The notes under the pieces were generated by a model that saw nothing but the letters and a program-made list of their open reading frames with translations, was not told the origin of the DNA and did not search any database. From IMG/VR virus record IMGVR_UViG_3300046507_000888, positions 1 to 57,339 of that record: a stretch of DNA of 57,339 nucleotides, one strand, 5' to 3'. This DNA comes from a virus. Position numbers and translations under genes: made by a program. Of the stretch, positions 1 to 57,339 are shown in pieces (positions within the stretch are counted from its first letter, which is position 1; each line of letters begins with the position of its first letter).

Positions 1-1179
1 TCATCCAGTTTTCCTTTTCAGGATGGTCAGTACCGGCCCACGTGAGTCTGTTGCTGATACCATATTTGCAGCTTCGATCAGATGCCCGAGCTCAGCGCCC
101 GAGTAGTGACTGGTGATGCTGCCATTCTTGTGTCCCAGTAAAGCTTTTCGATCTTCCTGAGTTACACCTGCCGCCCGAAGGCGACGACCAAATGTGTGCT
201 TCAAGTCGTGCACCCTGATGGATGTATACCCTGGATGAGCGGGGCGAAGGTTTTCCTCCTGCCAGAGTTTTGCCGCTCTCACTCGCGCCTTTTTCCACGC
301 CGAGTCGTTCATGCGATGAAGCGCATTACCCTTGTAAGGAAAAACCCAGTCCTTATTCAGGCCTCGCTGTTTGTCGATGATCGACTTGGCCACGGTGTTG
401 AGCACGACCAATCGTTCGTCGCCGTTCTTCACGCCAGATCGCTCGTTGCGCCCGCCGAAGTCTGACGGGATCAGGAACACGCTGGTGCCAAGTTCTGGCA
501 CCGATATCTCCCAGTCCCACCTCAATTTGCAGACCTCTTGCTCGCGACATCCTGTGTTCACCTTGAACAAGGCCATCGTTTGCAGGTGAGCCGGCAACTC
601 TCCAAAAAGTATCGACTGCTCGTCCCATGTCATGGGGTAGGGCTCGCGAACCTTTTTCTTCAAGTCCAGCTTCGCAAGCATCGGCACCGAATCAAGCCAA
701 GGCCTGCGCTCCTCGTCCCGCCACTTCCTTGCACAAAGCGAAAGAACCCGAATTACCCGTTCGATTGAGATGTTGATCGTACGAGGCGCCACCGGCTTTA
801 ATTGCTTCCCGCACGGCAACACCATGCCCTTCAAACGATCCTTAACGAACGGCTCAAGTGCCTGGTCATCGATGTGGGTCAATGGCAGATCTTTGAGATA
901 AGGGTGCAAGTGCTTCAGGTGGTGCGCCGTCAGTTTGATTGACGGCTGATCCTTGCTCTCGATCAAAAACTTCGTTGCTGCTTCTTCCCAAGTTCGGGTT
1001 CGGCGCACGCCATACACCTTTTGCTGCCGAAGCTGCTCAAGGCGATGAATCAGATACTGCTCTGCTTCTTGCCTGTCACCAGTTCCAGTGCTTTCTCGAA
1101 GTCGCTCACCTCGGAAAACCTTGTCGATTTGCCAGACTCCACCTTTCTGGTAGAGACCGGAGATCGCTTTTCTCGCCAT
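1..1179 (-). CDS. int: Tyrosine-recombinase integrase
   Basis: A 392-residue site-specific recombinase that would integrate and, with a xis factor, excise the prophage. The C-terminal catalytic domain shows the box I Arg (R212 in NTGCREQE), a candidate beta-hairpin Lys near K251, box II HDLKHTFGRR (about 324-333), LLGHK (H350) and the nucleophile Y359 in SHYSG. In box II the usual HxLR is HxLK, so the second Arg is replaced by Lys at 327; I believe this variant is common in integrases of this type. The N-terminal part (about 60-155) looks like a SAM-like core-binding domain. It is the last gene of the leftward early operon and its 5' end overlaps the xis-like gene. Its stop is at base 1 of the window, so attP/attL is not visible. 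Confidence 0.95.
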   Translation of the reverse strand: MARKAISGLYQKGGVWQIDKVFRGERLRESTGTGDRQEAEQYLIHRLEQLRQQKVYGVRRTRTWEEAATKFLIESKDQPSIKLTAHHLKHLHPYLKDLPLTHIDDQALEPFVKDRLKGMVLPCGKQLKPVAPRTINISIERVIRVLSLCARKWRDEERRPWLDSVPMLAKLDLKKKVREPYPMTWDEQSILFGELPAHLQTMALFKVNTGCREQEVCKLRWDWEISVPELGTSVFLIPSDFGGRNERSGVKNGDERLVVLNTVAKSIIDKQRGLNKDWVFPYKGNALHRMNDSAWKKARVRAAKLWQEENLRPAHPGYTSIRVHDLKHTFGRRLRAAGVTQEDRKALLGHKNGSITSHYSGAELGHLIEAANMVSATDSRGPVLTILKRKTG

Positions 1180-1463
1180 GGCTTGCCTCCTTTTGCTTCA
1201 CCCTGGCGCTCGCTGCGGGGATGATTGTTGTCCTGATTCGCCGCCTTTTCAACCGACTTGCGCTCGACGTAGGCGTCCGCCCATTCATCAAGCTCAATCC
1301 GGTCGAAGGCCACGCCTTGTTTCCCGATCGGGAATTCCCGAACGCTTGGGCGAACTGTTTTGTTGAATTCGTCCCGGCACATGCCGAGGTAACCAGGAGC
1401 ATCGCCAAACCTGATGAAGCGCGGTTGAATGCTGCTGGCCTTCGCCGCTGTGGCGTTTGCCAT
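1050..1463 (-). CDS. Excisionase/AlpA-like DNA-binding protein
   Basis: A 137-residue basic protein whose N-terminal half (about residues 15-60) reads like a winged-helix excisionase/AlpA domain: a helix-turn-helix beginning near APGYLGMCRDEFN, a strand FPIGKQGVAFDRIELDEW and a closing acidic tryptophan motif. The C-terminal half is low-complexity and Lys/Arg-rich. The ATG at 1463 has a GGAG 8 bases upstream and is preferred over the ATG at 1478. It overlaps the integrase start by 130 bases, a typical xis-int coupling. Role as recombination directionality factor is inferred from position and fold; a transcriptional regulator is the alternative. Confidence 0.7.
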   Translation of the reverse strand: MANATAAKASSIQPRFIRFGDAPGYLGMCRDEFNKTVRPSVREFPIGKQGVAFDRIELDEWADAYVERKSVEKAANQDNNHPRSERQGEAKGGKPWREKRSPVSTRKVESGKSTRFSEVSDFEKALELVTGKKQSSI

Positions 1464-1509
1464 GAGGTGATGCTCCATGCCGCGCGTGGCGGCAGAAGGT
1501 GGTGATGGG

Positions 1510-1758
1510 TTATGCAGGGAGCAAGCCTTTCGCTTTTGCTTCTGCCCGGCATTGCTCGCGAAACTCCTGAGCTTTTTCGACTGCTTGCTGTTTGCTGGCG
1601 GCCTTCCAGGTGGGGCCGACTTGGATGAACTTGCCGCGCAGCTTGCCGCACCAGTGCTTCACGAAGTCGCCGTTCTCGATCTGACAGATGGTGCCGGCCG
1701 ATGCTTTCGGCGCTGTCGCGTAAGCCACCAGCTTTTGGTCGTACGTTAATTCGGGCAT
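1510..1758 (-). CDS. Small early phage protein, unknown function
   Basis: An 82-residue protein of unrecognised family. A central segment (ENGDFVKHWCGKLRGKFIQVG) looks like a small beta-rich fold, followed by a Lys/Glu/Gln-rich helix. The ATG at 1758 has GAGGA at good spacing; the upstream in-frame ATG at 1782 lacks one. It lies between the methylase and the xis-like gene in the leftward operon. Confidence 0.6.
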   Translation of the reverse strand: MPELTYDQKLVAYATAPKASAGTICQIENGDFVKHWCGKLRGKFIQVGPTWKAASKQQAVEKAQEFREQCRAEAKAKGLLPA

Positions 1759-1824
1759 GCGAATTCCTCGCCCGCCGTACACCGGCAGGCTGTTGAGTTG
1801 GGGAGGGATTACATCGAAGGCAGA

Positions 1825-2331
1825 TCAGGCGGCGATTCGGGGAACCAGAACGCCGAGATCTGCCAGGCTCTGCAGCGCGATCGCGCATTCATCGCCAAAG
1901 GCAAACATCGCACTGCCAGCGCCTGAGCGTCCCTTTTTGTGGCTGTTCTCATGGCCGGGCACGAAGGCAATTCGTCCCTTGATCAGCAGGGTCGCTGATG
2001 CGCTGGCCATCGCTTCCTGAAACCACTCAGCATCCGTACGGCTGAACACCAGCGCGAGGCCGTCACCATGAGCGATCAGACGGCGCATCCAGAACCCTGT
2101 ATCTGGGCCGTATGGTGGGTTCATCCAAACCCGCCCCGACCATTCCTTCGACAGGCCGTCATCGAAGATCGTGTATTTCGTCTTCGCCGGTACCGCCGTC
2201 ACGTAGTCGTGCGGGCTGGAAGGGTCGAGGTCGAACTGCAAACCGAGGCGCTCGAAGATCCATGCTGGCGTGTACCACTCGACGCTCTTGTGTTTGGGCT
2301 GCGCTGCGCGGGCGCCGATCATTCCGCTCAT
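1825..2331 (-). CDS. Phage Dam-type DNA N6-adenine methyltransferase
   Basis: About 168 residues matching the phage DNA N-6-adenine methyltransferase (Dam) family: an N-terminal EWYTPAWIFERLG substrate-handling segment, FDLDPSSP, the catalytic motif IV WMNPPYG, then a Rossmann-like second half (GLALVFSRTDAEWFQEA, LLIKGRIAFVPG). It would methylate adenine in DNA, protecting phage DNA from host restriction or altering regulation. The start at 2331 is chosen because AAAGGCGGTGAT precedes it and because an earlier in-frame start would run into the neighbouring gene. It is the short family form, about half the size of enteric Dam. Confidence 0.85.
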   Translation of the reverse strand: MSGMIGARAAQPKHKSVEWYTPAWIFERLGLQFDLDPSSPHDYVTAVPAKTKYTIFDDGLSKEWSGRVWMNPPYGPDTGFWMRRLIAHGDGLALVFSRTDAEWFQEAMASASATLLIKGRIAFVPGHENSHKKGRSGAGSAMFAFGDECAIALQSLADLGVLVPRIAA

Positions 2332-2404
2332 CCGATCACCGCCTTTGTGGTCAGTACCAATAGAAGCCAGAAGAAGAGGGTGCAGCCGGCAATGCTGGTG
2401 AGGA

Positions 2405-2827
2405 TCATTTGGGGCTGTCCTCGGCAACCTTGCAGGATTTACAGCCATCGCCGCACGCACCGCAGAAGTCGCGTCCGGCGGACAATGCATTGATTTCTTG
2501 TTTCAGTCCGGGTAGATGCCGAACCCAAGCGCAGATCGGGCCGTCCTCGGTGTCGTGGATCGAGAAGATGAACCATCCGTCACCCGCTGGCGCGCTCGGC
2601 ACCCATGGCGAGCAGTCGCACAGCCCTTCATCTGCCCATGTTTCGAAAAGGCCTTCCGGGCCGTCGCTTTCCATATCGACGATGAACAGTTCGAGGCCGT
2701 TATCTCCGAACCAGCTTTTCGGAATGGCGTCTTCCTCGCCGTCGCTCGGCCAGGCTGGGTGAGACCAAAAGCCGTCTTCATCGCGCTCAACGGGGAGCCG
2801 CAGGATCAAAACATTTTCTTCAGGCAT
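2405..2827 (-). CDS. Acidic Trp-rich phage protein, unknown function
   Basis: A 140-residue acidic protein rich in Trp, Asp and Glu, ending in a cysteine cluster (FCGACGDGCKSCK, about 122-134) that could bind a metal ion. No family is recognised with confidence. It lies in the leftward early operon just upstream of the Dam-type methylase. Confidence 0.6.
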   Translation of the reverse strand: MPEENVLILRLPVERDEDGFWSHPAWPSDGEEDAIPKSWFGDNGLELFIVDMESDGPEGLFETWADEGLCDCSPWVPSAPAGDGWFIFSIHDTEDGPICAWVRHLPGLKQEINALSAGRDFCGACGDGCKSCKVAEDSPK

Positions 2828-2951
2828 GACTTCGTCCTTGCCGCTATAGCGGCTGACTTTGAAGGGGGATGGGGTTGTGGTTTAGGATCGGGCTACGTTG
2901 GCCGATATCTGAGTACGCTGATTTGAAAACTAACTGAATGGAGTATTAGGT

Positions 2952-3344
2952 TTGAGAGCGGTCAATCGAGTTATGGGGTTTTTGAGGCGCTGTCAGTATT
3001 GGTTGCTCTTGCTCATGACCACGGCCTCGCTTCTAAACGTCTGTATTCGGTTCATTGGAGATTGGAAGAGTTTTTGGACTGTGCTTCTTATTCAAGCGTT
3101 TTTTGGTCAAGCAGTGTTCGCATTTATAAGGGGGGAAGCCATTCACGTTGCGCCTGGCGGACGCCTTTCCAAAGACGCGGATCCAGTTGGCCGCGCTGGA
3201 TTAGCCGCATTTTCACTCGCAGTTTATTTTTTAGCTTTTGGTTACGAGCCTGTAACGCAGGAACAATCAATCTATGAGAAAAGAGCCTCTGACTGGACAA
3301 TGCCTACGCGCGAAGAGATTGGCAGGTCGGCTGAGCAGCAGTGA
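2952..3344 (+). CDS. Small inner-membrane protein (accessory)
   Basis: A 130-residue protein with three likely membrane segments: about residues 16-34 (YWLLLLMTTASLLNV), about 42-60 (FWTVLLIQAFFGQAVFAFI) and about 83-97 (GLAAFSLAVYFLAFGY), then a polar tail. The start is a TTG with GGAG 8 bases upstream; an ATG seven codons in is the alternative. It is on the plus strand inside a minus-strand operon, is less GC-rich than its neighbours, and its 3' end overlaps the opposing gene by 41 bases. This is a typical moron position; superinfection exclusion is a guess. Confidence 0.6.
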   Translation: MRAVNRVMGFLRRCQYWLLLLMTTASLLNVCIRFIGDWKSFWTVLLIQAFFGQAVFAFIRGEAIHVAPGGRLSKDADPVGRAGLAAFSLAVYFLAFGYEPVTQEQSIYEKRASDWTMPTREEIGRSAEQQ

Positions 3345-3984
3345 TTGAAGGTGGTGAATGCTGTTGATCCTGTCGCAGGGCTCCCTGAACGGCCTCGACG
3401 ATGCGTCGTAGATATTTAAAGTCGTGGTTTTCTTCGACTGCGCGATCGCCAACCGGATAATGCCACTCATCCCCGAACAACTCGGTCAGCAGCGGGCTTT
3501 GATGCCAGCATTCGCTCGGGCTCTCGATGCTGCGCAGCACGTCGATGTCATGCCAGAGTTCACGGGCCTCATCTTTACTCAGCTCACCCAGCTCCCAATC
3601 ATGGCGCCCTGTCTGTTGCCGGCGGCGCTGAACGATGCACTTCTTGGCCAGAGCGTGAAGGGAGTTACCGCTGAACACTGTGGGGCTGATCCCGCGATCC
3701 AAGCAATTCAGCACGTAGTCCCAACCGCAGTCGGCAACGAACTTGGCGACGGTGCGCGGGCCCATGCCGCCCCAATAGGCGCTCCAACTCTTGTCCCAGC
3801 ATTTGATTGTGATTTTGCCCTGGGCTGTTTCGTAATTCGGATTGGCGTCAGTGGGAACTGCACGCCGGCCGAAGTCCTCGAGGAACACGGTGATTGAGTC
3901 AAGCCGCGGTGCGCCGGTGATCACCAGCTTGGTCACTGTCGAACGCTCAATCTGCAGCTCGGCCGGTTTGTTTTCTGTGGGCAT
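3304..3984 (-). CDS. Early phage protein, unknown function
   Basis: A 226-residue protein beginning with a beta-rich segment (VTKLVITGAPRLDSITVFLEDFG), then ITIKCWDKSWSAYWGGMG and a helical C-terminal half with GNSLHALAKKCI and DEARELWHDIDVL. The pattern resembles conserved early-region proteins of Gammaproteobacterial phages, but I cannot name a function. It converges with, and overlaps by 41 bases, the plus-strand membrane-protein gene downstream. Confidence 0.6.
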   Translation of the reverse strand: MPTENKPAELQIERSTVTKLVITGAPRLDSITVFLEDFGRRAVPTDANPNYETAQGKITIKCWDKSWSAYWGGMGPRTVAKFVADCGWDYVLNCLDRGISPTVFSGNSLHALAKKCIVQRRRQQTGRHDWELGELSKDEARELWHDIDVLRSIESPSECWHQSPLLTELFGDEWHYPVGDRAVEENHDFKYLRRIVEAVQGALRQDQQHSPPSITAAQPTCQSLRA

Positions 3985-4028
3985 GGGGATATCCTCGTGA
4001 TTCTCAGATGGCCTTTAAGGATCAGCAG

Positions 4029-4769
4029 ATGGCGAAGTCGGACTGGTGGAATAGGAATCCTCAGAATATTGATAACTCTGAGTTCAAATCCAAGCGGGAT
4101 GCAAGAAAGCAACTGAAGCAAAACTCGCGAAAACAAATTTCCGAGGTGTATCGTTACTTTGATAATGAGGAGCATGCAGAAGCGTTTGTAAGGGGTGATA
4201 TATTTGTAAGCACTCTTAAGCGATGCCGAGAGTATGAGGATCCTTTGCAGGGTGATCGCGAGGAGGGTTTTGAGCGTTACAACACTGGTCGCAGTATTAC
4301 TAGAAATGGCTCAGACCGAGCGTTCGTAGAATTGGCAGCTAAGGCCGCAATTATCGTAGATCCAAATGCACTTAAAGTTACACTTGTAAATAATGAACGC
4401 ACAACCGTTTTGCATGATGCATATGTGCTTTGCACTACACTGGGATTTTCTGAAGAGCAGCTGACAAATACGTTCGGCAAATACTGCGTTAGTATTAAAT
4501 CGCTAGCGACCTTTCACTCGAGGCTTACCAAATCATTAGGGGCGCATGCTGACTTACTGAATAGCTCAAGGGGTAAAATCATATACAAAGAGCGTTTTTA
4601 CACAGGTTTTGAGGATAGTCCGGGATTGATTGGTTTTGTCAAACCTCCTGATAAGTACGCACCGCAGATGGAATACCGTTTTTTATGGAACGTTCCAGTC
4701 GGCAATGAAATTTCCGCAGTTGTGATTCATTGTCCTGATGTCGCACAGTTACTAACTAGGATTAAGTAG
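4029..4769 (+). CDS. AT-rich accessory protein, possible defence or exclusion gene
   Basis: About 246 residues from the ATG at 4029 (AAGGA 7 bases upstream); the ATG at 4008 would add seven residues but has no clear SD. After a basic start comes a segment of the form VYRYFDNEEHAEAFVRGDIF, STLKRCREYEDPLQGDREEG, then alpha/beta sequence. This recalls the large DUF2971-like group of accessory proteins, where a short aromatic start is followed by a conserved acidic loop; the link is by eye only. It is AT-rich, in opposite orientation to the operon, and paired with the membrane protein at 4877. Function unknown. Confidence 0.6.
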   Translation: MAKSDWWNRNPQNIDNSEFKSKRDARKQLKQNSRKQISEVYRYFDNEEHAEAFVRGDIFVSTLKRCREYEDPLQGDREEGFERYNTGRSITRNGSDRAFVELAAKAAIIVDPNALKVTLVNNERTTVLHDAYVLCTTLGFSEEQLTNTFGKYCVSIKSLATFHSRLTKSLGAHADLLNSSRGKIIYKERFYTGFEDSPGLIGFVKPPDKYAPQMEYRFLWNVPVGNEISAVVIHCPDVAQLLTRIK

Positions 4770-4876
4770 GATTTGTTTCGGTCGTCTTAGCACTCAGCCG
4801 GGCGCGCTTATTGGTTTTACACCTGAAATTGAGGTATTTGTGTTCAGCCCGGCATTAAGCCGGATAGGGAGGCAGC

Positions 4877-5602
4877 GTGTCGGATAAATTGGTTAGTTCG
4901 TTTTATACTGGTTTTTTAGACCAGCTTGGTAAGCTGGTTGTTGGGTCGGGTGCAGTTCTTGGTCTGGCATATGTTTCTGGTTGGATTTACAGCGTTTTTC
5001 TATATTCATTTTTGAACGCACCTTGGGTTATGGATTTCATTGATCCACAGGGTTTCATAAAGGAGGGTCTTCCACTGGTGCTCGCTTGCACGGTTGTTGC
5101 CGTCGTTTCCTTTTTCTCTTTTTCAGATTCAGATCATATGAAGGGTTTTGGTAATTCTTTGTTGTTTGTTGTCTCTACTGTTGTGTTGTTTTCATCATTT
5201 GTTATGTCTCTATTCGGGAAGAATATCGAGTCTATCGGCTGGGTCAATGCCCTACTCGCACTGTTCTTTATGTTTTACTCTTCGTCTGCACTAGGGTTGG
5301 CGATAAAAATGATCGAGGAGAAAAAGCCTAGGTTTAAAGTTTTACTTGTTTCCGCACTTGGGCTTGGCTCAATTTTGTTTTTGTTTCCTTTTTACATGGC
5401 AGATCAGAATGCTAGATCCTTGAAGTCTGACGTTTCAGGTCGATCTGCTGTTGTTGATGATAAAGGCAACGTCGTCGGAGTGCTAGTTAATGCGGTTTCA
5501 GGAAAATATTTAATTGCTGATTGCGCAAACCCGTCCCAAATGTTTTTTGCAGAAACCAAATCTTCGTTGAAAGTTAGGCCTGCAAAACCAAGATGTACAT
5601 AG
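4877..5602 (+). CDS. Multi-pass membrane protein (accessory)
   Basis: A 241-residue protein from a GTG start with a strong GGGAGG upstream. Hydrophobic segments lie at about 20-42, 62-80, 92-112, 122-143 and 152-172. The last 65 residues are a polar domain with DDKGNVVGVLVNAVSGKYLIADC. The base composition is clearly more AT-rich than the phage operon around it. It follows the 4029 gene on the same strand with a 107-base gap, so the two probably form one transferred module. Function unknown; a membrane effector or superinfection-exclusion protein is possible. Confidence 0.65.
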   Translation: MSDKLVSSFYTGFLDQLGKLVVGSGAVLGLAYVSGWIYSVFLYSFLNAPWVMDFIDPQGFIKEGLPLVLACTVVAVVSFFSFSDSDHMKGFGNSLLFVVSTVVLFSSFVMSLFGKNIESIGWVNALLALFFMFYSSSALGLAIKMIEEKKPRFKVLLVSALGLGSILFLFPFYMADQNARSLKSDVSGRSAVVDDKGNVVGVLVNAVSGKYLIADCANPSQMFFAETKSSLKVRPAKPRCT

Positions 5603-5614
5603 CGAGGCTGTAGC

Positions 5615-5983
5615 TTAATAAATCTTCGGGTCGACGATTTGATCGTCGTGCTCGCCGGGGTGCTTCGCCAAGTACAGCAACCCGGCAGCTCTCAACTGTC
5701 GCAACACCTTTTCGCTTGGCTCATAAGGTGTCGTGACACGTCGAAGCATCCGCTCCTGCGTCTCGAAATCGGCTTCGATCAGGTTCTTCAGAAGCCGCTG
5801 GTGAATATCCTGCTGATTGTTTATGCCGTGCGCCGCCATGACTCGCTTGAGGTCAGGCTTGAACACTCCGGCCACTTCAACCGTAAACTTCTCGACGCCC
5901 AATGCAGCGTCCTTTGCTGCAGCCTTCTCGCGCTTCCTGCGCTGCTTCTTGGCTTCCTCCGTCAGTTCCTTTTCCTCGGCCAT
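5615..5983 (-). CDS. Early phage protein with basic N-terminus, unknown function
   Basis: A 122-residue protein with a highly charged Lys/Glu N-terminal helix (residues 1-25), then a compact helical region (VFKPDLKRVMAAHGINNQQDIHQRLLKNLI) that could be a DNA- or protein-binding fold. No family is recognised with certainty. It belongs to the leftward operon below the HTH gene and converges with the accessory gene ending at 5602. Confidence 0.55.
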   Translation of the reverse strand: MAEEKELTEEAKKQRRKREKAAAKDAALGVEKFTVEVAGVFKPDLKRVMAAHGINNQQDIHQRLLKNLIEADFETQERMLRRVTTPYEPSEKVLRQLRAAGLLYLAKHPGEHDDQIVDPKIY

Positions 5984-6052
5984 GGCTTACCTCTTCAATT
6001 CCGCTGGCCGGCAAGTCCAGCCAGGTCTGTCGTTTGCGTTGTTGGATTCGAA

Positions 6053-6646
6053 CTATGCGGCGCATGAAGTACAGCCGCGCCGCGCTTTCGGATAATCGAT
6101 GCCGTGATCTGCAATGATTCGCTCGAACGTCTTGTTTGCGATACCGAGACGGCCGCAGGCCTGCCTCCGTGTGATTCCCAGCTCAAGGAAGGCGCGAATG
6201 CGTTCGGCGAACTTTGCGTCGCGGGCCTCCAGATCCTGTTCGCGATCTTTGCCGGTTAAGCGGCCGCGAGCTGCGCCCTTGAAAGTCAGGTTGTGGGCCT
6301 GAGCGATGTTGTAAAGAGTGCGGCGGCTGATGCCCAAAGCCTCAACGACTTCCGCCTGCGTGTGCGTCGGTGCCATTTCGCGTATCCGTTCGAGCTGCTT
6401 CACGCGCTCTTGGTGGCGAATGTCTTGAGCGGACAACGGTTGAGGCGGAGCAGGCGGCCGGCGCCGGACAAATGGCTTTGGTGCCGGCGGCATCTGGTTG
6501 CTGTAGGTGATCGGCTTGGGCTTGTACCCGATGGGCTCGGCTTTTTTGATCTTGCCCCCAGCGGCCAGGTAATCGTCCACCTGTGCCGCCAGTTCATTGG
6601 ATTTTGGCCGAAGGGCTTCGACCAAGCTGAGGTGGTTGCTGATCAT
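6053..6646 (-). CDS. HTH DNA-binding phage regulator
   Basis: A 197-residue protein. The middle is Pro-rich (PPAPKPFVRRRPPAPPQPL), followed by a helix-turn-helix (THTQAEVVEALGISRRTLYNIAQAH) and a second similar unit near the C-terminus (ITRRQACGRLGIANKTFERIIADHGI). Two HTH units of the recombinase/homeodomain-like type suggest DNA binding as a regulator. The ATG at 6646 overlaps the exonuclease stop as ATGA, so translation is coupled to exo. The C-terminus carries a small CTSC motif. Confidence 0.65.
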   Translation of the reverse strand: MISNHLSLVEALRPKSNELAAQVDDYLAAGGKIKKAEPIGYKPKPITYSNQMPPAPKPFVRRRPPAPPQPLSAQDIRHQERVKQLERIREMAPTHTQAEVVEALGISRRTLYNIAQAHNLTFKGAARGRLTGKDREQDLEARDAKFAERIRAFLELGITRRQACGRLGIANKTFERIIADHGIDYPKARRGCTSCAA

Positions 6647-8265
6647 GCCGCCGCCCTGACCAGCTTCACGCCGGCCATGCTGAATTTGCTGCCCTGAGAG
6701 GCAACCAGCACGTCGAGGTTTTCCCAATTCACGGTCAGCACCGAAATAGGGGCTTGGCCGTAGGCAACCGCCTTGATGAGCGCTTCCAGATCGAACACTT
6801 CCGCCTGCAGATTTACCGGCTCAGCGACTGTGGCCGTTGGCTTCGCTGCAGATTGAACCGGCGCGGCCGTTCTCACAGGTGCCGGGCTGGCGACTGGTGC
6901 TGGCTCGACAGGTGTCTTGGCCTTCGCCTCGTCGTCGATTCGCTTCAACTCCTCCTGACGAATCTGCTCACGCTGTGCTTCGGCTTTCTGCTCCTCCGCT
7001 TTTTGATGCTCAGAAATGCGTACCTTGATCAGTGAGATCAAGTCGTCATTCGCCTTCATCACCAGTTGCTGAACGTCGTTGAAAAGGAAGATGTGATCGA
7101 CCGCCAGCTCAGCCAGGCTGGCCAGATTCAAACGGATGCCGTCTGCTGTTTGGCTCGCGGCAATTTTCGCGCGGGCCAGTTCGGTATCGACGGCGTCTTG
7201 CAAGCTGGCGATCGTGCGCTTGTTCTTCATCGCGCTTACGAAGTCCGCTGCCACAACTGGCAGCGTCACCCGGCCCAGCGTTTTGTTGATTGCTGCGACG
7301 TGGTCATTAAGCATCTGCTCGGCCTTCTGCTTGATGTTGGTCTTCACCAGCAGTTCTTGAGCTTTGACCAGCTTGTCGACCTTCAGGCGAGTTTCGCGAG
7401 CATGAGCGCTGATGCGATCCAGTGAGGAGAACAGTTCGTCGATGCTTTGGGTCTGGGAGAGCGCCTGTTTCTTCGCCACCGAGACCGCTTCTTCTACGTC
7501 TCCGCACCATTTCACCGCCTTCTTGGCGTCGGCAAAGTCTTGGTCGGTCTGCAGCGTGGTCTTCACCGAGTCGATGACGGCCAGCGCCGATTCCTCGAAC
7601 ACTTTTAGGTTGCTCGCGGTGACCATGCCGGTCAGCTCGATGCGCAGGGCTGGCAGCTCATCAGGCGCTTTGCCGACGACGATCGATGGTGCGTCGGCCA
7701 TTTCGAAGGTGGCCAGATCTGCCTCGAACTGTTTCCAGCCCTCGACTAGCTGCGCGGCGCGGCCTGCGACAGGCCGGTATTCCATGTGCACGAAGTTTTC
7801 GGCGGTGCCGTCGGAGCAAACGAAAATCACACGCTCGGCGCCGCTAACCAGCAGTTGCTGCTCGAGCTGCCAGTAGTAGTGCGGCTCCAGTTCGCCTGCC
7901 TTCACCTGGGCCACCAGCGACTCGTTCCACAGCTTATGCTCGAAAAAGGTCTCGCCAAGCATCGTGGCGCCGTCCATGGATGCGAGCAGATTGCCGTCGG
8001 TGCCCACGACTGGATACAGCTCTTCGCCGATCATGTCTTCAACCAGTGGCCGGGCCAGCGCTTCAGTAGCATGGCCTCTGTCGAAGATGTACTGCTGCGC
8101 CTGAGTGACCTCCGGCGTGATACCAGTTTTCTTCATGGTCAGGAGGTCGGTGCGGGTCTGGTACTTCGAAGCGCCCATCATCGCGGGCGCCTCAGAGGCA
8201 GTGAAGTGCTTGGCGCGGAGTGCATGCCACTCGGCGGAGCCTTGAGCTACGTTGTGAATTTTCAT
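6643..8265 (-). CDS. YqaJ/lambda-exo family recombination exonuclease with long C-terminal extension
   Basis: A 540-residue nuclease. Residues 1-170 are a YqaJ viral recombinase domain: GSAEWHALRAKHFTASEAPAMMG, GHATEAL (E68), SMDG (D98), the E-x-K pair FEHK (E109, K111) and HYYWQLEQQ. It should resect double-strand ends 5' to 3' and hand 3' tails to the Bet-type annealase encoded immediately upstream (ATGA overlap). YqaJ proteins are usually about 200-350 residues; here residues 200-540 add a long helical region, then a Pro/Ala-rich linker (about 445-490) and a small C-terminal domain. The extension resembles a fusion with a separate phage helical protein; that is inference. Confidence 0.85.
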   Translation of the reverse strand: MKIHNVAQGSAEWHALRAKHFTASEAPAMMGASKYQTRTDLLTMKKTGITPEVTQAQQYIFDRGHATEALARPLVEDMIGEELYPVVGTDGNLLASMDGATMLGETFFEHKLWNESLVAQVKAGELEPHYYWQLEQQLLVSGAERVIFVCSDGTAENFVHMEYRPVAGRAAQLVEGWKQFEADLATFEMADAPSIVVGKAPDELPALRIELTGMVTASNLKVFEESALAVIDSVKTTLQTDQDFADAKKAVKWCGDVEEAVSVAKKQALSQTQSIDELFSSLDRISAHARETRLKVDKLVKAQELLVKTNIKQKAEQMLNDHVAAINKTLGRVTLPVVAADFVSAMKNKRTIASLQDAVDTELARAKIAASQTADGIRLNLASLAELAVDHIFLFNDVQQLVMKANDDLISLIKVRISEHQKAEEQKAEAQREQIRQEELKRIDDEAKAKTPVEPAPVASPAPVRTAAPVQSAAKPTATVAEPVNLQAEVFDLEALIKAVAYGQAPISVLTVNWENLDVLVASQGSKFSMAGVKLVRAAA

Positions 8266-9080
8266 GCTGTATCTCCATCGAGAGCTTTCAGGTTTTGGAT
8301 TTTTTCGATCTGCGCCGGGCTCAGCGTGTACTTGCTGCTGATAGTCGCGATCAGGTGTTCTGGGCTGGTGCGGTTGGCGTCAACCAGTGGCTGCCATTTG
8401 GCGATGTTTTCTTTGAGGAGATCATCGGAGTAGGGAGGAAGAGATTCCGGCTCCTGCTCTTGCTGGCGCTGTGGGCTCACATCGCGCGGCGTCTCTTCAA
8501 ATGTTTTGCCTTCCATTTCATCCGCCGTCGGCGCCGATCCAACCTCGGGGAAAGCCTTGCGTAATGCCTGTGCCTCGGCACACTTAGCGAGCTGAGCGAA
8601 GGCGCGGCGCTTCCACATGGAGTTAGGCGCGATGGTGTCCTTGCCGGCTGTTGCGTAATTCTCAAGCCAGCGCTCGTTCGCAGTGAACTCAGCGACCAGC
8701 CCGTTCGACATTTGGCGCTTGACGGTCACCCGGCACCACTCTGGATACGTGACGTCTACGCCCGCTAGTTTTGCGGTGACCGGTGGCCCATATTCAGGGT
8801 CGCTGATGCCTGCGTACTGTCCGGTTCGTGCCGCTTGAATACGATAGAGGCCAATGCCAGGCATGACCGTGTCCTGCATCTTCTTCGCCTTGGCGTTCCA
8901 GATAGGCACGATGTGTACTGGCTTCAACATTGGGTCGAGGTGCGCGGCCTGGCAGTAAGCCAAAACCATCACAACCGAATTCTTTTCTGCGCCGGGATAT
9001 AGGCTGCTGCTGAGTACTTCAACAAGTGCGGCCTCCGACATCACAGGAAGTTGGTCGTCCTGCTTCATTACTGCGCTCAC
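8262..9080 (-). CDS. bet: Bet/RecT-family single-strand annealing protein
   Basis: A 272-residue phage recombination protein of the Bet group. Diagnostic stretches are LAYCQAAHLDPMLKPVHIVP, DTVMPGIGLYRIQAARTGQYAG and SMWKRRAFAQLAKCAEAQALRKAFPE; the C-terminal 80 residues are a variable acidic tail. It coats and anneals complementary single strands produced by the exonuclease, whose gene overlaps by ATGA. Together they form a Red-like pair used in replication, circularisation and mosaic exchange. Confidence 0.93.
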   Translation of the reverse strand: MSAVMKQDDQLPVMSEAALVEVLSSSLYPGAEKNSVVMVLAYCQAAHLDPMLKPVHIVPIWNAKAKKMQDTVMPGIGLYRIQAARTGQYAGISDPEYGPPVTAKLAGVDVTYPEWCRVTVKRQMSNGLVAEFTANERWLENYATAGKDTIAPNSMWKRRAFAQLAKCAEAQALRKAFPEVGSAPTADEMEGKTFEETPRDVSPQRQQEQEPESLPPYSDDLLKENIAKWQPLVDANRTSPEHLIATISSKYTLSPAQIEKIQNLKALDGDTA

Positions 9081-9123
9081 GGGAGATCCTTGCCGCGACG
9101 TGCGCAGCGATTGAGTGCTTTGT

Positions 9124-9240
9124 TTATTGAGTGACCCGATCGGCGAGGGCGCCGAGCAGCATCAGGAAGGTGATGAGGGAGATTGCAGAGAACGACCCGC
9201 GCCAGATAAGCGCTCGTCGCGCCCATTGGCGACTGGTCAC
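9124..9240 (-). CDS. Tiny membrane peptide, 38 residues
   Basis: A 38-codon frame from a GTG at 9240 that overlaps the previous stop as GTGA, ending at TAA 9124. The peptide has a basic start (SRQWARRALIWR) and a single hydrophobic helix (FSAISLITFLMLLGALA). The coupling and membrane-peptide character support a real gene, but it is very short. Confidence 0.4.
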   Translation of the reverse strand: MTSRQWARRALIWRGSFSAISLITFLMLLGALADRVTQ

Positions 9241-9362
9241 CGGAACACTCGATAAGTCATTGAGTGCGGCCCCTGGCAGGTGCTGGAAGAGTCTCGCGTC
9301 ACGTTGTAGCCGGTCATGATGAGCAGCAGTCCACCGGCGAGAACCCAGAACATGATCTTCAT
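9237..9362 (-). CDS. Tiny membrane peptide, 41 residues
   Basis: A 41-codon frame whose ATG at 9362 overlaps the upstream stop as ATGA. It has an N-terminal hydrophobic helix (MFWVLAGGLLLIMTGYNV) and a short polar tail. It belongs to a chain of small overlapping genes between 10016 and 9124. Function unknown. Confidence 0.45.
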   Translation of the reverse strand: MKIMFWVLAGGLLLIMTGYNVTRDSSSTCQGPHSMTYRVFR

Positions 9363-9553
9363 GGCCGAACCCTCACTGCGATACGCCCGCCCTTCATGGT
9401 TGGGGCCAGACGCTGTGGCAGACTCGAAACCAACTCCTCCCGCTTGCGGCCGATTACCTCGTTGAACGGAAGGCCGAAGCCGAGGATGGCGATGCGGCGG
9501 TCAATGTCTTCGAGCTGCTCTTCAGCCAGCGATTTAACAGGTGAAGTCGTCAT
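9359..9553 (-). CDS. Small phage protein, unknown function
   Basis: A 64-residue soluble protein with an acidic helix (AEEQLEDIDRRIAIL) and a basic C-terminus. It is coupled by ATGA to the genes on both sides (9553/9550 and 9362/9359). No family recognised. Confidence 0.5.
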   Translation of the reverse strand: MTTSPVKSLAEEQLEDIDRRIAILGFGLPFNEVIGRKREELVSSLPQRLAPTMKGGRIAVRVRP

Positions 9554-9783
9554 GCTGCAGCTCCTTGCTTGATCGATTCGTTGTAGGCGGCGTAGATCTC
9601 GTCTATGCGCGCCCTATAGAGGCGGTGCTCGTCGTTGTCGATGGCACGGAGCAGGAAGGCGAGGGTGATAGCGGACGTTGCTGCTGCGCTGGCATTGGGC
9701 TTACCGAGGCTGCGGATCATCTGTTCGATCTCACCCTCAATCCAACCAATTGCCGTTTGGTGGTCACGTTCCTCTACGTTCAT
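9550..9783 (-). CDS. Small helical phage protein, unknown function
   Basis: A 77-residue mostly helical protein (GWIEGEIEQMIRSLG, ITLAFLLRAIDNDEHRLYRARIDEIYAAYNE). Both ends overlap neighbours by four bases, showing it is translated as part of the small-gene chain. No function can be assigned. Confidence 0.55.
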   Translation of the reverse strand: MNVEERDHQTAIGWIEGEIEQMIRSLGKPNASAAATSAITLAFLLRAIDNDEHRLYRARIDEIYAAYNESIKQGAAA

Positions 9784-10016
9784 TTGAGCCCCCAGAATTC
9801 ACCGTAAGCGACCACTGCTGCCGCGACTCGCGCGGCCCGCGCTTTGCGGTCGATCAGCTCTCGAGCTGCCGTCAGCGCTTGACGCTGCGTGCGCTTGTGC
9901 TCAGCAGCTTCGTAGTCGTGGAAGTCTTCAACCTTCGGCGCTTTCGGGCGCCCCCAGTCGTCGTAACGCCTGTCCCAGTCCCGGGCCTGCGCACTGTCTG
10001 CATAGCTGGTTGCCAT
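9780..10016 (-). CDS. Small charged phage protein, unknown function
   Basis: A 78-residue protein with a Trp/Asp-rich N-terminus (RDWDRRYDDWGRPKAP) and a basic Ala-rich helix. It is the first member of the four-base-overlap chain running down to 9124. No family recognised. Confidence 0.5.
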   Translation of the reverse strand: MATSYADSAQARDWDRRYDDWGRPKAPKVEDFHDYEAAEHKRTQRQALTAARELIDRKARAARVAAAVVAYGEFWGLK

Positions 10017-10035
10017 GGTCGCCTCCAGATCGGCG

Positions 10036-10260
10036 TTATTCGGTTGGCGGGGCGGAAAGAGGCGCCCAATGGGTTGTCACTGGCGGTCGTACCGGATGGC
10101 CGACACAATCAGCGTGCTGACACCACTCCTCGACGTCGTACCAACAACCTTCGGTAATTGAATCGAGGTAGTAGCCGAAGCCTTCGCCCCAATTGCGCCA
10201 AACCGCGACCAGTTGATCCGGCAATGGCATCTGCTCTTCGCAGTTGATCCAGCCGCTCAT
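10036..10260 (-). CDS. DUF551-like phage protein
   Basis: A 74-residue protein of the DUF551 type: it opens with GWINCEEQMPLPDQLVAVW, continues GYYLDSITEGCWYDVEEW and ends VTTHWAPLSAPP. Proteins of this family are common small early genes in phages and have no established function. The start at 10260 is set by a GGAGG 7 bases upstream; longer in-frame starts are not supported. Confidence 0.75.
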   Translation of the reverse strand: MSGWINCEEQMPLPDQLVAVWRNWGEGFGYYLDSITEGCWYDVEEWCQHADCVGHPVRPPVTTHWAPLSAPPTE

Positions 10261-10448
10261 GGCGACCTCCAGTGTTTGATTGATCCAACAAAACGCGGAT
10301 GCACTCATCCGATCCGCTGGTTGCCGTTGGGCGCGGATGGGAGTGCATTCGGGTGGTGTCGGCAACGGGGTGGGGTTAAAGAAATGATGTGACTAAGCCG
10401 ATAGGCTTGCGTCGGCATTCAAGCCAAACATGAAAGCTGGAGTATGAA

Positions 10449-10793
10449 ATGCCGTTGGAAAGATCGCGTATAGGCGTATTCGCCGCACTTATTGGCTGCA
10501 CCTTTGCGTCGACCGCACAAGCTGCCAGCGATCACGAGCTAGCAGTTGTGTCCGTCGCGTTCCATCAAGAATGTGGAAAGAAACACCCTGATATGGTTTT
10601 GTCTTTGGATCAGTTCATATCGTTACATACGCATATGTCTGACAAGCTAGCGAATCACGTCCGAGAAGTCGCTACAGAGCCGAAGTACAAAAGCGAAGTA
10701 GAGGAGGCGGTCAGAAAAATAAACACTGAGGCCGACCAAGATTTGGTGGAAGCTGTATGTGATAGCTATTACAAAGAAGTGGTCAAGCGGTAA
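10449..10793 (+). CDS. Small secreted protein with signal peptide (accessory)
   Basis: A 114-residue protein with a clear signal peptide: basic start, hydrophobic core (IGVFAALIGCTFAST) and a cleavage site AQA/AS near residue 25. The mature part of about 90 residues is helical, with two Cys (in QECGKK and AVCDSY) that could form a disulfide. It is on the plus strand within the leftward operon. A periplasmic moron product is likely; function unknown. Confidence 0.65.
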   Translation: MPLERSRIGVFAALIGCTFASTAQAASDHELAVVSVAFHQECGKKHPDMVLSLDQFISLHTHMSDKLANHVREVATEPKYKSEVEEAVRKINTEADQDLVEAVCDSYYKEVVKR

Positions 10794-10931
10794 CGGCGCA
10801 TGCTTGTAGCATTGGAGTGTGACCTGCATGACATTGCTCTCACGCAGCCAGACGGTACTCAGGTCACACCCCGATGCGCTCTCATAGAGAGGATCGGGCA
10901 GTTAACGACAGGCTGTCGTGGCGCTGGTTGT

Positions 10932-11717
10932 TCAGTCGTAGAGCCCATAGCTCAGGTCATCTGTGTCGCAGTCGATCAACAGAATGGCGTTGCCGAAGTA
11001 CAGTGACGCCAGCATTCGTTCCCACTTCGAATACACCTGCATATCGATGGCGATCTTCTTGTCATCCAATTTGGCGCTGTAGACCTCGCCAAACGCCATG
11101 GTCGGTTTCCAGCGGTCGCCGGTTTCACGCTCACCCTTGATACTGATATGCAGCGCGTGTTTCAGGCTGTAGTTGCTGCGCGAGGAAGACGAGTAATGGC
11201 TGCTCCGGTAACTGTCTTCCGGTTCTGGATCGAAGTAGATGTGAATCGTCTTGTGGGAGTAGCTACCATCGCCTTCTTCAACTCGAATTTCCGGGCGCTC
11301 CCATCGACCTTCGGCGGCGCTCTCTTTGTGGTGCTCAACGAACTCGTCGAGCAGTTCCTTCAACGAAACCTCGCCGGTCAGCAAGCCCTCCCCGGTGAGC
11401 ACATCAGCAATGGACTTTTCGGCGCGCTCCAAAATAAGCGAACCCATGGCCGCTTGTTCCCAGCGCTGACTTAGGGCGTTGGCGACGAGGGCGTTGTAGC
11501 GCTGAAGCTCGAATATGTCGGTTACGTTGGCCGGCAGTGCAGACTTGACGGCTTCCTTGATTGCTCCGCCGAAGTCGCCGTAGGAGCGAAAGGTGTCGCT
11601 CACTACTTCTTTGAACAGCTTCTCTATGCCCTCGTCGATAAGTTCACGCGGGCGGTCGGACTGGGCGTATGCAGTGACGCGCTCGGCGAGCAGCGATTGG
11701 AGTGTTTGTTCGCTCAT
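10932..11717 (-). CDS. First gene of PL operon, unknown function
   Basis: A 261-residue protein from ATG 11717 (GGAGC upstream). The frame stays open to 11948, but the extra 77 codons read as low-complexity sequence without a good SD, so I exclude them. The N-terminal half is helical (LLAERVTAYAQSDRPRELIDEGIEKLFKEVV); the C-terminal half is beta-rich with a Ser/Tyr-rich linker (SSHYSSSSRSNYS) and an acidic end. It is the first gene read from PL, the position of N or other early-left regulators, but no N-like Arg-rich motif is visible. Confidence 0.6.
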   Translation of the reverse strand: MSEQTLQSLLAERVTAYAQSDRPRELIDEGIEKLFKEVVSDTFRSYGDFGGAIKEAVKSALPANVTDIFELQRYNALVANALSQRWEQAAMGSLILERAEKSIADVLTGEGLLTGEVSLKELLDEFVEHHKESAAEGRWERPEIRVEEGDGSYSHKTIHIYFDPEPEDSYRSSHYSSSSRSNYSLKHALHISIKGERETGDRWKPTMAFGEVYSAKLDDKKIAIDMQVYSKWERMLASLYFGNAILLIDCDTDDLSYGLYD

Positions 11718-12063
11718 TTTGATGCTCCGTGCTTGATCGGTTGTTTTCCCAATGCACCCGTCACCAGGTGCATCAGTGAAACTCTTCCGCTGATCCTTCG
11801 GCGCTACTGGCGCGGTACAGATCGATTCAAATTGTTCTTCCAGCCGCGGGCCTTTCGGCTTGTTCTCCCGCTGGATAACTGTTCTTGGTGCTTTACGCTG
11901 CGCCCCCGGGTCAGTTGCCAACCCTCTGAACCGTTTAGGCCGGTTCATCGCTGCCTTCGAATCTGGGCCGGTGGTGATCCGGCAAAGGTGAAGCTGTGCG
12001 ACTAAAGAGCGGTTCAGGCTGTGAGGCCCTGTCGAGTCCCTGTTGGGTGGCTCGATGGAGTGA
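11718..12063 (-). other. Untranslated leader of the early-left operon
   Basis: About 345 bases between PL and the first left gene without a convincing gene. It contains a perfect 7-bp hairpin with an 8-base loop at 11752-11773 (ATGCACC/GGTGCAT), about 35 bases ahead of the first start codon. This could be an antitermination or translational control element, but no canonical boxA was identified. Confidence 0.4.
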
Positions 12064-12092
12064 ATTTAAGCAAGCTGAAATAATCATGTCAA
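12064..12092 (-). promoter_or_regulatory. PL early-left promoter
   Basis: Reading leftward, -35 TTGACA (complement of 12087-12092), a 17-base spacer and -10 TTAAAT (complement of 12064-12069). The -35 is a perfect consensus. Two of the three operators overlap the promoter, so CI or Cro would block polymerase binding. Confidence 0.8.
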
Positions 12093-12124
12093 GCATGCTG
12101 AATAAATAAATTCAGAATGCTGAA
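12066..12124. promoter_or_regulatory. OL: three CI/Cro operators
   Basis: Three 14-bp near-palindromes of form TTNAGCATGCTGAA lie at 12066-12079 (TTAAGCAAGCTGAA), 12089-12102 (TCAAGCATGCTGAA) and 12111-12124 (TTCAGAATGCTGAA), spaced 23 and 22 bases start to start. The same sequence recurs at PR, identifying these as operators rather than chance repeats. Confidence 0.8.
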
Positions 12125-12137
12125 ATTTGTAGGCGTG

Positions 12138-12161
12138 AAAAAGCCCGCTCAATGGCGGGCT
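12138..12161 (-). terminator. Terminator after the DUF1654-like gene
   Basis: A perfect 7-bp stem (12142-12148 with 12155-12161), six-base loop and, on the minus strand, a run of T. It follows the stop of the SOS gene by a few bases and insulates it from PL. Confidence 0.8.
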
Positions 12162-12165
12162 CATC

Positions 12166-12417
12166 TCACGCTTCGCAATACTGTCGCCATCTGATTCTGA
12201 TGGCGCTACCCTCTAGGGCCTCGACTATCACGCCGGCCGTTTCGCTAATCTCATCAATAAGCTGCTGCCAGCCCTCGGCGGTTTCATGCTCAAGTCTTGA
12301 AACCGTAATGGCCTGTACCTTTTGTACGCTTGGAGATGCGATGAGGGCTTGTAAACGACGGCCCGCCAGTTCGTAAGACGTCCGGTTTTTTGTTGTAGGA
12401 GTAGGGGAAGGGTGCAT
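12166..12417 (-). CDS. DUF1654-like SOS-regulated protein
   Basis: An 83-residue protein resembling the Pseudomonas DUF1654 family: SYELAGRRLQALIASPSVQ, then RLEHETAEGWQQLIDEISETAGV and a C-terminal AIRIRW. Function is not established. The ATG at 12417 follows AAAGGAAAA; a perfect LexA-type box lies 18 bases upstream, so it should be induced by DNA damage. It is a self-contained cassette with its own promoter and terminator between PL and the immunity genes, suggesting it acts at or soon after prophage induction. Confidence 0.75.
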   Translation of the reverse strand: MHPSPTPTTKNRTSYELAGRRLQALIASPSVQKVQAITVSRLEHETAEGWQQLIDEISETAGVIVEALEGSAIRIRWRQYCEA

Positions 12418-12434
12418 GCGGTTTTCCTTTCGGT

Positions 12435-12454
12435 TACTGTATAAAAACACAGTA
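12435..12454. promoter_or_regulatory. LexA (SOS) box
   Basis: TACTGTATAAAAACACAGTA fits the LexA consensus CTGT-N8-ACAG exactly, with an AT-rich centre and flanking TA/TA symmetry. A -10-like TATACA on the minus strand lies inside it, so LexA would block transcription of the gene starting at 12417. Confidence 0.85.
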
Positions 12455-12646
12455 TTTGGCCTTCGAGGATTTCGCAATACACCTTAGGTCTGGTTGGAGA
12501 TATGCGTGGACACGACCACTTCATTTCAGCGGACAAAAAAAGCCAACCAAGTGACGTACTGATGTGCCATCACAGTGGGATACTGTCTACGCCCCGCACG
12601 CGCAGCCAGCGTTGAGACGGATGGCATACCTAAGGATTAGATAGCT

Positions 12647-13105
12647 ATGAGTGATGGCGTAGAGTTTTTTAAAGGCCACGGTGGCAGCATTGAATTAAGC
12701 GCCACTACGGTCACTATCAAGCGGAAGGGGGTGCTCGCTTTCGTAACTCAAGGGTTGAAGGGCGATAAAGAGATTCCAATCTCACTCCTCACCGCGCTTC
12801 AATTCAAGTCGGCCGGAATGTTCACCAACGGATACATTCAGTTTTCATTCCAGGGCGGAAGTGAAGCTAAAGGAGGCGCTTTCCAAGCTGCGTCCGATGA
12901 GAACACGGTGCTGTTCACGAAGGATCAACAGCCAGCGTTTGAAGCGCTGCGCGGTAAGCTTCAGCCACTCATTGGCCAGGTTTCCGCCCCCGTTGTGCAG
13001 AAATCGTATCTAGATGATCTGGAGCGTTTAGCTTCGCTCCGGTCTAGCGGCATCCTCACTGAAGAAGAGTTTCAAGCCAAGAAAAAGCAGATTCTTGGTC
13101 TGTGA
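12647..13105 (+). CDS. DUF4429/PH-like protein with SHOCT domain
   Basis: A 152-residue protein with an N-terminal PH-like domain (residues 1-110: GSIELSATTVTIKRKGVLAF, KEIPISLLTALQFKSAG) and a C-terminal SHOCT motif (YLDDLERLASLRSSGILTEEEFQAKKKQILGL region, about 120-152). SHOCT modules usually sit at protein termini and help oligomerisation. It is plus strand, between the SOS gene and a lipoprotein gene in the immunity region, so expression in the lysogen is plausible. Confidence 0.75.
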   Translation: MSDGVEFFKGHGGSIELSATTVTIKRKGVLAFVTQGLKGDKEIPISLLTALQFKSAGMFTNGYIQFSFQGGSEAKGGAFQAASDENTVLFTKDQQPAFEALRGKLQPLIGQVSAPVVQKSYLDDLERLASLRSSGILTEEEFQAKKKQILGL

Positions 13106-13145
13106 GCTGATAGTGGAAGCTCGGCGCATAGCGCACGCCAATACC

Positions 13146-13172
13146 AAAAGGCCCGCTTATGGCGGGCTTGTT
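13146..13172 (+). terminator. Terminator after the SHOCT gene
   Basis: A 6-bp GC stem (13151-13156 with 13162-13167) with a five-base loop followed by a short, imperfect T-rich run. Confidence 0.55.
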
Positions 13173-13284
13173 GATCCCGCACTCTACCACTCGTGGCACA
13201 CTATTTAGATAGCCAAAAGCCATCATTTCTCTACAATCGTGACTGGTCGAATTCCGGCCAGTTGCGACTTGGAAAGGATGAGTA

Positions 13285-13713
13285 ATGATTCTTCGGAAAG
13301 CGATAGCGGTAGCGTCCGTACTTGTTGCGCTGGGAGGCTGTGCGAGCATCGTCAGCGACAGCAAGCCAGAGGTGGGGGTGTACAGCACACCCACGGCCGC
13401 AAAGTACGAGATTGTGAATAGCCGAGGGATGGTTGTTGCTCACGGCGTTACGCCCGGAAAGGTACTTCTTGAAAGCGGGAGAGGGTACTTCAAGGGAGAA
13501 GACTACAAGGTCACCTTCCGGAAAGAAGGGTATTCAGATAGCACTGTGCCGCTTAAGACCACCGTTAACGGCTGGTACTGGGGCAATATCTTGATAGGCG
13601 GGCTCATAGGTATGCTCATCGTCGATCCGCTCACAGGTGCGATGTACACGCTGCCAGATGATGTAACTGGAAACACTTCACTGCTCGCGTCGCAGGAGGC
13701 TGCGGTAAAGTAG
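13285..13713 (+). CDS. Outer-membrane-type lipoprotein (accessory)
   Basis: A 142-residue lipoprotein with signal sequence and lipobox LGGC (Cys at residue 19), SIVSDSKPEVGVYSTPTAAKYEIVN, then a beta-rich PEGA-like region (GVTPGKVLLESGRGYFKGEDYKVTF) and a hydrophobic Gly-rich segment (NILIGGLIGMLIVDPLTGAMY). Such lipoproteins occur in bacterial genomes as well as prophages. Located in the immunity region, it could alter the cell surface of the lysogen or block superinfection; this is inference. Confidence 0.7.
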   Translation: MILRKAIAVASVLVALGGCASIVSDSKPEVGVYSTPTAAKYEIVNSRGMVVAHGVTPGKVLLESGRGYFKGEDYKVTFRKEGYSDSTVPLKTTVNGWYWGNILIGGLIGMLIVDPLTGAMYTLPDDVTGNTSLLASQEAAVK

Positions 13714-13740
13714 AGGGTAGGCCCCGCCGCCTGCGTCTAA

Positions 13741-14262
13741 CTAGGTTTCATCATCGGCTAGAGACCAGCCTGCAACATATAGCGCATGGTGACGTGCAGC
13801 ATCATCAAGTGGAGCTGTCTGCGCGTCGTACGTCACTTGATCTCTTCTGGTTTTCGGCGAAGGGGGAAGGATGCTGTCTAATCCAAGCCCTATTGAGGGA
13901 GTCGAATTTCTCTTCCGAGCAATCTCTTGTGGTGAGTCAGAGAAAGATATTGTCGGCTTCAGTCTGCCTCGACGGTTAGCTTTGCGACGCTGCTTCCTAG
14001 CCAGGGCAATCGATACAAAGGGGGCTGCTCCTCCAAATATTTTCTTCTGATAATAATCGATATGCGCGATCAGCCTTTCGGCTGCTCGCTCAAACTCCTC
14101 GCCCTCTTTGATTTCTCGCATGACGCTGTAAAGGAGCGCTAGTTGCGCCCATTCTCGGCTATCAATATCCCTAGGCTTTTGAATATCGAGGCGCCGTAGA
14201 AATTTCAATAGATTCGAAGGTAAAGTCATTTTCGCCAGATCTGTCGGCAAAGGTAGAGTCAT
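13741..14262 (-). CDS. Phage protein of the repressor-side region, unknown function
   Basis: A 173-residue protein with an N-terminal helical half (LLKFLRRLDIQKPRDIDSREWAQLALL) and a basic low-complexity middle (RKQRRKANRRGRLK). No family recognised. It is the most distal of the minus-strand genes running left from the repressor. Confidence 0.5.
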   Translation of the reverse strand: MTLPLPTDLAKMTLPSNLLKFLRRLDIQKPRDIDSREWAQLALLYSVMREIKEGEEFERAAERLIAHIDYYQKKIFGGAAPFVSIALARKQRRKANRRGRLKPTISFSDSPQEIARKRNSTPSIGLGLDSILPPSPKTRRDQVTYDAQTAPLDDAARHHALYVAGWSLADDET

Positions 14263-14298
14263 TTTCCGTCTCCTAGGAGATATATCTTCAGGGCGCCA

Positions 14299-14535
14299 TT
14301 AGTCTTCCGGATCCTCATCTTCCCCCGGCTTCCACCTGGCCATCAGATCAGCCATCAACTCAGCAATGGGCTCACTGTTGCCTGCCAGCACCTCTAAATG
14401 CTTGTTGACTCTGTCGTGCGTATTTGAAGAGCCGCGCTGATCGATCCAGATACTGATTTCTTCGATAGCAGACCCAAGGGCCATGACATTCTGGTTCATG
14501 CGGTAGAGCAGGGCGGGGGTGGGATCGTCTGGCAT
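14299..14535 (-). CDS. Small acidic phage protein, unknown function
   Basis: A 78-residue helical acidic protein (YRMNQNVMALGSAIEEISIWID, ending GEDEDPED). A clear SD-like GGAGG lies upstream of the ATG. Function unknown. Confidence 0.55.
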   Translation of the reverse strand: MPDDPTPALLYRMNQNVMALGSAIEEISIWIDQRGSSNTHDRVNKHLEVLAGNSEPIAELMADLMARWKPGEDEDPED

Positions 14536-14577
14536 GACGTTTCCTCCATCAAAAAGGAAAGCGTAACAGCGATGGTA

Positions 14578-14600
14578 AACAAAAAGCCCGGCTCTAGGCT
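14578..14600 (-). terminator. Possible terminator after the 14626 gene
   Basis: On the minus strand a short stem of the form AGCC...GGGCT is followed by five T. The stem is short and imperfect. Confidence 0.35.
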
Positions 14601-14625
14601 TGGCCTTAAGTCACCTCAGCCCGAC

Positions 14626-14952
14626 TCACCAGCGGAACGTTTTTTCCGCGGCACCGGCGAGGAGCGCAAATGCGATTATCAGCGCGAACATTCCAAAGAA
14701 CAGTGCAATTGAAGCGCCCCAAGACCAGTGCCAAGCATAGTGCGCACCCAAGACTCCGATGACGCAGTTCAGGAGGTTTATTCGGAGCATGAACACCAGA
14801 AACGTGGCGATCAGGGAGCTAAAGAACCAATGCCAATCCAGCCAGTATTGAATGCCACCGTAAATCGCTAAAATCTGGGCAATGCCCAAAGCGATATTGA
14901 CGGGGAGAAGAAGAAATCCTATTCCAGTCAAAACGTTTTCTGATGCGCTCAT
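14626..14952 (-). CDS. Small inner-membrane protein
   Basis: A 108-residue protein with about four membrane segments: LTGIGFLLLPVNIALGIAQI, FFSSLIATFLVFMLRINLL, CVIGVLGAHYAWHWSW and ALFFGMFALIIAFALLAGA. The ATG at 14952 has GGAGG 6 bases upstream. It lies in the repressor-side minus-strand set, so it may be expressed in the lysogen; superinfection exclusion is one possibility. Confidence 0.6.
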   Translation of the reverse strand: MSASENVLTGIGFLLLPVNIALGIAQILAIYGGIQYWLDWHWFFSSLIATFLVFMLRINLLNCVIGVLGAHYAWHWSWGASIALFFGMFALIIAFALLAGAAEKTFRW

Positions 14953-15018
14953 TGTAGCCTCCATGTATGCGAGCCATCATTTTAGCATCGCGAACGGCTG
15001 ACGGAGAGGCGGATACGG

Positions 15019-15045
15019 AAAGCCCGACGCTCGGCCGGGCTTTTT
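15019..15045. terminator. Bidirectional hairpin terminator
   Basis: A perfect 8-bp stem AAAGCCCG/CGGGCTTT (15019-15026 with 15036-15043) with a nine-base loop and T-runs on both strands. Confidence 0.7.
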
Positions 15046-15107
15046 ACGCACGTGGCCAAATCCCTTTGGCTGACTGCAATGTGCTTGTAGGTGTGACAAT
15101 CATTTAC

Positions 15108-15132
15108 ATAAAAGCCCGGCGCAGTGCCGGAC
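15108..15132 (-). terminator. Terminator of the repressor transcript
   Basis: On the minus strand a stem CCGGC/GCCGG with a five-base loop is followed by GCTTTTAT, five bases after the stop of the gene co-transcribed with the repressor. Confidence 0.7.
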
Positions 15133-15136
15133 TAAT

Positions 15137-15550
15137 CTACTTGCGCAGCTGAAACGAAATGACGTTATTAGGTATTTCTTCGTTAGGCAGGAAATACGAT
15201 TCCGGCTTCGCTGACATTTCCGCAAGGCGACCGGCGGGTAGCGGGATTAGTCTGGAAATTTCATCTTTGGAAAACTTTACCTTGGCTTCCAAAAAGTCGA
15301 TCATATCGCTTATGAGTTTGCTAGTTTCCTTGGGCGTCTCTTTATCAAGGGGCTCGCTTTTCCGACTTTCGCTAATCCTGATCCGATCCAGAGTCAGGTT
15401 CAATGTATTCAAGGCATCGAGCAGGGCTTTCGCCTCGGTCTCTCGACCATCTCCCCAGAGAAGTTCGGCCATTTTATTCAGGGCTTGGATAGATCTTTCA
15501 ATGTCTACAGCGGTCGCTGTAGTGGTGTCTGTCGGCCGTTTCTTCGGCAT
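15137..15550 (-). CDS. Gene co-transcribed with the repressor, unknown function
   Basis: A 137-residue protein starting 2 bases after the repressor stop, so it is translated from the same message. The N-terminal part is helical (DIERSIQALNKMAELLWGDGRETEAKALLDALNTLNLTLDRI region), the middle charged. Genes in this position in lambdoid phages (rex-like location) often act in the lysogen, for example in exclusion, but no similarity to Rex is visible. Confidence 0.6.
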   Translation of the reverse strand: MPKKRPTDTTTATAVDIERSIQALNKMAELLWGDGRETEAKALLDALNTLNLTLDRIRISESRKSEPLDKETPKETSKLISDMIDFLEAKVKFSKDEISRLIPLPAGRLAEMSAKPESYFLPNEEIPNNVISFQLRK

Positions 15551-15552
15551 AG

Positions 15553-16206
15553 TCAGAACTTCTGCAGCGCTCGCACCACGACTCCTACGATTCGGCAGCG
15601 CTCGTCGAACACTCCAATTGGGTAACTTGGGTTCAGCGGCTTTAAGAACAGTCGCCCGCCATCGCTCACGAGCTTCTTGAAAGTCGCCTCATTACTCTCT
15701 GGAAGTTTGGCGATCACCAGCTTGCCAGGCGCAGCCTCGGCTTCAGTATCCACGAGGATCAGCGTGCCTTCGGTAATGCTCTGTCCGACAGGCGAGGTCA
15801 TCGAGTCGCCTTTGACCTCGAGCCAGAACGCGGGGCCCTTCGAGTTGTATTCGGAAAACTCGTAGCGATCCGAAATTCCAGCGGGGTAGGGCTCCACCGC
15901 TTCAGACCAAGCGCCCGCAGACACCCAGCTAATCACCGGATAGCGGAAAGATAGAGCTGGCTGAGAAGTTGTGGAGACGTTCGGCTCCGAAGCTTCCTTC
16001 TCATCCCCCTCACCAATTGCAAGCCACTCAGCCCTAAAGCCCGTGGCTTTCGCCAAGGCGTAGAGATTCTCTGGCCGCAGGCTTTTGCTCTCGCCAGTAA
16101 TCCATTGAGTAACAGCAGAATTTGCGACGGCACAAAGCGACGCAATTTCGCCCTTCTTTTTCCCGCTGAGCTGTATAGCCCGGGCAATACGTTCGTGTCT
16201 TTCCAT
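15553..16206 (-). CDS. cI: CI-type prophage repressor (HTH + S24 peptidase)
   Basis: A 217-residue LexA/CI-type repressor. The N-terminal XRE HTH (residues 3-62) includes KKGEIASLCAVANSAVTQWITGES. The C-terminal S24 autoprotease has the cleavage pair A97-G98 in WVSAGAW, the nucleophile S135 in VKGDSM and the general base K177 in TFKKL. RecA-stimulated self-cleavage is expected under SOS. It is transcribed leftward from a promoter in the OR region, next to operators at 16217-16245 that should mediate autoregulation. Confidence 0.93.
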   Translation of the reverse strand: MERHERIARAIQLSGKKKGEIASLCAVANSAVTQWITGESKSLRPENLYALAKATGFRAEWLAIGEGDEKEASEPNVSTTSQPALSFRYPVISWVSAGAWSEAVEPYPAGISDRYEFSEYNSKGPAFWLEVKGDSMTSPVGQSITEGTLILVDTEAEAAPGKLVIAKLPESNEATFKKLVSDGGRLFLKPLNPSYPIGVFDERCRIVGVVVRALQKF

Positions 16207-16216
16207 GAACCCAATA

Positions 16217-16286
16217 TTAAGTTAACTGAATTTAAGCATGCAGTAGGCAGAAAACGCCGTTGACTCGATAAGTTAAGCATGCTGAA
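16217..16286. promoter_or_regulatory. OR: CI/Cro operators
   Basis: Three 14-bp sites matching those at PL: 16217-16230 (TTAAGTTAACTGAA, core changed), 16232-16245 (TTAAGCATGCAGTA, right half changed) and 16273-16286 (TTAAGCATGCTGAA, best match). The first two abut and lie just upstream of the repressor start; the third lies in the PR promoter. Confidence 0.78.
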
Positions 16287-16288
16287 AT
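16260..16288 (+). promoter_or_regulatory. PR early-right promoter
   Basis: TTGACT (16260-16265), 17-base spacer, TGAAAT (16283-16288), followed by cro at 16316. The best-conserved operator covers the spacer and the -10. Confidence 0.75.
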
Positions 16289-16315
16289 TGCGTCAGAGTC
16301 GAACGAGGATGCGCA

Positions 16316-16495
16316 ATGAATACGCATGAAGTCGCCGAATTCTTCGGCAGCAAGACAAAGCTGGCACTGGCTCTGGGCATCCGCCCAAGCGCCGTGACCA
16401 TGTGGGGAGGAACCATCCCTGAATCCCGGCAATACCAGATCCAGGTGCTTTCCAAGGGCAAGTTTAAGGCCGCAAAGAAAGTCCAGGCCGCCTAA
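16316..16495 (+). CDS. cro: Cro-type repressor
   Basis: A 59-residue protein, divergent from the repressor gene and immediately downstream of PR. It has the Cro arrangement: VAEFFGSKTKLALALGIRPSAVTMWGG forms the HTH, followed by a short strand region (IPESRQYQIQVLSKGKF) and a basic Lys-rich tail. GAGGA lies 8 bases upstream of the ATG. It should bind the same operators as CI and favour lytic development. Confidence 0.85.
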   Translation: MNTHEVAEFFGSKTKLALALGIRPSAVTMWGGTIPESRQYQIQVLSKGKFKAAKKVQAA

Positions 16496-16563
16496 GCGAC
16501 ATCCATGTCCGCCGTTCCATTGAAGCCATCTTGACCGCAACTGACCCAAGGAAAAACTAGGAC

Positions 16564-17031
16564 ATGAAAACGCCCGTACTAGAGACCCGCCGCCAAGTAA
16601 TGGCAGCCGTGTCCAACGCTTTCCCTGGTGGGATGGATTGCGCTGCTGCTCGCCTTGGCATCAAGGACAAGCGTCTGGAAAACCAGATCTACGAGACAGC
16701 AGGCTGCAAGCCGTTAAGCGATGCCGAGATATTCGTGCTGGAAAGCGAAACGAAGACTGAGCATCTGCCGGACTACATCTGCGCCATGTATGGCGGTGTG
16801 TTCGTGAAGATCCCGGAGGCGGGGGAGTTGGACAACGTGGATCTGTATCAGCGTTCTCTCACGGCATCCGTGCAGCGCGGTGCACTTGACCAGATGGTGG
16901 CCTCCGCGCTGGAGGACGGCGAGATCGACTCGAACGAAGCAAAGAAGATCCGCGCCCTGCATGCCAGGTATCTGTCGGCGAGCCTTGAGGCTATCGGGGC
17001 GGTAATTGAGTTGCATAGAGCCCGCGCATAA
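16564..17031 (+). CDS. CII/YmfL-family phage regulator
   Basis: A 155-residue protein with an N-terminal HTH typical of the phage CII-like/YmfL regulators: TRRQVMAAVSNAFPGGMDCAAARLGIKDKRLENQIYET, followed by PLSDAEIFVLESET. The C-terminal half is helical. It occupies the cII position, right after cro. A role as transcriptional regulator of the lysis-lysogeny choice is inferred from position and fold. Confidence 0.75.
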   Translation: MKTPVLETRRQVMAAVSNAFPGGMDCAAARLGIKDKRLENQIYETAGCKPLSDAEIFVLESETKTEHLPDYICAMYGGVFVKIPEAGELDNVDLYQRSLTASVQRGALDQMVASALEDGEIDSNEAKKIRALHARYLSASLEAIGAVIELHRARA

Positions 17032-17042
17032 ATCGCAGGCAC

Positions 17043-17072
17043 AAAAAAGCCAGGTTCGTGGCCTGGCTTCTT
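17043..17072. terminator. Hairpin between cII-like gene and O-like gene
   Basis: A perfect 8-bp stem AAGCCAGG/CCTGGCTT (17047-17054 with 17062-17069), seven-base loop. The T-run is strong leftward (six A on the plus strand) and weak rightward, resembling a leaky tR-type site. Confidence 0.6.
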
Positions 17073-17096
17073 CAACAGCAGTTAGCGAGAGAAATC

Positions 17097-17957
17097 ATGC
17101 CAAACATTGTTCCGATACACAACCCTCGGGGGTTCACCCGAATGGACAACAATTTGATGGAGTCTCTGTCGACAGTTGATCTGCCGGCCAGGGAGCTTCG
17201 CTTGGTGATGGCTATTGCCCGTCAGACCATTGGCTTCCGGATGGAGACACGCCGCCTCACCGCTGACGACCTGGGAAAGCTGACCAACATGCGCCGTGAC
17301 GTTACGTCGAAGGCGATCAGCCATTTGCTCGAGCGCAAGATCATCTACCGCGTCGGCGGCAGTCGCGGTGAGATCGGTATTTCGCCTACCCGCGAGTGGT
17401 CATTCTACGAAGAAAAAACAGTCAATCTCACTGAGACCAAATCGTCCCACTCAGCCCAAATCGTCTCACTGAGACCTGATGCGAGTGAGACCAAAACGGC
17501 AACTCGCCTTCTTTATACAAAGAAAGAACCCCTATTAACTCTTTCTTCGAAAGAGATTAATCCGCCCCAAGAGCATTTGGCCCCATCGAAGACTGATCGC
17601 AAGAAGACATTCGGCAAAATCCAGATGCTTGCCAACAACCCGAACGCCATACCTGAGCAACTACTTGTCGACTGGCTGGCTCTGCGCAAGACCAAGCGCG
17701 CCGCGACCACCGAGACCGTTTGGGATTCGCTGAACGCCGAACTGGTCAAGTGCCAGGTCGATCACGGGATCGATGTTAAGTCCGCCATGACCGAGGCTCT
17801 GTCCGCTGGATGGCAGGGCTTCAAGGCTGAGTGGATAGCGAAGCGCTTAGCCGAGTCTGCCCCGGCACCGTCCGCTCAATCCCGCCACAACGGTTTCGCT
17901 GAGCGCGATTACACCACCGGCCTGAAAAAGCGAGAGGACGGCAGCTATGCACTCTGA
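17097..17957 (+). CDS. O-like replication initiator
   Basis: A 286-residue phage replication protein with an O N-terminal winged-helix domain (residues 8-105): GFTRMDNNLMESLSTVDLPARELRLVMAIARQTIGF, then LTNMRRDVTSKAISHLLERKIIYRVG. The central part is encoded by iteron repeats (see origin). The C-terminal region (about 165-280) probably contacts the helicase loader encoded just downstream with an 11-base overlap. The ATG at 17097 is used rather than upstream in-frame ATG because the O motif begins right after it. Confidence 0.85.
   Translation: MPNIVPIHNPRGFTRMDNNLMESLSTVDLPARELRLVMAIARQTIGFRMETRRLTADDLGKLTNMRRDVTSKAISHLLERKIIYRVGGSRGEIGISPTREWSFYEEKTVNLTETKSSHSAQIVSLRPDASETKTATRLLYTKKEPLLTLSSKEINPPQEHLAPSKTDRKKTFGKIQMLANNPNAIPEQLLVDWLALRKTKRAATTETVWDSLNAELVKCQVDHGIDVKSAMTEALSAGWQGFKAEWIAKRLAESAPAPSAQSRHNGFAERDYTTGLKKREDGSYAL
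17426..17492. repeat. Iterons inside the O-like gene, probable replication origin
   Basis: Repeats of TCTCACTGAGACC occur at 17426-17438 and 17464-17476 (identical), a degenerate copy at 17445-17457 (TCCCACTCAGCCC) and a partial copy at 17481-17492 (GCGAGTGAGACC). The first three are 19 bases apart. An AT-rich tract follows at about 17510-17570. Iterons within gene O plus an adjacent AT-rich unwinding region is the lambda origin layout. Confidence 0.75.
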
Positions 17958-18753
17958 GCCAATCCAATCGACTCCCGAGCTGCCGCCGGGCACTCGCATC
18001 CAGCCCGCTGACTGTGAAACCCACGGCCCCTACGGGCAGAAGGTTTTTGCGGTTCTGGGCCGAGAGCTGAAAAGCAATTGCCCAGATTGCAGCCGTATCG
18101 CCCGCGAGAAATCCGAGGCTGCTGAGCAGGCCAATAAGGCGATGGAGCTTCGCATGTCCCTCGCTCGCAAGCTGGGCGATGCGCTAATCCCGAAGCGGTT
18201 CACCACTCGCACCTTGAGCAACTACCAGGCAGAGAACGAGGGCCAGCGCAAAGCGCTCAGATTCTGCCAGCACTACGTGCAGATCTTCGACGAGATCCTG
18301 AAGACCGGCCGCTGCATGGTGCTGATTGGCAAGCCCGGCACCGGGAAAACTCACCTCGGCGCGGGCATGGCGAACGAGCTGCTGCACAACACGTCGCGCA
18401 CCGCGGTGTATCGCACTGTCGGCGCGATCTTGCAGGCGATCCGCGCTACATACGACAAGCACAGCGAGCGCAGCGAGGCCGAGATTCTATCGAGTCTGAT
18501 CGATCCCGACCTGCTGGTGCTGGACGAGGTAGGCGTGAGCAAGGAGCAGCCGAGTGACTTCGAGCTGACGACCCTGTTCGCAATCATCAACGGCCGGTAC
18601 GAGCAGGAGCGCCCGACGGTGGTGATCTCCAACCTCGAAGCCGGTCAGTTGCCGGCCGCCATGGGTGACCGCTGTGTCGACCGCCTGCGCGAGGGCGGAA
18701 TGATCGTTGTGCCGTTCGACTGGGAATCACAACGCGGCAAGGAAGGGTTCTGA
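17947..18753 (+). CDS. DnaC-like helicase loader ATPase
   Basis: A 268-residue AAA+ protein. N-terminal Cys/His residues (CETHG, CPDCSR, about 23-49) suggest zinc binding; Walker A is GKPGTGKT (128-135); Walker B LLVLDEVG (189-196); a sensor-like NGRYEQERPTVVISN follows. It should load host DnaB onto the phage origin together with the O-like initiator, replacing lambda P. It overlaps O by 11 bases. Confidence 0.9.
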   Translation: MHSEPIQSTPELPPGTRIQPADCETHGPYGQKVFAVLGRELKSNCPDCSRIAREKSEAAEQANKAMELRMSLARKLGDALIPKRFTTRTLSNYQAENEGQRKALRFCQHYVQIFDEILKTGRCMVLIGKPGTGKTHLGAGMANELLHNTSRTAVYRTVGAILQAIRATYDKHSERSEAEILSSLIDPDLLVLDEVGVSKEQPSDFELTTLFAIINGRYEQERPTVVISNLEAGQLPAAMGDRCVDRLREGGMIVVPFDWESQRGKEGF

Positions 18754-18754
18754 C

Positions 18755-18979
18755 ATGACCATCGACAAACAAAAACTCCAGAAGCTGCTGTGGGCCGAGG
18801 CCGCGTCATTCCGGTCTGACTGCGCAGAGTGGAAGCTCAACACTGAAGCGCTGCAAGACTTTCTCGGCGAGAGAAGCGTGGAAGAGGTTGCGCTCGAGCT
18901 GCTGGCTGAGACCGAACGTCTGACGAAGCGGCTCGGCGAAATGAGCGAAACGCGATCGACCAAGGTGGTGCAGCAATGA
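18755..18979 (+). CDS. Small early phage protein, unknown function
   Basis: A 74-residue helical protein starting 1 base after the loader stop and overlapping ninB by ATGA. Sequence includes LLWAEAASFRSDCAEWKLNTEALQDFLG and an acidic helix. It resembles small Ea-type phage proteins only in general character. Confidence 0.55.
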   Translation: MTIDKQKLQKLLWAEAASFRSDCAEWKLNTEALQDFLGERSVEEVALELLAETERLTKRLGEMSETRSTKVVQQ

Positions 18980-19377
18980 ATCCCGAATACACGATCCGCG
19001 ACCAGCGCGACGTCAATCGGCTGGCCGGCGTCCTGCACGCCATCGACCTGAGCAAGCCGAAGGTCGTTGTGATCCGCGACGAGAAGCGTCCGGACATTTG
19101 CAACCGGAAGATGTGGGCAATGCTCAAGGACGTTTCCGAGCAGGTGATCTGGCACGGCAAGAAGCTGACCAGTGAGGACTGGAAGTGCCTTTTCAGTGCC
19201 TCGCTGGAAAAGCAGCGCGCGGAGCCTGGTCTCGACGGTGGCTTCGTGGTGATGGCCGTATCGACTCGCAAGCAGTCGCAGAAGTGGTTCAGCGATCTGT
19301 TCGAGCTGATGCACGCTTTCGGCGCCGAGCATGACGTGCGCTGGACTGAGCAGGACAAATGGGGTGGGAGGTATTGA
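18976..19377 (+). CDS. ninB: NinB (Orf) recombination protein
   Basis: A 133-residue protein of the NinB family: KPKVVVIRDEKRPDICNRKMWAMLKDVSEQV, KKLTSEDWKCLFSASL, GLDGGFVVMAVSTRKQSQKWFSDLFELMHAFGAEH. In lambda this protein (Orf) can replace RecFOR in recombination by acting on SSB-covered DNA. It is coupled by overlaps to the genes on both sides. Confidence 0.88.
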   Translation: MNPEYTIRDQRDVNRLAGVLHAIDLSKPKVVVIRDEKRPDICNRKMWAMLKDVSEQVIWHGKKLTSEDWKCLFSASLEKQRAEPGLDGGFVVMAVSTRKQSQKWFSDLFELMHAFGAEHDVRWTEQDKWGGRY

Positions 19378-19979
19378 TGCGTACTGCCCTCAAGGATGTG
19401 AAGCAGAAAACCTGCAAGGCCTGCGGCGAGAAGTTCGCGCCGATGTTCAACACCACGCAGGTGGTGTGCAGTCCGAAGTGTGCTCTTGCTCACGCGCCGG
19501 CGAACGCCGACAAAGCCCGCAAAGCTATCCACCAGCGCGACCGCCGCGAGATCCGGGTGCGCAAGGAGAAGTTGAAGAGCAGGGCGGATCACCTGCGCGA
19601 AGCCCAAGCAGCCGCGAACGAGTACGTCCGCCTGCGTGACGCGCACCTGCCATGCATTAGCTGCGACTCGATGCCGAACGACAACAACCTGATTACAGGC
19701 AGCCGTTGGGACGCTGGCCATTACCGATCTGTCGGTGCTTGCCCAGAGCTGCGCTTCGAGCCGCTGAACATTCACCGCCAGTGCGTGAAGTGCAACCGCA
19801 ACCTGTCAGGCAACGCGGTCGAGTACCGCATCCGGTTAGTGCAGCGCATCGGTGCCGAAACAGTGATTTGGCTGGAAGGGCCTCATGAGCCCCGCAAGTA
19901 CACCGTCGAAGATATCAAAACCATCAAGGCCGAATACCGAGCCAAGACAAGAGAGCTGAAGAAAGGGGAAGCCGCATGA
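19377..19979 (+). CDS. ninG: NinG (Rap) structure-specific nuclease
   Basis: A 200-residue NinG/Rap-family protein. It has an N-terminal zinc ribbon (CKACGEKF ... VCSPKCALAH), a Lys/Arg-rich helix and an HNH-like region with CISCDSM, GHYRSVGACPELRFEPLNIHRQCVKCN. Rap cleaves recombination and Holliday-type branched intermediates. The start at 19377 overlaps the ninB stop as TGATG. Confidence 0.9.
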   Translation: MRTALKDVKQKTCKACGEKFAPMFNTTQVVCSPKCALAHAPANADKARKAIHQRDRREIRVRKEKLKSRADHLREAQAAANEYVRLRDAHLPCISCDSMPNDNNLITGSRWDAGHYRSVGACPELRFEPLNIHRQCVKCNRNLSGNAVEYRIRLVQRIGAETVIWLEGPHEPRKYTVEDIKTIKAEYRAKTRELKKGEAA

Positions 19980-20653
19980 AGCTGATCAACGCAAGACAGG
20001 TCTGGACTGAAGCGCAGCACGAATCGAACGCGTCGATCAGCGCTGTGGCCATCGAGCGCGGGGCATCGGCACCGGTGAAGAAGGGCGCTCGGATGCGCCG
20101 GCATGAGGCTGTATTCGCCGCGCTGGGCGATGACAAAGAGGAGCGTATTGAAATTGTTCGTCAGCGGATCAGCATCAGCGAGACGCGCCGTACGCCGGTT
20201 GGTCGCTCGACTGCCCGCGCTGCGCACCTGGCTACGATCGGCAAAGTGTTGCGCGCCATCGATACATTGCCATTCCAGGTGCAGCAGTTCGGGCATTACC
20301 TGTATCACCCGGCGATGAACATGAGACACCTGTTGAACGCGGTGCTGCTGATCACAGCTAAAGCGGCGCTGCCTGACCTGACTTCGGCCAAGCGCGTGAA
20401 GGCGCAGTACCTGGTTACCCTGGCCCTGCAATCGTACAAGGGGGAGGCCGCCGGATCGGCAGAGTGGGGGCCTGCCCGTGTTGCCACTGAAATGCTGACA
20501 TTCTTCGGCGTTACCATCGACCCGAAGAATTGGACGCGTGATTGGCTCGACTTGTGGGAGTCCCTAAAAGAAGTGATAAAGGAAGTGGATATTCAGGCTC
20601 AGCAACCTATATGGCAGGTAATCCACTCGGAAACAGAACAAGAAGCGGCATAA
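19976..20653 (+). CDS. Gene in the position of Q, late-regulator candidate
   Basis: A 225-residue basic protein: an N-terminal charged segment (SAPVKKGARMRRHEAVFAALGDDKEERIEIVRQRIS), a conserved-looking core (LATIGKVLRAIDTLPFQVQQFGHYLYHP) and a helical C-terminal half. It is the last gene before a sigma-70-like promoter and terminators of the pR'-tR' type, exactly where lambdoid phages carry Q. Sequence similarity to known Q families is not evident to me, so antiterminator function is a positional inference. Confidence 0.55.
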   Translation: MKLINARQVWTEAQHESNASISAVAIERGASAPVKKGARMRRHEAVFAALGDDKEERIEIVRQRISISETRRTPVGRSTARAAHLATIGKVLRAIDTLPFQVQQFGHYLYHPAMNMRHLLNAVLLITAKAALPDLTSAKRVKAQYLVTLALQSYKGEAAGSAEWGPARVATEMLTFFGVTIDPKNWTRDWLDLWESLKEVIKEVDIQAQQPIWQVIHSETEQEAA

Positions 20654-20658
20654 TAATG

Positions 20659-20687
20659 TTGACGTGACGGGTTTTTACGCGTATTTT
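20659..20687 (+). promoter_or_regulatory. Probable late promoter
   Basis: TTGACG (20659-20664), 17-base spacer, TATTTT (20682-20687), six bases after the stop of the Q-position gene. The transcript would start near 20693 and run into the terminator at 21011. Confidence 0.6.
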
Positions 20688-20771
20688 TCACATAGTGCAC
20701 AAGTTACGCGAAACGCACAGGGCTCAAGAGCACAGGCTAGCGCTGGGTTTTGCAATTTAGGTGATACCATT

Positions 20772-20789
20772 TCCTCCTACTTCGGAGGA
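20772..20789 (+). promoter_or_regulatory. Hairpin sequestering a Shine-Dalgarno
   Basis: TCCTCC (20772-20777), six-base loop TACTTC, GGAGGA (20784-20789): a perfect 6-bp stem whose right arm is the SD for the TTG at 20799. In its folded form it would block ribosome binding. Confidence 0.6.
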
Positions 20790-20798
20790 GCAAAAAAA

Positions 20799-20996
20799 TT
20801 GAGCGGTTTCAGAATTGAATCGAAGGTCATCCAAGGGAAGATGCGATATCAAGTGATGTTCGGCCCCGTGCAAATCGGTGACCTATTGACATCTGAAGCA
20901 GAGGCAAGAGCCCTGATTGAATATCGGGAGAGCCTGACGATAAAAGGTGAGGCGGAGCGCGCTGCCGAGGAAGGCGACTCTACTCTTGATAAGTGA
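20799..20996 (+). CDS. Small protein in the late leader
   Basis: A 65-residue protein from TTG 20799, nine bases after GGAGGA. Sequence FRIESKVIQGKMRYQVMFGPVQIGDLLTSEAEARALIEYR is compact and beta-alpha. An open frame extends upstream to a GTG at 20664, but that would cover a promoter and hairpin and its translation looks unnatural. It is the only gene between the late promoter and the first strong terminator. Confidence 0.6.
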   Translation: MSGFRIESKVIQGKMRYQVMFGPVQIGDLLTSEAEARALIEYRESLTIKGEAERAAEEGDSTLDK

Positions 20997-21010
20997 TACT
21001 GACTGATATG

Positions 21011-21036
21011 GCCCCGCTATGTGCGGGGCTTTTTTT
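21011..21036 (+). terminator. Strong terminator, tR'-like
   Basis: Perfect 7-bp stem GCCCCGC/GCGGGGC, five-base loop and seven T. It would stop unmodified late transcription about 340 bases from the promoter. Confidence 0.88.
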
Positions 21037-21045
21037 GGGCCTGAT

Positions 21046-21243
21046 TTATTTGTGGTGCTTGAAGTAATAAGTCAGCGCATCGTAAACCGGTTCATTGAAT
21101 TCAACCTGAATAAGGTCATCGCCGCGACGCTTCAGGCGGTAGAAATTTAAGCCTCCTTGGAATCTGATTTTTGTATCTCTTGGCTCGCCTTTCAAAGAGT
21201 CAAGCAGTTCGCCCACCGTCATGCTGCTTCCGTCGTCTTTCAT
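21046..21243 (-). CDS. Small protein, minus strand, unknown function
   Basis: A 65-residue protein from ATG 21243 with GGAG 9 bases upstream. Sequence MTVGELLDSLKGEPRDTKIRF and KRRGDDLIQVEFNEPVYDALTYYFKHHK. It lies antisense between two late-region terminators, a moron-like position. Function unknown. Confidence 0.55.
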   Translation of the reverse strand: MKDDGSSMTVGELLDSLKGEPRDTKIRFQGGLNFYRLKRRGDDLIQVEFNEPVYDALTYYFKHHK

Positions 21244-21341
21244 GGTGTTCTCCAAATAGTAAAGCCACTATTTTGCCATGTATTGGAAAGCGGTGTTTCG
21301 CATGGTTGCCGTGACTGTCACGGTCATTTCCATTTTTGCTT

Positions 21342-21367
21342 AGCCTCAGCACTCGCTGGGGCTTTTT
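21342..21367 (+). terminator. Second terminator before the holin
   Basis: Nine-base stem AGCCTCAGC/GCTGGGGCT with one T-G wobble, four-base loop and five T. Confidence 0.8.
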
Positions 21368-21455
21368 CGTTTTCGGCTCCCGACACCCATAGCTCCGAGC
21401 TGGGAGTGCAGCGGACGCCGGATTTATCAATCTCCCCAAGGGGGAGGCAACCCGG

Positions 21456-21779
21456 ATGCCAAACATGCCTGACAAGCCAGACACATGGGCCAAGATCTGG
21501 CTGGCGTTGAGCAATCCGCTCTGGCAGGGCGTGATCATGTCCATCACCGTATCGTTGCTTCGAGTCATGTACGACGCGAAGGAAACCAGTAAGCGCCGGA
21601 TTGTGTTCGAGGCGCTGATCTGTGGATCGCTGAGCTTGGTCGCGTCGAGTCTTATTGAGTGGATGGCCTGGCCTTCCAGTTTGTCGGTCGCTGCCGGTGG
21701 CACGATCGGCTTCCTCGGCGTGACAGCCATACGCGAACTGGTGACCCGCTTCCTCGGTCGCAAGGCGGATGCCGCATGA
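21456..21779 (+). CDS. Lambda-type holin
   Basis: A 107-residue small membrane protein: about residues 22-38 (LWQGVIMSITVSLLRVM), 49-69 (VFEALICGSLSLVASSLIEWM) and 75-93 (SLSVAAGGTIGFLGVTAI), with a charged C-terminus. This three-segment class I layout and its place directly upstream of nested spanin genes support a holin of the lambda phage holin family. A strong GGGGGAGG precedes the ATG. No endolysin gene follows it; the two endolysins are about 29-32 kb downstream. Confidence 0.85.
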   Translation: MPNMPDKPDTWAKIWLALSNPLWQGVIMSITVSLLRVMYDAKETSKRRIVFEALICGSLSLVASSLIEWMAWPSSLSVAAGGTIGFLGVTAIRELVTRFLGRKADAA

Positions 21780-22153
21780 AAGCCTTCGCCGCTGCAATCA
21801 TCATCGCTCTGGTCGCCGTCCTGCTCGTAGGGATTCAGCAGTACCGGGTGATCGCCCTGCGCGCTGACGTGAAGTTCGAAGCCAGCGAGAAGAAGAAGGC
21901 GGTCGACGCCAACCTCGAAAGCCAGGCCACGATCACCACGCTACGGGCAGAAGCCCAGCGCAACGCTGCCTACCAGAAAGACCTGAACAAGCGAATCAAA
22001 GCCAGCGAAGACAAAGCCAAAAAGGCGAGGAAAGACTTTGAAGACCTCAAGCGCAACAGCAAGCCTGTTCGTGATTGGGCTGCTCAGCCTTTGCCTGACG
22101 GCCTGCGCGGGAAAGCCAGTAGTGGTAACTCAGACAAAGGCCGTAAGAACTGA
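21776..22153 (+). CDS. Rz-type i-spanin
   Basis: A 125-residue protein with an N-terminal membrane anchor (AAAIIIALVAVLLVGIQQY) and a long coiled coil rich in Lys, Ala and Glu. It spans from the inner membrane and pairs with Rz1 to disrupt the outer membrane at lysis. It starts in the holin stop (ATGA) and contains the start of the Rz1 gene in another frame. Confidence 0.82.
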   Translation: MKAFAAAIIIALVAVLLVGIQQYRVIALRADVKFEASEKKKAVDANLESQATITTLRAEAQRNAAYQKDLNKRIKASEDKAKKARKDFEDLKRNSKPVRDWAAQPLPDGLRGKASSGNSDKGRKN

Positions 22154-22310
22154 AGCGCCTGAGCCAGTCCCCTGTGAGCGGATAGATGCCGATGACACGG
22201 ATCTGCGGCTCAACGGGGATGTGTGGGCGCTGAAGGATCGAGCCATTGAGTTGCTCGACACTTGCGCTGACCAGGTGGACGCGCAGATCAAGCGCAGTCA
22301 GAGCAAGTAG
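22038..22310 (+). CDS. Rz1-type o-spanin lipoprotein
   Basis: A 90-residue lipoprotein starting at a TTG (AGGAAAG just upstream) inside the Rz gene in another frame. The signal core LFVIGLLSLCL ends in the lipobox LTAC (Cys 23), followed by a Pro-containing linker (TEAPEPVPC). The overlap with Rz is the diagnostic Rz/Rz1 arrangement. It is the only fully intact spanin pair in the window. Confidence 0.82.
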   Translation: MKTSSATASLFVIGLLSLCLTACAGKPVVVTQTKAVRTEAPEPVPCERIDADDTDLRLNGDVWALKDRAIELLDTCADQVDAQIKRSQSK

Positions 22311-22348
22311 GTCGCGCGCCCTTCTCATGGAAGTAGTCAGTTCGCTCG

Positions 22349-22687
22349 CTACTCGAACCGGGCCTTCTTGATATCGCCATGCTTGTTTTGAAGATAAATG
22401 GAATAAGGCAGTAAGACAGTGTCTGTAACAGCTGAGAGCCCCATGTCGAGAACAATAAGCGCGGGAGCAGGGTATCCATCGAAACCAGTGCTTCGCCGTG
22501 GCTCCGCATCTAGTGTGCAGTAATCAAAGACTGTACCGCTGTAGATTCGTGGAACCGAGTCACAATGGGAATGCCAGCGAGCCAGTTTATTGCTAGCCAC
22601 GGCATCATCCCGGAACGTCGTATTGATCGTTCCACATCCCGACGCCGAAGCGGTCGCAAGCATCAACAGAATACATCTGAATTTCAC
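22349..22687 (-). CDS. YceK/YidQ-family lipoprotein
   Basis: A 112-residue lipoprotein from GTG 22687 (AAAGGAG 9 bases upstream). The signal ends in SASGC, then CGTINTTFRDDA, RIYSGTVFDYC, and a hydrophobic segment near LIVLDMGLSAVTDTVLLPYSIY, as in the YceK/YidQ family. It is antisense to the late operon between the lysis and packaging genes; a surface or exclusion role in the lysogen is possible. Confidence 0.75.
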   Translation of the reverse strand: MKFRCILLMLATASASGCGTINTTFRDDAVASNKLARWHSHCDSVPRIYSGTVFDYCTLDAEPRRSTGFDGYPAPALIVLDMGLSAVTDTVLLPYSIYLQNKHGDIKKARFE

Positions 22688-22811
22688 TGAGTCGACTCCT
22701 TTCAAAGGATTTGAATTGTAGTCGAGCGGGTGAATTCACGGAGTCATATTTAATAAGTAGCGACACGTTTCGCGAATCAGCAAATTGTGTCGCGCTATCA
22801 ATTTCGCGCAC

Positions 22812-23261
22812 TTACCTGCGAGCCGCAAGGCAAGCCTGTAGGGTCTTCTGTTGATGCTCATACATCTGAAGAAGGTGGGCGCGTTTCTCCTCACCATATT
22901 GATAAAGCTCAGCGTTCTCGATTGAGTATTGAATGCCGTTGCCCGACTGCCTGATGGCTTCGCATTGATCGTTTTGCATCGCTGAGAGCTTCGATTGTAA
23001 TGATGAAATTACGGTGTCCCTCTGCGCAACAGCTTCGCGCCACTTCTCCAAAAGGCTGCTCAGCTCATCGTTGTTCTTTCGAAGATTTAGTGATGTATTT
23101 TTTTCTGCATCTAGAGAACTCTTGAGTTGACCATAGTCCATCCCACCCATAAAGAGGGCAGAGACTCCTGCGCCGAAGAGCGCTGCAATGGGAACAGCTA
23201 CGGCAAGTTTGGATACTGTCCACCAAAAAACACCTTCTGTTCGATATTGCGGGCTTTCCAT
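22812..23261 (-). CDS. Membrane-anchored coiled-coil protein (accessory)
   Basis: A 149-residue protein from ATG 23261 (AAAGGGAAAGGA just upstream). A single membrane segment (FWWTVSKLAVAVPIAALFGAGVSALFMGG) is followed by a long coiled coil (SLDAEKNTSLNLRKNNDELSSLLEKWREAV) and a helical tail with two Cys. Overall resembles a membrane-anchored spanin-like shape, but it is on the minus strand and has no lipoprotein partner in the same gene. Function unknown. Confidence 0.55.
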   Translation of the reverse strand: MESPQYRTEGVFWWTVSKLAVAVPIAALFGAGVSALFMGGMDYGQLKSSLDAEKNTSLNLRKNNDELSSLLEKWREAVAQRDTVISSLQSKLSAMQNDQCEAIRQSGNGIQYSIENAELYQYGEEKRAHLLQMYEHQQKTLQACLAARR

Positions 23262-23338
23262 GTCCTTTCCCTTTGGCAAATTGAGCGTTTTCATTCGCTG
23301 TTGATGACAGATGCAACTGAGCGATATTAGGAGGGCTA

Positions 23339-23962
23339 GTGAAAAGGCCCGCTCCTCCTGAGCCAATTCTCAAATTGGCGGATTTGTCCGACTCAGGCAT
23401 ACGTCTGATACCGGCTCCCGAGGTGTTGGAGTGGCTCCAAGCTGAGATTCTCGCTGACACCGGAAGTATTCACAACGAAGACCACGCCCATCTGATCGAT
23501 GCGGACATTCGTGTGATGTGGGCGTCTGCTGCCTTCACGAAGAAGGGGCGCACAGTCGTAGGTCAAGCTGAGCAGGTCGCGTTCCGAGCAGGTGGCTGGC
23601 ATAAAGCCCGGATGGAACAACAGATGATGGATTGGTTCGGCGACGTGCCGGCCTACATCATCACCCTTGCCGCCGATTACTGCGCCCAGTGCTCTGACGC
23701 TGACTTCTGCGCACTGGTTGAGCATGAGCTGTATCACATCGCCCAGGCGAAGGATCAGTACGGCGCACCCAAGTTCACCCAAGAAGGATTGCCCAAGCTT
23801 GAGATGCGCGGACACGACGTTGAAGAGTTCGTCGGTGTAGTGCGTCGGTATGGGGCGAGCCCTCAAGTGCAAGAACTGGTGGACGCTGCAAACAATCCTG
23901 CTGAGGTGGGGAAATTGAACATATCGAGGGCCTGCGGAACCTGTCTGCTCAAGTCGGCCTGA
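23339..23962 (+). CDS. Phage putative metallopeptidase
   Basis: A 207-residue protein from a GTG with AGGAGGG upstream. Residues 126-142 contain HELYHIAQAKDQYG (H129, E130, H133), a gluzincin-like HExxH motif, preceded by a Cys-rich stretch CAQCSDADFC. This corresponds to the phage metallopeptidase-domain proteins often found beside terminase genes. Substrate is unknown; roles in head maturation or host interaction are guesses. Confidence 0.72.
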   Translation: MKRPAPPEPILKLADLSDSGIRLIPAPEVLEWLQAEILADTGSIHNEDHAHLIDADIRVMWASAAFTKKGRTVVGQAEQVAFRAGGWHKARMEQQMMDWFGDVPAYIITLAADYCAQCSDADFCALVEHELYHIAQAKDQYGAPKFTQEGLPKLEMRGHDVEEFVGVVRRYGASPQVQELVDAANNPAEVGKLNISRACGTCLLKSA

Positions 23963-23994
23963 ATGTGAGACAGGCATGAGACGGAACCCAATTT

Positions 23995-24456
23995 ATGGCA
24001 GCCCTGAAAAACGATGTGAAAGCCTTCATCGTTCAGGCTTTGGCGTGCTTCGACACGCCTACGCAAGTCTCTCAAGCGGTGAAGCAAGAATTTGAGATTG
24101 AGATTACCCGGCAACAGGTAGAGCAACACGATCCCACCAAGCGCGCTGGAGTGAACCTCGCTGCCAAGTGGCAAACCCTTTTCCATGACACCCGTAAGCG
24201 CTTTCGTGAAGAGACGGCAGAGATACCGATCGCCAACCGAGCGTACCGGCTCCGCGCCATGAATCGATTCGTTGAGCGCGCTGAGGGGATGAAGAACATC
24301 GGCCTCGCCATGCAGATTCTTGAGCAGGCTGCGAAGGAAGTCGGCGACGTCTACGTCAATCGCAGCCGGAAGGATGAGCCTGACGATGAGCCGGTAATCC
24401 CGACGCGCATTCAGGTTGACGTAGTGGATGCGAGGAAGCCGAATGCCGAGCCTTAA
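23995..24456 (+). CDS. DUF2280 protein, probable small terminase
   Basis: A 153-residue protein matching DUF2280: LKNDVKAFIVQALACFDTPTQVSQAVKQEFEIEITRQQVEQHDPTK carries an HTH, followed by WQTLFHDTRKRFREE and a coiled region. Its position directly before the large terminase and its N-terminal DNA-binding fold support the small subunit, which recognises the packaging site. It overlaps terL by 14 bases. Confidence 0.8.
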   Translation: MAALKNDVKAFIVQALACFDTPTQVSQAVKQEFEIEITRQQVEQHDPTKRAGVNLAAKWQTLFHDTRKRFREETAEIPIANRAYRLRAMNRFVERAEGMKNIGLAMQILEQAAKEVGDVYVNRSRKDEPDDEPVIPTRIQVDVVDARKPNAEP

Positions 24457-25744
24457 CGTTCCGCAGTCGCAGTTCCTCCTGTTACCCCACAAGTTTCGCG
24501 CATTCGTTGCTGGGTTCGGCTCTGGGAAGACCTGGGTCGGATGCTCGGCGCTGAGCAAACATTTCATGGAGTGGCCCGGCGTTAACGCAGGTTACTTTGC
24601 TCCGACATATCCGCAGATCCGCGACATCTTCTATCCGACGATGGAGGAGGTAGCCTACGAGTGGGGCCTGAAGACCAAGATCAACCAGGCGAACCATGAG
24701 GTTCACATCTACAGCGGCCGGCAATATCGCGGCACTGTGATTTGTCGATCGATGGAGAAGCCACAGACCATTGTCGGTTTCAAGATCGGGCACGCGTTGG
24801 TGGATGAGCTGGACGTGCTGACGTCGATCAAGGCACAGCAGGCATGGCGCAAGATCATCGCCCGGATGCGCTACAACCTGCCGGGGCTGAAAAACGGCGT
24901 GGACGTGACCACGACGCCGGAAGGCTTCAAGTTCGTCTTTTTGCAGTTCGTGAAGCAGTTGCGCGACAAACCCGCGCTGAAGGAAATGTATGGCCTCATC
25001 CAGGCCAGCACCTTCGACAACGAACTGAACCTGCCAGATGACTACATCCCATCGCTGATGGAGTCGTATCCCGAGCAGTTGATCCGCGCCTACTTGAACG
25101 GCCAATTCGTCAACCTGACGTCCGGATCGATCTACCACGCTTACGACCGCAAGCTGAACCAATGTTTCGACACGGTGCAGCCAGGTGAGCCTTTGTTCAT
25201 CGGCATGGACTTCAACGTCGGCAAGATGGCAGCGATCACCCACGTCAAACGTGATCAAGGGCTGCCTCGCGCTGTGGATGAGTTGATGGACGGCTACGAC
25301 ACGCCGGACATGATCCGGCGCATCAAAGAGCGCTACTGGGAACACACCGGCAACGATTTTCGAAAGACTTGCGAGATTCGAATTTACCCGGACGCCTCAG
25401 GCGATTCGCGTAAGTCGGTCAATGCCAGTCTCACCGATATCGCCATGCTCAAACAGGCAGGCTTCACGGTCATCGCACCGGCGGCCAACCCGCCAGTGAA
25501 GGATCGGATCAACGCCATGAACGCGATGTTCTGCAATGCACAGAGCGAGCGACGCTACCTGGTCAACCCGTTCACATGCCCGACTTACGCCGATGGCCTT
25601 GAACAGCAAATCTGGGCGCCAAACGGTGAGCCGGATAAGAGCCAAGGAAACGACCACGCCAACGACGGCGGTGGTTACTTCATTCACCGCGAGTACCCGA
25701 TCATCAAGCCGGTCACCGCTATCAAAATGGGATACGCCCGATGA
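24443..25744 (+). CDS. terL: Large terminase subunit
   Basis: A 433-residue packaging motor. The ATPase has Walker A GFGSGKT (about 24-30), an adaptor region, Walker B ALVDELD (D121, E122), and a C-terminal RNase H-like nuclease with GMDFNVGKMA, IYPDASGDSRK and NDHANDGGGY as metal-binding acidic motifs. It translocates DNA into the prohead and cuts the concatemer. The start at 24443 is preferred over the in-frame start at 24428 by overlap and motif position. Confidence 0.93.
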   Translation: MPSLNVPQSQFLLLPHKFRAFVAGFGSGKTWVGCSALSKHFMEWPGVNAGYFAPTYPQIRDIFYPTMEEVAYEWGLKTKINQANHEVHIYSGRQYRGTVICRSMEKPQTIVGFKIGHALVDELDVLTSIKAQQAWRKIIARMRYNLPGLKNGVDVTTTPEGFKFVFLQFVKQLRDKPALKEMYGLIQASTFDNELNLPDDYIPSLMESYPEQLIRAYLNGQFVNLTSGSIYHAYDRKLNQCFDTVQPGEPLFIGMDFNVGKMAAITHVKRDQGLPRAVDELMDGYDTPDMIRRIKERYWEHTGNDFRKTCEIRIYPDASGDSRKSVNASLTDIAMLKQAGFTVIAPAANPPVKDRINAMNAMFCNAQSERRYLVNPFTCPTYADGLEQQIWAPNGEPDKSQGNDHANDGGGYFIHREYPIIKPVTAIKMGYAR

Positions 25745-27159
25745 GCAACGACGTTTCCTTCAAGCGGGCGGACTACATCGAAGTGCTGGATCGTTGGTCA
25801 ACTGTTCGAGACGTCTGCGCAGGTCAACACCGCGTTGTCGACCGACTGCCGTACATCAACGCACACGACAAGTCGCCAGAGAATCAGGATCGCAACAAGG
25901 CATACCGCGAGCGCGCAGTTTTCAAGAATGCCACCGGGCATACCCGAAACGGGCTGCTCGGGCTGGCCTTTCACAAAGATCCGACGCTGACCATCGCAAA
26001 GAAGTTGGAGTATCTGCAGGACAATGCCAACGGATCTGGCGTCAGCATCTACCAGCACTCGCAAGGCACGCTTGAAAAGGTGCTTGAGGCTGGACGGCAT
26101 GGTCTCTACGTCGACTATCACCAAGATGACGGCGCCGGTGGACACTCTGTGATCCTGTCGTACTGCGCCGAAGACATCATCAACTGGCGCACGGGCATGG
26201 TTAACGGTCACAGCGTGCTGACCTTGGTGGTGCTGCGCGAGTCACCGGAGATCGAAGACGGATTTGGCTTCAAGGTGGTTGAGCAGTATCGGGAGCTGGC
26301 GTTAGAGGACGACGGCTTTGTCTGCCGTGTATGGCGTCGATCCGGGCCGAAGGGTGGCGGGCCGCTGGCCGTCGTTGAGGAGTTCAGGCCTACAGGAACA
26401 GCTGGACGCTTGAAAGAGATCCCGTTCACCTTCGTCGGCGCACAAAACAACGACCCAAGTATCGACGAGTCACCGCTTTACGACATTGCGATGATCAACC
26501 TTGGTCACTACCGCAATAGCGCCGATTACGAAGACAGCGTCTTTTGGTGTGGCCAGGCCCAACCATGGATATCGGGTCTGGATGAGCAGTGGCGCGACTG
26601 GATGGAGAAGAACGGAGTTTACGTCGGTTCCCGCGCACCGATGATGCTGCCGGCCGGTGGCCAGTTTGGGTACGCCCAACCGTTGCCGAACACGCTGGTG
26701 AAAGAGGCGATGGCCGACAAAAACCAGATGATGATCGAGCTGGGGGCGCGGATGGTCGTTGCATCACTGGCTACCAAAACAGCGACTGAGTCGCGCGGTG
26801 ATCAGTCTGCATCAACATCTGTGCTCGCTGGATGCGTGGCCAATGTCAGCGAGGCTTACACGCGGGCGATCATGTGGTGTTGCACCTACATGGGCGTCAG
26901 CGACACGAAGGTTGCGTACCAGGTCAATCAAGAATTCGTTGAGCTGACGGCTGATCCGCAGATGATTACGGCCTTGGTTGGCTTGTGGCAGAACGGCGGC
27001 TTTGCCAAAGCTGACCTTCGCGCGTACCTGCGCAAGCTGGGTCTCATAGCGCCCGAGCGCACAGATCAACAGATCGACGGCGAGCTGGCCGAGCAAGGCG
27101 ACGGACTTGGCTTAGATGACGAGGACAATCTAAATGGCGGCAAACCAAGCGATCCTTGA
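25741..27159 (+). CDS. DUF4055 portal protein
   Basis: A 472-residue protein with the DUF4055 portal signature: DYIEVLDRWSTVRDVCAG, YRERAVFKNATGHTRNGLLGLAFHKDP, VLEAGRHGLYVDYH, ending with helical and acidic segments. It forms the dodecameric portal ring at one capsid vertex. It starts in the terL stop (ATGA) and overlaps the minor head protein by 26 bases. Confidence 0.87.
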   Translation: MSNDVSFKRADYIEVLDRWSTVRDVCAGQHRVVDRLPYINAHDKSPENQDRNKAYRERAVFKNATGHTRNGLLGLAFHKDPTLTIAKKLEYLQDNANGSGVSIYQHSQGTLEKVLEAGRHGLYVDYHQDDGAGGHSVILSYCAEDIINWRTGMVNGHSVLTLVVLRESPEIEDGFGFKVVEQYRELALEDDGFVCRVWRRSGPKGGGPLAVVEEFRPTGTAGRLKEIPFTFVGAQNNDPSIDESPLYDIAMINLGHYRNSADYEDSVFWCGQAQPWISGLDEQWRDWMEKNGVYVGSRAPMMLPAGGQFGYAQPLPNTLVKEAMADKNQMMIELGARMVVASLATKTATESRGDQSASTSVLAGCVANVSEAYTRAIMWCCTYMGVSDTKVAYQVNQEFVELTADPQMITALVGLWQNGGFAKADLRAYLRKLGLIAPERTDQQIDGELAEQGDGLGLDDEDNLNGGKPSDP

Positions 27160-28219
27160 CGCCACGATTCGGCACGCGGTCTTCCTCGAAAAGCTGAAGG
27201 CAGGGGAGGTCGGCAAGTTCGCTCCCTTCCTGAAGGAAATCGACCGCTCGATTCGCGATCGGCTCACCCAGTCAGATCTGACCGAGTACAACGTGAAGCG
27301 GCTGGAGGCGCTTCTGAAAGATGTCGATAGCTTGCTGCTGGGTATCTTCGACCGTTACAGCGCGCAACTGAATCTTGACCTGATCGATATCGCCAACTAT
27401 GAAGCCCAGTTTGAGGCATCGAGCCTGGCCCGGTCGGCGCCGGTTGGTGTCTCGTTGGATGTGGTCGCGCCGACGGCAGCGGCTATCCGCTCCGCAGTGC
27501 TGACAAATCCACTCAGTGTGCGTGGTGCCGGCGGCGGTAAGCTGCTGAAGTCGTTCATCAAGGGCTGGACCAGTGCCGAGCGCGAGCGCGTCACCGGCAC
27601 GATCCGGCAGGGCTTCTTCGAAGGGCAAACGAACTTCCAGATCATCCGCAACATTCGCGGAACAAAGTCCGCCGGCTACAAGGACGGCATTCTCGCTACT
27701 ACCAACCGCAATGCCAGTACGGTAGTGCACACCGCGATTCAGCATGTGTCGTCTCAGGCTCGCATGGAGGTGGCCAAGTCCAACACGGACATCGTGGCCG
27801 AGGTTGAGATGGTCGCCACGCTGGACAGTAAAACCAGCCAGCAATGTCGGTCGATGGATAAACGGCGGTTTCCGGTCGATTCCGGGCCGAGGCCTCCGTT
27901 TCATCCGAATTGCCGCACTACATTTGTACTGGTGACCAAACTCAGCGAGATGTTCGCCAAGGGCGCTACCCGGGCATCGGTGGGCGCAGATGGAGCGGGG
28001 CAGGTCAGCGCGAGCCTCGACTATTACCACTGGCTCCAGCAGCAGCCGGCGTCTTTTCAGGATGTGGCAATCGGGCCGGTGCGGGCAAAGTTGTTTCGAG
28101 AGGGAGGGCTGAGTGCCGAGCGGTTTGCGGAGTTGCAGCTTGACCGGAGCTTCGCGCCGCTTTCACTTGCGCAAATGAAAAAGCTGGAACCCATAGCCTT
28201 TCACTTGGCAGGTTTATGA
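27134..28219 (+). CDS. Minor head protein, SPP1 gp7/MuF type
   Basis: A 361-residue protein. The MuF-like core contains LLKSFIKGWTSAERERVTGTIRQGFFEGQTN, a zinc/loop motif TSQQCRSMDKRRFPVDSGPRPPFHPNCRTTF (about 234-260) and a charged C-terminus. It is injected or structural and assists head morphogenesis, lying as expected between portal and scaffold. Confidence 0.85.
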   Translation: MAANQAILDATIRHAVFLEKLKAGEVGKFAPFLKEIDRSIRDRLTQSDLTEYNVKRLEALLKDVDSLLLGIFDRYSAQLNLDLIDIANYEAQFEASSLARSAPVGVSLDVVAPTAAAIRSAVLTNPLSVRGAGGGKLLKSFIKGWTSAERERVTGTIRQGFFEGQTNFQIIRNIRGTKSAGYKDGILATTNRNASTVVHTAIQHVSSQARMEVAKSNTDIVAEVEMVATLDSKTSQQCRSMDKRRFPVDSGPRPPFHPNCRTTFVLVTKLSEMFAKGATRASVGADGAGQVSASLDYYHWLQQQPASFQDVAIGPVRAKLFREGGLSAERFAELQLDRSFAPLSLAQMKKLEPIAFHLAGL

Positions 28220-28220
28220 A

Positions 28221-28865
28221 ATGAAAAGGCACCTCTGGAAGTGCAATAAGTTAAACTTTTCATTCCTGTATGTGATAGGTGTAGGTAAAGGAATGCTCAG
28301 GAAGACAACGCAATCACTAACGGATGCCCTAGATAAATGCATGCGTCTCCAGAGGCAAAGGAAAGGGGAAGTTAAATTCTCGTATGAACTCGACGATGCA
28401 GCTGTTGTTGCAGAGGTTGACGCCCAACTCGCATTGTTGGCGGCCAGTGGCTATTTTGATTTGGGCAAACGTGACGATTTTCTCTTTTTTGTTTTTTTGA
28501 TAAGAGGCGCTCCCGTTTTACGAAAAAGTGTGCTTTTGAGAATGAGTTATCTTCAAATATTTACGGTTTTAAGCAAAGTCAAACCTACTGAATACAAGAG
28601 GGTTGGTCGTTCTGTTTCACTCTTGACGGACGCCATGAGTGAGGGAGAGTTATCCAGCACAGTGAGGCTTATATGCGACCTAAGTACAAATGGTTTGGAT
28701 GGGTGGATAGAGTTTGTTGCGAAAAAAATAAATGAAGGTCGTAGGCCTAACTCAACGAATAACTCAAATCCGTGGCTATGGATTCTGGATGTTGCTAATA
28801 GCTCACTTTGGTCGGCTCCCTACGGAAAGCGGGAACTAAAGGCAATTGAAATGCTGAATTACTAA
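28221..28865 (+). CDS. AT-rich moron in the head operon, unknown function
   Basis: A 214-residue basic protein starting 1 base after the minor head stop. AT-rich codon use contrasts sharply with both neighbours. The sequence includes LTDALDKCMRLQRQRKGEVKFSYELDDAAVVAEVD, FLFFVFLIRGAPVLRKSVLLRMSYLQIF and NPWLWILDVANSS; no family recognised. ATG 28221 is used; an ATG at 28293 is the alternative. It is followed by its own terminator, so it is an independently acquired cassette. Confidence 0.6.
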   Translation: MKRHLWKCNKLNFSFLYVIGVGKGMLRKTTQSLTDALDKCMRLQRQRKGEVKFSYELDDAAVVAEVDAQLALLAASGYFDLGKRDDFLFFVFLIRGAPVLRKSVLLRMSYLQIFTVLSKVKPTEYKRVGRSVSLLTDAMSEGELSSTVRLICDLSTNGLDGWIEFVAKKINEGRRPNSTNNSNPWLWILDVANSSLWSAPYGKRELKAIEMLNY

Positions 28866-28892
28866 TCCATTTTTTTTGAGTTTCTCAAAATC

Positions 28893-28914
28893 ACCCGCTC
28901 CGGCGGGTTTTTTT
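28893..28914 (+). terminator. Terminator after the head-operon moron
   Basis: ACCCGC/GCGGGT stem with a four-base loop and seven T. Confidence 0.82.
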
Positions 28915-28957
28915 ATGCCTGCAAAGCGGGCGACACATACCCAAGGGGTGCATTTAC

Positions 28958-29686
28958 GTGGCAGAAGAAAACGAAGTCGACCTGGACAATCCGGCAATCA
29001 AGGCCGCTATCGCGACTGCCGTTGAGGCCTCTGTTTCTGGTCTGAAAACCAAAAACTCCGAACTGCTTGGAAAACTGAAGGAGACTACCGGCAAGCTGAC
29101 GCAGTTTGAAACCCAGTTCGAAGGCATCGACGTCGACGCCGTCAAAGGCTTGCTCAGCCGGGCCGGCCAAGACGAAGAAACCAAGCTGCTGACAGAGGGC
29201 AAGGTGGACGAGGTATTCAATCGCCGTACCGAGCGCCTGCGTGGCGACTACGACAAGCAGTTGAAGACCGTCACAGTGCGTGCCGAGAAGGCCGAGGCAT
29301 TCGCCGCCAAGTTCCAGGGCAAAGTCCTAGGCGATTCGGTGCGCGGCGCTGCACTCAAGGCCGGCGCACTGCCGGAAGCAACCGACGACATCATCCTGCG
29401 CGCTAAAGGCGTGTTCTCGCTGAACGAAGAGGGCGAAGCGGTCGCCGTTGATGAATCCGGCCAGGTCATCCTCGGTAAAGACGGCAAGACCCCTCTAACT
29501 CCGCTCGAATGGGCGGAATCCCTGCGCGAAAGCGCACCTCATCTGTGGCCAAGGGCTTCAGGTACACAAGCCCCGGGCGGGGGTGGCGGCCAGGCTGCAT
29601 TCAAGCGCTCCGAAATGACTGCCGAGCAAAAGCGCGACTACCAGCGCAAACACGGCCAAACCGCATATCTGCAATTGCCCAAGTAA
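28958..29686 (+). CDS. Capsid scaffold protein
   Basis: A 242-residue protein with the expected scaffold layout: an acidic N-terminus, a long coiled coil (about 20-130: LKTKNSELLGKLKETTGKLTQFE, VTVRAEKAEAFAAKFQGKVLGD), and a Gly-rich linker before a basic C-terminus (QKRDYQRKHGQTAYLQ) that would contact capsid subunits. GTG start. It is directly upstream of the major capsid gene. Confidence 0.78.
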   Translation: MAEENEVDLDNPAIKAAIATAVEASVSGLKTKNSELLGKLKETTGKLTQFETQFEGIDVDAVKGLLSRAGQDEETKLLTEGKVDEVFNRRTERLRGDYDKQLKTVTVRAEKAEAFAAKFQGKVLGDSVRGAALKAGALPEATDDIILRAKGVFSLNEEGEAVAVDESGQVILGKDGKTPLTPLEWAESLRESAPHLWPRASGTQAPGGGGGQAAFKRSEMTAEQKRDYQRKHGQTAYLQLPK

Positions 29687-29698
29687 GGGGATCCACCC

Positions 29699-30661
29699 AT
29701 GCCAACGACTGTTAACAGCGACCTGATCATCTACAACGATGAGGCGCAGACCGCATACCTAGAGCGTGTCCAGGACAACCTCGATGTGTTCAACGCATCG
29801 TCCAATGGTGCGATCGTGCTCGACAACGAGCTGATCGAAGGCGACTTCCGCAAGCGCTCGTTCTACAAGATCGGCGGCTCGCTGGAGCATCGCGATGTAA
29901 ACTCCACCGGTAAGGTGACCGCGAAGAAGATCGGTGCCGGCGAAGCCGTTGGCGTCAAGGCACCATGGAAATACGGCCCGTACCAGACCACCGAAGAGGC
30001 GTTCAAACGTCGCGGCCGTCCGGTTGATGAGTTCTCCCAGATCATTGGTGCCGACGTTGCGGACGCGACGCTGGAAGGCTTCATCCAGTACGCCACTGCC
30101 GCGCTTCGCGCTTCGATCAGCTCCAACTCTGACATGGTGGTCTCGGCCAACATCGAGACTGACGGCAAGAAGACCCTGACCCGCGGTATGCGCAAGTTCG
30201 GCGACAAGTTCGGCCGCATCGCGCTGTGGGTCATGCACTCCAGCGCTTACTTCGACATCGTCGACGAAGCGATCGCGAACAAGGTTTACGAAGAAGCCGG
30301 TGTTGTCATCTACGGCGGCTTGCCAGGCACTCTCGGCAAGCCGGTGCTGGTCACCGACACCGCACCTGCGGATGTGATCTTCGGCCTGCTGCCGAACGCT
30401 GTGGTGATCACTGAATCTCAGGCGCCTGGCTTCCGTTCGTATGCGGTGAACGACGAAGAGAACTTGGGCATCGGCTACCGCGCTGAAGGCACCGTCAACA
30501 TCGATGTTCTCGGGTACAGCTGGAAGGAAACTGCTGGCGGTGCAAATCCTACGCTTGCCGCTGTGGGTTCGGCAGCGAACTGGGTCAAGCATTCCAACAG
30601 CAACAAGGTCACCGCCGGTGTACTCATCTCTCTGACCACTACGCCACCAGCCGGTGGCTGA
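29699..30661 (+). CDS. Major capsid protein
   Basis: A 320-residue capsid protein, probably HK97-like in fold. Motifs include an acidic N-arm region (LIIYNDEAQTAYLERVQDNLDVFN), GRPVDEFSQIIGADVADATLEGFIQYA, GRIALWVMHSSAYFDIVDEAIAN and GGLPGTLGKPVLVTDTAP typical of phage major capsid proteins. AAGGGGAT precedes the ATG. Its place after the scaffold and its length support the call. Confidence 0.9.
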   Translation: MPTTVNSDLIIYNDEAQTAYLERVQDNLDVFNASSNGAIVLDNELIEGDFRKRSFYKIGGSLEHRDVNSTGKVTAKKIGAGEAVGVKAPWKYGPYQTTEEAFKRRGRPVDEFSQIIGADVADATLEGFIQYATAALRASISSNSDMVVSANIETDGKKTLTRGMRKFGDKFGRIALWVMHSSAYFDIVDEAIANKVYEEAGVVIYGGLPGTLGKPVLVTDTAPADVIFGLLPNAVVITESQAPGFRSYAVNDEENLGIGYRAEGTVNIDVLGYSWKETAGGANPTLAAVGSAANWVKHSNSNKVTAGVLISLTTTPPAGG

Positions 30662-30706
30662 TACTGGCCCTGACAGCGGTCAGCGATGGCCGCTACGGAG
30701 ATTTTT

Positions 30707-31297
30707 ATGGAACTGGTTTACTCAACTCAGAACTCGGACTTCGATCCGGAAAAGCGTTACCGCAATCCAGCGCACTTTGATCGGCCTGAAGCGGGTGTGA
30801 CCCATGCGGTCGTGATTGGCGACTGGCCGAAGGTGGTCGACGCCTATGAGACGCAGGGCGTCGAAGTCTCGGTGTTGAAGCCTTTGATCAGCGAGTCGGT
30901 TAATTCGGATCGTGCCGACACCATCACCAGCCTGGAGCAGGACAACGACATGCTCCGCGCTGAGCGAGACGGCATCGTGTTGCTGATCGAGGCTGCCGAA
31001 GGTCTGACCGAACTGGAACACCCGGGCGCCGGCGAACTGCCTATCCGCCTGTTCGATGCACTCAAGGCCATTCACAAAGTTGTCGTCACTATCGAGGGCG
31101 AACGCGATGGTCTGGCGGGCGAGGTTGAATCTCTCCGCGCTGAAGTAGCACGCTTCAAGGCGGAAGCTGAACCGTTCGACAATGCCGAGAAGATCGCGGG
31201 CCTCAAAGCGCGGCTCGACGCCGCCAACGTGACGTATCGGGCGAATGCTTCGGTAGAATCGCTGGAAAAGGCAGTTGCTGATCTTCAGCAGGCGTAA
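30707..31297 (+). CDS. Head-region coiled-coil protein, unknown function
   Basis: A 196-residue protein from ATG 30707 with GGAG upstream. The first 70 residues are globular (YRNPAHFDRPEAGVTHAVVIGDWPKVVDAYETQ), the remainder a long coiled coil. It sits between capsid and head-tail connector, so a structural or decoration role is likely. Confidence 0.6.
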   Translation: MELVYSTQNSDFDPEKRYRNPAHFDRPEAGVTHAVVIGDWPKVVDAYETQGVEVSVLKPLISESVNSDRADTITSLEQDNDMLRAERDGIVLLIEAAEGLTELEHPGAGELPIRLFDALKAIHKVVVTIEGERDGLAGEVESLRAEVARFKAEAEPFDNAEKIAGLKARLDAANVTYRANASVESLEKAVADLQQA

Positions 31298-31354
31298 CAA
31301 TCCGGGTGCCCGGTAACTGGGCATCCGATCCAGAACACTACAGCGAGCTGATTC

Positions 31355-31858
31355 ATGACTCTCATCATCGAGGACGGTACCAGTAAGCCTGACGCCGAAA
31401 GCTACGCATCCGCCGAGGACTTGGCCATGTACGCCGTGAAGTTCGGCGTGGTCATCCCGGCAGATTTGCCAGCACAGGAAGCGCTTCTGCGCCGGGCCGC
31501 GCTGGCAATGGATGGCATGAAGTGGAAAGGGCGAAAGTCCAACAGTGAGCAGGCCCTTTCCTGGCCGCGCCGCAGTGTCGAACTTGATTGTGAGATCAAA
31601 CCCGACAAATACCTGCCGGCGCGCATCCAGTACGGCCAGATGGCGCTGGCTGCCGAGATCCATACGGACGACGTCGACCCGATCGAGAAGCGCAAAGGTG
31701 CGGTAACGCTGGAACGTGTCGAAGGCGCGGTAACTCGCGAGTACGCGGCGATCCCGAACACCAGCGGCCGACTTTTGCCGGCGGCGCCGGATCGGCCGAG
31801 CGCTACGCAGTTTGCTGACTATCTGCAGAAACGCGGGCTGTTTGCGGTGCGGGCTTGA
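31355..31858 (+). CDS. DnaT-like/head-tail connector protein
   Basis: A 167-residue protein with SYASAEDLAMYAVKFGVVIP, LLRRAALAMDGMKWKGRKS, LSWPRRSVE. This pattern is found in phage proteins annotated as DnaT-like or head-tail adaptor, where the WPR motif is conserved. The gene order (after capsid, before neck) supports a head-completion role rather than replication. Confidence 0.75.
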   Translation: MTLIIEDGTSKPDAESYASAEDLAMYAVKFGVVIPADLPAQEALLRRAALAMDGMKWKGRKSNSEQALSWPRRSVELDCEIKPDKYLPARIQYGQMALAAEIHTDDVDPIEKRKGAVTLERVEGAVTREYAAIPNTSGRLLPAAPDRPSATQFADYLQKRGLFAVRA

Positions 31859-31860
31859 TC

Positions 31861-32166
31861 CTACAAACCCATTTCAAGCTCCAAAATTTTCCCTTTGAAA
31901 ACATCGAGTAGCGATTTATCAGTGCTCGCTTTGATGTCCTCGGCAATAACAGTGATTGGGGCTGGTAAAAAGACGCCAGTTTCGGGTACGTATTCATCCT
32001 GAATTTCTTCGGTCAGACGCTCAGCCCGAGTATCGACCAGCACCCGCTTAATGCGCTCTCGAAGCGACTTTCTGTATGGATACTCCGCAACCCGACCTAA
32101 GTTCTGTGCGCTATCAAGCTTTGAAATCGCTTCTAGTAGATAGTCGGCTTTCTGTTGGTTGTTCAC
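31861..32166 (-). CDS. Small antisense moron, unknown function
   Basis: A 101-residue protein on the minus strand within the head-tail connector genes, AT-richer than its neighbours. Sequence features: YLLEAISKLDSAQNLGRVAEYPYRKSLRERIKRVLVDTRAERL, then an acidic C-terminus. No family recognised. Independent expression in the lysogen is likely. Confidence 0.55.
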   Translation of the reverse strand: MNNQQKADYLLEAISKLDSAQNLGRVAEYPYRKSLRERIKRVLVDTRAERLTEEIQDEYVPETGVFLPAPITVIAEDIKASTDKSLLDVFKGKILELEMGL

Positions 32167-32189
32167 TCATATTTCTCCGGTGATGTCAG

Positions 32190-32558
32190 ATGACCTATTA
32201 CGACGAAATGGCCGTGATGGCTCTGGATATGATCGCAGAGTTCGGCCAGCCCGTGACCATCAGCAAGATTGAGGCAGGCGAGTATGATCCGGAGAAGGGC
32301 GGGGAGTCGCCGGGCGCCACAATCGAGCAGACCGCCCAAGGCATCCTGCTCGACTTCACCGGTCAGGAATTCCAGAACAACAGCCTCATCAAGCAGGGCG
32401 ACAAGAAGCTCAAGATCGCCGCGCAGGGGCTGGAGTGGGGGCCTGAGTTACTCAACAAGGTCGTTGTTCAAGGTCGCACCTGGTCAATCGTTCCGCCCTT
32501 GAAAGAAATCAACCCGGCCGGCACGCCGATTCTCTACGAATTGCAGGTGCGGTCATGA
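32190..32558 (+). CDS. Head closure/neck protein
   Basis: A 122-residue beta-rich protein: FGQPVTISKIEAGEYDPEKGGESPG, FTGQEFQNNSLIKQGDKKLKIAAQGL, WSIVPPLKEINPAGTPILYELQVR. This is typical of phage head-closure proteins that seal the connector. It overlaps the next gene by ATGA. Confidence 0.7.
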   Translation: MTYYDEMAVMALDMIAEFGQPVTISKIEAGEYDPEKGGESPGATIEQTAQGILLDFTGQEFQNNSLIKQGDKKLKIAAQGLEWGPELLNKVVVQGRTWSIVPPLKEINPAGTPILYELQVRS

Positions 32559-33151
32559 GCCGCGCGGGCGCTGGCCAGTCCGGCAGCTTCGCCCTGAGCC
32601 TCGCCGAGTTTGCGGCCCAGACCAGCGAAGCGATCGATGCAAGTGTGCGCGAGGTCATCATCGAGGTCGGCAACAGCCTGATCCGCATGTCTCCAGTGGG
32701 TAACCCAGAGATCTGGGCGCAGAACGCGATTGCGACCGAGTACAACAAGGCCGTCGACGACCACAACAGCGCTTTGCGCAGTGACACGGCCAACCTCACG
32801 AAGGGCGGCAGACTGAAGAAGGGCCGCAAGCTCAACGACGGCATGGACATCAAGGCGCCCGAAGGCTACGTCGGCGGCCGCTTCCGCGCAAACTGGCACA
32901 TATCCCTCGGGGTGGTCGAGAACGTCACCTTTGACGAGGTAGACCCGAGCGGCGCCGAAACCACTGCCGCGCTGGTCGCTGCAATGAGCGATTTCACCGC
33001 CGGCCAGATCGCCTACATCATCAACAACCTGCCTTACGCAATTCCGTTGGAGTTCGGCCATTCCACGCAGGCACCTGGCGGAATGGTTCGGATAACCGTG
33101 GCTCGCTTCCAGCAGATCGTGCAGGAGGCCATCAGGAACAATCAGGTATGA
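32555..33151 (+). CDS. HK97 gp10-like tail-completion protein
   Basis: A 198-residue protein with VREVIIEVGNSLIRMSPVG, GYVGGRFRANWHISLG, YIINNLPYAIPLEFGHSTQAPGGMVRITVARF. The Y-x-x-x-x-E-x-G-H segment and the PVxTGxxRxxW-like motif fit the HK97 gp10 neck/tail-completion family. Four-base overlaps on both sides. Confidence 0.75.
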   Translation: MSRAGAGQSGSFALSLAEFAAQTSEAIDASVREVIIEVGNSLIRMSPVGNPEIWAQNAIATEYNKAVDDHNSALRSDTANLTKGGRLKKGRKLNDGMDIKAPEGYVGGRFRANWHISLGVVENVTFDEVDPSGAETTAALVAAMSDFTAGQIAYIINNLPYAIPLEFGHSTQAPGGMVRITVARFQQIVQEAIRNNQV

Positions 33152-33564
33152 GTCACGCGATCATCGCCTCGATCTACGAGGCCAAGCTCATCGCATGGAA
33201 CGCTGCCAGGCCGGAGAAGCTGAAGGTCGTGTTCGAGAACACGGCCCACACGCCGGCGGCGGGCGAGACTTACCTGCGCGCCTTCACGATTCCGGGCGAC
33301 ACCACGAGCAACACGCTTGGAGGCGATCACCGGCTGTTTACCGGCTTGTTTCAAGTGAGCATCATCGCGCCGGCGGGCACGGGTAAGACCAAGACGAACC
33401 CCATAGCGGAAGAACTGATCGATCTGTTCCCGTTATACGCCAGGGACACGAAGGGCTTGGTCACCGTGGTGACGATGTCGCCAGTCGACCCAGGCCCCGG
33501 CATCTCCGGCGATTCCACCTACACCGTCCCGGTATCGTTCTTGTACCGAGCCGACACCAATTGA
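33148..33564 (+). CDS. DUF4128-like tail terminator
   Basis: A 138-residue protein with AKLIAWNAARPEKLKVVFENTAHTP, TYLRAFTIPGDTTSNTLGGDHRLFTGLFQVSIIAPAGTG, PIAEELIDLFP, VPVSFLYRAD. This corresponds to DUF4128, the tail-terminator group that caps the tail tube in lambda-like phages. Confidence 0.78.
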   Translation: MSHAIIASIYEAKLIAWNAARPEKLKVVFENTAHTPAAGETYLRAFTIPGDTTSNTLGGDHRLFTGLFQVSIIAPAGTGKTKTNPIAEELIDLFPLYARDTKGLVTVVTMSPVDPGPGISGDSTYTVPVSFLYRADTN

Positions 33565-33614
33565 GCGGCTCGCGCTAGAATCGATCCACGTAAATGGGTA
33601 GGTAGGGCGTCACC

Positions 33615-33875
33615 ATGGATGAAGATACAAAAGCGCGATTACAGTGGCTGGATGAGTCGGCCGATGATCACGCCTGGAACAACCGCGACGAGATTATTGC
33701 CAGCGACAGGTGCATCTGCACTGCCTGCGGGGAATGGTCTACGCCGAGTCAAATTACGAAGTGGTATCTGGAAAAGCATGCTTGTTGTCCTTTCTGCGGC
33801 CTTACCGGGGTCGTCATTGGCTCCAAATCTGGGTTGCCCCTTGAGGCTTATCAAGACAGCCGTATTCCTGAATAA
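33615..33875 (+). CDS. Small zinc-ribbon protein (accessory)
   Basis: An 86-residue protein with two Cys pairs, CICTACGEWS and CCPFCGLTG, spaced as in a zinc ribbon, and WYLEKHA between them. A good AGGTAGGG precedes the ATG. It has its own terminator and sits between tail terminator and tail tube, so it is likely a moron; function unknown. Confidence 0.6.
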   Translation: MDEDTKARLQWLDESADDHAWNNRDEIIASDRCICTACGEWSTPSQITKWYLEKHACCPFCGLTGVVIGSKSGLPLEAYQDSRIPE

Positions 33876-33914
33876 CGGAACCGCTAAATAATTCGCCCAT
33901 TGGGCAATCCCGAG

Positions 33915-33938
33915 AACCCGCCATTGAGCGGGTTTTTT
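33915..33938 (+). terminator. Terminator before the tail tube gene
   Basis: Perfect AACCCGC/GCGGGTT stem, six-base loop and six T, directly upstream of the tail-tube SD. Confidence 0.82.
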
Positions 33939-33962
33939 CATATCTGCAAAGAGGAAATACCC

Positions 33963-34619
33963 ATGGGCTACAAGATCCCGAACGGCGGCACTTTCCAGCA
34001 CGCTGCAACCTATGCCACTGCACTGGCGTTCGCTTCCATCACCAACGCCACTGAAGCTGTGGCCACCGTTGTGGGCGGCACGCTGAGTGCCGGCGATATC
34101 GTGTTGCTGTCTTCGGGCTGGAGCAAGCTGGATAGTAAGGTGGTTCGAGTGAAGGCGGCGACTGCCACGGCAATCACGCTGGAAGGCATCGATACCACTG
34201 ATACTCAGATTTTCCCTGCTGCCGGTGGTGCCGGAACTATGCGCAAGGTACTGACCTGGGTGCAGATCCCGCAGATCTCTGATGTGGCGTTCTCCGGCGG
34301 TGAGCAAAACTACCTCGACGTGGTTTTCCTTGAGGATGACCAGGGCAAGCAAATTCCCACCGACAAGTCAGCCGCAAGCATGGTGCTTACCTTGGCCGAC
34401 GACCCGGCGCAGGACTTCAACAAAGTGCTGATGAAGGCTGATGCCGGTAAACAGGTCGAGGCAGCACGCTTGAATTTGCCCGGTAATGACACCTTGTTGT
34501 ACGGCGCTTACACATCGTTCTCCAAGCAGCCAGCGGTGTCCCGCAACAACCTGTTGACGCGCACTGTGAACTTGGCGCTTCAGGCCGAGCCGACCCGCTA
34601 CCTGACTGCTTTGGTGTAA
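33963..34619 (+). CDS. Major tail tube protein
   Basis: A 218-residue beta-rich protein: GGTFQHAATYATALAFASITNATEAVATVVGG, SSGWSKLDSKVVRVKAATATAITLEG, VTWVQIPQISDVAFSGGEQN-like segment and SAASMVLTLADDPAQDF. This matches lambda V-type tail tube subunits in size and position. AAGAGGAAA precedes ATG 33963; the longer frame reads through the terminator. Confidence 0.85.
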   Translation: MGYKIPNGGTFQHAATYATALAFASITNATEAVATVVGGTLSAGDIVLLSSGWSKLDSKVVRVKAATATAITLEGIDTTDTQIFPAAGGAGTMRKVLTWVQIPQISDVAFSGGEQNYLDVVFLEDDQGKQIPTDKSAASMVLTLADDPAQDFNKVLMKADAGKQVEAARLNLPGNDTLLYGAYTSFSKQPAVSRNNLLTRTVNLALQAEPTRYLTALV

Positions 34620-34622
34620 CCC

Positions 34623-35003
34623 ATGGCAAAAATCCGAATCGCCCAGAACCCGTCGTTCAAGGCCATGGCGTTGATCCCGATCGTTGGCAGCGAGCCCGAA
34701 AAGATTGAGTTCACGTTCAAGTATCGGGATCGGCTGGAACTGGCCGCTCTTTTTGATGAGTGGAACCGAAATCGCAAGGATGCCTTGGCCGCGCTTGGTG
34801 ATCAGCCGTCTCTTTCTGAGGTTGTTGCTGCCGATGCAGCTCAGCAGACTCAGCAGATCAAGGATCTGGTAGTTGGCTGGTCCTTTGACGACAAGTTCGA
34901 TGAGAAGAACATCGCAGCATTTGTGAAGTCGTGCCAAGGCGCCACCGAGGCGGTAGTCGACGCTTATCAGGGCGCATACAACCAGGCCCGCTTGGGAAAC
35001 TGA
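34623..35003 (+). CDS. Tail assembly chaperone, short form (G-like)
   Basis: A 126-residue protein: ALIPIVGSEPEKIEFTFKYRDRLELAALFDEW, acidic and helical C-terminus ending QARLGN. It is a phage tail assembly chaperone of the G type that coats the tape measure during tube polymerisation. A G GGA AAC slippery sequence sits at its last codons, so a minor fraction is extended into the T-like frame. Confidence 0.85.
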   Translation: MAKIRIAQNPSFKAMALIPIVGSEPEKIEFTFKYRDRLELAALFDEWNRNRKDALAALGDQPSLSEVVAADAAQQTQQIKDLVVGWSFDDKFDEKNIAAFVKSCQGATEAVVDAYQGAYNQARLGN

Positions 35004-35323
35004 CGGATGCCGCGCGCGCTATGTATGCGCCCGCGGCGCCAGCTGAGCTGATGAGTATGTTCGGCCTCTCGCCAAGTGATCTGGAAGAGGAAACGGAGGT
35101 CTGGCCATGCAACTGGCCGGCCTTCCTCCTGTTCAACCGAATGTCCACGCAGTGGCGGGTCGGCACCGGTGGCGCCATCGGCCTCGATTACAACTGCATT
35201 CGCGATGTAGCCAGATTCCTCGGCATCAAGAAAAACAAACTCGCTGGAATCTTTCCTGACCTTCAGGTGCTGGAAGGCGAAGCCCTGCGCGTCATGGCGG
35301 AGGAAAGGGACAACAGCCCGTAA
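34623..35323 (+). CDS. Tail assembly chaperone, -1 frameshift fusion (GT-like, DUF1799 end)
   Basis: The -1 frame opens from the slippery site to a stop at 35323 and encodes a DUF1799-like segment (LTDAARAMYAPAAPAELMSMFGLSPSDLEEETEVWP ... LDYNCIRDVARFLGIKKNKL). After decoding AAC at 34998-35000 and slipping back one base, translation resumes at CTG (35000-35002), giving a 233-residue fusion (126 + 107). The T segment has no good SD of its own, supporting expression by frameshift. Confidence 0.82.
34994..35000 (+). promoter_or_regulatory. -1 ribosomal frameshift site GGGAAAC
   Basis: The heptamer G GGA AAC is in phase with the upstream gene (TTG GGA AAC TGA) and fits X XXY YYZ. It is one base different from the lambda G-T signal GGGAAAG and is immediately followed by the zero-frame stop. 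Confidence 0.85.
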
Positions 35324-35350
35324 GTGCGGGCGCTTATTCAAGGTGGGTCG

Positions 35351-38300
35351 ATGAACATTGCAGAACTCGGCGTCAAGATCGACTCGGCCGATGCAATCGA
35401 GGCCAAAACCAGCCTTGATGAAATGGCAAAGGCCGGCGGCCGCGCCGAGCAATCCGCTGTTTCGCTGATGAATGAAATGCAGGCGCTGGAGAAGTCACTT
35501 TCTACCAGTGCCAAGACGACGCAGGATCTCGCGAAACAGCGAGATGCGCTGGCGAAGCTGACGAAGACAGGCGCCTATGGCGAGGCTGAAACCGCGAAGA
35601 TCTCGGCGCAGCTCGACAAGCAGCAGTTGGCGCTTGCCAAGTCAGCCATGGATGAGCAGAAGGCCCTAAACAGCTTGCTGGGTGCGATTGACCCGGCCCG
35701 CGCTGCGCTGGCGAAACTGGACACCCAAGTTGAGCAGCTAGGCAAGCATCTGGATGCCGGCCGGATCAGCCAAGATCAATACAACTCTGCCCTTAGCAAA
35801 ATCGACAAGGACTACGACAAGCTCAACAAAACAGCCACTGGGTTCGACAAGCTGCGACTCGGCTCCCGCCAGGCGCAGGAAAACGTCGTGCAGTTGGGGA
35901 ATGCGCTTTCCTCTGGAGACTGGGGGAGCGGTGTTCGAGCGGTTGCCCAGTTGGGCGCTGGTGCGGGTGAGGGCGCTGCGGGATTGCTCGCAATTCTCGG
36001 GCCTCTTGCGCTCGCCACGGCTGCGGTCGGCGCGCTCGGATATGCGTTCTACAAGGGAAGTGAGGAGCAGGACAGCTACAACAAATCGCTCATCCTGACG
36101 GGCAACTACGCCGGTGTGAGCGCTGGGCAGCTCGGGGATATGGCACGCCAGGTCAGCGCAACAGTCGGCTCGACCGGGCAAGCCGCTGAGGTTCTGGCGC
36201 TACTCGCGGGTAACGGCAAGATTGCGGGCGAAAGCTTTGTCGGTATTACCCAAGCCGCCGTGTCGATGCAGGAGGCTACAGGCAAGGCAGTCAGTGAGAC
36301 TGTTGCGGAGTTTTCTAAGCTCGCCGATGACCCAGTCAAAGCGTCAGCAGCTCTGAATGAGCAGTACCACTATCTGACCGCATCGGTTTACTCGCAGATC
36401 GCTGCGCTTGAATCGCAGGGCAATCATGCCGGTGCTGTGAAGCTTGCCACCGAGTCCTTTGCTGATGCGATCAATCAACGCACGCCTAAGATCCTTGAGA
36501 ACCTGAGTTTCTGGGAGAAGGGCTACAACGCTGTTGCTCGGGCTGCTGACGGACTGAAGAACATCGGTCGCCGCGACATCAATGCGGAAATCGAAACTGC
36601 TCGGAATGATCTCCAGCAGGCTGAAAGTATGGATGGCTTGTTTCAGAGTCAGAAATCCAAGGATGCGCTGATCGAGTTTCGGCGAAATCGTCTCAATATG
36701 CTCGAGGATCAGAAGGCCGCCGAAGCTGACATCGCTAAGTGGGAAGGGGAGCAGGCTAAAGCCCAAGGTGATGCCGTTTCGTCCATGGGCAAGATAGATG
36801 CTCTCACTAAGTCAGCGTGGACGAATGAGCAAAAACGCACCAACGCGATTAAAGAATATAAGCAACAGCTCGAAGACATCCGCAAGGTGTCGCCCAACGA
36901 CCCGCGTCTGAATCAGGCTGCGATCGACAAGAACTTGGCGAACATCAATGACCAGTTCAAGGATCCGAAAGCAGCTGGCTCGCAGGTCGATCTAACAGGC
37001 TTCAACAGCGCGAAGAACAACCTCGCAGCCATCAGTGCGGAATACAAAAACGCTCAGAAGGAGCTGGACGCCGCGCAGAAGGCAGGGCTCGTTTCTCAAG
37101 CCGACTATGCCTTGAAGCGTGAAGCCCTGATTGGGAATGAGCTCGACGAAGTGACTGCGGCTTACGAGGCGGAGATTGCCGCGCTGGAAACCGCGAAGTC
37201 GAAGAAGACCACTTCTGCCGCGCAAAGCATCCAGCTGGATCAGAAGATCGCCGACGCCCGCGCGGGCATGGTCAAAGCGCAGAAGGACGCGGACAGCCAA
37301 CTCGATGTTCTTGCTACGAACGAGACTGGCCGCCTCGATCGACAAGAGCGAGCGATCACGACCTACGTTCAGGCGTTGGCTCAGCAACAGCGAGCGCTGG
37401 AACTGGCAGGGCAGCGAGCCGTTCTCGGCGTCGGGCAGGGCGATCGCCAGAACGCGCTCAACAACGAGCTGAACAGCCAGCAGGATAGGTTTGCTCAGCA
37501 GTCGCTGGAACTGGCAAACCAGAAGTCAGATCCGTCGCGGAACATGTCGGAGGAGGAGTTCGCCCGGAAGTCGCAGGCTCTTGCCGATGCGAACAAGGCT
37601 GCCACCGACCAAATACGCCAAAACTACGCGGACGTGGAGGCGGCGCAGGGTGATTGGACGAAAGGCGCAACGTCGGCCTGGGCAAATTACCTGGACTCGG
37701 CGAGCAACATTGCCGGCCAGACAAAGACCCTGTTCGGCAACGCCTTCAGCTCGATGGAAGATGCGGTCGTCAACTTCGCCATGACCGGCAAGCTTTCGTT
37801 TGCGGATTTCACCAAATCGATATTGGCGGACATGGCGCGGATTGCGACCCGGCAGGCCAGTTCTGCGTTGCTGAGCAGCCTCGTCGGCGCTGCCACCAGT
37901 TATTTCACTGGTGGCGGCAACGGGCTTGCGGCTGGCTCTGCAGGTGCGACCTCGTCGAATCTCGGCGCATCCTCAGCGGGCTACTCCAGTACCTACTTCC
38001 CACAGGCACTCGGCGGCGCGTGGTCGTCGGGCGTGCAAATGTTCGCCAACGGCGGCGCCTTCACCAACAACATCGTCAGCACGCCGACCGCCTTCGGGAT
38101 GGCCGGCGGCCGGGCGGGTGTCATGGGTGAGGCGGGGCCGGAGGCGATCATGCCGCTGACCCGGACTTCCAGCGGCAAGCTGGGCGTTCTCGCGGCTGGC
38201 GGTGGTTCCGGGACTGCAATCAGCATCAGCGCGCCGGTTACGGTGGTGACCGAAGATCGCAGCTCTGAAGGCATGCAGATCGACCAACAAGCACTTTCTA

Positions 38301-38401
38301 AAAACCTACAGTCGCAAATGCAGGCCGTGGCCGAAAAAGCCGTAGCTGATTCTTGGCGCGCGGGCGGTACGAGCTTCCGAAATGTAAATGGGAGGGCCTG
38401 A
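35351..38401 (+). CDS. Tail tape measure protein
   Basis: A 1016-residue protein from ATG 35351. A long helical N-terminal region (coiled coils) is followed by a hydrophobic stretch (GAAGLLAILGPLALATAAVGALGYAFY, about 210-235), more coiled coil, a lambda-type tape-measure C-terminal motif (AFSSMEDAVVNFAMTGKLSFADFTKSILADMARIATRQA) and the common end FANGGAFTNNIV...GEAGPEAIMPL. It sets tail length; 1016 residues at about 1.5 angstrom each suggests a tail near 150 nm. Confidence 0.95.
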   Translation: MNIAELGVKIDSADAIEAKTSLDEMAKAGGRAEQSAVSLMNEMQALEKSLSTSAKTTQDLAKQRDALAKLTKTGAYGEAETAKISAQLDKQQLALAKSAMDEQKALNSLLGAIDPARAALAKLDTQVEQLGKHLDAGRISQDQYNSALSKIDKDYDKLNKTATGFDKLRLGSRQAQENVVQLGNALSSGDWGSGVRAVAQLGAGAGEGAAGLLAILGPLALATAAVGALGYAFYKGSEEQDSYNKSLILTGNYAGVSAGQLGDMARQVSATVGSTGQAAEVLALLAGNGKIAGESFVGITQAAVSMQEATGKAVSETVAEFSKLADDPVKASAALNEQYHYLTASVYSQIAALESQGNHAGAVKLATESFADAINQRTPKILENLSFWEKGYNAVARAADGLKNIGRRDINAEIETARNDLQQAESMDGLFQSQKSKDALIEFRRNRLNMLEDQKAAEADIAKWEGEQAKAQGDAVSSMGKIDALTKSAWTNEQKRTNAIKEYKQQLEDIRKVSPNDPRLNQAAIDKNLANINDQFKDPKAAGSQVDLTGFNSAKNNLAAISAEYKNAQKELDAAQKAGLVSQADYALKREALIGNELDEVTAAYEAEIAALETAKSKKTTSAAQSIQLDQKIADARAGMVKAQKDADSQLDVLATNETGRLDRQERAITTYVQALAQQQRALELAGQRAVLGVGQGDRQNALNNELNSQQDRFAQQSLELANQKSDPSRNMSEEEFARKSQALADANKAATDQIRQNYADVEAAQGDWTKGATSAWANYLDSASNIAGQTKTLFGNAFSSMEDAVVNFAMTGKLSFADFTKSILADMARIATRQASSALLSSLVGAATSYFTGGGNGLAAGSAGATSSNLGASSAGYSSTYFPQALGGAWSSGVQMFANGGAFTNNIVSTPTAFGMAGGRAGVMGEAGPEAIMPLTRTSSGKLGVLAAGGGSGTAISISAPVTVVTEDRSSEGMQIDQQALSKNLQSQMQAVAEKAVADSWRAGGTSFRNVNGRA

Positions 38402-38739
38402 TGGCCATCGAGAAATTCATCTGGCCAACCGAGCGCGGGGAAACACCCGAAATCACCTATCGGGTGCGCACTTCGAAATTCGGTAACGGCTACGCGCAGA
38501 ACGTCGGTGACGGCCCGAATAACAAAGAGGACTCCTACCCGGTTACCTACGTCGGCCAGAAGGCCAAGGTGCTGGAGATCACGGCATTCCTCGACCGGCA
38601 CGCCGGCGCAAAGGCGTTCCTCTGGACAACGCCTCTCGGCGAACTCGGGCTATTTACCTGCAAAAATCCCGCTCCCACACCAATGGGGGGCGGGGTCTTC
38701 AAACTCACCGCCACGTTTGAGCGTGCATTTCATCCATAA
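38401..38739 (+). CDS. Minor tail protein M
   Basis: A 112-residue protein: FIWPTERGETPEITYRVRTSKFGNGYAQNVGDG, AFLDRHAGAKAFLWTTPLGE, FKLTATFERAF. This is the phage minor tail protein M family (distal tail). The ATG shares a base with the tape-measure stop. Confidence 0.88.
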   Translation: MAIEKFIWPTERGETPEITYRVRTSKFGNGYAQNVGDGPNNKEDSYPVTYVGQKAKVLEITAFLDRHAGAKAFLWTTPLGELGLFTCKNPAPTPMGGGVFKLTATFERAFHP

Positions 38740-38748
38740 GGGGCAACC

Positions 38749-39498
38749 ATGCCGCTGATCAGTGACATCCAGGTGATTGAGCCTGGCAGCGAAGTGCTGC
38801 TCCTTGAATTGGACGGCACAGACTATGGGGCAGATGTACTGCGCTTCCACGGGCACGCGATTCCGCACACACCGGCCGAGTTGATCGCCGCCGGCGCGGA
38901 TGCCGATCAACTGCCGGCGAAAGCAATCTACTGGCAGGGCAACGAGTACAGCGCCTGGCCGATGCAGATCGATGGTATCGAGGCGAACGGCGACGGGACG
39001 GCAGTACGGCCGACATTGTCAGTCGGCAACGTCAACGGGCGCATCACCGCGCTGTGCCTCGCGTTCGAGGATTTGCTCGAGTTCAAGCTCACGATGCGTC
39101 ACACGCTCGGCAGCTATCTCGATGCCGCCAACTTTCCAGCTGGCAATCCGACGGCAGATCCGACCCAAGAGACGATCGAGGTCTGGTACATCGACCAGAA
39201 AACGAACGAGGACGGGGAGAATGTCAGTTGGGAGCTGGCCAGCCCGGGAGACGTCGGCAACGAGTCGATTGGCCGGCAGGCCACGACGCTGTGCCATTGG
39301 GCGCTGACGGGGGGGTACAGAGGCCCAGATTGCCAGTACACGGGCCCCTATTTCGATATGGAAGGAAATCCCACGGACAACGCCGAACTGGATCAGTGTG
39401 ACGCCACACTCGGCAAGGGCTGCATCCCGCGCTTCGGCGAAGGCAACCCGCTCCCGTTCGGTGGCTTCCCGGCTGTTTCCCTGATCGCAAGGAGCTGA
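38749..39498 (+). CDS. Minor tail protein L
   Basis: A 249-residue protein of the L family: IQVIEPGSEVLLLELDGT, YWQGNEYSAWPMQIDGIEANGDGT, VNGRITALCLAFEDL, with the conserved Cys set in the last 70 residues (LCHWAL, PDCQYTG, DQCDATL, KGCIPRFG). In lambda L these cysteines bind an iron-sulfur cluster. Confidence 0.9.
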   Translation: MPLISDIQVIEPGSEVLLLELDGTDYGADVLRFHGHAIPHTPAELIAAGADADQLPAKAIYWQGNEYSAWPMQIDGIEANGDGTAVRPTLSVGNVNGRITALCLAFEDLLEFKLTMRHTLGSYLDAANFPAGNPTADPTQETIEVWYIDQKTNEDGENVSWELASPGDVGNESIGRQATTLCHWALTGGYRGPDCQYTGPYFDMEGNPTDNAELDQCDATLGKGCIPRFGEGNPLPFGGFPAVSLIARS

Positions 39499-39499
39499 C

Positions 39500-40264
39500 A
39501 TGCGAAAGCACATCTTGAACGCTATCCAAGCGCACGCGGCGGCCGAGTACCCGAAAGAGTGCTGCGGGCTGCTGCTGGCCGTCGGGCGCAAGCAGCAATA
39601 CTTCCCCTGCAAGAATGTCTCGACCGAGCCGAATGAAGAGTTTCGAATCGATCCGCAGCAATATGCCGCAGCCGAGGACATCGGTGAGGTGATTGGCGTG
39701 GTGCATTCGCATCCGGACGCCACCAGTAGGCCCTCGCCGCGTGATCTCGCTATGTGCGAGGCCACCGCGCTGCCGTGGCACATTTTGAGCTGGCCAGAAG
39801 GAGACTTGAGGACGGTCATGCCGTCCGGAGAGGTGCCGCTGCTCAAGCGTCCTTTCGTGCACGGCGCTTGGGACTGCTGGCAGGTCTGCGCAGATTGGTA
39901 CAAGCGCGAGTGGGGGCTTGAGTTCGAAGCTTTCAAGCGCGCAGATGGTTGGTGGGAGAGCAAGGACAACACTAGCTTGTACGAGGCGAACTATGAGGCC
40001 GCCGGCTTCTACCGCGTCGCAAAGCCGCAGCGCGGTGACATGGTCGTGATGGAGGTAGGGCGGACGGTTTACCCGAACCACGCCGGGATCTTTCTCGGCT
40101 CTGAACCGGCGTTGCCAAGCGAGGATGCTGAGACCTTTGGCCCCGGCCCGTTTCTGCTGCACCACCTGTACGGGAGGCCGTCCGAGGTTATCGTTTTCGG
40201 TGGGCCATGGCTTGATCGCGCACGGTTGATCCTCAGACACAGAGATGCGCGAGCCATTGCTTGA
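39500..40264 (+). CDS. Tail assembly protein K (JAMM + NlpC/P60)
   Basis: A 254-residue bifunctional K-type protein. The N-terminal MPN/JAMM domain shows E20 and HSHPDATSRPSPRD (H69, H71, D82). The C-terminal NlpC/P60 peptidase shows the Cys nucleophile in AWDCWQV (C126), the RGDMVVM motif and His in PNHAGIFLG (H194). It processes tail components and may cut peptidoglycan during DNA entry. Confidence 0.9.
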   Translation: MRKHILNAIQAHAAAEYPKECCGLLLAVGRKQQYFPCKNVSTEPNEEFRIDPQQYAAAEDIGEVIGVVHSHPDATSRPSPRDLAMCEATALPWHILSWPEGDLRTVMPSGEVPLLKRPFVHGAWDCWQVCADWYKREWGLEFEAFKRADGWWESKDNTSLYEANYEAAGFYRVAKPQRGDMVVMEVGRTVYPNHAGIFLGSEPALPSEDAETFGPGPFLLHHLYGRPSEVIVFGGPWLDRARLILRHRDARAIA

Positions 40265-40415
40265 TTCCGCATGGGAGTGCGTCGTGCCGAGGTTGGGTAA
40301 CTCGATTGAGTTGAATGGATGAAAGCAGGATTAGAAGGGCGAAGACCTGACTCGATGATAAGCCAGGTCAGGGAGCTTTATCAGGCGAAAGCCAAACGAC
40401 GCGAATCAGGCTCTG

Positions 40416-40613
40416 TCACTTTTTTTTATACGCAGCGAACTCTTTTACGCATATCTTTTTGGCCATTCGTTCTATTTCACCGATTGTAAGTTCTGAAATC
40501 GGGGAGTCTGGTTTTATCCAAACGTGAGTTTGAGTGCCTGTTTCACTATTTGTAAGGACGGTTAACAGGCGTTCATCCTTTGTGAGTCCTACTTGTGAAA
40601 TTTTGAAAGACAT
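40416..40613 (-). CDS. Small antisense protein, unknown function
   Basis: A 65-residue protein (ISQVGLTKDERLLTVLTNSETGTQTHVWIKPDSP, basic C-terminus) on the minus strand between K and the lipoprotein gene. The ATG has a GGAGG a few bases upstream. AT-richer than the tail genes; likely a moron. Confidence 0.55.
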   Translation of the reverse strand: MSFKISQVGLTKDERLLTVLTNSETGTQTHVWIKPDSPISELTIGEIERMAKKICVKEFAAYKKK

Positions 40614-40923
40614 ACGACCTCCAGGTCAGTGACGCGCAAGAAATGGCGCGTATCCAGTCCGTAGGAAAGCTGGGGAGGACTGGGAATCCAAATTTGAAGG
40701 CAATATGCTACTATTGTTTTGCCTAATTTGGTACTGGTGTTCCAGCCAAGCTGGATGTTTTAACAGTGGTTTTGTTGATAGGTATATGCGAAGTAACTCC
40801 CCCGTAAATTGAGCTTGGATCGTTGCAGAGATATGGCAACAGAAGAGCTCCGCCTGCGTCAGCGTTTTCCCCGCCATTAGGTCGAGTGATATCTTGCAGC
40901 CCTTTCCCACAGGAGTGACCTGC
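40614..40923. other. Intergenic stretch upstream of the lipoprotein gene
   Basis: About 310 bases without a convincing gene, partly AT-rich. A -10-like TACTAT at 40709-40714 is present but lacks a good -35. It probably holds the promoter of the lipoprotein moron. Confidence 0.3.
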
Positions 40924-41280
40924 ATGAAATTGATCGTAGGAGCGTTGGCGGTAGCGCTGTTGGCGGGGTGTGCGACCACGAACGACATTCGGAGTAATCC
41001 GCCCATCGTGAAGGTGTCTTCAAATAAGTCCGCGAAACATGTGGCCGAGTGCATCCGTGATGGTTGGCAGGGCACTTCGTTGATTGGCGGTAGCGTAGGA
41101 GGGGTTTTACAGACCTCTGGTGAAAAATATTCGGTGATTGCACCGAACCCAGAATCGCCTTGGCATGTCGCTGACGTGACACCGACTCCGAACGGGTCTG
41201 AAGTTGCTTACCACTTCTTTCGAACTTGGCAGGATCCATCCTCGAGCGTTACCGATGTAGTTAGGAATTGCTCCCGATAG
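40924..41280 (+). CDS. Lipoprotein moron in the tail operon
   Basis: A 118-residue lipoprotein: signal LIVGALAVALLAGC (lipobox LAGC, Cys about residue 16), then a mature domain with CIRDGWQGTSLIGGSVGGVLQTSGEKYSVIAP and a second Cys near the C-terminus. AGGAGTG precedes ATG 40924 and a terminator follows. Phage lipoproteins in this position often block superinfection or DNA entry (Cor/Llp-type idea); not proven here. Confidence 0.72.
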   Translation: MKLIVGALAVALLAGCATTNDIRSNPPIVKVSSNKSAKHVAECIRDGWQGTSLIGGSVGGVLQTSGEKYSVIAPNPESPWHVADVTPTPNGSEVAYHFFRTWQDPSSSVTDVVRNCSR

Positions 41281-41297
41281 TGACCATTTTTTTTCAA

Positions 41298-41318
41298 GCC
41301 GCCCAAGGGCGGTTTTTT
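41298..41318 (+). terminator. Terminator after the lipoprotein gene
   Basis: CCGCC/GGCGG stem with a four-base loop and six T, directly ahead of the SD of tail gene I. Confidence 0.78.
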
Positions 41319-41335
41319 ATTGCCCGGAGAACAGC

Positions 41336-41950
41336 ATGGCGGCCACAGTTGCGTATTACACACCCAGAACTCGTGTTCTCCTAACGAGACAGCTCGCGAG
41401 CAAATTTGGTGAAGTCCATCACTTGCTGCTGGATTCAGGCCAAGCGACAGAGGTCTTCAGAGCGCTCAGCGTCATCCTTGCGGGATTCCAAGAGGAAATC
41501 AAAAGGCTTGATCGACTTGGGATGCGCTTTGCAATTTATCGAAACGGCAAGAACGCAGGACTCGGCGAGCTCGGTTTATCCGGCACGAGGGTTTTGAAGA
41601 TCGTCCCGGTGATCTCGGGCAGTAAGAGAGCCGGGGTACTGCAAACAGTGGTTGGGGCCGTACTGATCGCTCTTGCTTACTTCAACCCGTTCGGTGCGCT
41701 TTCCGGGCCAGCGGTATCCGCGCTGTATGCCGCAGGTATTGCCTCGACCGCCGGCGGCGTTATCCAAATGCTCAGCCCCCAAGCAAAGGGGTTGTCGCAG
41801 AGCGCATCCCCTGAAAACGCTCCGTCCTATGCATTCGGGAGCGCCAAGAACACCACCGCCAGCGGTAACCCGGTGCCAATTTGCATCGGCGAACGCCGGT
41901 GGGGCGGGATGATCATCTCGGCCTCGATCATGGCGGAGGACAAAGCATGA
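41336..41950 (+). CDS. Tail assembly protein I
   Basis: A 204-residue lambda I-type protein: GKNAGLGELGLSGTRVLKIVPVISGSKRAGVLQTVVG followed by a hydrophobic Ala/Gly region (VLIALAYFNPFGALSGPAVSALYAAGIASTAGG) and a C-terminal IGERRWGGMIISASI. It assists assembly of the tail tip. Confidence 0.88.
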   Translation: MAATVAYYTPRTRVLLTRQLASKFGEVHHLLLDSGQATEVFRALSVILAGFQEEIKRLDRLGMRFAIYRNGKNAGLGELGLSGTRVLKIVPVISGSKRAGVLQTVVGAVLIALAYFNPFGALSGPAVSALYAAGIASTAGGVIQMLSPQAKGLSQSASPENAPSYAFGSAKNTTASGNPVPICIGERRWGGMIISASIMAEDKA

Positions 41951-42213
41951 CCAAAGTCACCTACAACATCACGATCCACGACCTGCAACGACTTGAAGGT
42001 GGGTTGGTTTGTGGCGACGAAGCTGTGGTGGCCATACTGGATGACAGTCGCGAGATCCATCGAGAGCGCTTCTTTGGAAAATGCACATCTCCAAACGGCT
42101 ACACGCGGAAGTACCAGGGCAAGCCCGGCCTCACCGCCGTTCTGATCTCTGGCAACTGCCGCATGGGGTTCAGCTTGAGTGAGCCGGCAGAGGCTGTTCC
42201 AGCCCACCCATAA
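41947..42213 (+). CDS. Small protein between I and J, unknown function
   Basis: An 88-residue protein starting at ATGA overlap with gene I. It includes THDLQRLEGGLVCG-like and DDSREIHRERFFGKCTSPNGYTRKYQGKP. No family recognised. Its 3' end overlaps an opposing gene by 44 bases. Confidence 0.55.
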   Translation: MTKVTYNITIHDLQRLEGGLVCGDEAVVAILDDSREIHRERFFGKCTSPNGYTRKYQGKPGLTAVLISGNCRMGFSLSEPAEAVPAHP

Positions 42214-42415
42214 AATCGTCAGAACCAAGCCGGTGAGAGCCGTATTCGACTTGATACCTCGGCCCGCGAGATTTCGCTTCGGTTTCAGCCGCTTCCTTCG
42301 AGGCGTAGATATCGACGAACCGCAATGGCGAGTTTTGCACAACACCCCAGCCCAATACGCAATCTGCGTTATCCGGGTCTTTCGGAAGGTTTCTAGCGAG
42401 GCTTCTGATTGACAT
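42170..42415 (-). CDS. Small antisense protein, unknown function
   Basis: An 81-residue protein on the minus strand between I and J (PDNADCVLGWGVVQNSPLRFVDIYASKEAAETEAKSRG). The Tyr-Ala-Ser-Lys-rich middle looks like a folded small domain. The 3' end overlaps the plus-strand gene. Moron candidate. Confidence 0.55.
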   Translation of the reverse strand: MSIRSLARNLPKDPDNADCVLGWGVVQNSPLRFVDIYASKEAAETEAKSRGPRYQVEYGSHRLGSDDFMGGLEQPLPAHSS

Positions 42416-42506
42416 GACCGCTCCTTGGTTGTGAGAACTCAGGAAATTACTACTCCAAAGCGCGTGGTCGCTACTGGCATTTCATCCACGCTGTATGGAA
42501 ACCCAC

Positions 42507-42528
42507 CCGCCCGCGAGGCGGTTTTTTT
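42507..42528 (+). terminator. Terminator directly upstream of J
   Basis: CCGCC/GGCGG stem, five-base loop, seven T, then the J ribosome site (TGGAGGAAAGC ATG). Confidence 0.78.
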
Positions 42529-42544
42529 ATGCCTGGAGGAAAGC

Positions 42545-45500
42545 ATGGGCGCAGCAGAACAGATCGAGATCCACGGCGAGAAGGGCGGCAGCAGCAAGCC
42601 GAAGTCGCCGGTCGAAGCCAGCGACAGCCTGCGCTCGACCAACTTGGCAAAGCTGCTGATCGCGGTGGGCGAGGGTGAGTTCGACGGGATCCCGACCGAC
42701 TATGACATCTACCTGGACAACACTCCGATCCGCGATGCCAGCGGCAACTACAACTTCCCCAATGTGAAGTGGGACTGGCGCCCGGGCTCGGTGGATCAGA
42801 CCTACATCCCGGGCATTCCGTCCGTGGAGAACGAGACGTCGCTGAACATCGAACTGCGCAGCGACTCGGCGTGGGTGCGCTCCATTAGCAACATTCAATT
42901 GTCGGCGGTGCGCTTGCGCTTGGCGTGGCCGGCGCTGCAACGGGCGGATGACCAGGGCAACGTTGGTGGATACCGCATCGAGTACGCTATCGACGTGGCT
43001 ACCGATGGCGGCGCGTATCAGCAGGTGCTGGTGGACGCGGTCGACGGCAAGACCACCACGCGCTACGAGCGCTCGCGCCGTATCGATCTGCCTGAAGCAA
43101 CCACGGGCTGGCAGATCCGAGTGCGCCGCCTGACGCCGAACCAGAACAGCAACAAGATCGCTGACACCATGCTGGTGGCCGGTTATACCGAGGTGATCGA
43201 CGCCAAGCTGCGGTACCCGAATACCGCGCTGCTCTATATCGAGTTCGACGCCGAACAGTTCACGAACATTCCGGCCGTGACCGTGAAGTGCAAGGCACGG
43301 CGCTGGATGGTGCCGAGCACCTATGATCCAGTGCAGCGCACCTATACCGGTACGTGGGACGGATCGATGAAGTCCGCCTGGACGAATAACCCCGCATGGA
43401 TCACCTACGGCATTTGCACCGAAGATCGATTCGGTTTGGGCAAACGCATAAAGCCGTTCATGGTCGATAAGTGGGAGCTCTACCGGATCGCGCAGTACTG
43501 CGATCAGTTGGTGCCGAACGGACTTGGCGGTACCGAGCCGCGTTTCCTTTGCGACATGAATCTGCAAGGCAAGGCCGATGCCTGGTCGCTGCTGCGCGAT
43601 ATCTCGGCGATCTATCGAGGCATGACGTACTGGGCTCAAGGCCAGTTGGTGATGCAAGCCGACATGCCACGCGCGCAGGACATCGATTACGTCTTCACCC
43701 GCTCGAACGTCATCGACGGCAAGTTCTCCTACGGTAGCGCCTCGGCCAAAACCCGTTTCACCCGAGCGCTGGTCAGCTACGACAACCCCGCGAACAACTA
43801 CGACACCGACGTCATTCCGTTTGCCGATCTGGATCTGCAACGGCGATATGGTGACCGGCCGACCGAGTTGAGTGCCATTGGCTGCACGCGTGCTTCGGAG
43901 GCGCAGCGCCGCGGCAAGTGGGCGATCCTCAGCAACAACCAAGACCGCACCGTGTCGTTCAAGACCGGTATGGAAGGCGTCATCCCGCTGCCTGGACACA
44001 TCATCCCTGTGGCCGATTCATTGCTCGCGGGGCGTGAAGTCGGCGGCCGAATCTCGAAGGCTGCCGGCAGGGTGATTACGCTCGATCGCGACACCCAAGC
44101 CAAGGCTGGTGATCGACTGATCATCAACCTGCCCGGCGGGCGCGCCGAAGGTCGCACCGTGCAGAGCGTCAACGGCCGCGCTGTAACCGTAACGGTTGGC
44201 TACAGCGAGCCGCCGATCGCACAACTGCAATGGGCGCTCGATGCGGACGATCTTGCGATTCCGCTGTACCGGGTGCTGCGCACCAAGCGCACAACCGAAG
44301 GCGATTACGAGATCAGCGCGCTGCAGTTCGAGCCGAGCAAGTTCGCCTACATCGACACCGGCGCACGTCTGGAAGAACGCCCGATCAGCGTGATCCCGAT
44401 TACCGTCGTACCGGCACCGGCGAGTGTCACTATCGCGTCGACATCGTCGATTGTTCAGGGAATGGCAGTGGCCACCATGACGATCAGTTGGCCCGCTGTG
44501 GATGGCGCGGTCGGCTATGACGTCGAATGGCGCAAGGACAGCGGCAACTGGATCAAGGTGCAGCGCACAGGCTTGACCAACGTTGACGTGGTCGGCATCT
44601 ACGCTGGCGCGTACGTGGCCCGGGTTCGCGCAGTGAGTGCCTTCGACATCACGTCGCCTTGGCGCAATTCGATCCTGACGAATCTGAAGGGGAAGGAGGG
44701 CTTGCCACCAGCACTCAGTTATCTGACAGCCACGCCACTGTTGTTCGGCATCTATCTGAAGTGGGGTTTCCCGGCTGGCGCGGAAGACAGCCAGCGGACG
44801 GAAATCTGGTACGGGCCGACAACCAGCCTGGAAGCAGCGACCAAGCTGACGGACTTGTCTTATCCGCAGAGCGATTTCTCCATGCTCGGCCTTGCCGCTG
44901 GAGTCACCTTCTTCTTCTGGGGTCGCATCGTCGACAAGATAGGCAACATCGGGCCGTGGTACCCATTGGGTAGCGGGGTGATGGGGCAATCGAGTTCAAG
45001 TGCCGCAGACATTTTGGACATGATCGCCGGCCAAATCACGGAGACGGAACTTGGCCAAGATCTCCTGAAGGAGATCGAGAAAATCCCGGGCCTGCAGGCG
45101 CAGATTGATGCACTCGACGGACTGAAGGGGTACGACCCCGCTGCGACTTACGTTGAGTACGACCTAGTCGTTCAGGGCAAGCGAATCTATCAGGCGACCG
45201 GCCCGGTACCGGCCAATACGCCACCGCCGAATGCGCTCTATTGGCTGGACGTTGGCCAGACCGTGGAGTCGGTGAGTGGATTGGCCCAGCAGGTAGCGAC
45301 CAACACCGTAGAAATCACCGAGCTCGATGGCGTGGTGACTGCGCAGGCGACCGCGTTCGAGGCGTTGCGTGCATCGTCGCGAGACGATAACGGCGAGGGG
45401 GAGCTGGCGGATGCTCTGGAAGGTTTCACAAGCACGGCGAGCGCTGCAACCGAAATGAAAGTTCAGGCATCTGTAAACGAGGCATCTGCTCGGCGCCTGG

Positions 45501-46105
45501 CAACGCTGGATGCCAAGGTTGCGGATAACTCCGCGAACGTCTCCTTGCTCGAACAGGTTGTGGTCACCAACCAGCAAGCCACGGCTCAGCAATTGAGTCA
45601 GCTGGGTACGACTGTCGGTGCCCAGCAGACCGCCATTCAGCAAAACAGCTCAATCATCAACGACGTGAACGGGAAGGTAACCGCGAACTGGTCGGTGAAG
45701 ATGCAATACAACTCGGGGACAGGTCAGTACATCACGGCAGGTGTTGGTCTCGGTATCGAGAACGGCCCAGCAGGATTGCAAAGCCAGTTTCTGGTCAGCG
45801 CAGATCGATTTGCGATCGTGAACAGCCTTGCCGGCGGGGCCATCTCGGTTCCGTTTGCAGTGCAGGGCGGTCAGGTGTTCATGAACTCTGCATTCATTCA
45901 GGACGGCACCATCACCAATGCCAAAATCGCTGATTACATCAGTTCCACAAACTATGTGATGGGTCAAACCGGCTGGGCCATCTTCAAAAACGGAGGGTTC
46001 GAAATGAACGGGCAGGGCGCAGGACAGGCTCGACTGGCGATCAATAACAGCTCGGTGAAGCTGTATCACCCTAATGGCAATCTCGCGATCAACCTGAGCG
46101 TATGA
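42545..46105 (+). CDS. Tail tip host-specificity protein J
   Basis: A 1186-residue J-type protein. The N-terminus has the gp27-like segments SPVEASDSLRSTNLAKLLIAVGEGEFDG and YDIYLDNTPIRDASGNYNFPNVKWDWRPGSVDQ, then ALRLRLAWPALQ-type repeats, GRAEGRTVQSVNGRAVTVTVGY, fibronectin-like domains (about 650-830) and a C-terminal collar with DUF1983-like coiled coil. It recognises the receptor and forms the tail tip. Good TGGAGG before the ATG. Confidence 0.93.
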   Translation: MGAAEQIEIHGEKGGSSKPKSPVEASDSLRSTNLAKLLIAVGEGEFDGIPTDYDIYLDNTPIRDASGNYNFPNVKWDWRPGSVDQTYIPGIPSVENETSLNIELRSDSAWVRSISNIQLSAVRLRLAWPALQRADDQGNVGGYRIEYAIDVATDGGAYQQVLVDAVDGKTTTRYERSRRIDLPEATTGWQIRVRRLTPNQNSNKIADTMLVAGYTEVIDAKLRYPNTALLYIEFDAEQFTNIPAVTVKCKARRWMVPSTYDPVQRTYTGTWDGSMKSAWTNNPAWITYGICTEDRFGLGKRIKPFMVDKWELYRIAQYCDQLVPNGLGGTEPRFLCDMNLQGKADAWSLLRDISAIYRGMTYWAQGQLVMQADMPRAQDIDYVFTRSNVIDGKFSYGSASAKTRFTRALVSYDNPANNYDTDVIPFADLDLQRRYGDRPTELSAIGCTRASEAQRRGKWAILSNNQDRTVSFKTGMEGVIPLPGHIIPVADSLLAGREVGGRISKAAGRVITLDRDTQAKAGDRLIINLPGGRAEGRTVQSVNGRAVTVTVGYSEPPIAQLQWALDADDLAIPLYRVLRTKRTTEGDYEISALQFEPSKFAYIDTGARLEERPISVIPITVVPAPASVTIASTSSIVQGMAVATMTISWPAVDGAVGYDVEWRKDSGNWIKVQRTGLTNVDVVGIYAGAYVARVRAVSAFDITSPWRNSILTNLKGKEGLPPALSYLTATPLLFGIYLKWGFPAGAEDSQRTEIWYGPTTSLEAATKLTDLSYPQSDFSMLGLAAGVTFFFWGRIVDKIGNIGPWYPLGSGVMGQSSSSAADILDMIAGQITETELGQDLLKEIEKIPGLQAQIDALDGLKGYDPAATYVEYDLVVQGKRIYQATGPVPANTPPPNALYWLDVGQTVESVSGLAQQVATNTVEITELDGVVTAQATAFEALRASSRDDNGEGELADALEGFTSTASAATEMKVQASVNEASARRLATLDAKVADNSANVSLLEQVVVTNQQATAQQLSQLGTTVGAQQTAIQQNSSIINDVNGKVTANWSVKMQYNSGTGQYITAGVGLGIENGPAGLQSQFLVSADRFAIVNSLAGGAISVPFAVQGGQVFMNSAFIQDGTITNAKIADYISSTNYVMGQTGWAIFKNGGFEMNGQGAGQARLAINNSSVKLYHPNGNLAINLSV

Positions 46106-46404
46106 CTGGATTAACTGCCTATGACGCCTCCGGGCGTCTGATGGTCGACATGACCATGAACATCAGCCAGATGCAGGGGTTTGTGGACACGAATTCCGCC
46201 AATGGCTCCACAGCCATCCCGTCAGCGCCGGCCGGGAAAGCGCAGTTCTATATCGTCGTGCCGCTGGTGGATTTGCAGTTCGAAAAAGGCAAGAAACCGG
46301 GCATCACGATTGCCCCCGGCTCCCTCTCTTGGCTCTATTCCTACTCCACGGCGGGATGGGGGTACTTCTCGGCCAATTGCCGAATTTTCTACGGGTACTA
46401 TTGA
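46102..46404 (+). CDS. Tail tip-associated protein
   Basis: A 100-residue protein starting in an ATGA overlap with J. Sequence LTAYDASGRLMVDMTMNISQMQGFVDTN and AQFYIVVPLVDLQFEKGKKPG is beta-rich. It probably forms part of the tail tip or an accessory receptor-binding element. Confidence 0.62.
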   Translation: MTGLTAYDASGRLMVDMTMNISQMQGFVDTNSANGSTAIPSAPAGKAQFYIVVPLVDLQFEKGKKPGITIAPGSLSWLYSYSTAGWGYFSANCRIFYGYY

Positions 46405-46405
46405 A

Positions 46406-47329
46406 ATGTCGACATTTCAGGCGTTCAAGGAGAACGGCCAGATTCTGTTCGATACCAACCTGATTTGTTATGGGTTGGTGAAAAGCGGAAACATGGCACT
46501 GCAACAATATTGGGGAAGGCGGTTTCTGCGTTCCGCCAACCTCGATCCGAGTGACGGCAGTAACTATTATCCGATTGTTCCAGTCCCTGCCGGCTCGACT
46601 CCGGCCAACGGTTCGCGCAGCGATCAGTTGTGGGGATTCTCGATCACCAATCAGATATCACCGATCTGCTTTATCACCGGGCCGGGCACGCTGATTGGCA
46701 CGGCCATCAGCGGTGGGGTATTCACGTTTCTGTACGCCAATTCATCCCCGCAAACAAAGTTCTACTGCTTCGATCTGATGGGTGACAGTCTGCCTGGTAC
46801 AACCTTTCTCAAAACCTACGACGAGTCGGGACGTATCACATTCAACTCCTTGCAGTCGCCGCTGAATGTGGTCGGTGCCTTCGCGCCGCCACTGCCGCCT
46901 GCGGCCAATGACCCTCGCGGCAGAAAGCTTTTGGCTTATGACGGTGGGCGTGTTCAAAAACGGCAGTACGTCTCCGCGGTTGGAGCTTCCAGCGGCGCCC
47001 TCGCTACTCAGATGGATTCCATTTTCGATATCCAGTTGTCAGCGGGAGTTGAGTACGCAGCGTTCCTGCCGTGGTCGAGAACGGCGAACACGATTGAATC
47101 GAACCCGTTTGCCGGTAGCACAGGCCCAATGACGCAATACGGATCGTCAGAAGGCGCGTACGGGCGAGTGGGCGGCATCAGTTTCATGTTCGGCGCGGCG
47201 GCAGGTACGAACGAAGCCTATCCGAGCGGGACGGGCAGCGTTCCGGTCTCCTACGCAAATATCCCTACTGATCGCTTGCCTGTGGCGCTGGTCATTCAGA
47301 CCGAAAACCTGCCATTCCCCTTCAACTGA
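46406..47329 (+). CDS. Tail tip/fibre protein
   Basis: A 307-residue protein from ATG 46406, one base after the previous stop. It opens STFQAFKENGQILFDTNLICYGLVKSGNMALQQYW and is rich in Gly, Ser, Thr and Phe with beta character. Longer frame to 46181 would overlap the 46102 gene entirely. Position suggests a structural tail-tip component. Confidence 0.68.
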   Translation: MSTFQAFKENGQILFDTNLICYGLVKSGNMALQQYWGRRFLRSANLDPSDGSNYYPIVPVPAGSTPANGSRSDQLWGFSITNQISPICFITGPGTLIGTAISGGVFTFLYANSSPQTKFYCFDLMGDSLPGTTFLKTYDESGRITFNSLQSPLNVVGAFAPPLPPAANDPRGRKLLAYDGGRVQKRQYVSAVGASSGALATQMDSIFDIQLSAGVEYAAFLPWSRTANTIESNPFAGSTGPMTQYGSSEGAYGRVGGISFMFGAAAGTNEAYPSGTGSVPVSYANIPTDRLPVALVIQTENLPFPFN

Positions 47330-47357
47330 TCCGCGATCGTACTCGCGGATTATTTTT
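47329..47357 (+). terminator. Terminator before the tail fibre gene
   Basis: Perfect 8-bp stem ATCCGCGA/TCGCGGAT, six-base loop and TATTTTT. Confidence 0.8.
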
Positions 47358-47375
47358 CCAATAAAAGGAAAGCCC

Positions 47376-48386
47376 ATGCCCTGGTATAAATCGGGAACGG
47401 TCTCGGTCACCCAAAATTCCAATGCCGTGTTTGGCAACGGCACCGCGTTCTTCTCGAATAGCCGGGTGGGTGACGCCTTTCGCGGCCCCGATGGCGGTTG
47501 GTACGAAGTCACCAACATCCTCAGCGATACCTCTTTGTCGATATCGCCGACCTATCGCGGTGCGACCACCACCGGTAGTTACGCGGTGGCGCCGATGCAG
47601 GGCTACGTCAAGGACTCGGCCGACGCTTTGCGGTCGATGGTTAATCAATACGGCGCCAAACTCTCTGCACTCGGCACCACCGGCAACTACGACATTCTGC
47701 CGCTGAGCAAAGGCGGCACCGGTGTTGCGGTGAACACTAATGCGGATCTGCTGGCGAACATTGGTGCGATGCCAACCGGCGGCGGCGCCTATTCTCCGGC
47801 CTTCAATTCGCTGAAAGTCGTGAACGGTGCAATCCCGTCATCCCAAGGCGGTCACGTTGGCTGGAACGAAACCAATGGCAGCAATATGTCAGGCGCTGTT
47901 TCGTTCACCTGTAATCAGGGGGGCGGCACCGGCGGATTCAGTTGGCGGACGGTGAACCAGACCAATACCGCCGGCGGCCCTTTCATGACCTACAGTTATG
48001 CGGGCGTGCTCAACGTTCCCGCTGGGCTGCAACTTGGCGGTGTGGATGTCGTCGCCTCAGGCAACAATGCCAATGGGGCGTTCATAAAGTACGCCGATGG
48101 AAGTTTGATCTGCTGGCAGCAACTGGCAACAGATGCGATCACCACGGTCGCCGGATCAATTTTCGTCACCAGTCCCTACAACAGCGCTTTTCCTTCAGCG
48201 TTTATCGCCATCCCGAGGGTGTTGCATTCCGGCATCGTTGCGACGGGCAGTCAGTCAGCGATCTGGAGTGTCAGTCTGAGCCCACCCACCATCAACAACT
48301 TCGGCAACTACCGAATCGCGTCAGCGGTGTCACTGCCCGGGGTAGGGGCCTTCATCAATGTTTTAGCGATCGGTCGGTGGAAATAA
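47376..48386 (+). CDS. Tail fibre protein
   Basis: A 336-residue protein: N-terminal adaptor (PWYKSGTVSVTQNSNAVFGNGTAFF, RVGDAFRGPDGGWYEVTNILSDTSLSISPTYRGATTTGSYAVAPMQGYVKDSADALRSMVNQYG), a LSKGGTG-type repeat motif, then a Gly-rich receptor-binding part. AAAGGAAAG precedes the ATG. It is the first of three linked fibre genes. Confidence 0.85.
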   Translation: MPWYKSGTVSVTQNSNAVFGNGTAFFSNSRVGDAFRGPDGGWYEVTNILSDTSLSISPTYRGATTTGSYAVAPMQGYVKDSADALRSMVNQYGAKLSALGTTGNYDILPLSKGGTGVAVNTNADLLANIGAMPTGGGAYSPAFNSLKVVNGAIPSSQGGHVGWNETNGSNMSGAVSFTCNQGGGTGGFSWRTVNQTNTAGGPFMTYSYAGVLNVPAGLQLGGVDVVASGNNANGAFIKYADGSLICWQQLATDAITTVAGSIFVTSPYNSAFPSAFIAIPRVLHSGIVATGSQSAIWSVSLSPPTINNFGNYRIASAVSLPGVGAFINVLAIGRWK

Positions 48387-48715
48387 TGAAAATCAATTTG
48401 AGCCCGGTTGACGGATTGCCCAGCCTCTTGATCTCTAAGGAAGGCGACATTCTCACCATAAACGGTGAGGCGTTTGACTTCGGCCCGCTGGACGAGGGTG
48501 ATGAACTGCCCGTTGAAGCCATTGCGTCCAGTTGGTTCGCTGCGCCTGTCCAGCGCGTCAATGGCGAGCTGATCGTGTCGGTTTTCTTGCCGTTGCCCGA
48601 GAATTACAGCTACGCACAGGCTTTTCCGGAGCCTTTGACCTATGTGCCTGATGGCCCGATCACGTTGCCACAGGCGCAGCCTGGATTTGAATTTAGCCAG
48701 GAGCCCATAGCATGA
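48386..48715 (+). CDS. Tail fibre-linked small protein
   Basis: A 109-residue protein from ATG 48386, which shares a base with the fibre stop. It contains PSLLISKEGDILTINGEAFDFGPLDEGDELP, typical of small proteins encoded between fibre and fibre-assembly genes in Pseudomonas phages. It overlaps the next gene by ATGA. Confidence 0.68.
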   Translation: MKINLSPVDGLPSLLISKEGDILTINGEAFDFGPLDEGDELPVEAIASSWFAAPVQRVNGELIVSVFLPLPENYSYAQAFPEPLTYVPDGPITLPQAQPGFEFSQEPIA

Positions 48716-49020
48716 GCGCAAATATTGACTGGTCGCAGCGCATTACCAAGGCCATGAAGGATCAGGCCACTGCCATTCGGATACTGGCAGACGCCGTAGC
48801 GGAGAGCGCCAGGCGCCGCTCAATTGCCGATACAGCCATCGCACCGTTGCAGGACGCCGTCGATATCGACGATGCGAGCGAGGCGGAAGTGCTGCAACTG
48901 AAGGCGTGGAAGAAATACCGCGTGGCGCTGAATCGGTTGCCCGAGCAGCCGGGCTATCCCGCCACCATTGATTGGCCTGTTGCCCCCGGCCTGACTCTCT
49001 TTAAATTTCCGCCGGCTTAA
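48712..49020 (+). CDS. Tail fibre assembly chaperone
   Basis: A 102-residue protein with the tail-fibre assembly pattern: TKAMKDQATAIRILADAVAESARRR, EAEVLQLKAWKKYRVALNRLPEQPGYPATIDWPVAP. The LxAWKxYRxxLxR and IxWPxxP motifs are characteristic. Its 3' end overlaps the opposing acyltransferase gene by 20 bases. Confidence 0.85.
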   Translation: MSANIDWSQRITKAMKDQATAIRILADAVAESARRRSIADTAIAPLQDAVDIDDASEAEVLQLKAWKKYRVALNRLPEQPGYPATIDWPVAPGLTLFKFPPA

Positions 49021-50173
49021 TGTCACGGATGTTATTTGTGTTCGGTCGAGAATACATGAATTTCGATTCAATAATTCTATAAGAGAGCACTCCTAGCGTG
49101 CCGGTCACAAATATTGCGAGTGAGGCGGAAAACAAGAACTGCCCTTGCGCTGATTCGAAAACGTTTTTGGAGATTGCAACGATTATCGGGTAGAGGGGTA
49201 GATGCCAGATGTATAGGCTATAGCTGGTTCGGCCTACGGCGGTAACCCATGGAAGTTCCAACGCTCGCAACGCCGGCGACGTACGTGTCGTATTAAGCAC
49301 CCAATATATGGTCATCGATATTGAGACGGCAAGCCCGGTGTACCCCACTGTCTGTAGCCAAAGTATGGATTTAAAAGGGACTTTACTTACCGAAATAGTG
49401 AAAAGCAGTGCGATTAGGGAAAAAAAACCTGCTGCGCCAATCACATGGGTCTTTGATATATTTTTTGCAGATGGCAGAGTCGCTAAAAATACTCCAGCAG
49501 CCAATGCGTCACCCCTGCACAATGTGAGGGAGTAGATAGCGTTGTCGTAATTTAAGGGGCTGAAATAAATTAAGCTTATTCGGGTAGCGATTGCTAGTGA
49601 GATTGCCATTAATGCCGCCGAACGAACTGATTTTATAAGCAATAACGCTAAAGGAAATGTGATGTAAAACTGCCATTCAAGCGCTAAAGACCAAAAATGA
49701 AACATTGAAAAATGTGCACCGCCCAATGCAGATCGGTCACCGAAAAGCGATGCGATATTTGATGACATAGTCCATAGAAGATATTGATTGCTGATAATCT
49801 TCGCGTCTGGATAGATGAATGTTGCCGCTAAAACAATAGCAATGACGCAGAAAAAATATGCAGGTAGTAAACGCTTTGCGCGTCGCTGTATGAAGGTGAG
49901 ATATTTTTTTACTGAGTTTACTGGGTTTCTAATCAACATCGTTGTAATTAGAAATCCAGAGATTACAAAAAATACGTCCACTCCAACCCATCCAATCGAA
50001 AGTGTTTTTCCGATTGCAACGGGCAGATAGTTCGACGATGTAAAAGCGCTCGGGAAATAGCTTGCATAATGAAAAAATATAACTAATACAACCGAGATTG
50101 CACGAAGGCCATCAAGTCCTTGGATGTATGAAACATTTTCGTTGTTCGTGCGACCCACGGTCTCATGCCTCAT
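49001..50173 (-). CDS. Acyltransferase-3 (OafA-like) O-antigen acetylase
   Basis: A 390-residue membrane acyltransferase: YIQGLDGLRAISVVLVIFFHYASY opens the fold (RxxxH motif: R29 in LRAISVVLVIFFH), followed by about ten membrane helices. It should transfer an acyl (usually acetyl) group to O-antigen or surface sugar, changing phage receptor sites. It is AT-richer than phage genes and on the minus strand, ready for expression in the lysogen (seroconversion). Confidence 0.88.
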   Translation of the reverse strand: MRHETVGRTNNENVSYIQGLDGLRAISVVLVIFFHYASYFPSAFTSSNYLPVAIGKTLSIGWVGVDVFFVISGFLITTMLIRNPVNSVKKYLTFIQRRAKRLLPAYFFCVIAIVLAATFIYPDAKIISNQYLLWTMSSNIASLFGDRSALGGAHFSMFHFWSLALEWQFYITFPLALLLIKSVRSAALMAISLAIATRISLIYFSPLNYDNAIYSLTLCRGDALAAGVFLATLPSAKNISKTHVIGAAGFFSLIALLFTISVSKVPFKSILWLQTVGYTGLAVSISMTIYWVLNTTRTSPALRALELPWVTAVGRTSYSLYIWHLPLYPIIVAISKNVFESAQGQFLFSASLAIFVTGTLGVLSYRIIESKFMYSRPNTNNIRDIKPAEI

Positions 50174-50255
50174 TTAACGCTAGTAAAAAATACCAAGCCA
50201 GAGATTCTACCCAACGTGGGCCAGAGAGTGGGCTAATTTTTGTCTGGAGAAAGAT

Positions 50256-50789
50256 ATGCCAATCACCAAGCAGCAGCTGCTGCAAATCTTCCCGAACGCC
50301 CGCACCCAAGCGGGCGTTTTTGTTTCCGCCCTAAATACTGCCATGCAGCATTACCAGATTGTCGGTTCGAAGCGCGCGGCAGCGTTCATTGCGCAGATCG
50401 GCCACGAGTCTGGCCAACTCCGCTACGTACGTGAAATCTGGGGGGCGACCGCTGCCCAGCGTGGGTACGAAGGTCGCGAAGACCTGGGCAACACTGTTCC
50501 GGGGGACGGCCGGAAGTATTGCGGGCGAGGGCTGATTCAGATCACCGGCCGGGCCAACTACGCGAATTGCGGTGAGGCGCTGGGCCTTGACCTGATCATT
50601 CACCCAGAGCTGCTCGAACTGCCGCAGTATGCCGCTATGTCGGTGGCCTGGTTCTGGAAGCAGAAGGGGCTGAACGATTTGGCCGATCGTGATCAGTTCA
50701 ACACCATCACTCGGCGGATCAACGGCGGGTTGAATGGCTTACCTGATCGGCTGGCGCTGTGGGATAAGGCGCGGGCGGTGCTGGCGTGA
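50256..50789 (+). CDS. GH19-like endolysin (chitinase family)
   Basis: A 177-residue lysozyme-like GH19 endolysin. Catalytic-type Glu residues are E51 in IAQIGHESGQ and E60 in VREIWG; the family core KYCGRGLIQITGRANYANCGEALGLDL (about 87-113) is intact. It hydrolyses peptidoglycan. A 9-bp terminator-like hairpin lies inside its first 70 bases (see terminator). The Rz-type gene following overlaps by ATGA. Confidence 0.9.
   Translation: MPITKQQLLQIFPNARTQAGVFVSALNTAMQHYQIVGSKRAAAFIAQIGHESGQLRYVREIWGATAAQRGYEGREDLGNTVPGDGRKYCGRGLIQITGRANYANCGEALGLDLIIHPELLELPQYAAMSVAWFWKQKGLNDLADRDQFNTITRRINGGLNGLPDRLALWDKARAVLA
50295..50321 (+). terminator. Terminator-like hairpin inside the endolysin gene
   Basis: Perfect 9-bp stem AACGCCCGC/GCGGGCGTT with a six-base loop and five T, 40 bases after the start codon. 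It has full intrinsic-terminator form, yet lies in coding sequence. Confidence 0.75.
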
Positions 50790-51088
50790 CCGTACCGTGG
50801 AGGTTGATCGACTTACTGGCGCTAGTGATCGCCGGCTTCGGTAGCGCCTGGCAGTTTCAGGACTGGCGCTACGGCCGGCAGCTCGTCGAGCAGGCCAAGC
50901 TGCACGGTGAGACGCTGAACCAACTGGCGCTGGCCGGCGCCGATGTGCAGAAGGCAGAGCAAGACAAACGCCTGGCGCTCGAGCAGCGACCGGCGGCCAA
51001 TGAGCAAACGTAATACAGGAAATTGAGAGATGCCCAACGTGACCAAGATCGCTTGCGCGATCACCTTGCCACTGCTGATTTAGGTTAA
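50786..51088 (+). pseudogene. Rz-type i-spanin with an in-frame stop
   Basis: An N-terminal membrane anchor (LIDLLALVIAGFGSAWQF) and coiled-coil region read intact for 75 residues to a TAA at 51011-51013. The same frame then continues YRKLRDAQRDQDRLRDHLATADLG to a stop at 51088, the classic Rz pattern. The stop is a single base from CAA (Gln) in the expected place. The product is truncated unless read through; no recognisable Rz1 follows here. Confidence 0.75.
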
Positions 51089-51180
51089 GTGTTGCTGAGG
51101 TACCAGCGTAAGCGTGGCGCGAAGACTGTGAAGGCGACTATCAATCGGTCGGCGCAGTAGAGAACGATGCTGCCGCTCAC

Positions 51181-51429
51181 GTGCGCACCGTTGAAGCGAA
51201 CACCGGTACAAATCTGGCGCTGGCATTGACCTGGACAAGCCTGGCGGTGATGCGGGGCGGTGTCAAAGCGATCATCTATCACGAGAGCGCCGGGAATGCC
51301 GATCTGGATTCAGTGTTGGCTGAAGGCGTACCTTCTGGATCCGGCGTGGTGATCGTTTTTGCGGACGGGACGAACCCAGTGGTGGCAGGAGCCCGGATTG
51401 CCATCAAGGGCAGGTTCCGGGCTGTGTAG
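51181..51429 (+). CDS. Orphan small frame, possibly a remnant
   Basis: An 82-residue GTG-started frame with a GVKAIIYHESAGNADLDSVLAEG segment. The region 51089-51460 is a gap between the broken spanin and the second acyltransferase. The frame has no good SD and could be a decayed fragment; I report it with low confidence. Confidence 0.25.
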   Translation: MRTVEANTGTNLALALTWTSLAVMRGGVKAIIYHESAGNADLDSVLAEGVPSGSGVVIVFADGTNPVVAGARIAIKGRFRAV

Positions 51430-51462
51430 ACGCTAATAGTCTGGCTGGGGAAGTAATGTCGA

Positions 51463-53100
51463 TTATTGCATTGGTAGCTTAATTATCAGTCTTTTGCCAC
51501 CCCAGTCGGAAGGGCCCAGAGTAACATCGTCTAGTAAGCTCAAATCCTTGAAAGTGGCCAGTCCAATTGATTTTGCTTGTTCAATATCTTGCGACGAAAC
51601 GGTAACGGAATTAACCCATGTAAATCCTTCTGGATGCTCAGACCGCGATGCGTCAATATTAACGTTACCTACGACTTTCAATATGTTCCCTTTTTCATCG
51701 TTAAGGTGAACTGCTATATATTTATCGAGTGATGATTTCTTGGTTAGCGTGAAGTAAAGCTTGATATCAGACTTTTCATCGCTGCCACTCACAATCTCTG
51801 CATTGATCAAGCTTATGCCGTTTGAATACTCGTTATCTGTTACGGCTGGAGCACTGATACTGTCTCGACTGACTTCTTTTACTGTGCTCGGTTGATAGGT
51901 TGTGGCCAGCACTGACCCGCAGAATAGAAACGCCAGCGCTAGATATTGTGGCGATTGGAAGTGAGATGTTTTGCGTATTTCGGATTTTCTATCCCATAAA
52001 TTGATTATGATTTTTCGAAATGGATTTTCAACAGCGATGTGCAGGGCGGCGGATGACGAAAGGCAAGCTAGCCAAAACAGGATTGCGCCAATTGCGCCCA
52101 TGGCTTGTACGGTTTCAGCCTGGCGGTCAGCTAAGTTGAGAATGATCACATGCACAAGATATAGCGCGAAGCTGATCTCTCCCAAGAATACTAGGGGGCG
52201 GATAGACAACAATCTGGTCAATGGGCCACGACTTAGCGCGAAGACTAAGATCATAAATCCCCAAAGCAGCCAAAGTCCTTCCTTGTAGATGTAGTATGCA
52301 AAGCCTTCACCCGCCATAGTTTTGATTGAGCCGGTGGCGGTGACCAAGTGAAGAGCCGTCACAATCAGGACAACGGCCGCAAGCTCAATCAGCAGCCATG
52401 TCATAAATGAAATGTTTGCTGTCTTAGATCCATGCTTGCGATACACTTGCGCCAAAACAACACCAAAAAGGAACTCAAATACCCTTACCAAAGGATTGGT
52501 GTAGACAGTTCCAAACATTGTTAGTCCCGGCGAGCTATCATCAGGGCTGAAATTGAAAACGCTTGCTGCCGTCACAAAAGCAATCAAGCATAGAGTGGCT
52601 AATACTAGAGCTTGTGGCAGTCTGCGTGCTGGGCTGAGTACTATGACTGCGAATATCACATAGAAAAAAGCTTCTGTTGAAATACTCCATGCCACACCAT
52701 TAAAGGAAAGAACATAAGGCGCCAAAAATGCCCATGACTGTAATAGTGTGAAATTAAGAGCGAGCTTAATCAGGCCATCTGTTGGATTTGCAAACTCATG
52801 CGTTATGTTGGGTGTGATGATCGCCAACCATATTAATAAAGTCGCAATGTGCAGCGGCCAGATTCTTGCAAATCTTGCAATCAGGAATCGTATCGCGGAT
52901 TTCTTGTCTGATAGGTGTTGATAATTATATGAGAGAATAAAGCCACTTAGTACGAAGAAGAATGAAACTCCCTGTGACAGCTGGAATGTTAGCGCAATAC
53001 CAAGAGACCCCAGAAGGTGGTGGCTATGACCAACCACTATCATAGCTGCTGCAAAAAATCTGAGCGACGTCAGTGCATCAAGCTGTCGTTTAGCGTTCAC
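51463..53100 (-). CDS. Acyltransferase-3 with C-terminal periplasmic domain
   Basis: A 545-residue protein. Residues 1-370 form the acyltransferase-3 core: LTSLRFFAAAMIVVGHSHHLLG (Arg and His in the conserved places), SQGVSFFFVLSGFILSYNYQHLSDKKS, FVVFLGEISFALYLVHVIILNLA-like C-terminal motif. Residues about 385-545 follow a further hydrophobic stretch and form a beta-rich domain (SLINAEIVSGSDEKSDIKLYFTLTKK, FTWVNSVTVSSQDIEQAKSIGL), probably periplasmic. This is an unusual fusion, distinct from SGNH-type partners. It should acylate a surface polysaccharide. Confidence 0.85.
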   Translation of the reverse strand: MNAKRQLDALTSLRFFAAAMIVVGHSHHLLGSLGIALTFQLSQGVSFFFVLSGFILSYNYQHLSDKKSAIRFLIARFARIWPLHIATLLIWLAIITPNITHEFANPTDGLIKLALNFTLLQSWAFLAPYVLSFNGVAWSISTEAFFYVIFAVIVLSPARRLPQALVLATLCLIAFVTAASVFNFSPDDSSPGLTMFGTVYTNPLVRVFEFLFGVVLAQVYRKHGSKTANISFMTWLLIELAAVVLIVTALHLVTATGSIKTMAGEGFAYYIYKEGLWLLWGFMILVFALSRGPLTRLLSIRPLVFLGEISFALYLVHVIILNLADRQAETVQAMGAIGAILFWLACLSSSAALHIAVENPFRKIIINLWDRKSEIRKTSHFQSPQYLALAFLFCGSVLATTYQPSTVKEVSRDSISAPAVTDNEYSNGISLINAEIVSGSDEKSDIKLYFTLTKKSSLDKYIAVHLNDEKGNILKVVGNVNIDASRSEHPEGFTWVNSVTVSSQDIEQAKSIGLATFKDLSLLDDVTLGPSDWGGKRLIIKLPMQ

Positions 53101-53185
53101 TGCTCATACCTGAAATTAATGGGCGCGTATCGTACCTTGTGAAACCCTAGTCCGCCATTGCGGGGGCTTTTTTTCTTGGATAAAA

Positions 53186-53377
53186 GTGGTCTTCGCCATT
53201 CAGTCGGGTGGCTGGTTTTCAAAAAGTGAACATTATGCAGCACCACTCCATAGGTCACGGATGAGACTTAAGCAACCCGGTGACTCACCGGAGGCACAGT
53301 ACAAGAAATGGAGCTGCTATCTCTCTGGCCTTCTTGGAGCGGTTGAGACGCACCTGGTACGGATCAGTGCCACATGA
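53186..53377 (+). CDS. Tiny frame, uncertain
   Basis: A 63-residue GTG-started frame, basic in the middle (HRSRMRLKQPGDSPEAQYKKWSC). An ATG at residue 26 is an alternative start. Nothing recognised; could be a remnant. Confidence 0.22.
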   Translation: MVFAIQSGGWFSKSEHYAAPLHRSRMRLKQPGDSPEAQYKKWSCYLSGLLGAVETHLVRISAT

Positions 53378-53481
53378 CGCCTGTAGATGTTGAACTTTTC
53401 ATACTCTGCTCCTGCCGAGAACTGCGCGCTTTAGCAGAGAACGCGTCCCCCTGTCCGAGGGCACCTCTACTTCAAATTTAG
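53374..53481 (+). CDS. Tiny Cys-containing frame, uncertain
   Basis: A 35-residue frame whose ATG overlaps the previous stop as ATGA (VDVELFILCSCRELRALAENAS). The overlap is the only support. Confidence 0.2.
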   Translation: MTPVDVELFILCSCRELRALAENASPCPRAPLLQI

Positions 53482-53503
53482 CAAATGACCATCGCCCGAG
53501 ATC

Positions 53504-53525
53504 TCCGCCTTGAGCGGGATTTTTT
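53504..53525 (+). terminator. Hairpin upstream of the SleB endolysin
   Basis: CCGC/GCGG stem, five-base loop, then GATTTTTT and the SD TTGGAGAAAG. Confidence 0.5.
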
Positions 53526-53539
53526 GCTTGGAGAAAGTG

Positions 53540-53965
53540 ATGACTGCAACCGAAAAAGACCGCGACATTCTCGCTCGCACGCTATGGGGGGAAGCCCGCG
53601 GTGAAAATTTGGCCGGCCAGATCGCTGTGGCCTGGTCGATCCGCAACGGCGTCGATGATGGCAAAGCCAAGTCGTGGTGGGGAGAGGGGTATGCGGGCGT
53701 TTGCCAGAAGCCATACCAGTTCAGTTGCTGGGACAAGAACGATCCGAACCTCCCATATCTGAGTGGCGCGAAGCAGATCCAGTTCCGCGAGCTCGCGCAG
53801 GCTCGGATCGCTGCTGACCAGGTAACTGATGGAAAGATGCCGGATCCTACCGGAGACGCCAAGCACTACTACGCAACCACCATGCCTGTGGCGCCAGCCT
53901 GGGCGGCAAAGGCGACGCAGACGCTGAAGCTCGGCCACCACATCTTCTTGAAGGATGTCCCATGA
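53540..53965 (+). CDS. SleB-type cell-wall hydrolase endolysin
   Basis: A 141-residue protein of the SleB cell wall hydrolase family: DRDILARTLWGEARGENLAGQIAVAWSIRNGV carries the catalytic Glu (E18 in WGEARGE), then GVCQKPYQFSCW and HYYATTMPVAPAWA. It degrades peptidoglycan. ATG 53540 has GGAG at good spacing. It is the second endolysin in this right end. Confidence 0.85.
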   Translation: MTATEKDRDILARTLWGEARGENLAGQIAVAWSIRNGVDDGKAKSWWGEGYAGVCQKPYQFSCWDKNDPNLPYLSGAKQIQFRELAQARIAADQVTDGKMPDPTGDAKHYYATTMPVAPAWAAKATQTLKLGHHIFLKDVP

Positions 53966-54396
53966 ATTCCATCACTCTACGGCTCTTTTCTAATGTTACT
54001 GCGCTGCTGCTGGTGGCTGGCACGCTATTCGGCGCCCATCACGATGGTGTAATCGTCACGAACGTCAATGGCAGATCGACTGAAGGGCCCGCGACACCCT
54101 TGACGCCGAGACGAAAGCCCAGAACGAGGCTACCGAGCGCACCAAAGAACAGGCCTACGAACAATCAAGCCACAAGGCGGTTCAAGATGGTCAACGTGTC
54201 ATTGATAAAATGACGGCTGGTGCTGTTGCTGCTCGCACTTCTGCTGACAGCTTGCGCGGAGCAGCCGACAACCTTGCCGCTCGAATCGCGGCCAGTAAAG
54301 CCAGCGGTAATTCCTACACTGCCGCCACAGCAAGGCATGTGCCGCTCTGCAACTCTGCTTGCCGACGTGCCCAAGTGTGCTGACCAAGCCCGAGAC
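53962..54396 (+). pseudogene. Frameshifted DUF2514-type i-spanin
   Basis: The first about 28 residues (a membrane anchor, LFSNVTALLLVAGTLFGAHHDG) read in the frame from 53962; the remainder of a DUF2514-like coiled coil continues in a different frame (RDTLDAETKAQNEATERTKEQAYEQSSHK, then VIDKMTAGAVAARTSADSLRGAADNLAARI). A TGA, one base from TGG, interrupts the second frame just before RARDTL. So the gene has a frameshift plus a nonsense codon and is inactive. The Rz1 frame embedded in it seems open. Confidence 0.72.
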
Positions 54397-54438
54397 CGGG
54401 AACGACATGTGAGCAGACGTATGACACTCTTAAAGTGA
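54220..54438 (+). CDS. Embedded Rz1-type lipoprotein
   Basis: A 72-residue lipoprotein from GTG 54220: LLLLALLLTAC signal and lipobox, then a Pro-rich mature start (LESRPVKPAVIPTLPPQQG), as in Rz1. It overlaps the broken spanin in another frame. It may be translated, but has lost its i-spanin partner. Confidence 0.6.
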   Translation: MLLLLALLLTACAEQPTTLPLESRPVKPAVIPTLPPQQGMCRSATLLADVPKCADQARDRERHVSRRMTLLK

Positions 54439-54457
54439 CGAAGGCGCAATTTGTGAA

Positions 54458-55993
54458 TTAACTTGTACGCCTAACTAGCTTGAGATTGCAAAGTATCAAT
54501 AGATAACCACGGATAATTACAAACATACACGCAGGTATGAAGCCGAAGTACCAGAGCACATAGTTTAAATGGACGTGAACTGCTGAATGTTTTTGCATCA
54601 GTATGAACCAACTCATTGGCGCGAGCAGGGTCATAATCACTAGCGCTGCATCCCTCCGTGCGTTCACATCTCGAGTATAAAACTGGGCTGCAAGGGAAAG
54701 ACCTGTCAAAAGAAGAAAGCAGGGAAATATACGGCTACCATCTAACCAAAACAATACTGGTGTGTTCCATTTTGTGAGGTATTCGCTGATTACTTCTGAT
54801 AGGGGAATGTTCGGCCCGACTCCGGTCATGTGTCCAAATGCGCTGTACTTCAATGCGTCCCACCCGAGAGTCTGACTTAGGCCCTCTATCAAAGTGTCAG
54901 CACGATTTGCGGCATGTAGCATGACGGCAACGAGAAAGCCTAGAACTGCGACCAACGCCATGACTACCGTCATTCGTATAGCGACTTTCATCCCGAGGGT
55001 CGGTGTTGCGCGGAAGGGGTCAATCATGAAGATTGTCAGCGACATAAGAATGATGGATGAAATGTATTCATACCCAGCGAGACATTTTACGAAAATCGCA
55101 GCGCCATACATTACTATCGCCAGCAGTTGAGACCTTGAGGAGGGAGGGCATCTGTAAGCGTACATCGCTAGCACGGTTGGCAGGAACCACAGAAAAGAGG
55201 CCCAGTATAGGTTTCGAGATATCGCAACAACCCAAGGTGAGCCAACCATACAAATAAAAAACACTGCTGCGAACGTAGTTGAAATGGTCAATCCTATTTC
55301 GCGAATTAACAGCGTCAATACCAAGGCCATCATAGCGGCCATCAGGAATTGCAATGAGAACACCGAATCAACAAATGAGAGGTGGTTATAGGCGAAAGAA
55401 AGCGCAAGCGCCTGGATCCCCAGTTGCTGTGGGTATTGGTTGAAGTTGAACTGTAATTCATTGTTGAGTTTTAGGATGTCTTCGTTTTTTATGCTGGTGG
55501 GATTGATGAACTCACCATTGTAAGATGCAATAAAATACTGACCAGATTTTTCAATGTCGGTAATTGTTCGCTTGCTATTATTTGGAAGTGTTATTTCTTG
55601 GCCGGCTCTAATGTCGTTGTCTGCGTAACCAAGAGTGTTTGTATCAGCTTTTTGTATAAGGAATTTGTTGGAAAATTTGCTAAATCCGTTCGTCCAGTAC
55701 TCGTCTGAGATCCTGGCTGTTTGCAAACCCTTAGGTGTATCGATGCGTTCGTATATGGCAAGAACATTTGGCCCTTTTATCGGCTCACCACGTTCAATGA
55801 AGCCCATATTGCTATGGCCGGTTTTAATTCCATTGGCGTCTGCGAATATTTTTCCGAGCACCAATGCTTCTGAACCGTCACGCCAGGTTTTGAACTGATA
55901 GTCAGATGTTGTTTTGAACAGATTGAACTGGAATGCTGCGAGCATAACCAGAAACGCCAAAACATATTTTGATTTTTGGAATGCGACTTTCAC
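54458..55993 (-). CDS. Large multi-pass membrane protein, possible GT-C glycosyltransferase
   Basis: A 511-residue protein with a first membrane helix (VLAFLVMLAAFQFNLF), a soluble region of about 190 residues (YQFKTWRDGSEALVLGK; EYWTNGFSKFSNKF), then about nine membrane helices. The layout (short anchor, periplasmic domain, multi-helix C-terminal half) resembles bacteriophage O-antigen glucosyltransferases (Gtr) and other GT-C enzymes, but no catalytic motif is definite. It sits among acyltransferases, so a surface-glycan role is inferred. GtrA/GtrB partners are absent from the window. Confidence 0.6.
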   Translation of the reverse strand: MKVAFQKSKYVLAFLVMLAAFQFNLFKTTSDYQFKTWRDGSEALVLGKIFADANGIKTGHSNMGFIERGEPIKGPNVLAIYERIDTPKGLQTARISDEYWTNGFSKFSNKFLIQKADTNTLGYADNDIRAGQEITLPNNSKRTITDIEKSGQYFIASYNGEFINPTSIKNEDILKLNNELQFNFNQYPQQLGIQALALSFAYNHLSFVDSVFSLQFLMAAMMALVLTLLIREIGLTISTTFAAVFFICMVGSPWVVAISRNLYWASFLWFLPTVLAMYAYRCPPSSRSQLLAIVMYGAAIFVKCLAGYEYISSIILMSLTIFMIDPFRATPTLGMKVAIRMTVVMALVAVLGFLVAVMLHAANRADTLIEGLSQTLGWDALKYSAFGHMTGVGPNIPLSEVISEYLTKWNTPVLFWLDGSRIFPCFLLLTGLSLAAQFYTRDVNARRDAALVIMTLLAPMSWFILMQKHSAVHVHLNYVLWYFGFIPACMFVIIRGYLLILCNLKLVRRTS

Positions 55994-56322
55994 AAATTTT
56001 CCGTTTCAAAGGTCGACCCTTCAGTGGGGCCACGATCTTATCAAGCCTTGAGGACTTGAAGAAGGCATCGCGCGATTTGCACGCTGGGTCTATGCGGGTC
56101 ATTTTGCGGGGTTGTGATGGTGAATTGTCGGCGGAACGCCGGGGAGAGAGGTGAATCACTTTCGAAAACTACCTCGCTCCTCCCTGGCTTCATTGTTCCG
56201 TTTTTTTTGCATCAGTGCGTGTTGGGTCTAGGTTGCTCCAAGCAACGCCGGTGGCTTTGGCATCGACGCCGCAAAAGCATCTCTGCCAAAGGCTAATTGG
56301 GCCGACCACTGTCAAGCCCTTA
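55994..56322. other. Intergenic region, no gene seen
   Basis: About 330 bases between two minus-strand genes. Small open frames exist but lack ribosome sites and similarity. The segment probably holds the promoter of the gene that starts at 55993. Confidence 0.4.
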
Positions 56323-57339
56323 TCAGGCCTTGGCCGCTGCCATAGAGCGTTGGCGGAAACTCCGCGCATAGCCCAGCGCGGGTTTCTCGATACAGAACCA
56401 CGACAGGGTTGCGAGTAGCGCAGTCACGCAAGCGGCGGCAGCCATTGATGGATAGAAACCTAATTCGGTGCAATTGATCAGCAATTGCTGAACCGGGAAA
56501 GCGTACAGGTAGAGACCGTATGAGATGTCGAATCGACCACGGATGAGGGGGTCGTTGAGCATGGTTCCGAGTGCGAGCGTGATTAGGCTGAAGCCTATGC
56601 TGGATAGCATCAAAGGCACTGGGCCAACAACAGCAGCCCCCATCAACACCAACCCCACCCCGGTCATAATGATTTTCGAGCCCAAGCTACCCAGCAGGCC
56701 TTGGTGGAATGCCAGTGTTGACCCGACGAAGAACCCAACGCACACCGACGTGTAAATAGCTACCTTGTCCGCAATGGGGTGATCTGCCGGTAGGCTGACG
56801 ATGTGCAGCGCGCAGATGCCTATCAGGACGAGTAATGGCACAAAAGGCTTGGTCGACAAGCTCAGTGCCAAGGCAGCCAGGACATAGCAGCCGAATTCAA
56901 GTTTTAACGTCCACAGGCTGCCGTTCAGTGACTCCTGAAAAATGAACCCTTCGGTTACTGCGTCTATGTTGGCGCGGCCGAACGCGGCGATCTGGAGAAA
57001 TTTCTTCAGCGCTTCACCGCTTTCAGCTGTGGCTAAAATGCCACCTTCGCTAAAAAAGCCCCCTACCAAGTACACCATTATGAATGAGCAAACGATGAGC
57101 GCCGGGAATATCCTGGCGATCCGGTTAACCGCGTAGACCTCGAGAGAGGATCGTATGAAGCTTTGGGTTATGAGGTAACCCGATATGGCAAAGAACGATA
57201 CGACAGCAAATCCACCCAGAGAATTGACTCCTTGGAGCGCGGGTTCAGTTTTGCCGGATAGAACGAAATGGTGGCTGACCAGAACCATCAGCGCGGCGAT
57301 ATGCCTGATCAAATCAAATGCGTTGTTGCGACTCGGCAT
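56323..57339 (-). CDS. Acyltransferase-3 (third copy)
   Basis: A 338-residue acyltransferase: AFDLIRHIAALMVLVSHHFVLSG carries the conserved Arg and His, VVSFFAISGYLITQSFIRSS follows, then the usual ten or so helices with RIARIFPALIVC and DISYGLYLYAFPVQQL. It should acylate a surface polysaccharide. It starts at the final base of the window, so its promoter and any right attachment site are outside. Confidence 0.87.
   Translation of the reverse strand: MPSRNNAFDLIRHIAALMVLVSHHFVLSGKTEPALQGVNSLGGFAVVSFFAISGYLITQSFIRSSLEVYAVNRIARIFPALIVCSFIMVYLVGGFFSEGGILATAESGEALKKFLQIAAFGRANIDAVTEGFIFQESLNGSLWTLKLEFGCYVLAALALSLSTKPFVPLLVLIGICALHIVSLPADHPIADKVAIYTSVCVGFFVGSTLAFHQGLLGSLGSKIIMTGVGLVLMGAAVVGPVPLMLSSIGFSLITLALGTMLNDPLIRGRFDISYGLYLYAFPVQQLLINCTELGFYPSMAAAACVTALLATLSWFCIEKPALGYARSFRQRSMAAAKA

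Follow-up and report, generated by a model that had tools for sequence, protein, structure and literature searches.

A P22-type OL/OR immunity region whose operator type tracks the DNA-binding domain of the CI repressor

The window analyzed here, a whole stretch of 57,339 nucleotides of viral DNA (IMG/VR record IMGVR_UViG_3300046507_000888), carries a cI gene that is divergent from cro, followed by a gene for a CII-like regulator and by replication genes (Table 1). This gene order is lambdoid, and so is the presence of one operator type, in several copies, at each of the two early promoters on either side of cI. The CI protein matched Pfam S24 with an E value of 6.2e-26, and its translation contains VSAGAW, KGDSMTS and TFKKL, which we take to be the Ala-Gly cleavage site and the Ser/Lys dyad. 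Together with the helix-turn-helix, these features are those of a self-cleaving S24 repressor. The C-domain of CI matched lambda CI chains of known structure (best E 5.9e-28). Cro scored 66.8 bits against the P22_Cro family (cut-off of 30.2), as expected of a P22-type Cro. Between cI and OL, the defense-gene scan gave weak RmrA matches at 15137-15550 (best E 5.1e-7, profile positions 306-378 of 400) and no matches for the other seven proteins scanned.

Table 1. Coordinates of the features of the immunity region (positions in the window)
Feature	Position	Strand	Description
PL promoter (leftward)	12063..12092	-	TTGACA 12087-12092, 18-bp spacer, TAAATT 12063-12068
OL1	12066..12079	none	TTAAGCAAGCTGAA; over PL -10; profile score 26.5
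OL2	12089..12102	none	TCAAGCATGCTGAA; overlaps PL -35; profile score 22.1
OL3	12111..12124	none	TTCAGAATGCTGAA; upstream of PL; profile score 25.5
Possible terminator	12142..12161	-	Lies between PL and DUF1654; 7-bp stem followed by TTTTC (minus strand); read from sequence
DUF1654 gene	12166..12477	-	PHROG 2707; adjoins OL; longest ORF, internal ATG the likelier start
cI repressor	15553..16206	-	217 aa; helix-turn-helix and S24 peptidase (family scans)
Possible PRM -10	16214..16219	-	TAATAT; predicted from sequence
OR3	16217..16230	none	TTAAGTTAACTGAA; over possible PRM -10; profile score 19.4
Second PR site of the earlier note	16232..16245	none	Overlaps OR2 in a different register; one half-site only; strongly conserved block
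OR2 (by homology)	16239..16252	none	TTCTGCCTACTGCA (minus strand); decayed in the window phage
PR promoter	16260..16288	+	TTGACT 16260-16265, 17-bp spacer, TGAAAT 16283-16288; read from sequence
OR1	16273..16286	none	TTAAGCATGCTGAA; over PR -10; profile score 27.0
cro	16316..16495	+	59 aa; Pfam P22_Cro (family scan)
CII-like regulator	16564..17031	+	155 aa; PHROG 101, Phage_CP76, YmfL family (family scans)

The earlier note on this DNA had reported six copies of a 14-bp palindrome, three at PL and three at PR, and all six 14-mers were found where it placed them (12066, 12089, 12111, 16217, 16232 and 16273). Compared with TTNAGCATGCTNAA, the copy at 16273 has no mismatches, those at 12066, 12089 and 12111 have one each, and that at 16232 has two. 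The copy at 16217 has four and escapes a search at up to three mismatches, despite its perfect TTNAG-N4-CTNAA half-sites. Searching the whole window for TTNAGCATGCTNAA with up to two mismatches, as that note had proposed, returned eight matches, of which five fall within the two promoter regions; the search missed 16217 and found three matches elsewhere (1284, 31284 and 36612). At up to three mismatches there were 36 matches vs 24.1 +/- 4.7 expected, and one of 100 shuffles, the largest, also gave 36. Thus, the evidence comes from clustering and conservation and not from the raw count. The window contains four perfect TTNAG-N4-CTNAA sites, arranged as two pairs, each within 60 bp. The 500 Markov simulations produced on average 0.61 such sites and in no case a pair within 60 bp, which rules out chance clustering.

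We have then ranked the sites of the whole window with a family profile, in which A or C is about equally frequent at half-site position 3. The copies at 12066, 12089, 12111, 16273 and 16217 occupied ranks 1-5 (scores 19.4-27.0), the profile having been trained on sites that include these five. The copy at 16232, which was outside the training set, scored 10.2, close to background (14.3 for 36612 and 10.3 for 28579). The earlier observation stands with this one correction.

The layout at PL agreed with that previously proposed, with OL2 overlapping a perfect TTGACA -35 and OL1 covering the -10. The promoter scan of 11900-16700 detected two promoter-like sites vs 3.3 in shuffles, so that the support for PL comes from conservation: of the 70 loci that have an OL triplet, 69 show CTTGAC at the place of OL2. 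The triplet was found again in 70 of 81 loci, and the 23/22-base spacing seen at PL is kept as a 22/23-bp spacing in 64 of those 70. It was not seen in 11 of the 81; ten of these stretches end 1.0-3.8 kb past the cI start, and in one of the 11 (L076) two sites lie 44 bp from each other. The distance from OL to the cI start varies from 1.06 to 5.95 kb across the 70 loci, and OL1 lies 4.2 kb from OR1 in the window. The terminator candidate beside OL had no entry in the program scan.

At the other side of cI, OR1 covers the -10 of PR with the top profile score, in keeping with the claim that the best PR copy lies there. PR had no entry in the promoter scan, and TTGAC was present in the PR interval of 72 of 96 OR loci and missing in 24. 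The OR1-OR3 distance was 56 or 57 bp in all 96 loci, as found by a search confined to fixed ranges upstream of cI. In the earlier note, PR carries three sites, and the closeness of two of them, 16217 and 16232, was taken to suggest cooperative binding. The 16232 copy does sit in a block, CTGCATRCTTAAATTCAG, conserved across the 96 loci, 94 of which retain its right half, CTTAA. However, this register has at least two mismatches in 96/96 loci and a background score, and two dimers with centers 15 bp apart would probably be in steric conflict. In relatives, OR2 lies 22 bp from OR3, seven bases beyond 16232: the 16239-16252 register has at most one mismatch in 33 of the 96 loci, none from the clade of the window, and the same 33 show a perfect left half, matching the 22/23-bp spacing of OL. 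The close pair was thus probably mis-registered. On homology, we have dropped the 16232 register as the primary reading and kept it as a rival that we consider unlikely.

With OR2 placed by homology, the region departs from the lambda-type OR layout of three well-formed sites with OR2 positioned to activate PRM. OR1 and OR3 are well formed, OR2 is degenerate in this clade, and OR1 would be ~34 bp from OR2, which exceeds the spacing in lambda. With OR2 degenerate here and in the clade, the cooperative binding of CI to OR1 and OR2, with activation of PRM from OR2, may be feeble or missing altogether. Taken further, OR2 would lack one half-site and CI would bind OR1 and OR3 only, with PR repressed and cI auto-repressed rather than auto-activated. 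We put this forward tentatively, as something short of an even chance. It would fit clade A (53 loci), which shows no conservation of the distal half of OR2 but a nearly invariant CTACTGCATGCTTAA. On the other hand, the right half CTGCA of OR2 is kept in 89/96 loci, which would allow cooperative binding to a half-site. The cI message may be leaderless.

The relation between operator and repressor was considered for each CI domain separately. Of 111 loci with an N-domain identity of at least 65%, 110 had operators upstream of cI, as against none of 48 loci in which the N-domain was below 50% but the C-domain 61-90% identical. Because the loci share ancestry and some may be present in more than one collection, neither these nor the other locus counts are independent. 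In the reverse direction, the OL DNA pattern alone retrieved 77 viral contigs, with a DUF1654 match in 68 and a CI relative within 55 of the stretches examined. Among the other 22, a separate search had already found CI in 20, and two were without CI found. Seven OL-pattern contigs encode CI proteins with C-domains only 20-53% identical to that of the window phage, N-domains 66-84% identical and the same kind of recognition helix. By computation, the sites are present, conserved and dependent on the DNA-binding domain of CI, and the operator type tracks this domain across natural domain swaps. This makes the immunity group readable from sequence, as the earlier note had held. Changes of the recognition helix from ANSAV to APSAV, SPSAV or SASAV occurred in too few loci to be related to changes in operator sequence.

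It could be argued that the sites serve mainly Cro or another regulator. The recognition helix of Cro (PSAVTMW) resembles that of CI (NSAVTQW), and Cro probably shares the sites. Yet operators come and go with the CI N-domain and persist beside a chromosomal cI (15/16 loci upstream of cI, 16/16 at the holin promoter, see below) where tblastn found no Cro match. We regard a main role for a regulator other than CI as highly improbable.

We conclude that, among OL/OR immunity regions, this one is of the P22 kind, and its arrangement is ordinary for such phages. The lambda-like operator pair stands as to the positions of the CI, Cro and CII-like genes and the conserved operator sets and spacings, but not as to the close pair at PR. 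As regards the cooperative binding and OL-OR looping conjectured in the earlier note, what was observed is the homology of the CI C-domain with that of lambda CI. Most probably (roughly 0.93), it is the immunity region of a lambdoid Pseudomonas phage whose CI binds these operators at both early promoters. Promoter use and cI autoregulation are predicted from the DNA as follows. CI dimers would bind sites of the TTMAG-CATG-CTKAA type. On the leftward early promoter, OL1 would cover the -10, OL2 the -35 and OL3 the flank upstream. At OR, OR1 would cover the -10 of the rightward early promoter and OR3 the cI promoter, a weak OR2 lying between them. In this state both early promoters would be shut, giving lysogeny and immunity. 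DNA damage would trigger CI self-cleavage and free them, and Cro, probably reading the same sites, would favor lytic growth. The operator set makes the immunity group predictable from sequence, the same CI N-domain going with the same operator type, both for the window phage and for many environmental Pseudomonas prophages. The natural swaps, in which the N-domain is replaced beside a C-domain up to 90% identical, or the reverse, hint at the way in which immunity specificity is exchanged among phages.

The same operator type was also observed in bacterial chromosomes. In 16 genomes, mostly of the P. syringae group (plant-associated Pseudomonas), a unit of cI, DUF1654, operator/promoter and holin lies at one site; it spans ~1.6 kb in L108. 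Its cI is under purifying selection. With respect to a possible exclusion of phages of the same operator group by the chromosomal CI, exactly one CI match of at least 68% identity was found in each of 24 genomes, which were chosen from matches and in which species group is a confounder. In L108, a PrtR/PrtN pair was ruled out, as the divergent neighbor of cI encodes a SEC-C protein, and no tail genes were seen among the selection of ORFs scanned, which argues against a tailocin part. In L094, some ORFs resemble tail genes by eye, and a holin match lies near the same acylase gene. A domesticated phage switch is conceivable for these and related chromosomes, with a self-cleavable CI repressing itself and the holin through the operator of the phage family, possible inborn immunity to phages with this operator, and DNA damage firing the holin; we hold this to be rather doubtful. 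If true, temperate phages would be linked through one operator code to the immunity of their hosts and to programmed lysis, and the hosts would have in their genomes repressors that can block infection by phages of the operator group of the window phage.

The unit shares a CI-like repressor beside a holin with the Pseudomonas PrtR-holin (tailocin) loci and with alp, a lysis system that is reportedly a DNA-damage-induced death pathway (PMC7969949). Conserved prtR and holin genes are described for tailocin loci (PMC2647930, PMC7815802). Unlike these loci, the chromosomal unit lies between LEA_2 and SEC-C genes and not at mutS-cinA. Among the open-access matches listed, titles and abstract openings described neither this unit nor the operator of the window phage, for which operator strings were also searched.

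Among known phages, lambda likewise has operator sets flanking cI, each over an early promoter, and a homologous CI C-domain; its operator sequence and N-domain differ, and OR2 is decayed in the window phage. Phages 21 and 434 were also among the CI protein matches. P22 is close in several respects: C2 is 46% identical to CI over residues 17-213, the Cro of the window matches the P22 family, and TTAAGATGACTTAA, just before c2, has the TTNAG-N4-CTNAA frame. However, the N-domain is just 28% identical to that of C2, the helices are distinct (GVSNVAISQWE in P22, AVANSAVTQWI here), and the sites of the window family have A or C about equally at half-site position 3; the window phage thus falls outside the C2 operator specificity group. 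The P. aeruginosa phages BUCT566 and Flu_PA14_4 show the opposite combination, with a CI C-domain just 22% identical but an N-domain that is 72% identical and has the helix DVAPSAVTQWI. Upstream of their cI lie two operators of this TTNAG-N4-CTNAA frame, at distances similar to those in the window.

All six 14-mers that the earlier note placed at the two early promoters were found in the window, a complete virus record of 57,339 bases. Relative to TTNAGCATGCTNAA, one had no mismatch, three had one, one had two and the copy at 16217 (OR3) had four, despite which its half-sites were perfect. Perfect TTNAG-N4-CTNAA sites occurred four times in the whole window, each within the OL or OR region, and no pair of them up to 60 bp apart appeared among 500 simulated sequences. 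The main point of that note, operator sets at both early promoters, was correct. Downstream of cro lie a CII-like gene and then O-like and DnaC-like replication genes.

Features of the immunity region and of the chromosomal unit
Feature	Position	Strand	Remark
cI	15553-16206	minus	S24-type repressor
cro	16316-16495	plus	Pfam P22_Cro match
PL -35 TTGACA	12087-12092	minus	promoter scan
PL -10 TAAATT	12063-12068	minus	promoter scan
PR TTGACT, 17 bp, TGAAAT	16260-16288	plus	from sequence by eye
Candidate cI promoter -10 TAATAT	16214-16219	minus	overlaps OR3
7-bp stem, then TTTTC	12142-12161	minus	DUF1654-PL gap; from sequence, absent from scan list
Chromosomal unit, about 1.6 kb	L108:7923-9559		between SEC-C and LEA_2 genes

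The proposed overlaps with promoter elements also held, OL2 (12089) lying over the PL -35, OL1 (12066) over the PL -10 and OR1 (16273, the best PR copy) over the PR -10. The scan returned two promoter-like sites in 11900-16700 vs. 3.3 in shuffles; since this is not above shuffles, PL is supported by conservation, 69 of 70 loci having CTTGAC at their OL2. TTGAC was found within the PR interval in 72/96 loci. The cI message would be leaderless if TAATAT serves as its -10.

The OL triplet was searched (up to three mismatches over 24 fixed positions) in 81 loci, namely the window and the best 80 of 496 viral CI relatives (73-92% identical). It was present in 70 of them, with one mismatch in 67 and 22/23-bp spacing in 64; the best triplet over 60 simulated windows had at least six mismatches vs. 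one in the real window. Among the 11 triplet-less loci, the sequence of ten stops 1.0-3.8 kb past the cI start; where the triplet was present (70 loci), the distance from cI start to OL is 1.06-5.95 kb, so in these ten OL may fall past the ends. The eleventh, L076, carries a pair of sites 44 bp apart. The cI-OL stretch (12166-15550 in the window) is variable in length among relatives and apparently a cargo region; its 137-aa gene after cI (15137-15550) shows a weak match (E 5.1e-7) to the end of RmrA defence-protein profiles.

The second PR site proposed at 16232 is probably in the wrong register. An operator profile trained on 88 sequences, non-redundant within each of OL1, OL2, OL3, OR1 and OR3, ranked 16273, 12066, 12111, 12089 and 16217 first to fifth in the window (27.0 to 19.4), its training set containing, and so favouring, these five sites. 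They were followed by the off-region 36612 (14.3) and 28579 (10.3), and only then by 16232 (10.2), whose 15-bp register from OR3 carried at least two mismatches in 96/96 OR loci. A register 22 bp from OR3 showed at most one mismatch in 33/96, none of the 33 in the window's clade, which may alternatively never have possessed OR2. The block CTGCATRCTTAAATTCAG is kept in both clades. Most probably, an ancestral OR2 stood at 16239-16252 and its distal half has decayed in the window's clade.

We have then compared 80 viral and 80 genome loci, 159 of the 160 with sufficient upstream DNA, calling an operator when at least one site with up to one mismatch lay within 130 bp upstream of cI. These loci are not independent, and the operator was present in 110 of the 111 with N-domain identity of at least 65% (sole exception, L101) and in 0/48 with N-domains below 50%, despite C-domains 61-90% identical; the CI start used for part of these 48 is an estimate derived from incomplete alignments. 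Judged from sequence, the operator follows the CI DNA-binding domain, and the 48 would be natural swaps of immunity specificity. Some of them carry different palindromes upstream (e.g., ATAAGC-type). The OL pattern alone matched 77 viral contigs, 55 with a CI relative inside the examined stretch; the CI-relative search had already found CI in 20 of the remaining 22, and no CI was found in the other two (L230, L259). Seven contigs combined N-domains 66-84% identical with C-domains just 20-53% identical, their helices having the form (N/P)SA(V/I)TQW. The P. aeruginosa phages BUCT566 and Flu_PA14_4 likewise pair a similar N-domain and operator with a divergent C-domain. At CI residue 26 of the window, alanine replaces the turn glycine ahead of the recognition helix (LCAVANSAV vs. 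GVANSAV in most relatives).

A chromosomal unit occupies the same place in 16 genomes (L095, L097-L111), most of them of P. syringae group species. Its order is cI, DUF1654, a PL-like promoter with an operator of the phage type (16/16) and holin (PHROG 2359 in L108); the -35-side operator is retained in only some units. One operator (up to one mismatch) precedes cI in 15/16, and no OR array lies beside the CI homologue in any of the 16. The holin, DUF1654, penicillin acylase, SEC-C and 187-aa proteins of L108 have matches in all 16, L108 itself as query source included. The recognition helix, GVANSAVTQW, is that of most of the phages, and cI is under purifying selection (median dN/dS 0.044, range 0.006-0.077, 119/120 pairs). 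The L108 LEA_2 protein matched 24/38 genomes (G001 and relatives). SEC-C adjoins LEA_2 in 23/23 besides G001, with no CI, holin or DUF1654 match in the ~3.5 kb examined there. Hence, the unit appears to have been inserted at one fixed site. Of 298 genomes drawn from the genus, seven had a CI match at E 1e-95 or better, five with the unit and two with cro next to cI. Beside the same acylase gene, L094:2617-9127 holds cI with a full OR array, tail-gene-like ORFs (judged by eye) and a holin match; it may be what is left of a prophage, or a tailocin. What deserves further work is the chromosomal unit, together with the wider operator family.

CI binding would shut PL and PR. A report on phage 933W describes a repressor apparently unable to bind adjacent sites cooperatively (PMC3317979), so cooperativity should not be assumed for the window's CI. 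The OL/OR arrangement is ordinary for lambdoid phages, and the C-domains of the window's CI and of lambda CI are homologous, which makes dimer and higher-order contacts plausible.

Follow-up and report, generated by a model that had tools for sequence, protein, structure and literature searches.

The DUF1654 gene in the immunity region of the virus analysed here constitutes, as read from the sequence, a self-contained transcription unit comprising a sigma-70 promoter, a LexA (SOS) box lying over the -10 element, a short ORF, and a terminator placed ahead of the promoter PL. The window, which is the whole stretch of DNA that was analysed, is a virus record of 57,339 nucleotides, while the relatives of its DUF1654 are found in Pseudomonas phages as well as on Pseudomonas chromosomes. 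Regulation of the gene by the LexA protein of the host is considered almost certain. On balance, the gene is probably the prophage member of an SOS gene family of Pseudomonas and would act on the DNA-damage and DNA-processing machinery of the host and not on the CI repressor. The original prediction for this DNA had missed that the window gene would be the prophage copy of a gene present in most of the sampled Pseudomonas genomes, where it is also preceded by a LexA box.

The gene (12166..12417, minus strand) encodes a protein of 83 amino acids, which had been described as DUF1654-like. A Pfam profile search with the 83-residue product confirmed this assignment; PF07867 was matched with an E value of 2.7e-17 and 62.7 bits at a cut-off of 27, over positions 1-69 of 70, which is above the gathering cut-off and covers the whole domain. 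The PHROG match is phrog_2707, with its function listed as unknown. Thus, the window protein is a full-length match to a family (PF07867/PHROG 2707) of Pseudomonas and its phages. The Pfam and PHROGs entries for DUF1654 include neither a function nor a link to the SOS response, and the predicted SOS regulation is added here; within the literature covered, a single paper names DUF1654, and it describes the function as unknown (PMC13028781). A Shine-Dalgarno-like AAAGGA (12425..12430, minus strand) was read directly, and its AAGGA portion is kept in the consensus of the clade.

The LexA box CTGTGTTTTTATACAG (12437..12452, minus strand) is a perfect CTGT-N8-ACAG, and the 57-kb window contains no second one. 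A perfect box had been reported 18 bases before the start; the box is indeed perfect, while its distance to the ATG is 19 nt. It overlaps the -10 element TACTGT (12449..12454, minus strand), which is found in 86/87 sequences of the window's clade and in 49/49 core copies. A 17-nt spacer separates the -10 element from the -35 element TTGCGA (12472..12477, minus strand), the TTG of which precedes the box at a fixed offset of exactly 25 nt in 82 of 87 members of the window's clade and in 48 of 49 core chromosomal copies. At the neighbouring offsets that were tried, TTG occurred in 0-2% of the sequences (about 1%). A promoter scan with simple thresholds overlooked both this promoter and the terminator of the gene. 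The same layout is known from the E. coli sulA promoter, where the LexA box overlaps a TACTGT -10 element at a distance of 17 nt from the -35 element; unlike the sulA-type unit, the unit described here encodes another gene product and possesses a dedicated terminator ahead of PL.

About one perfect CTGT-N8-ACAG is estimated to occur by chance in 57 kb, and boxes with one mismatch are found in the window 17 times versus 18 expected. A single box would, therefore, be weak proof by itself, and it is its position and its conservation that raise it above chance. DUF1654 genes were gathered by protein similarity only, which made the sampling blind to LexA boxes. The sample was drawn from viral and genome contigs, from 119 genomes belonging to a single Pseudomonas genus group, and from annotated phages of P. 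aeruginosa and P. otitidis, and it yielded 349 distinct DUF1654 genes with enough upstream sequence. A perfect box within 60 nt upstream is present in 290 of these, and another 55 have a box with seven of the eight positions matching (345 in total), counts that do not represent independent events, as the loci are related by descent. Among the control ORFs, 46 of 2312 (2%) have a box of at least 7/8 within the same distance, and 6 have a box of 8/8. Start codons were picked downstream of the box, which affects the distribution of gaps and not the promoter test. In 7/8 genomes, a box of this type (e.g., CTGTATAAAAAGACAG) is also found upstream of the host lexA gene, at a fixed position. With a box like that of host lexA, which overlaps the promoter and is conserved in orthologues, the gene has the features of a member of the Pseudomonas LexA regulon, and the LexA control put forward in the original prediction is well supported at the level of sequence.

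The stop codon of DUF1654 is followed by an intrinsic terminator (12138..12161, minus strand) consisting of a GCCCGC stem, its counterpart GCGGGC, and a run of TTTTT, with a computed MFE of -27 kcal/mol (z = -6.2). The strong terminator that had been expected just before PL is, thus, borne out, and it is conserved in relatives. It is present in 84/92 genes of the window's clade (within 70 nt of the stop) and in 41/53 PKED-like phage genes; in genes of the long form and in core copies it is much less frequent (17/100 and 5/49, respectively). Being common in the window's clade and rare in core copies is as expected if PL is insulated, and fits the idea that the terminator serves to prevent SOS transcripts from running into the co-directional PL operon. 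PL (12063..12124, minus strand) is composed of TTGACA-18-TAAATT, with the promoter elements spanning 12092-12063, and of three CI operators at 12111-12124, 12089-12102, and 12066-12079 (minus strand). The operator sequence recurs by cro and PR at 16217-16230 and 16273-16286. The CI repressor of 217 amino acids (15553..16206, minus strand) contains an S24 peptidase domain (PF00717, E 6.2e-26), and its gene is located 3.1 kb from the DUF1654 gene; Cro (16316..16495, plus strand) is of the P22 type (PF14549, E 1.5e-18). Near the DUF1654 promoter no CI-operator-like site was found, the best score being 4.6 versus 15.8-20.7 for the five real operators. This agrees with the earlier view of a gene located between cI and PL and independent of CI.

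Between CI and DUF1654, the window carries cargo (12647-15550) that includes a DUF4429/SHOCT protein, a lipoprotein-like ORF, and further ORFs with no assigned function; among relatives, CI and DUF1654 are separated by anything between about 0.1 and 4.8 kb. In the PL leader, a boxA-like sequence, CGCTCTTTA, is found at 12003-12011 (minus strand), and in relatives a GCGAAAGC hairpin is situated ahead of the boxA-like sequence, which suggests a nut site.

In the lysogen, LexA would hold DUF1654 off. Upon DNA damage, RecA would be activated, LexA would undergo self-cleavage, and DUF1654 would be produced independently of CI. The terminator would bar this early SOS transcription from the left operon, which would stay under the control of CI. 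The DUF1654 protein would not act on CI; less certainly, it would act at the SSB/RecA/nuclease hub and help either the cell or the genome of the phage to come through damage and induction. Taken alone, the functional claim, according to which DUF1654 targets the SSB/RecA/nuclease machinery once damage has occurred, is drawn from regulation and context, and we would give it slightly less than even confidence.

DNA metabolism is also what the C-terminus of the long form of DUF1654 points to. In 100 of the 111 long-form proteins (at least 92 amino acids), an acidic run is followed by a terminal PF (e.g., EEEAAPF); examples of PF-ended proteins are those of L169, L153, and L161, besides about 98 others. 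The Pro and Phe codons of this tail vary synonymously, so that it is the protein sequence that is conserved. PF endings are rare elsewhere; they are found in 101 of 5771 ORFs (at least 80 amino acids) in the DUF1654 loci, a number close to that of the PF-ended DUF1654 genes themselves. In its acidic run and its A-P-F end, the tail appears to be akin to the C-terminal tip of SSB, DDDIPF, which docks many repair proteins (PMC5872125). In the window's DUF1654, which ends in QYCEA, an acidic PF tail is not present; within the family, such a tail is a trait of the long-form clade only.

The AlphaFold2 model of the window protein (pLDDT 85.8, based on an alignment of 74 sequences) predicts the order helix-helix-strand-helix-strand-strand. 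A Foldseek comparison of two AlphaFold2 models with the PDB and with viral structures yielded nothing at E <= 0.001, the fold search returning only weak SepF-like and KH-like resemblances, and a profile search against PDB sequences gave no match for DUF1654. We at first considered that one of the P. aeruginosa SOS genes PA0922 or PA2288 might be a DUF1654 gene, a point which the literature found did not settle. Homology to DinI was considered and rejected, with no Pfam match to PF06183 and an hhalign probability of 1.6%.

A relationship at the level of function is a separate matter, and DUF1654 might be the functional equivalent of DinI, that is, a RecA-filament binder tuning the cleavage of LexA or CI. 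Its predicted core order, strand-helix-strand-strand, is like that of DinI (1GHH). DinI is a LexA-controlled protein of 81 amino acids and, like DUF1654, it is small, of similar size, and common to chromosome and phages; its absence from 59/59 sampled Pseudomonas genomes would leave room for a replacement. The two proteins are, however, unrelated in sequence, DinI was not among the Foldseek matches listed, and its acidic C-terminal helix has no counterpart in the window protein. Taken together, such a DinI-like role is rather unlikely.

Of the 119 genomes from the sampled Pseudomonas genus, 102 contain DUF1654; sampling across the family gave 39 of 119, and no other genome among 142 from gammaproteobacteria contained it. 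The gene occurs as a core chromosomal copy and, in addition, as prophage copies; in one genome (G163), seven DUF1654 matches were found, several of which are clustered within a few kilobases. In 82/101 genomes, the core copy is located directly upstream of endA, encoding endonuclease I (PF04231), on the same strand, and the stop codon of DUF1654 is 3-16 nt away from the start of endA in 34 loci, where measurable. A chromosomal example of a LexA box followed by the DUF1654-endA gene pair is L082:4500-5534. Judging from this arrangement, endonuclease I appears to be part of the SOS regulon in much of Pseudomonas. Seven of the sampled genomes contain DUF1654 without PF04231, and other genomes contain endA without DUF1654. 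Since each occurs alone, the two are not obligate partners, and the pairing leaves the function undefined.

The close spacing of the two genes has a further possible meaning, namely that DUF1654 counteracts the co-transcribed nuclease EndA (or nucleases that dock on SSB) as an inhibitor or antidote, and that the phage copy shields phage DNA during the SOS response; the long form, with its SSB-tip-like tail, could then occupy SSB-binding nucleases. This is improbable in view of the genomes in which either gene is found without the other, and of the EndA N-terminus, which resembles a signal peptide, so that a cytoplasmic inhibitor would not obviously be needed. As a general function, the role of an EndA antidote is weakened by DUF1654 and endA being found apart.

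In the phages, a CI-like repressor is encoded within about 5 kb of DUF1654 in 223/253 distinct viral loci, and two layouts are observed, which follow the DUF1654 protein subtype. In the window's subtype, DUF1654 is located downstream of CI, on the same strand, and ahead of PL in all loci with CI found (84/84); the PKED-ended phage subtype has the same layout (44/45). In the long subtype, the gene is situated on the opposite side, facing CI and divergent from the left operon (62/62), and the shorter P. aeruginosa forms (F116, LESphi3, TC7) share this layout. In one long-form phage (L169:4890-5003), CI-operator-like repeats, CAAGCACGCTTGTG, are found just upstream of the LexA box, within the likely promoter, which suggests dual control of that DUF1654 gene by CI and LexA. 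Two DUF1654 genes are present on opposite strands within one phage region in L159 and L250; in L159 (phage YMC11/07/P54), the pair is divergent, with LexA boxes between or before the genes. A comparison of L006, L021, L022, L023, L025, and relatives over the 200 nt past DUF1654 revealed that phages which are alike in other respects have exchanged the type of PL operator wholesale, with at least four immunity types, DUF1654 and its terminator being kept.

An anti-repression role had been raised for the gene. DUF1654 would then be a LexA-controlled antirepressor, binding and inactivating CI in the manner of Tum of phage 186 or of GfoA/GftA of the Gifsy phages. It is a small protein with a LexA box, adjoining the CI circuit, LexA-controlled phage antirepressors are already known (PMC3121763), and 186 Tum, Gifsy GfoA/GftA, and N15 AntC are likewise small, LexA-controlled, and prophage-borne. 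While these proteins inactivate their repressors, DUF1654 is not matched to any type of CI. A CI-specific binder should track its CI; instead, DUF1654 proteins of 94-98% identity are found beside CI proteins that are about 20-25% identical in their N-terminal halves. For instance, the DUF1654 proteins of L036 and L025 are 94% identical and the N-terminal 75 residues of their CI proteins 24%. The PL operators next to nearly the same DUF1654 fall into four or more unrelated types (TTCAG-N4-CTGAA, ATAAG-type, ATGGG-type, and TTACC-type), and a cognate pairing with the repressor type, as for Tum and GfoA, was not seen. In addition, the CI of the window possesses the S24 domain with Ala-Gly (in WVSAGAW) at the place expected for cleavage, so that damage should inactivate it without a helper; the repressors of the Gifsy phages cannot be cleaved, and the LexA unit of these phages is located outside the immunity region (PMC3121763). 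The gene is also found on the chromosome beside endA, with no CI to antagonise. A CI-specific antirepressor was, hence, rejected on the basis of the decoupling from CI type, the anti-repression role receives no support and is very unlikely, and DUF1654 is most likely not an anti-CI protein. Hardly credible is a fortuitous LexA box with a gene that is constitutive or under CI, where the chance level of one perfect match in 57 kb is set against a box that is near-universal at a fixed position in DUF1654 genes.

The preferred reading, in which the prophage carries its own copy of an SOS gene from Pseudomonas that acts on the damage machinery of the host, can be extended to the whole family in a tentative manner, the extension being rather doubtful as yet. 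DUF1654 would be a so far undescribed SOS effector family of Pseudomonas at the SSB/RecA hub, where the long form would dock SSB partners by its tail and the chromosomal form would be co-expressed with endonuclease I. Temperate phages would repeatedly have taken this LexA-timed module into their immunity regions, independent of CI type, and would shape the damage response of the host with it during induction. LexA-timed accessory genes of phages are of a kind already known; a DUF1654 gene of this kind, which chromosome and phages share and which is not tied to a type of CI, is to our knowledge undescribed, with few subscription journals among the literature covered.

With these data, a family without assigned function gains a regulatory identity within the SOS response, which extends over most of the sampled genomes of the Pseudomonas genus and hundreds of phages, and its function becomes directly testable. 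When a Pseudomonas prophage contains a LexA box, its induction is not necessarily under LexA control, a caution for predictors in which SOS dependence is deduced from boxes of this kind (PSOSP, PMC12527982). Finally, the module of LexA box, DUF1654, and terminator beside exchangeable operators would be a way in which an SOS gene is kept in the immunity region with the CI switch left undisturbed.
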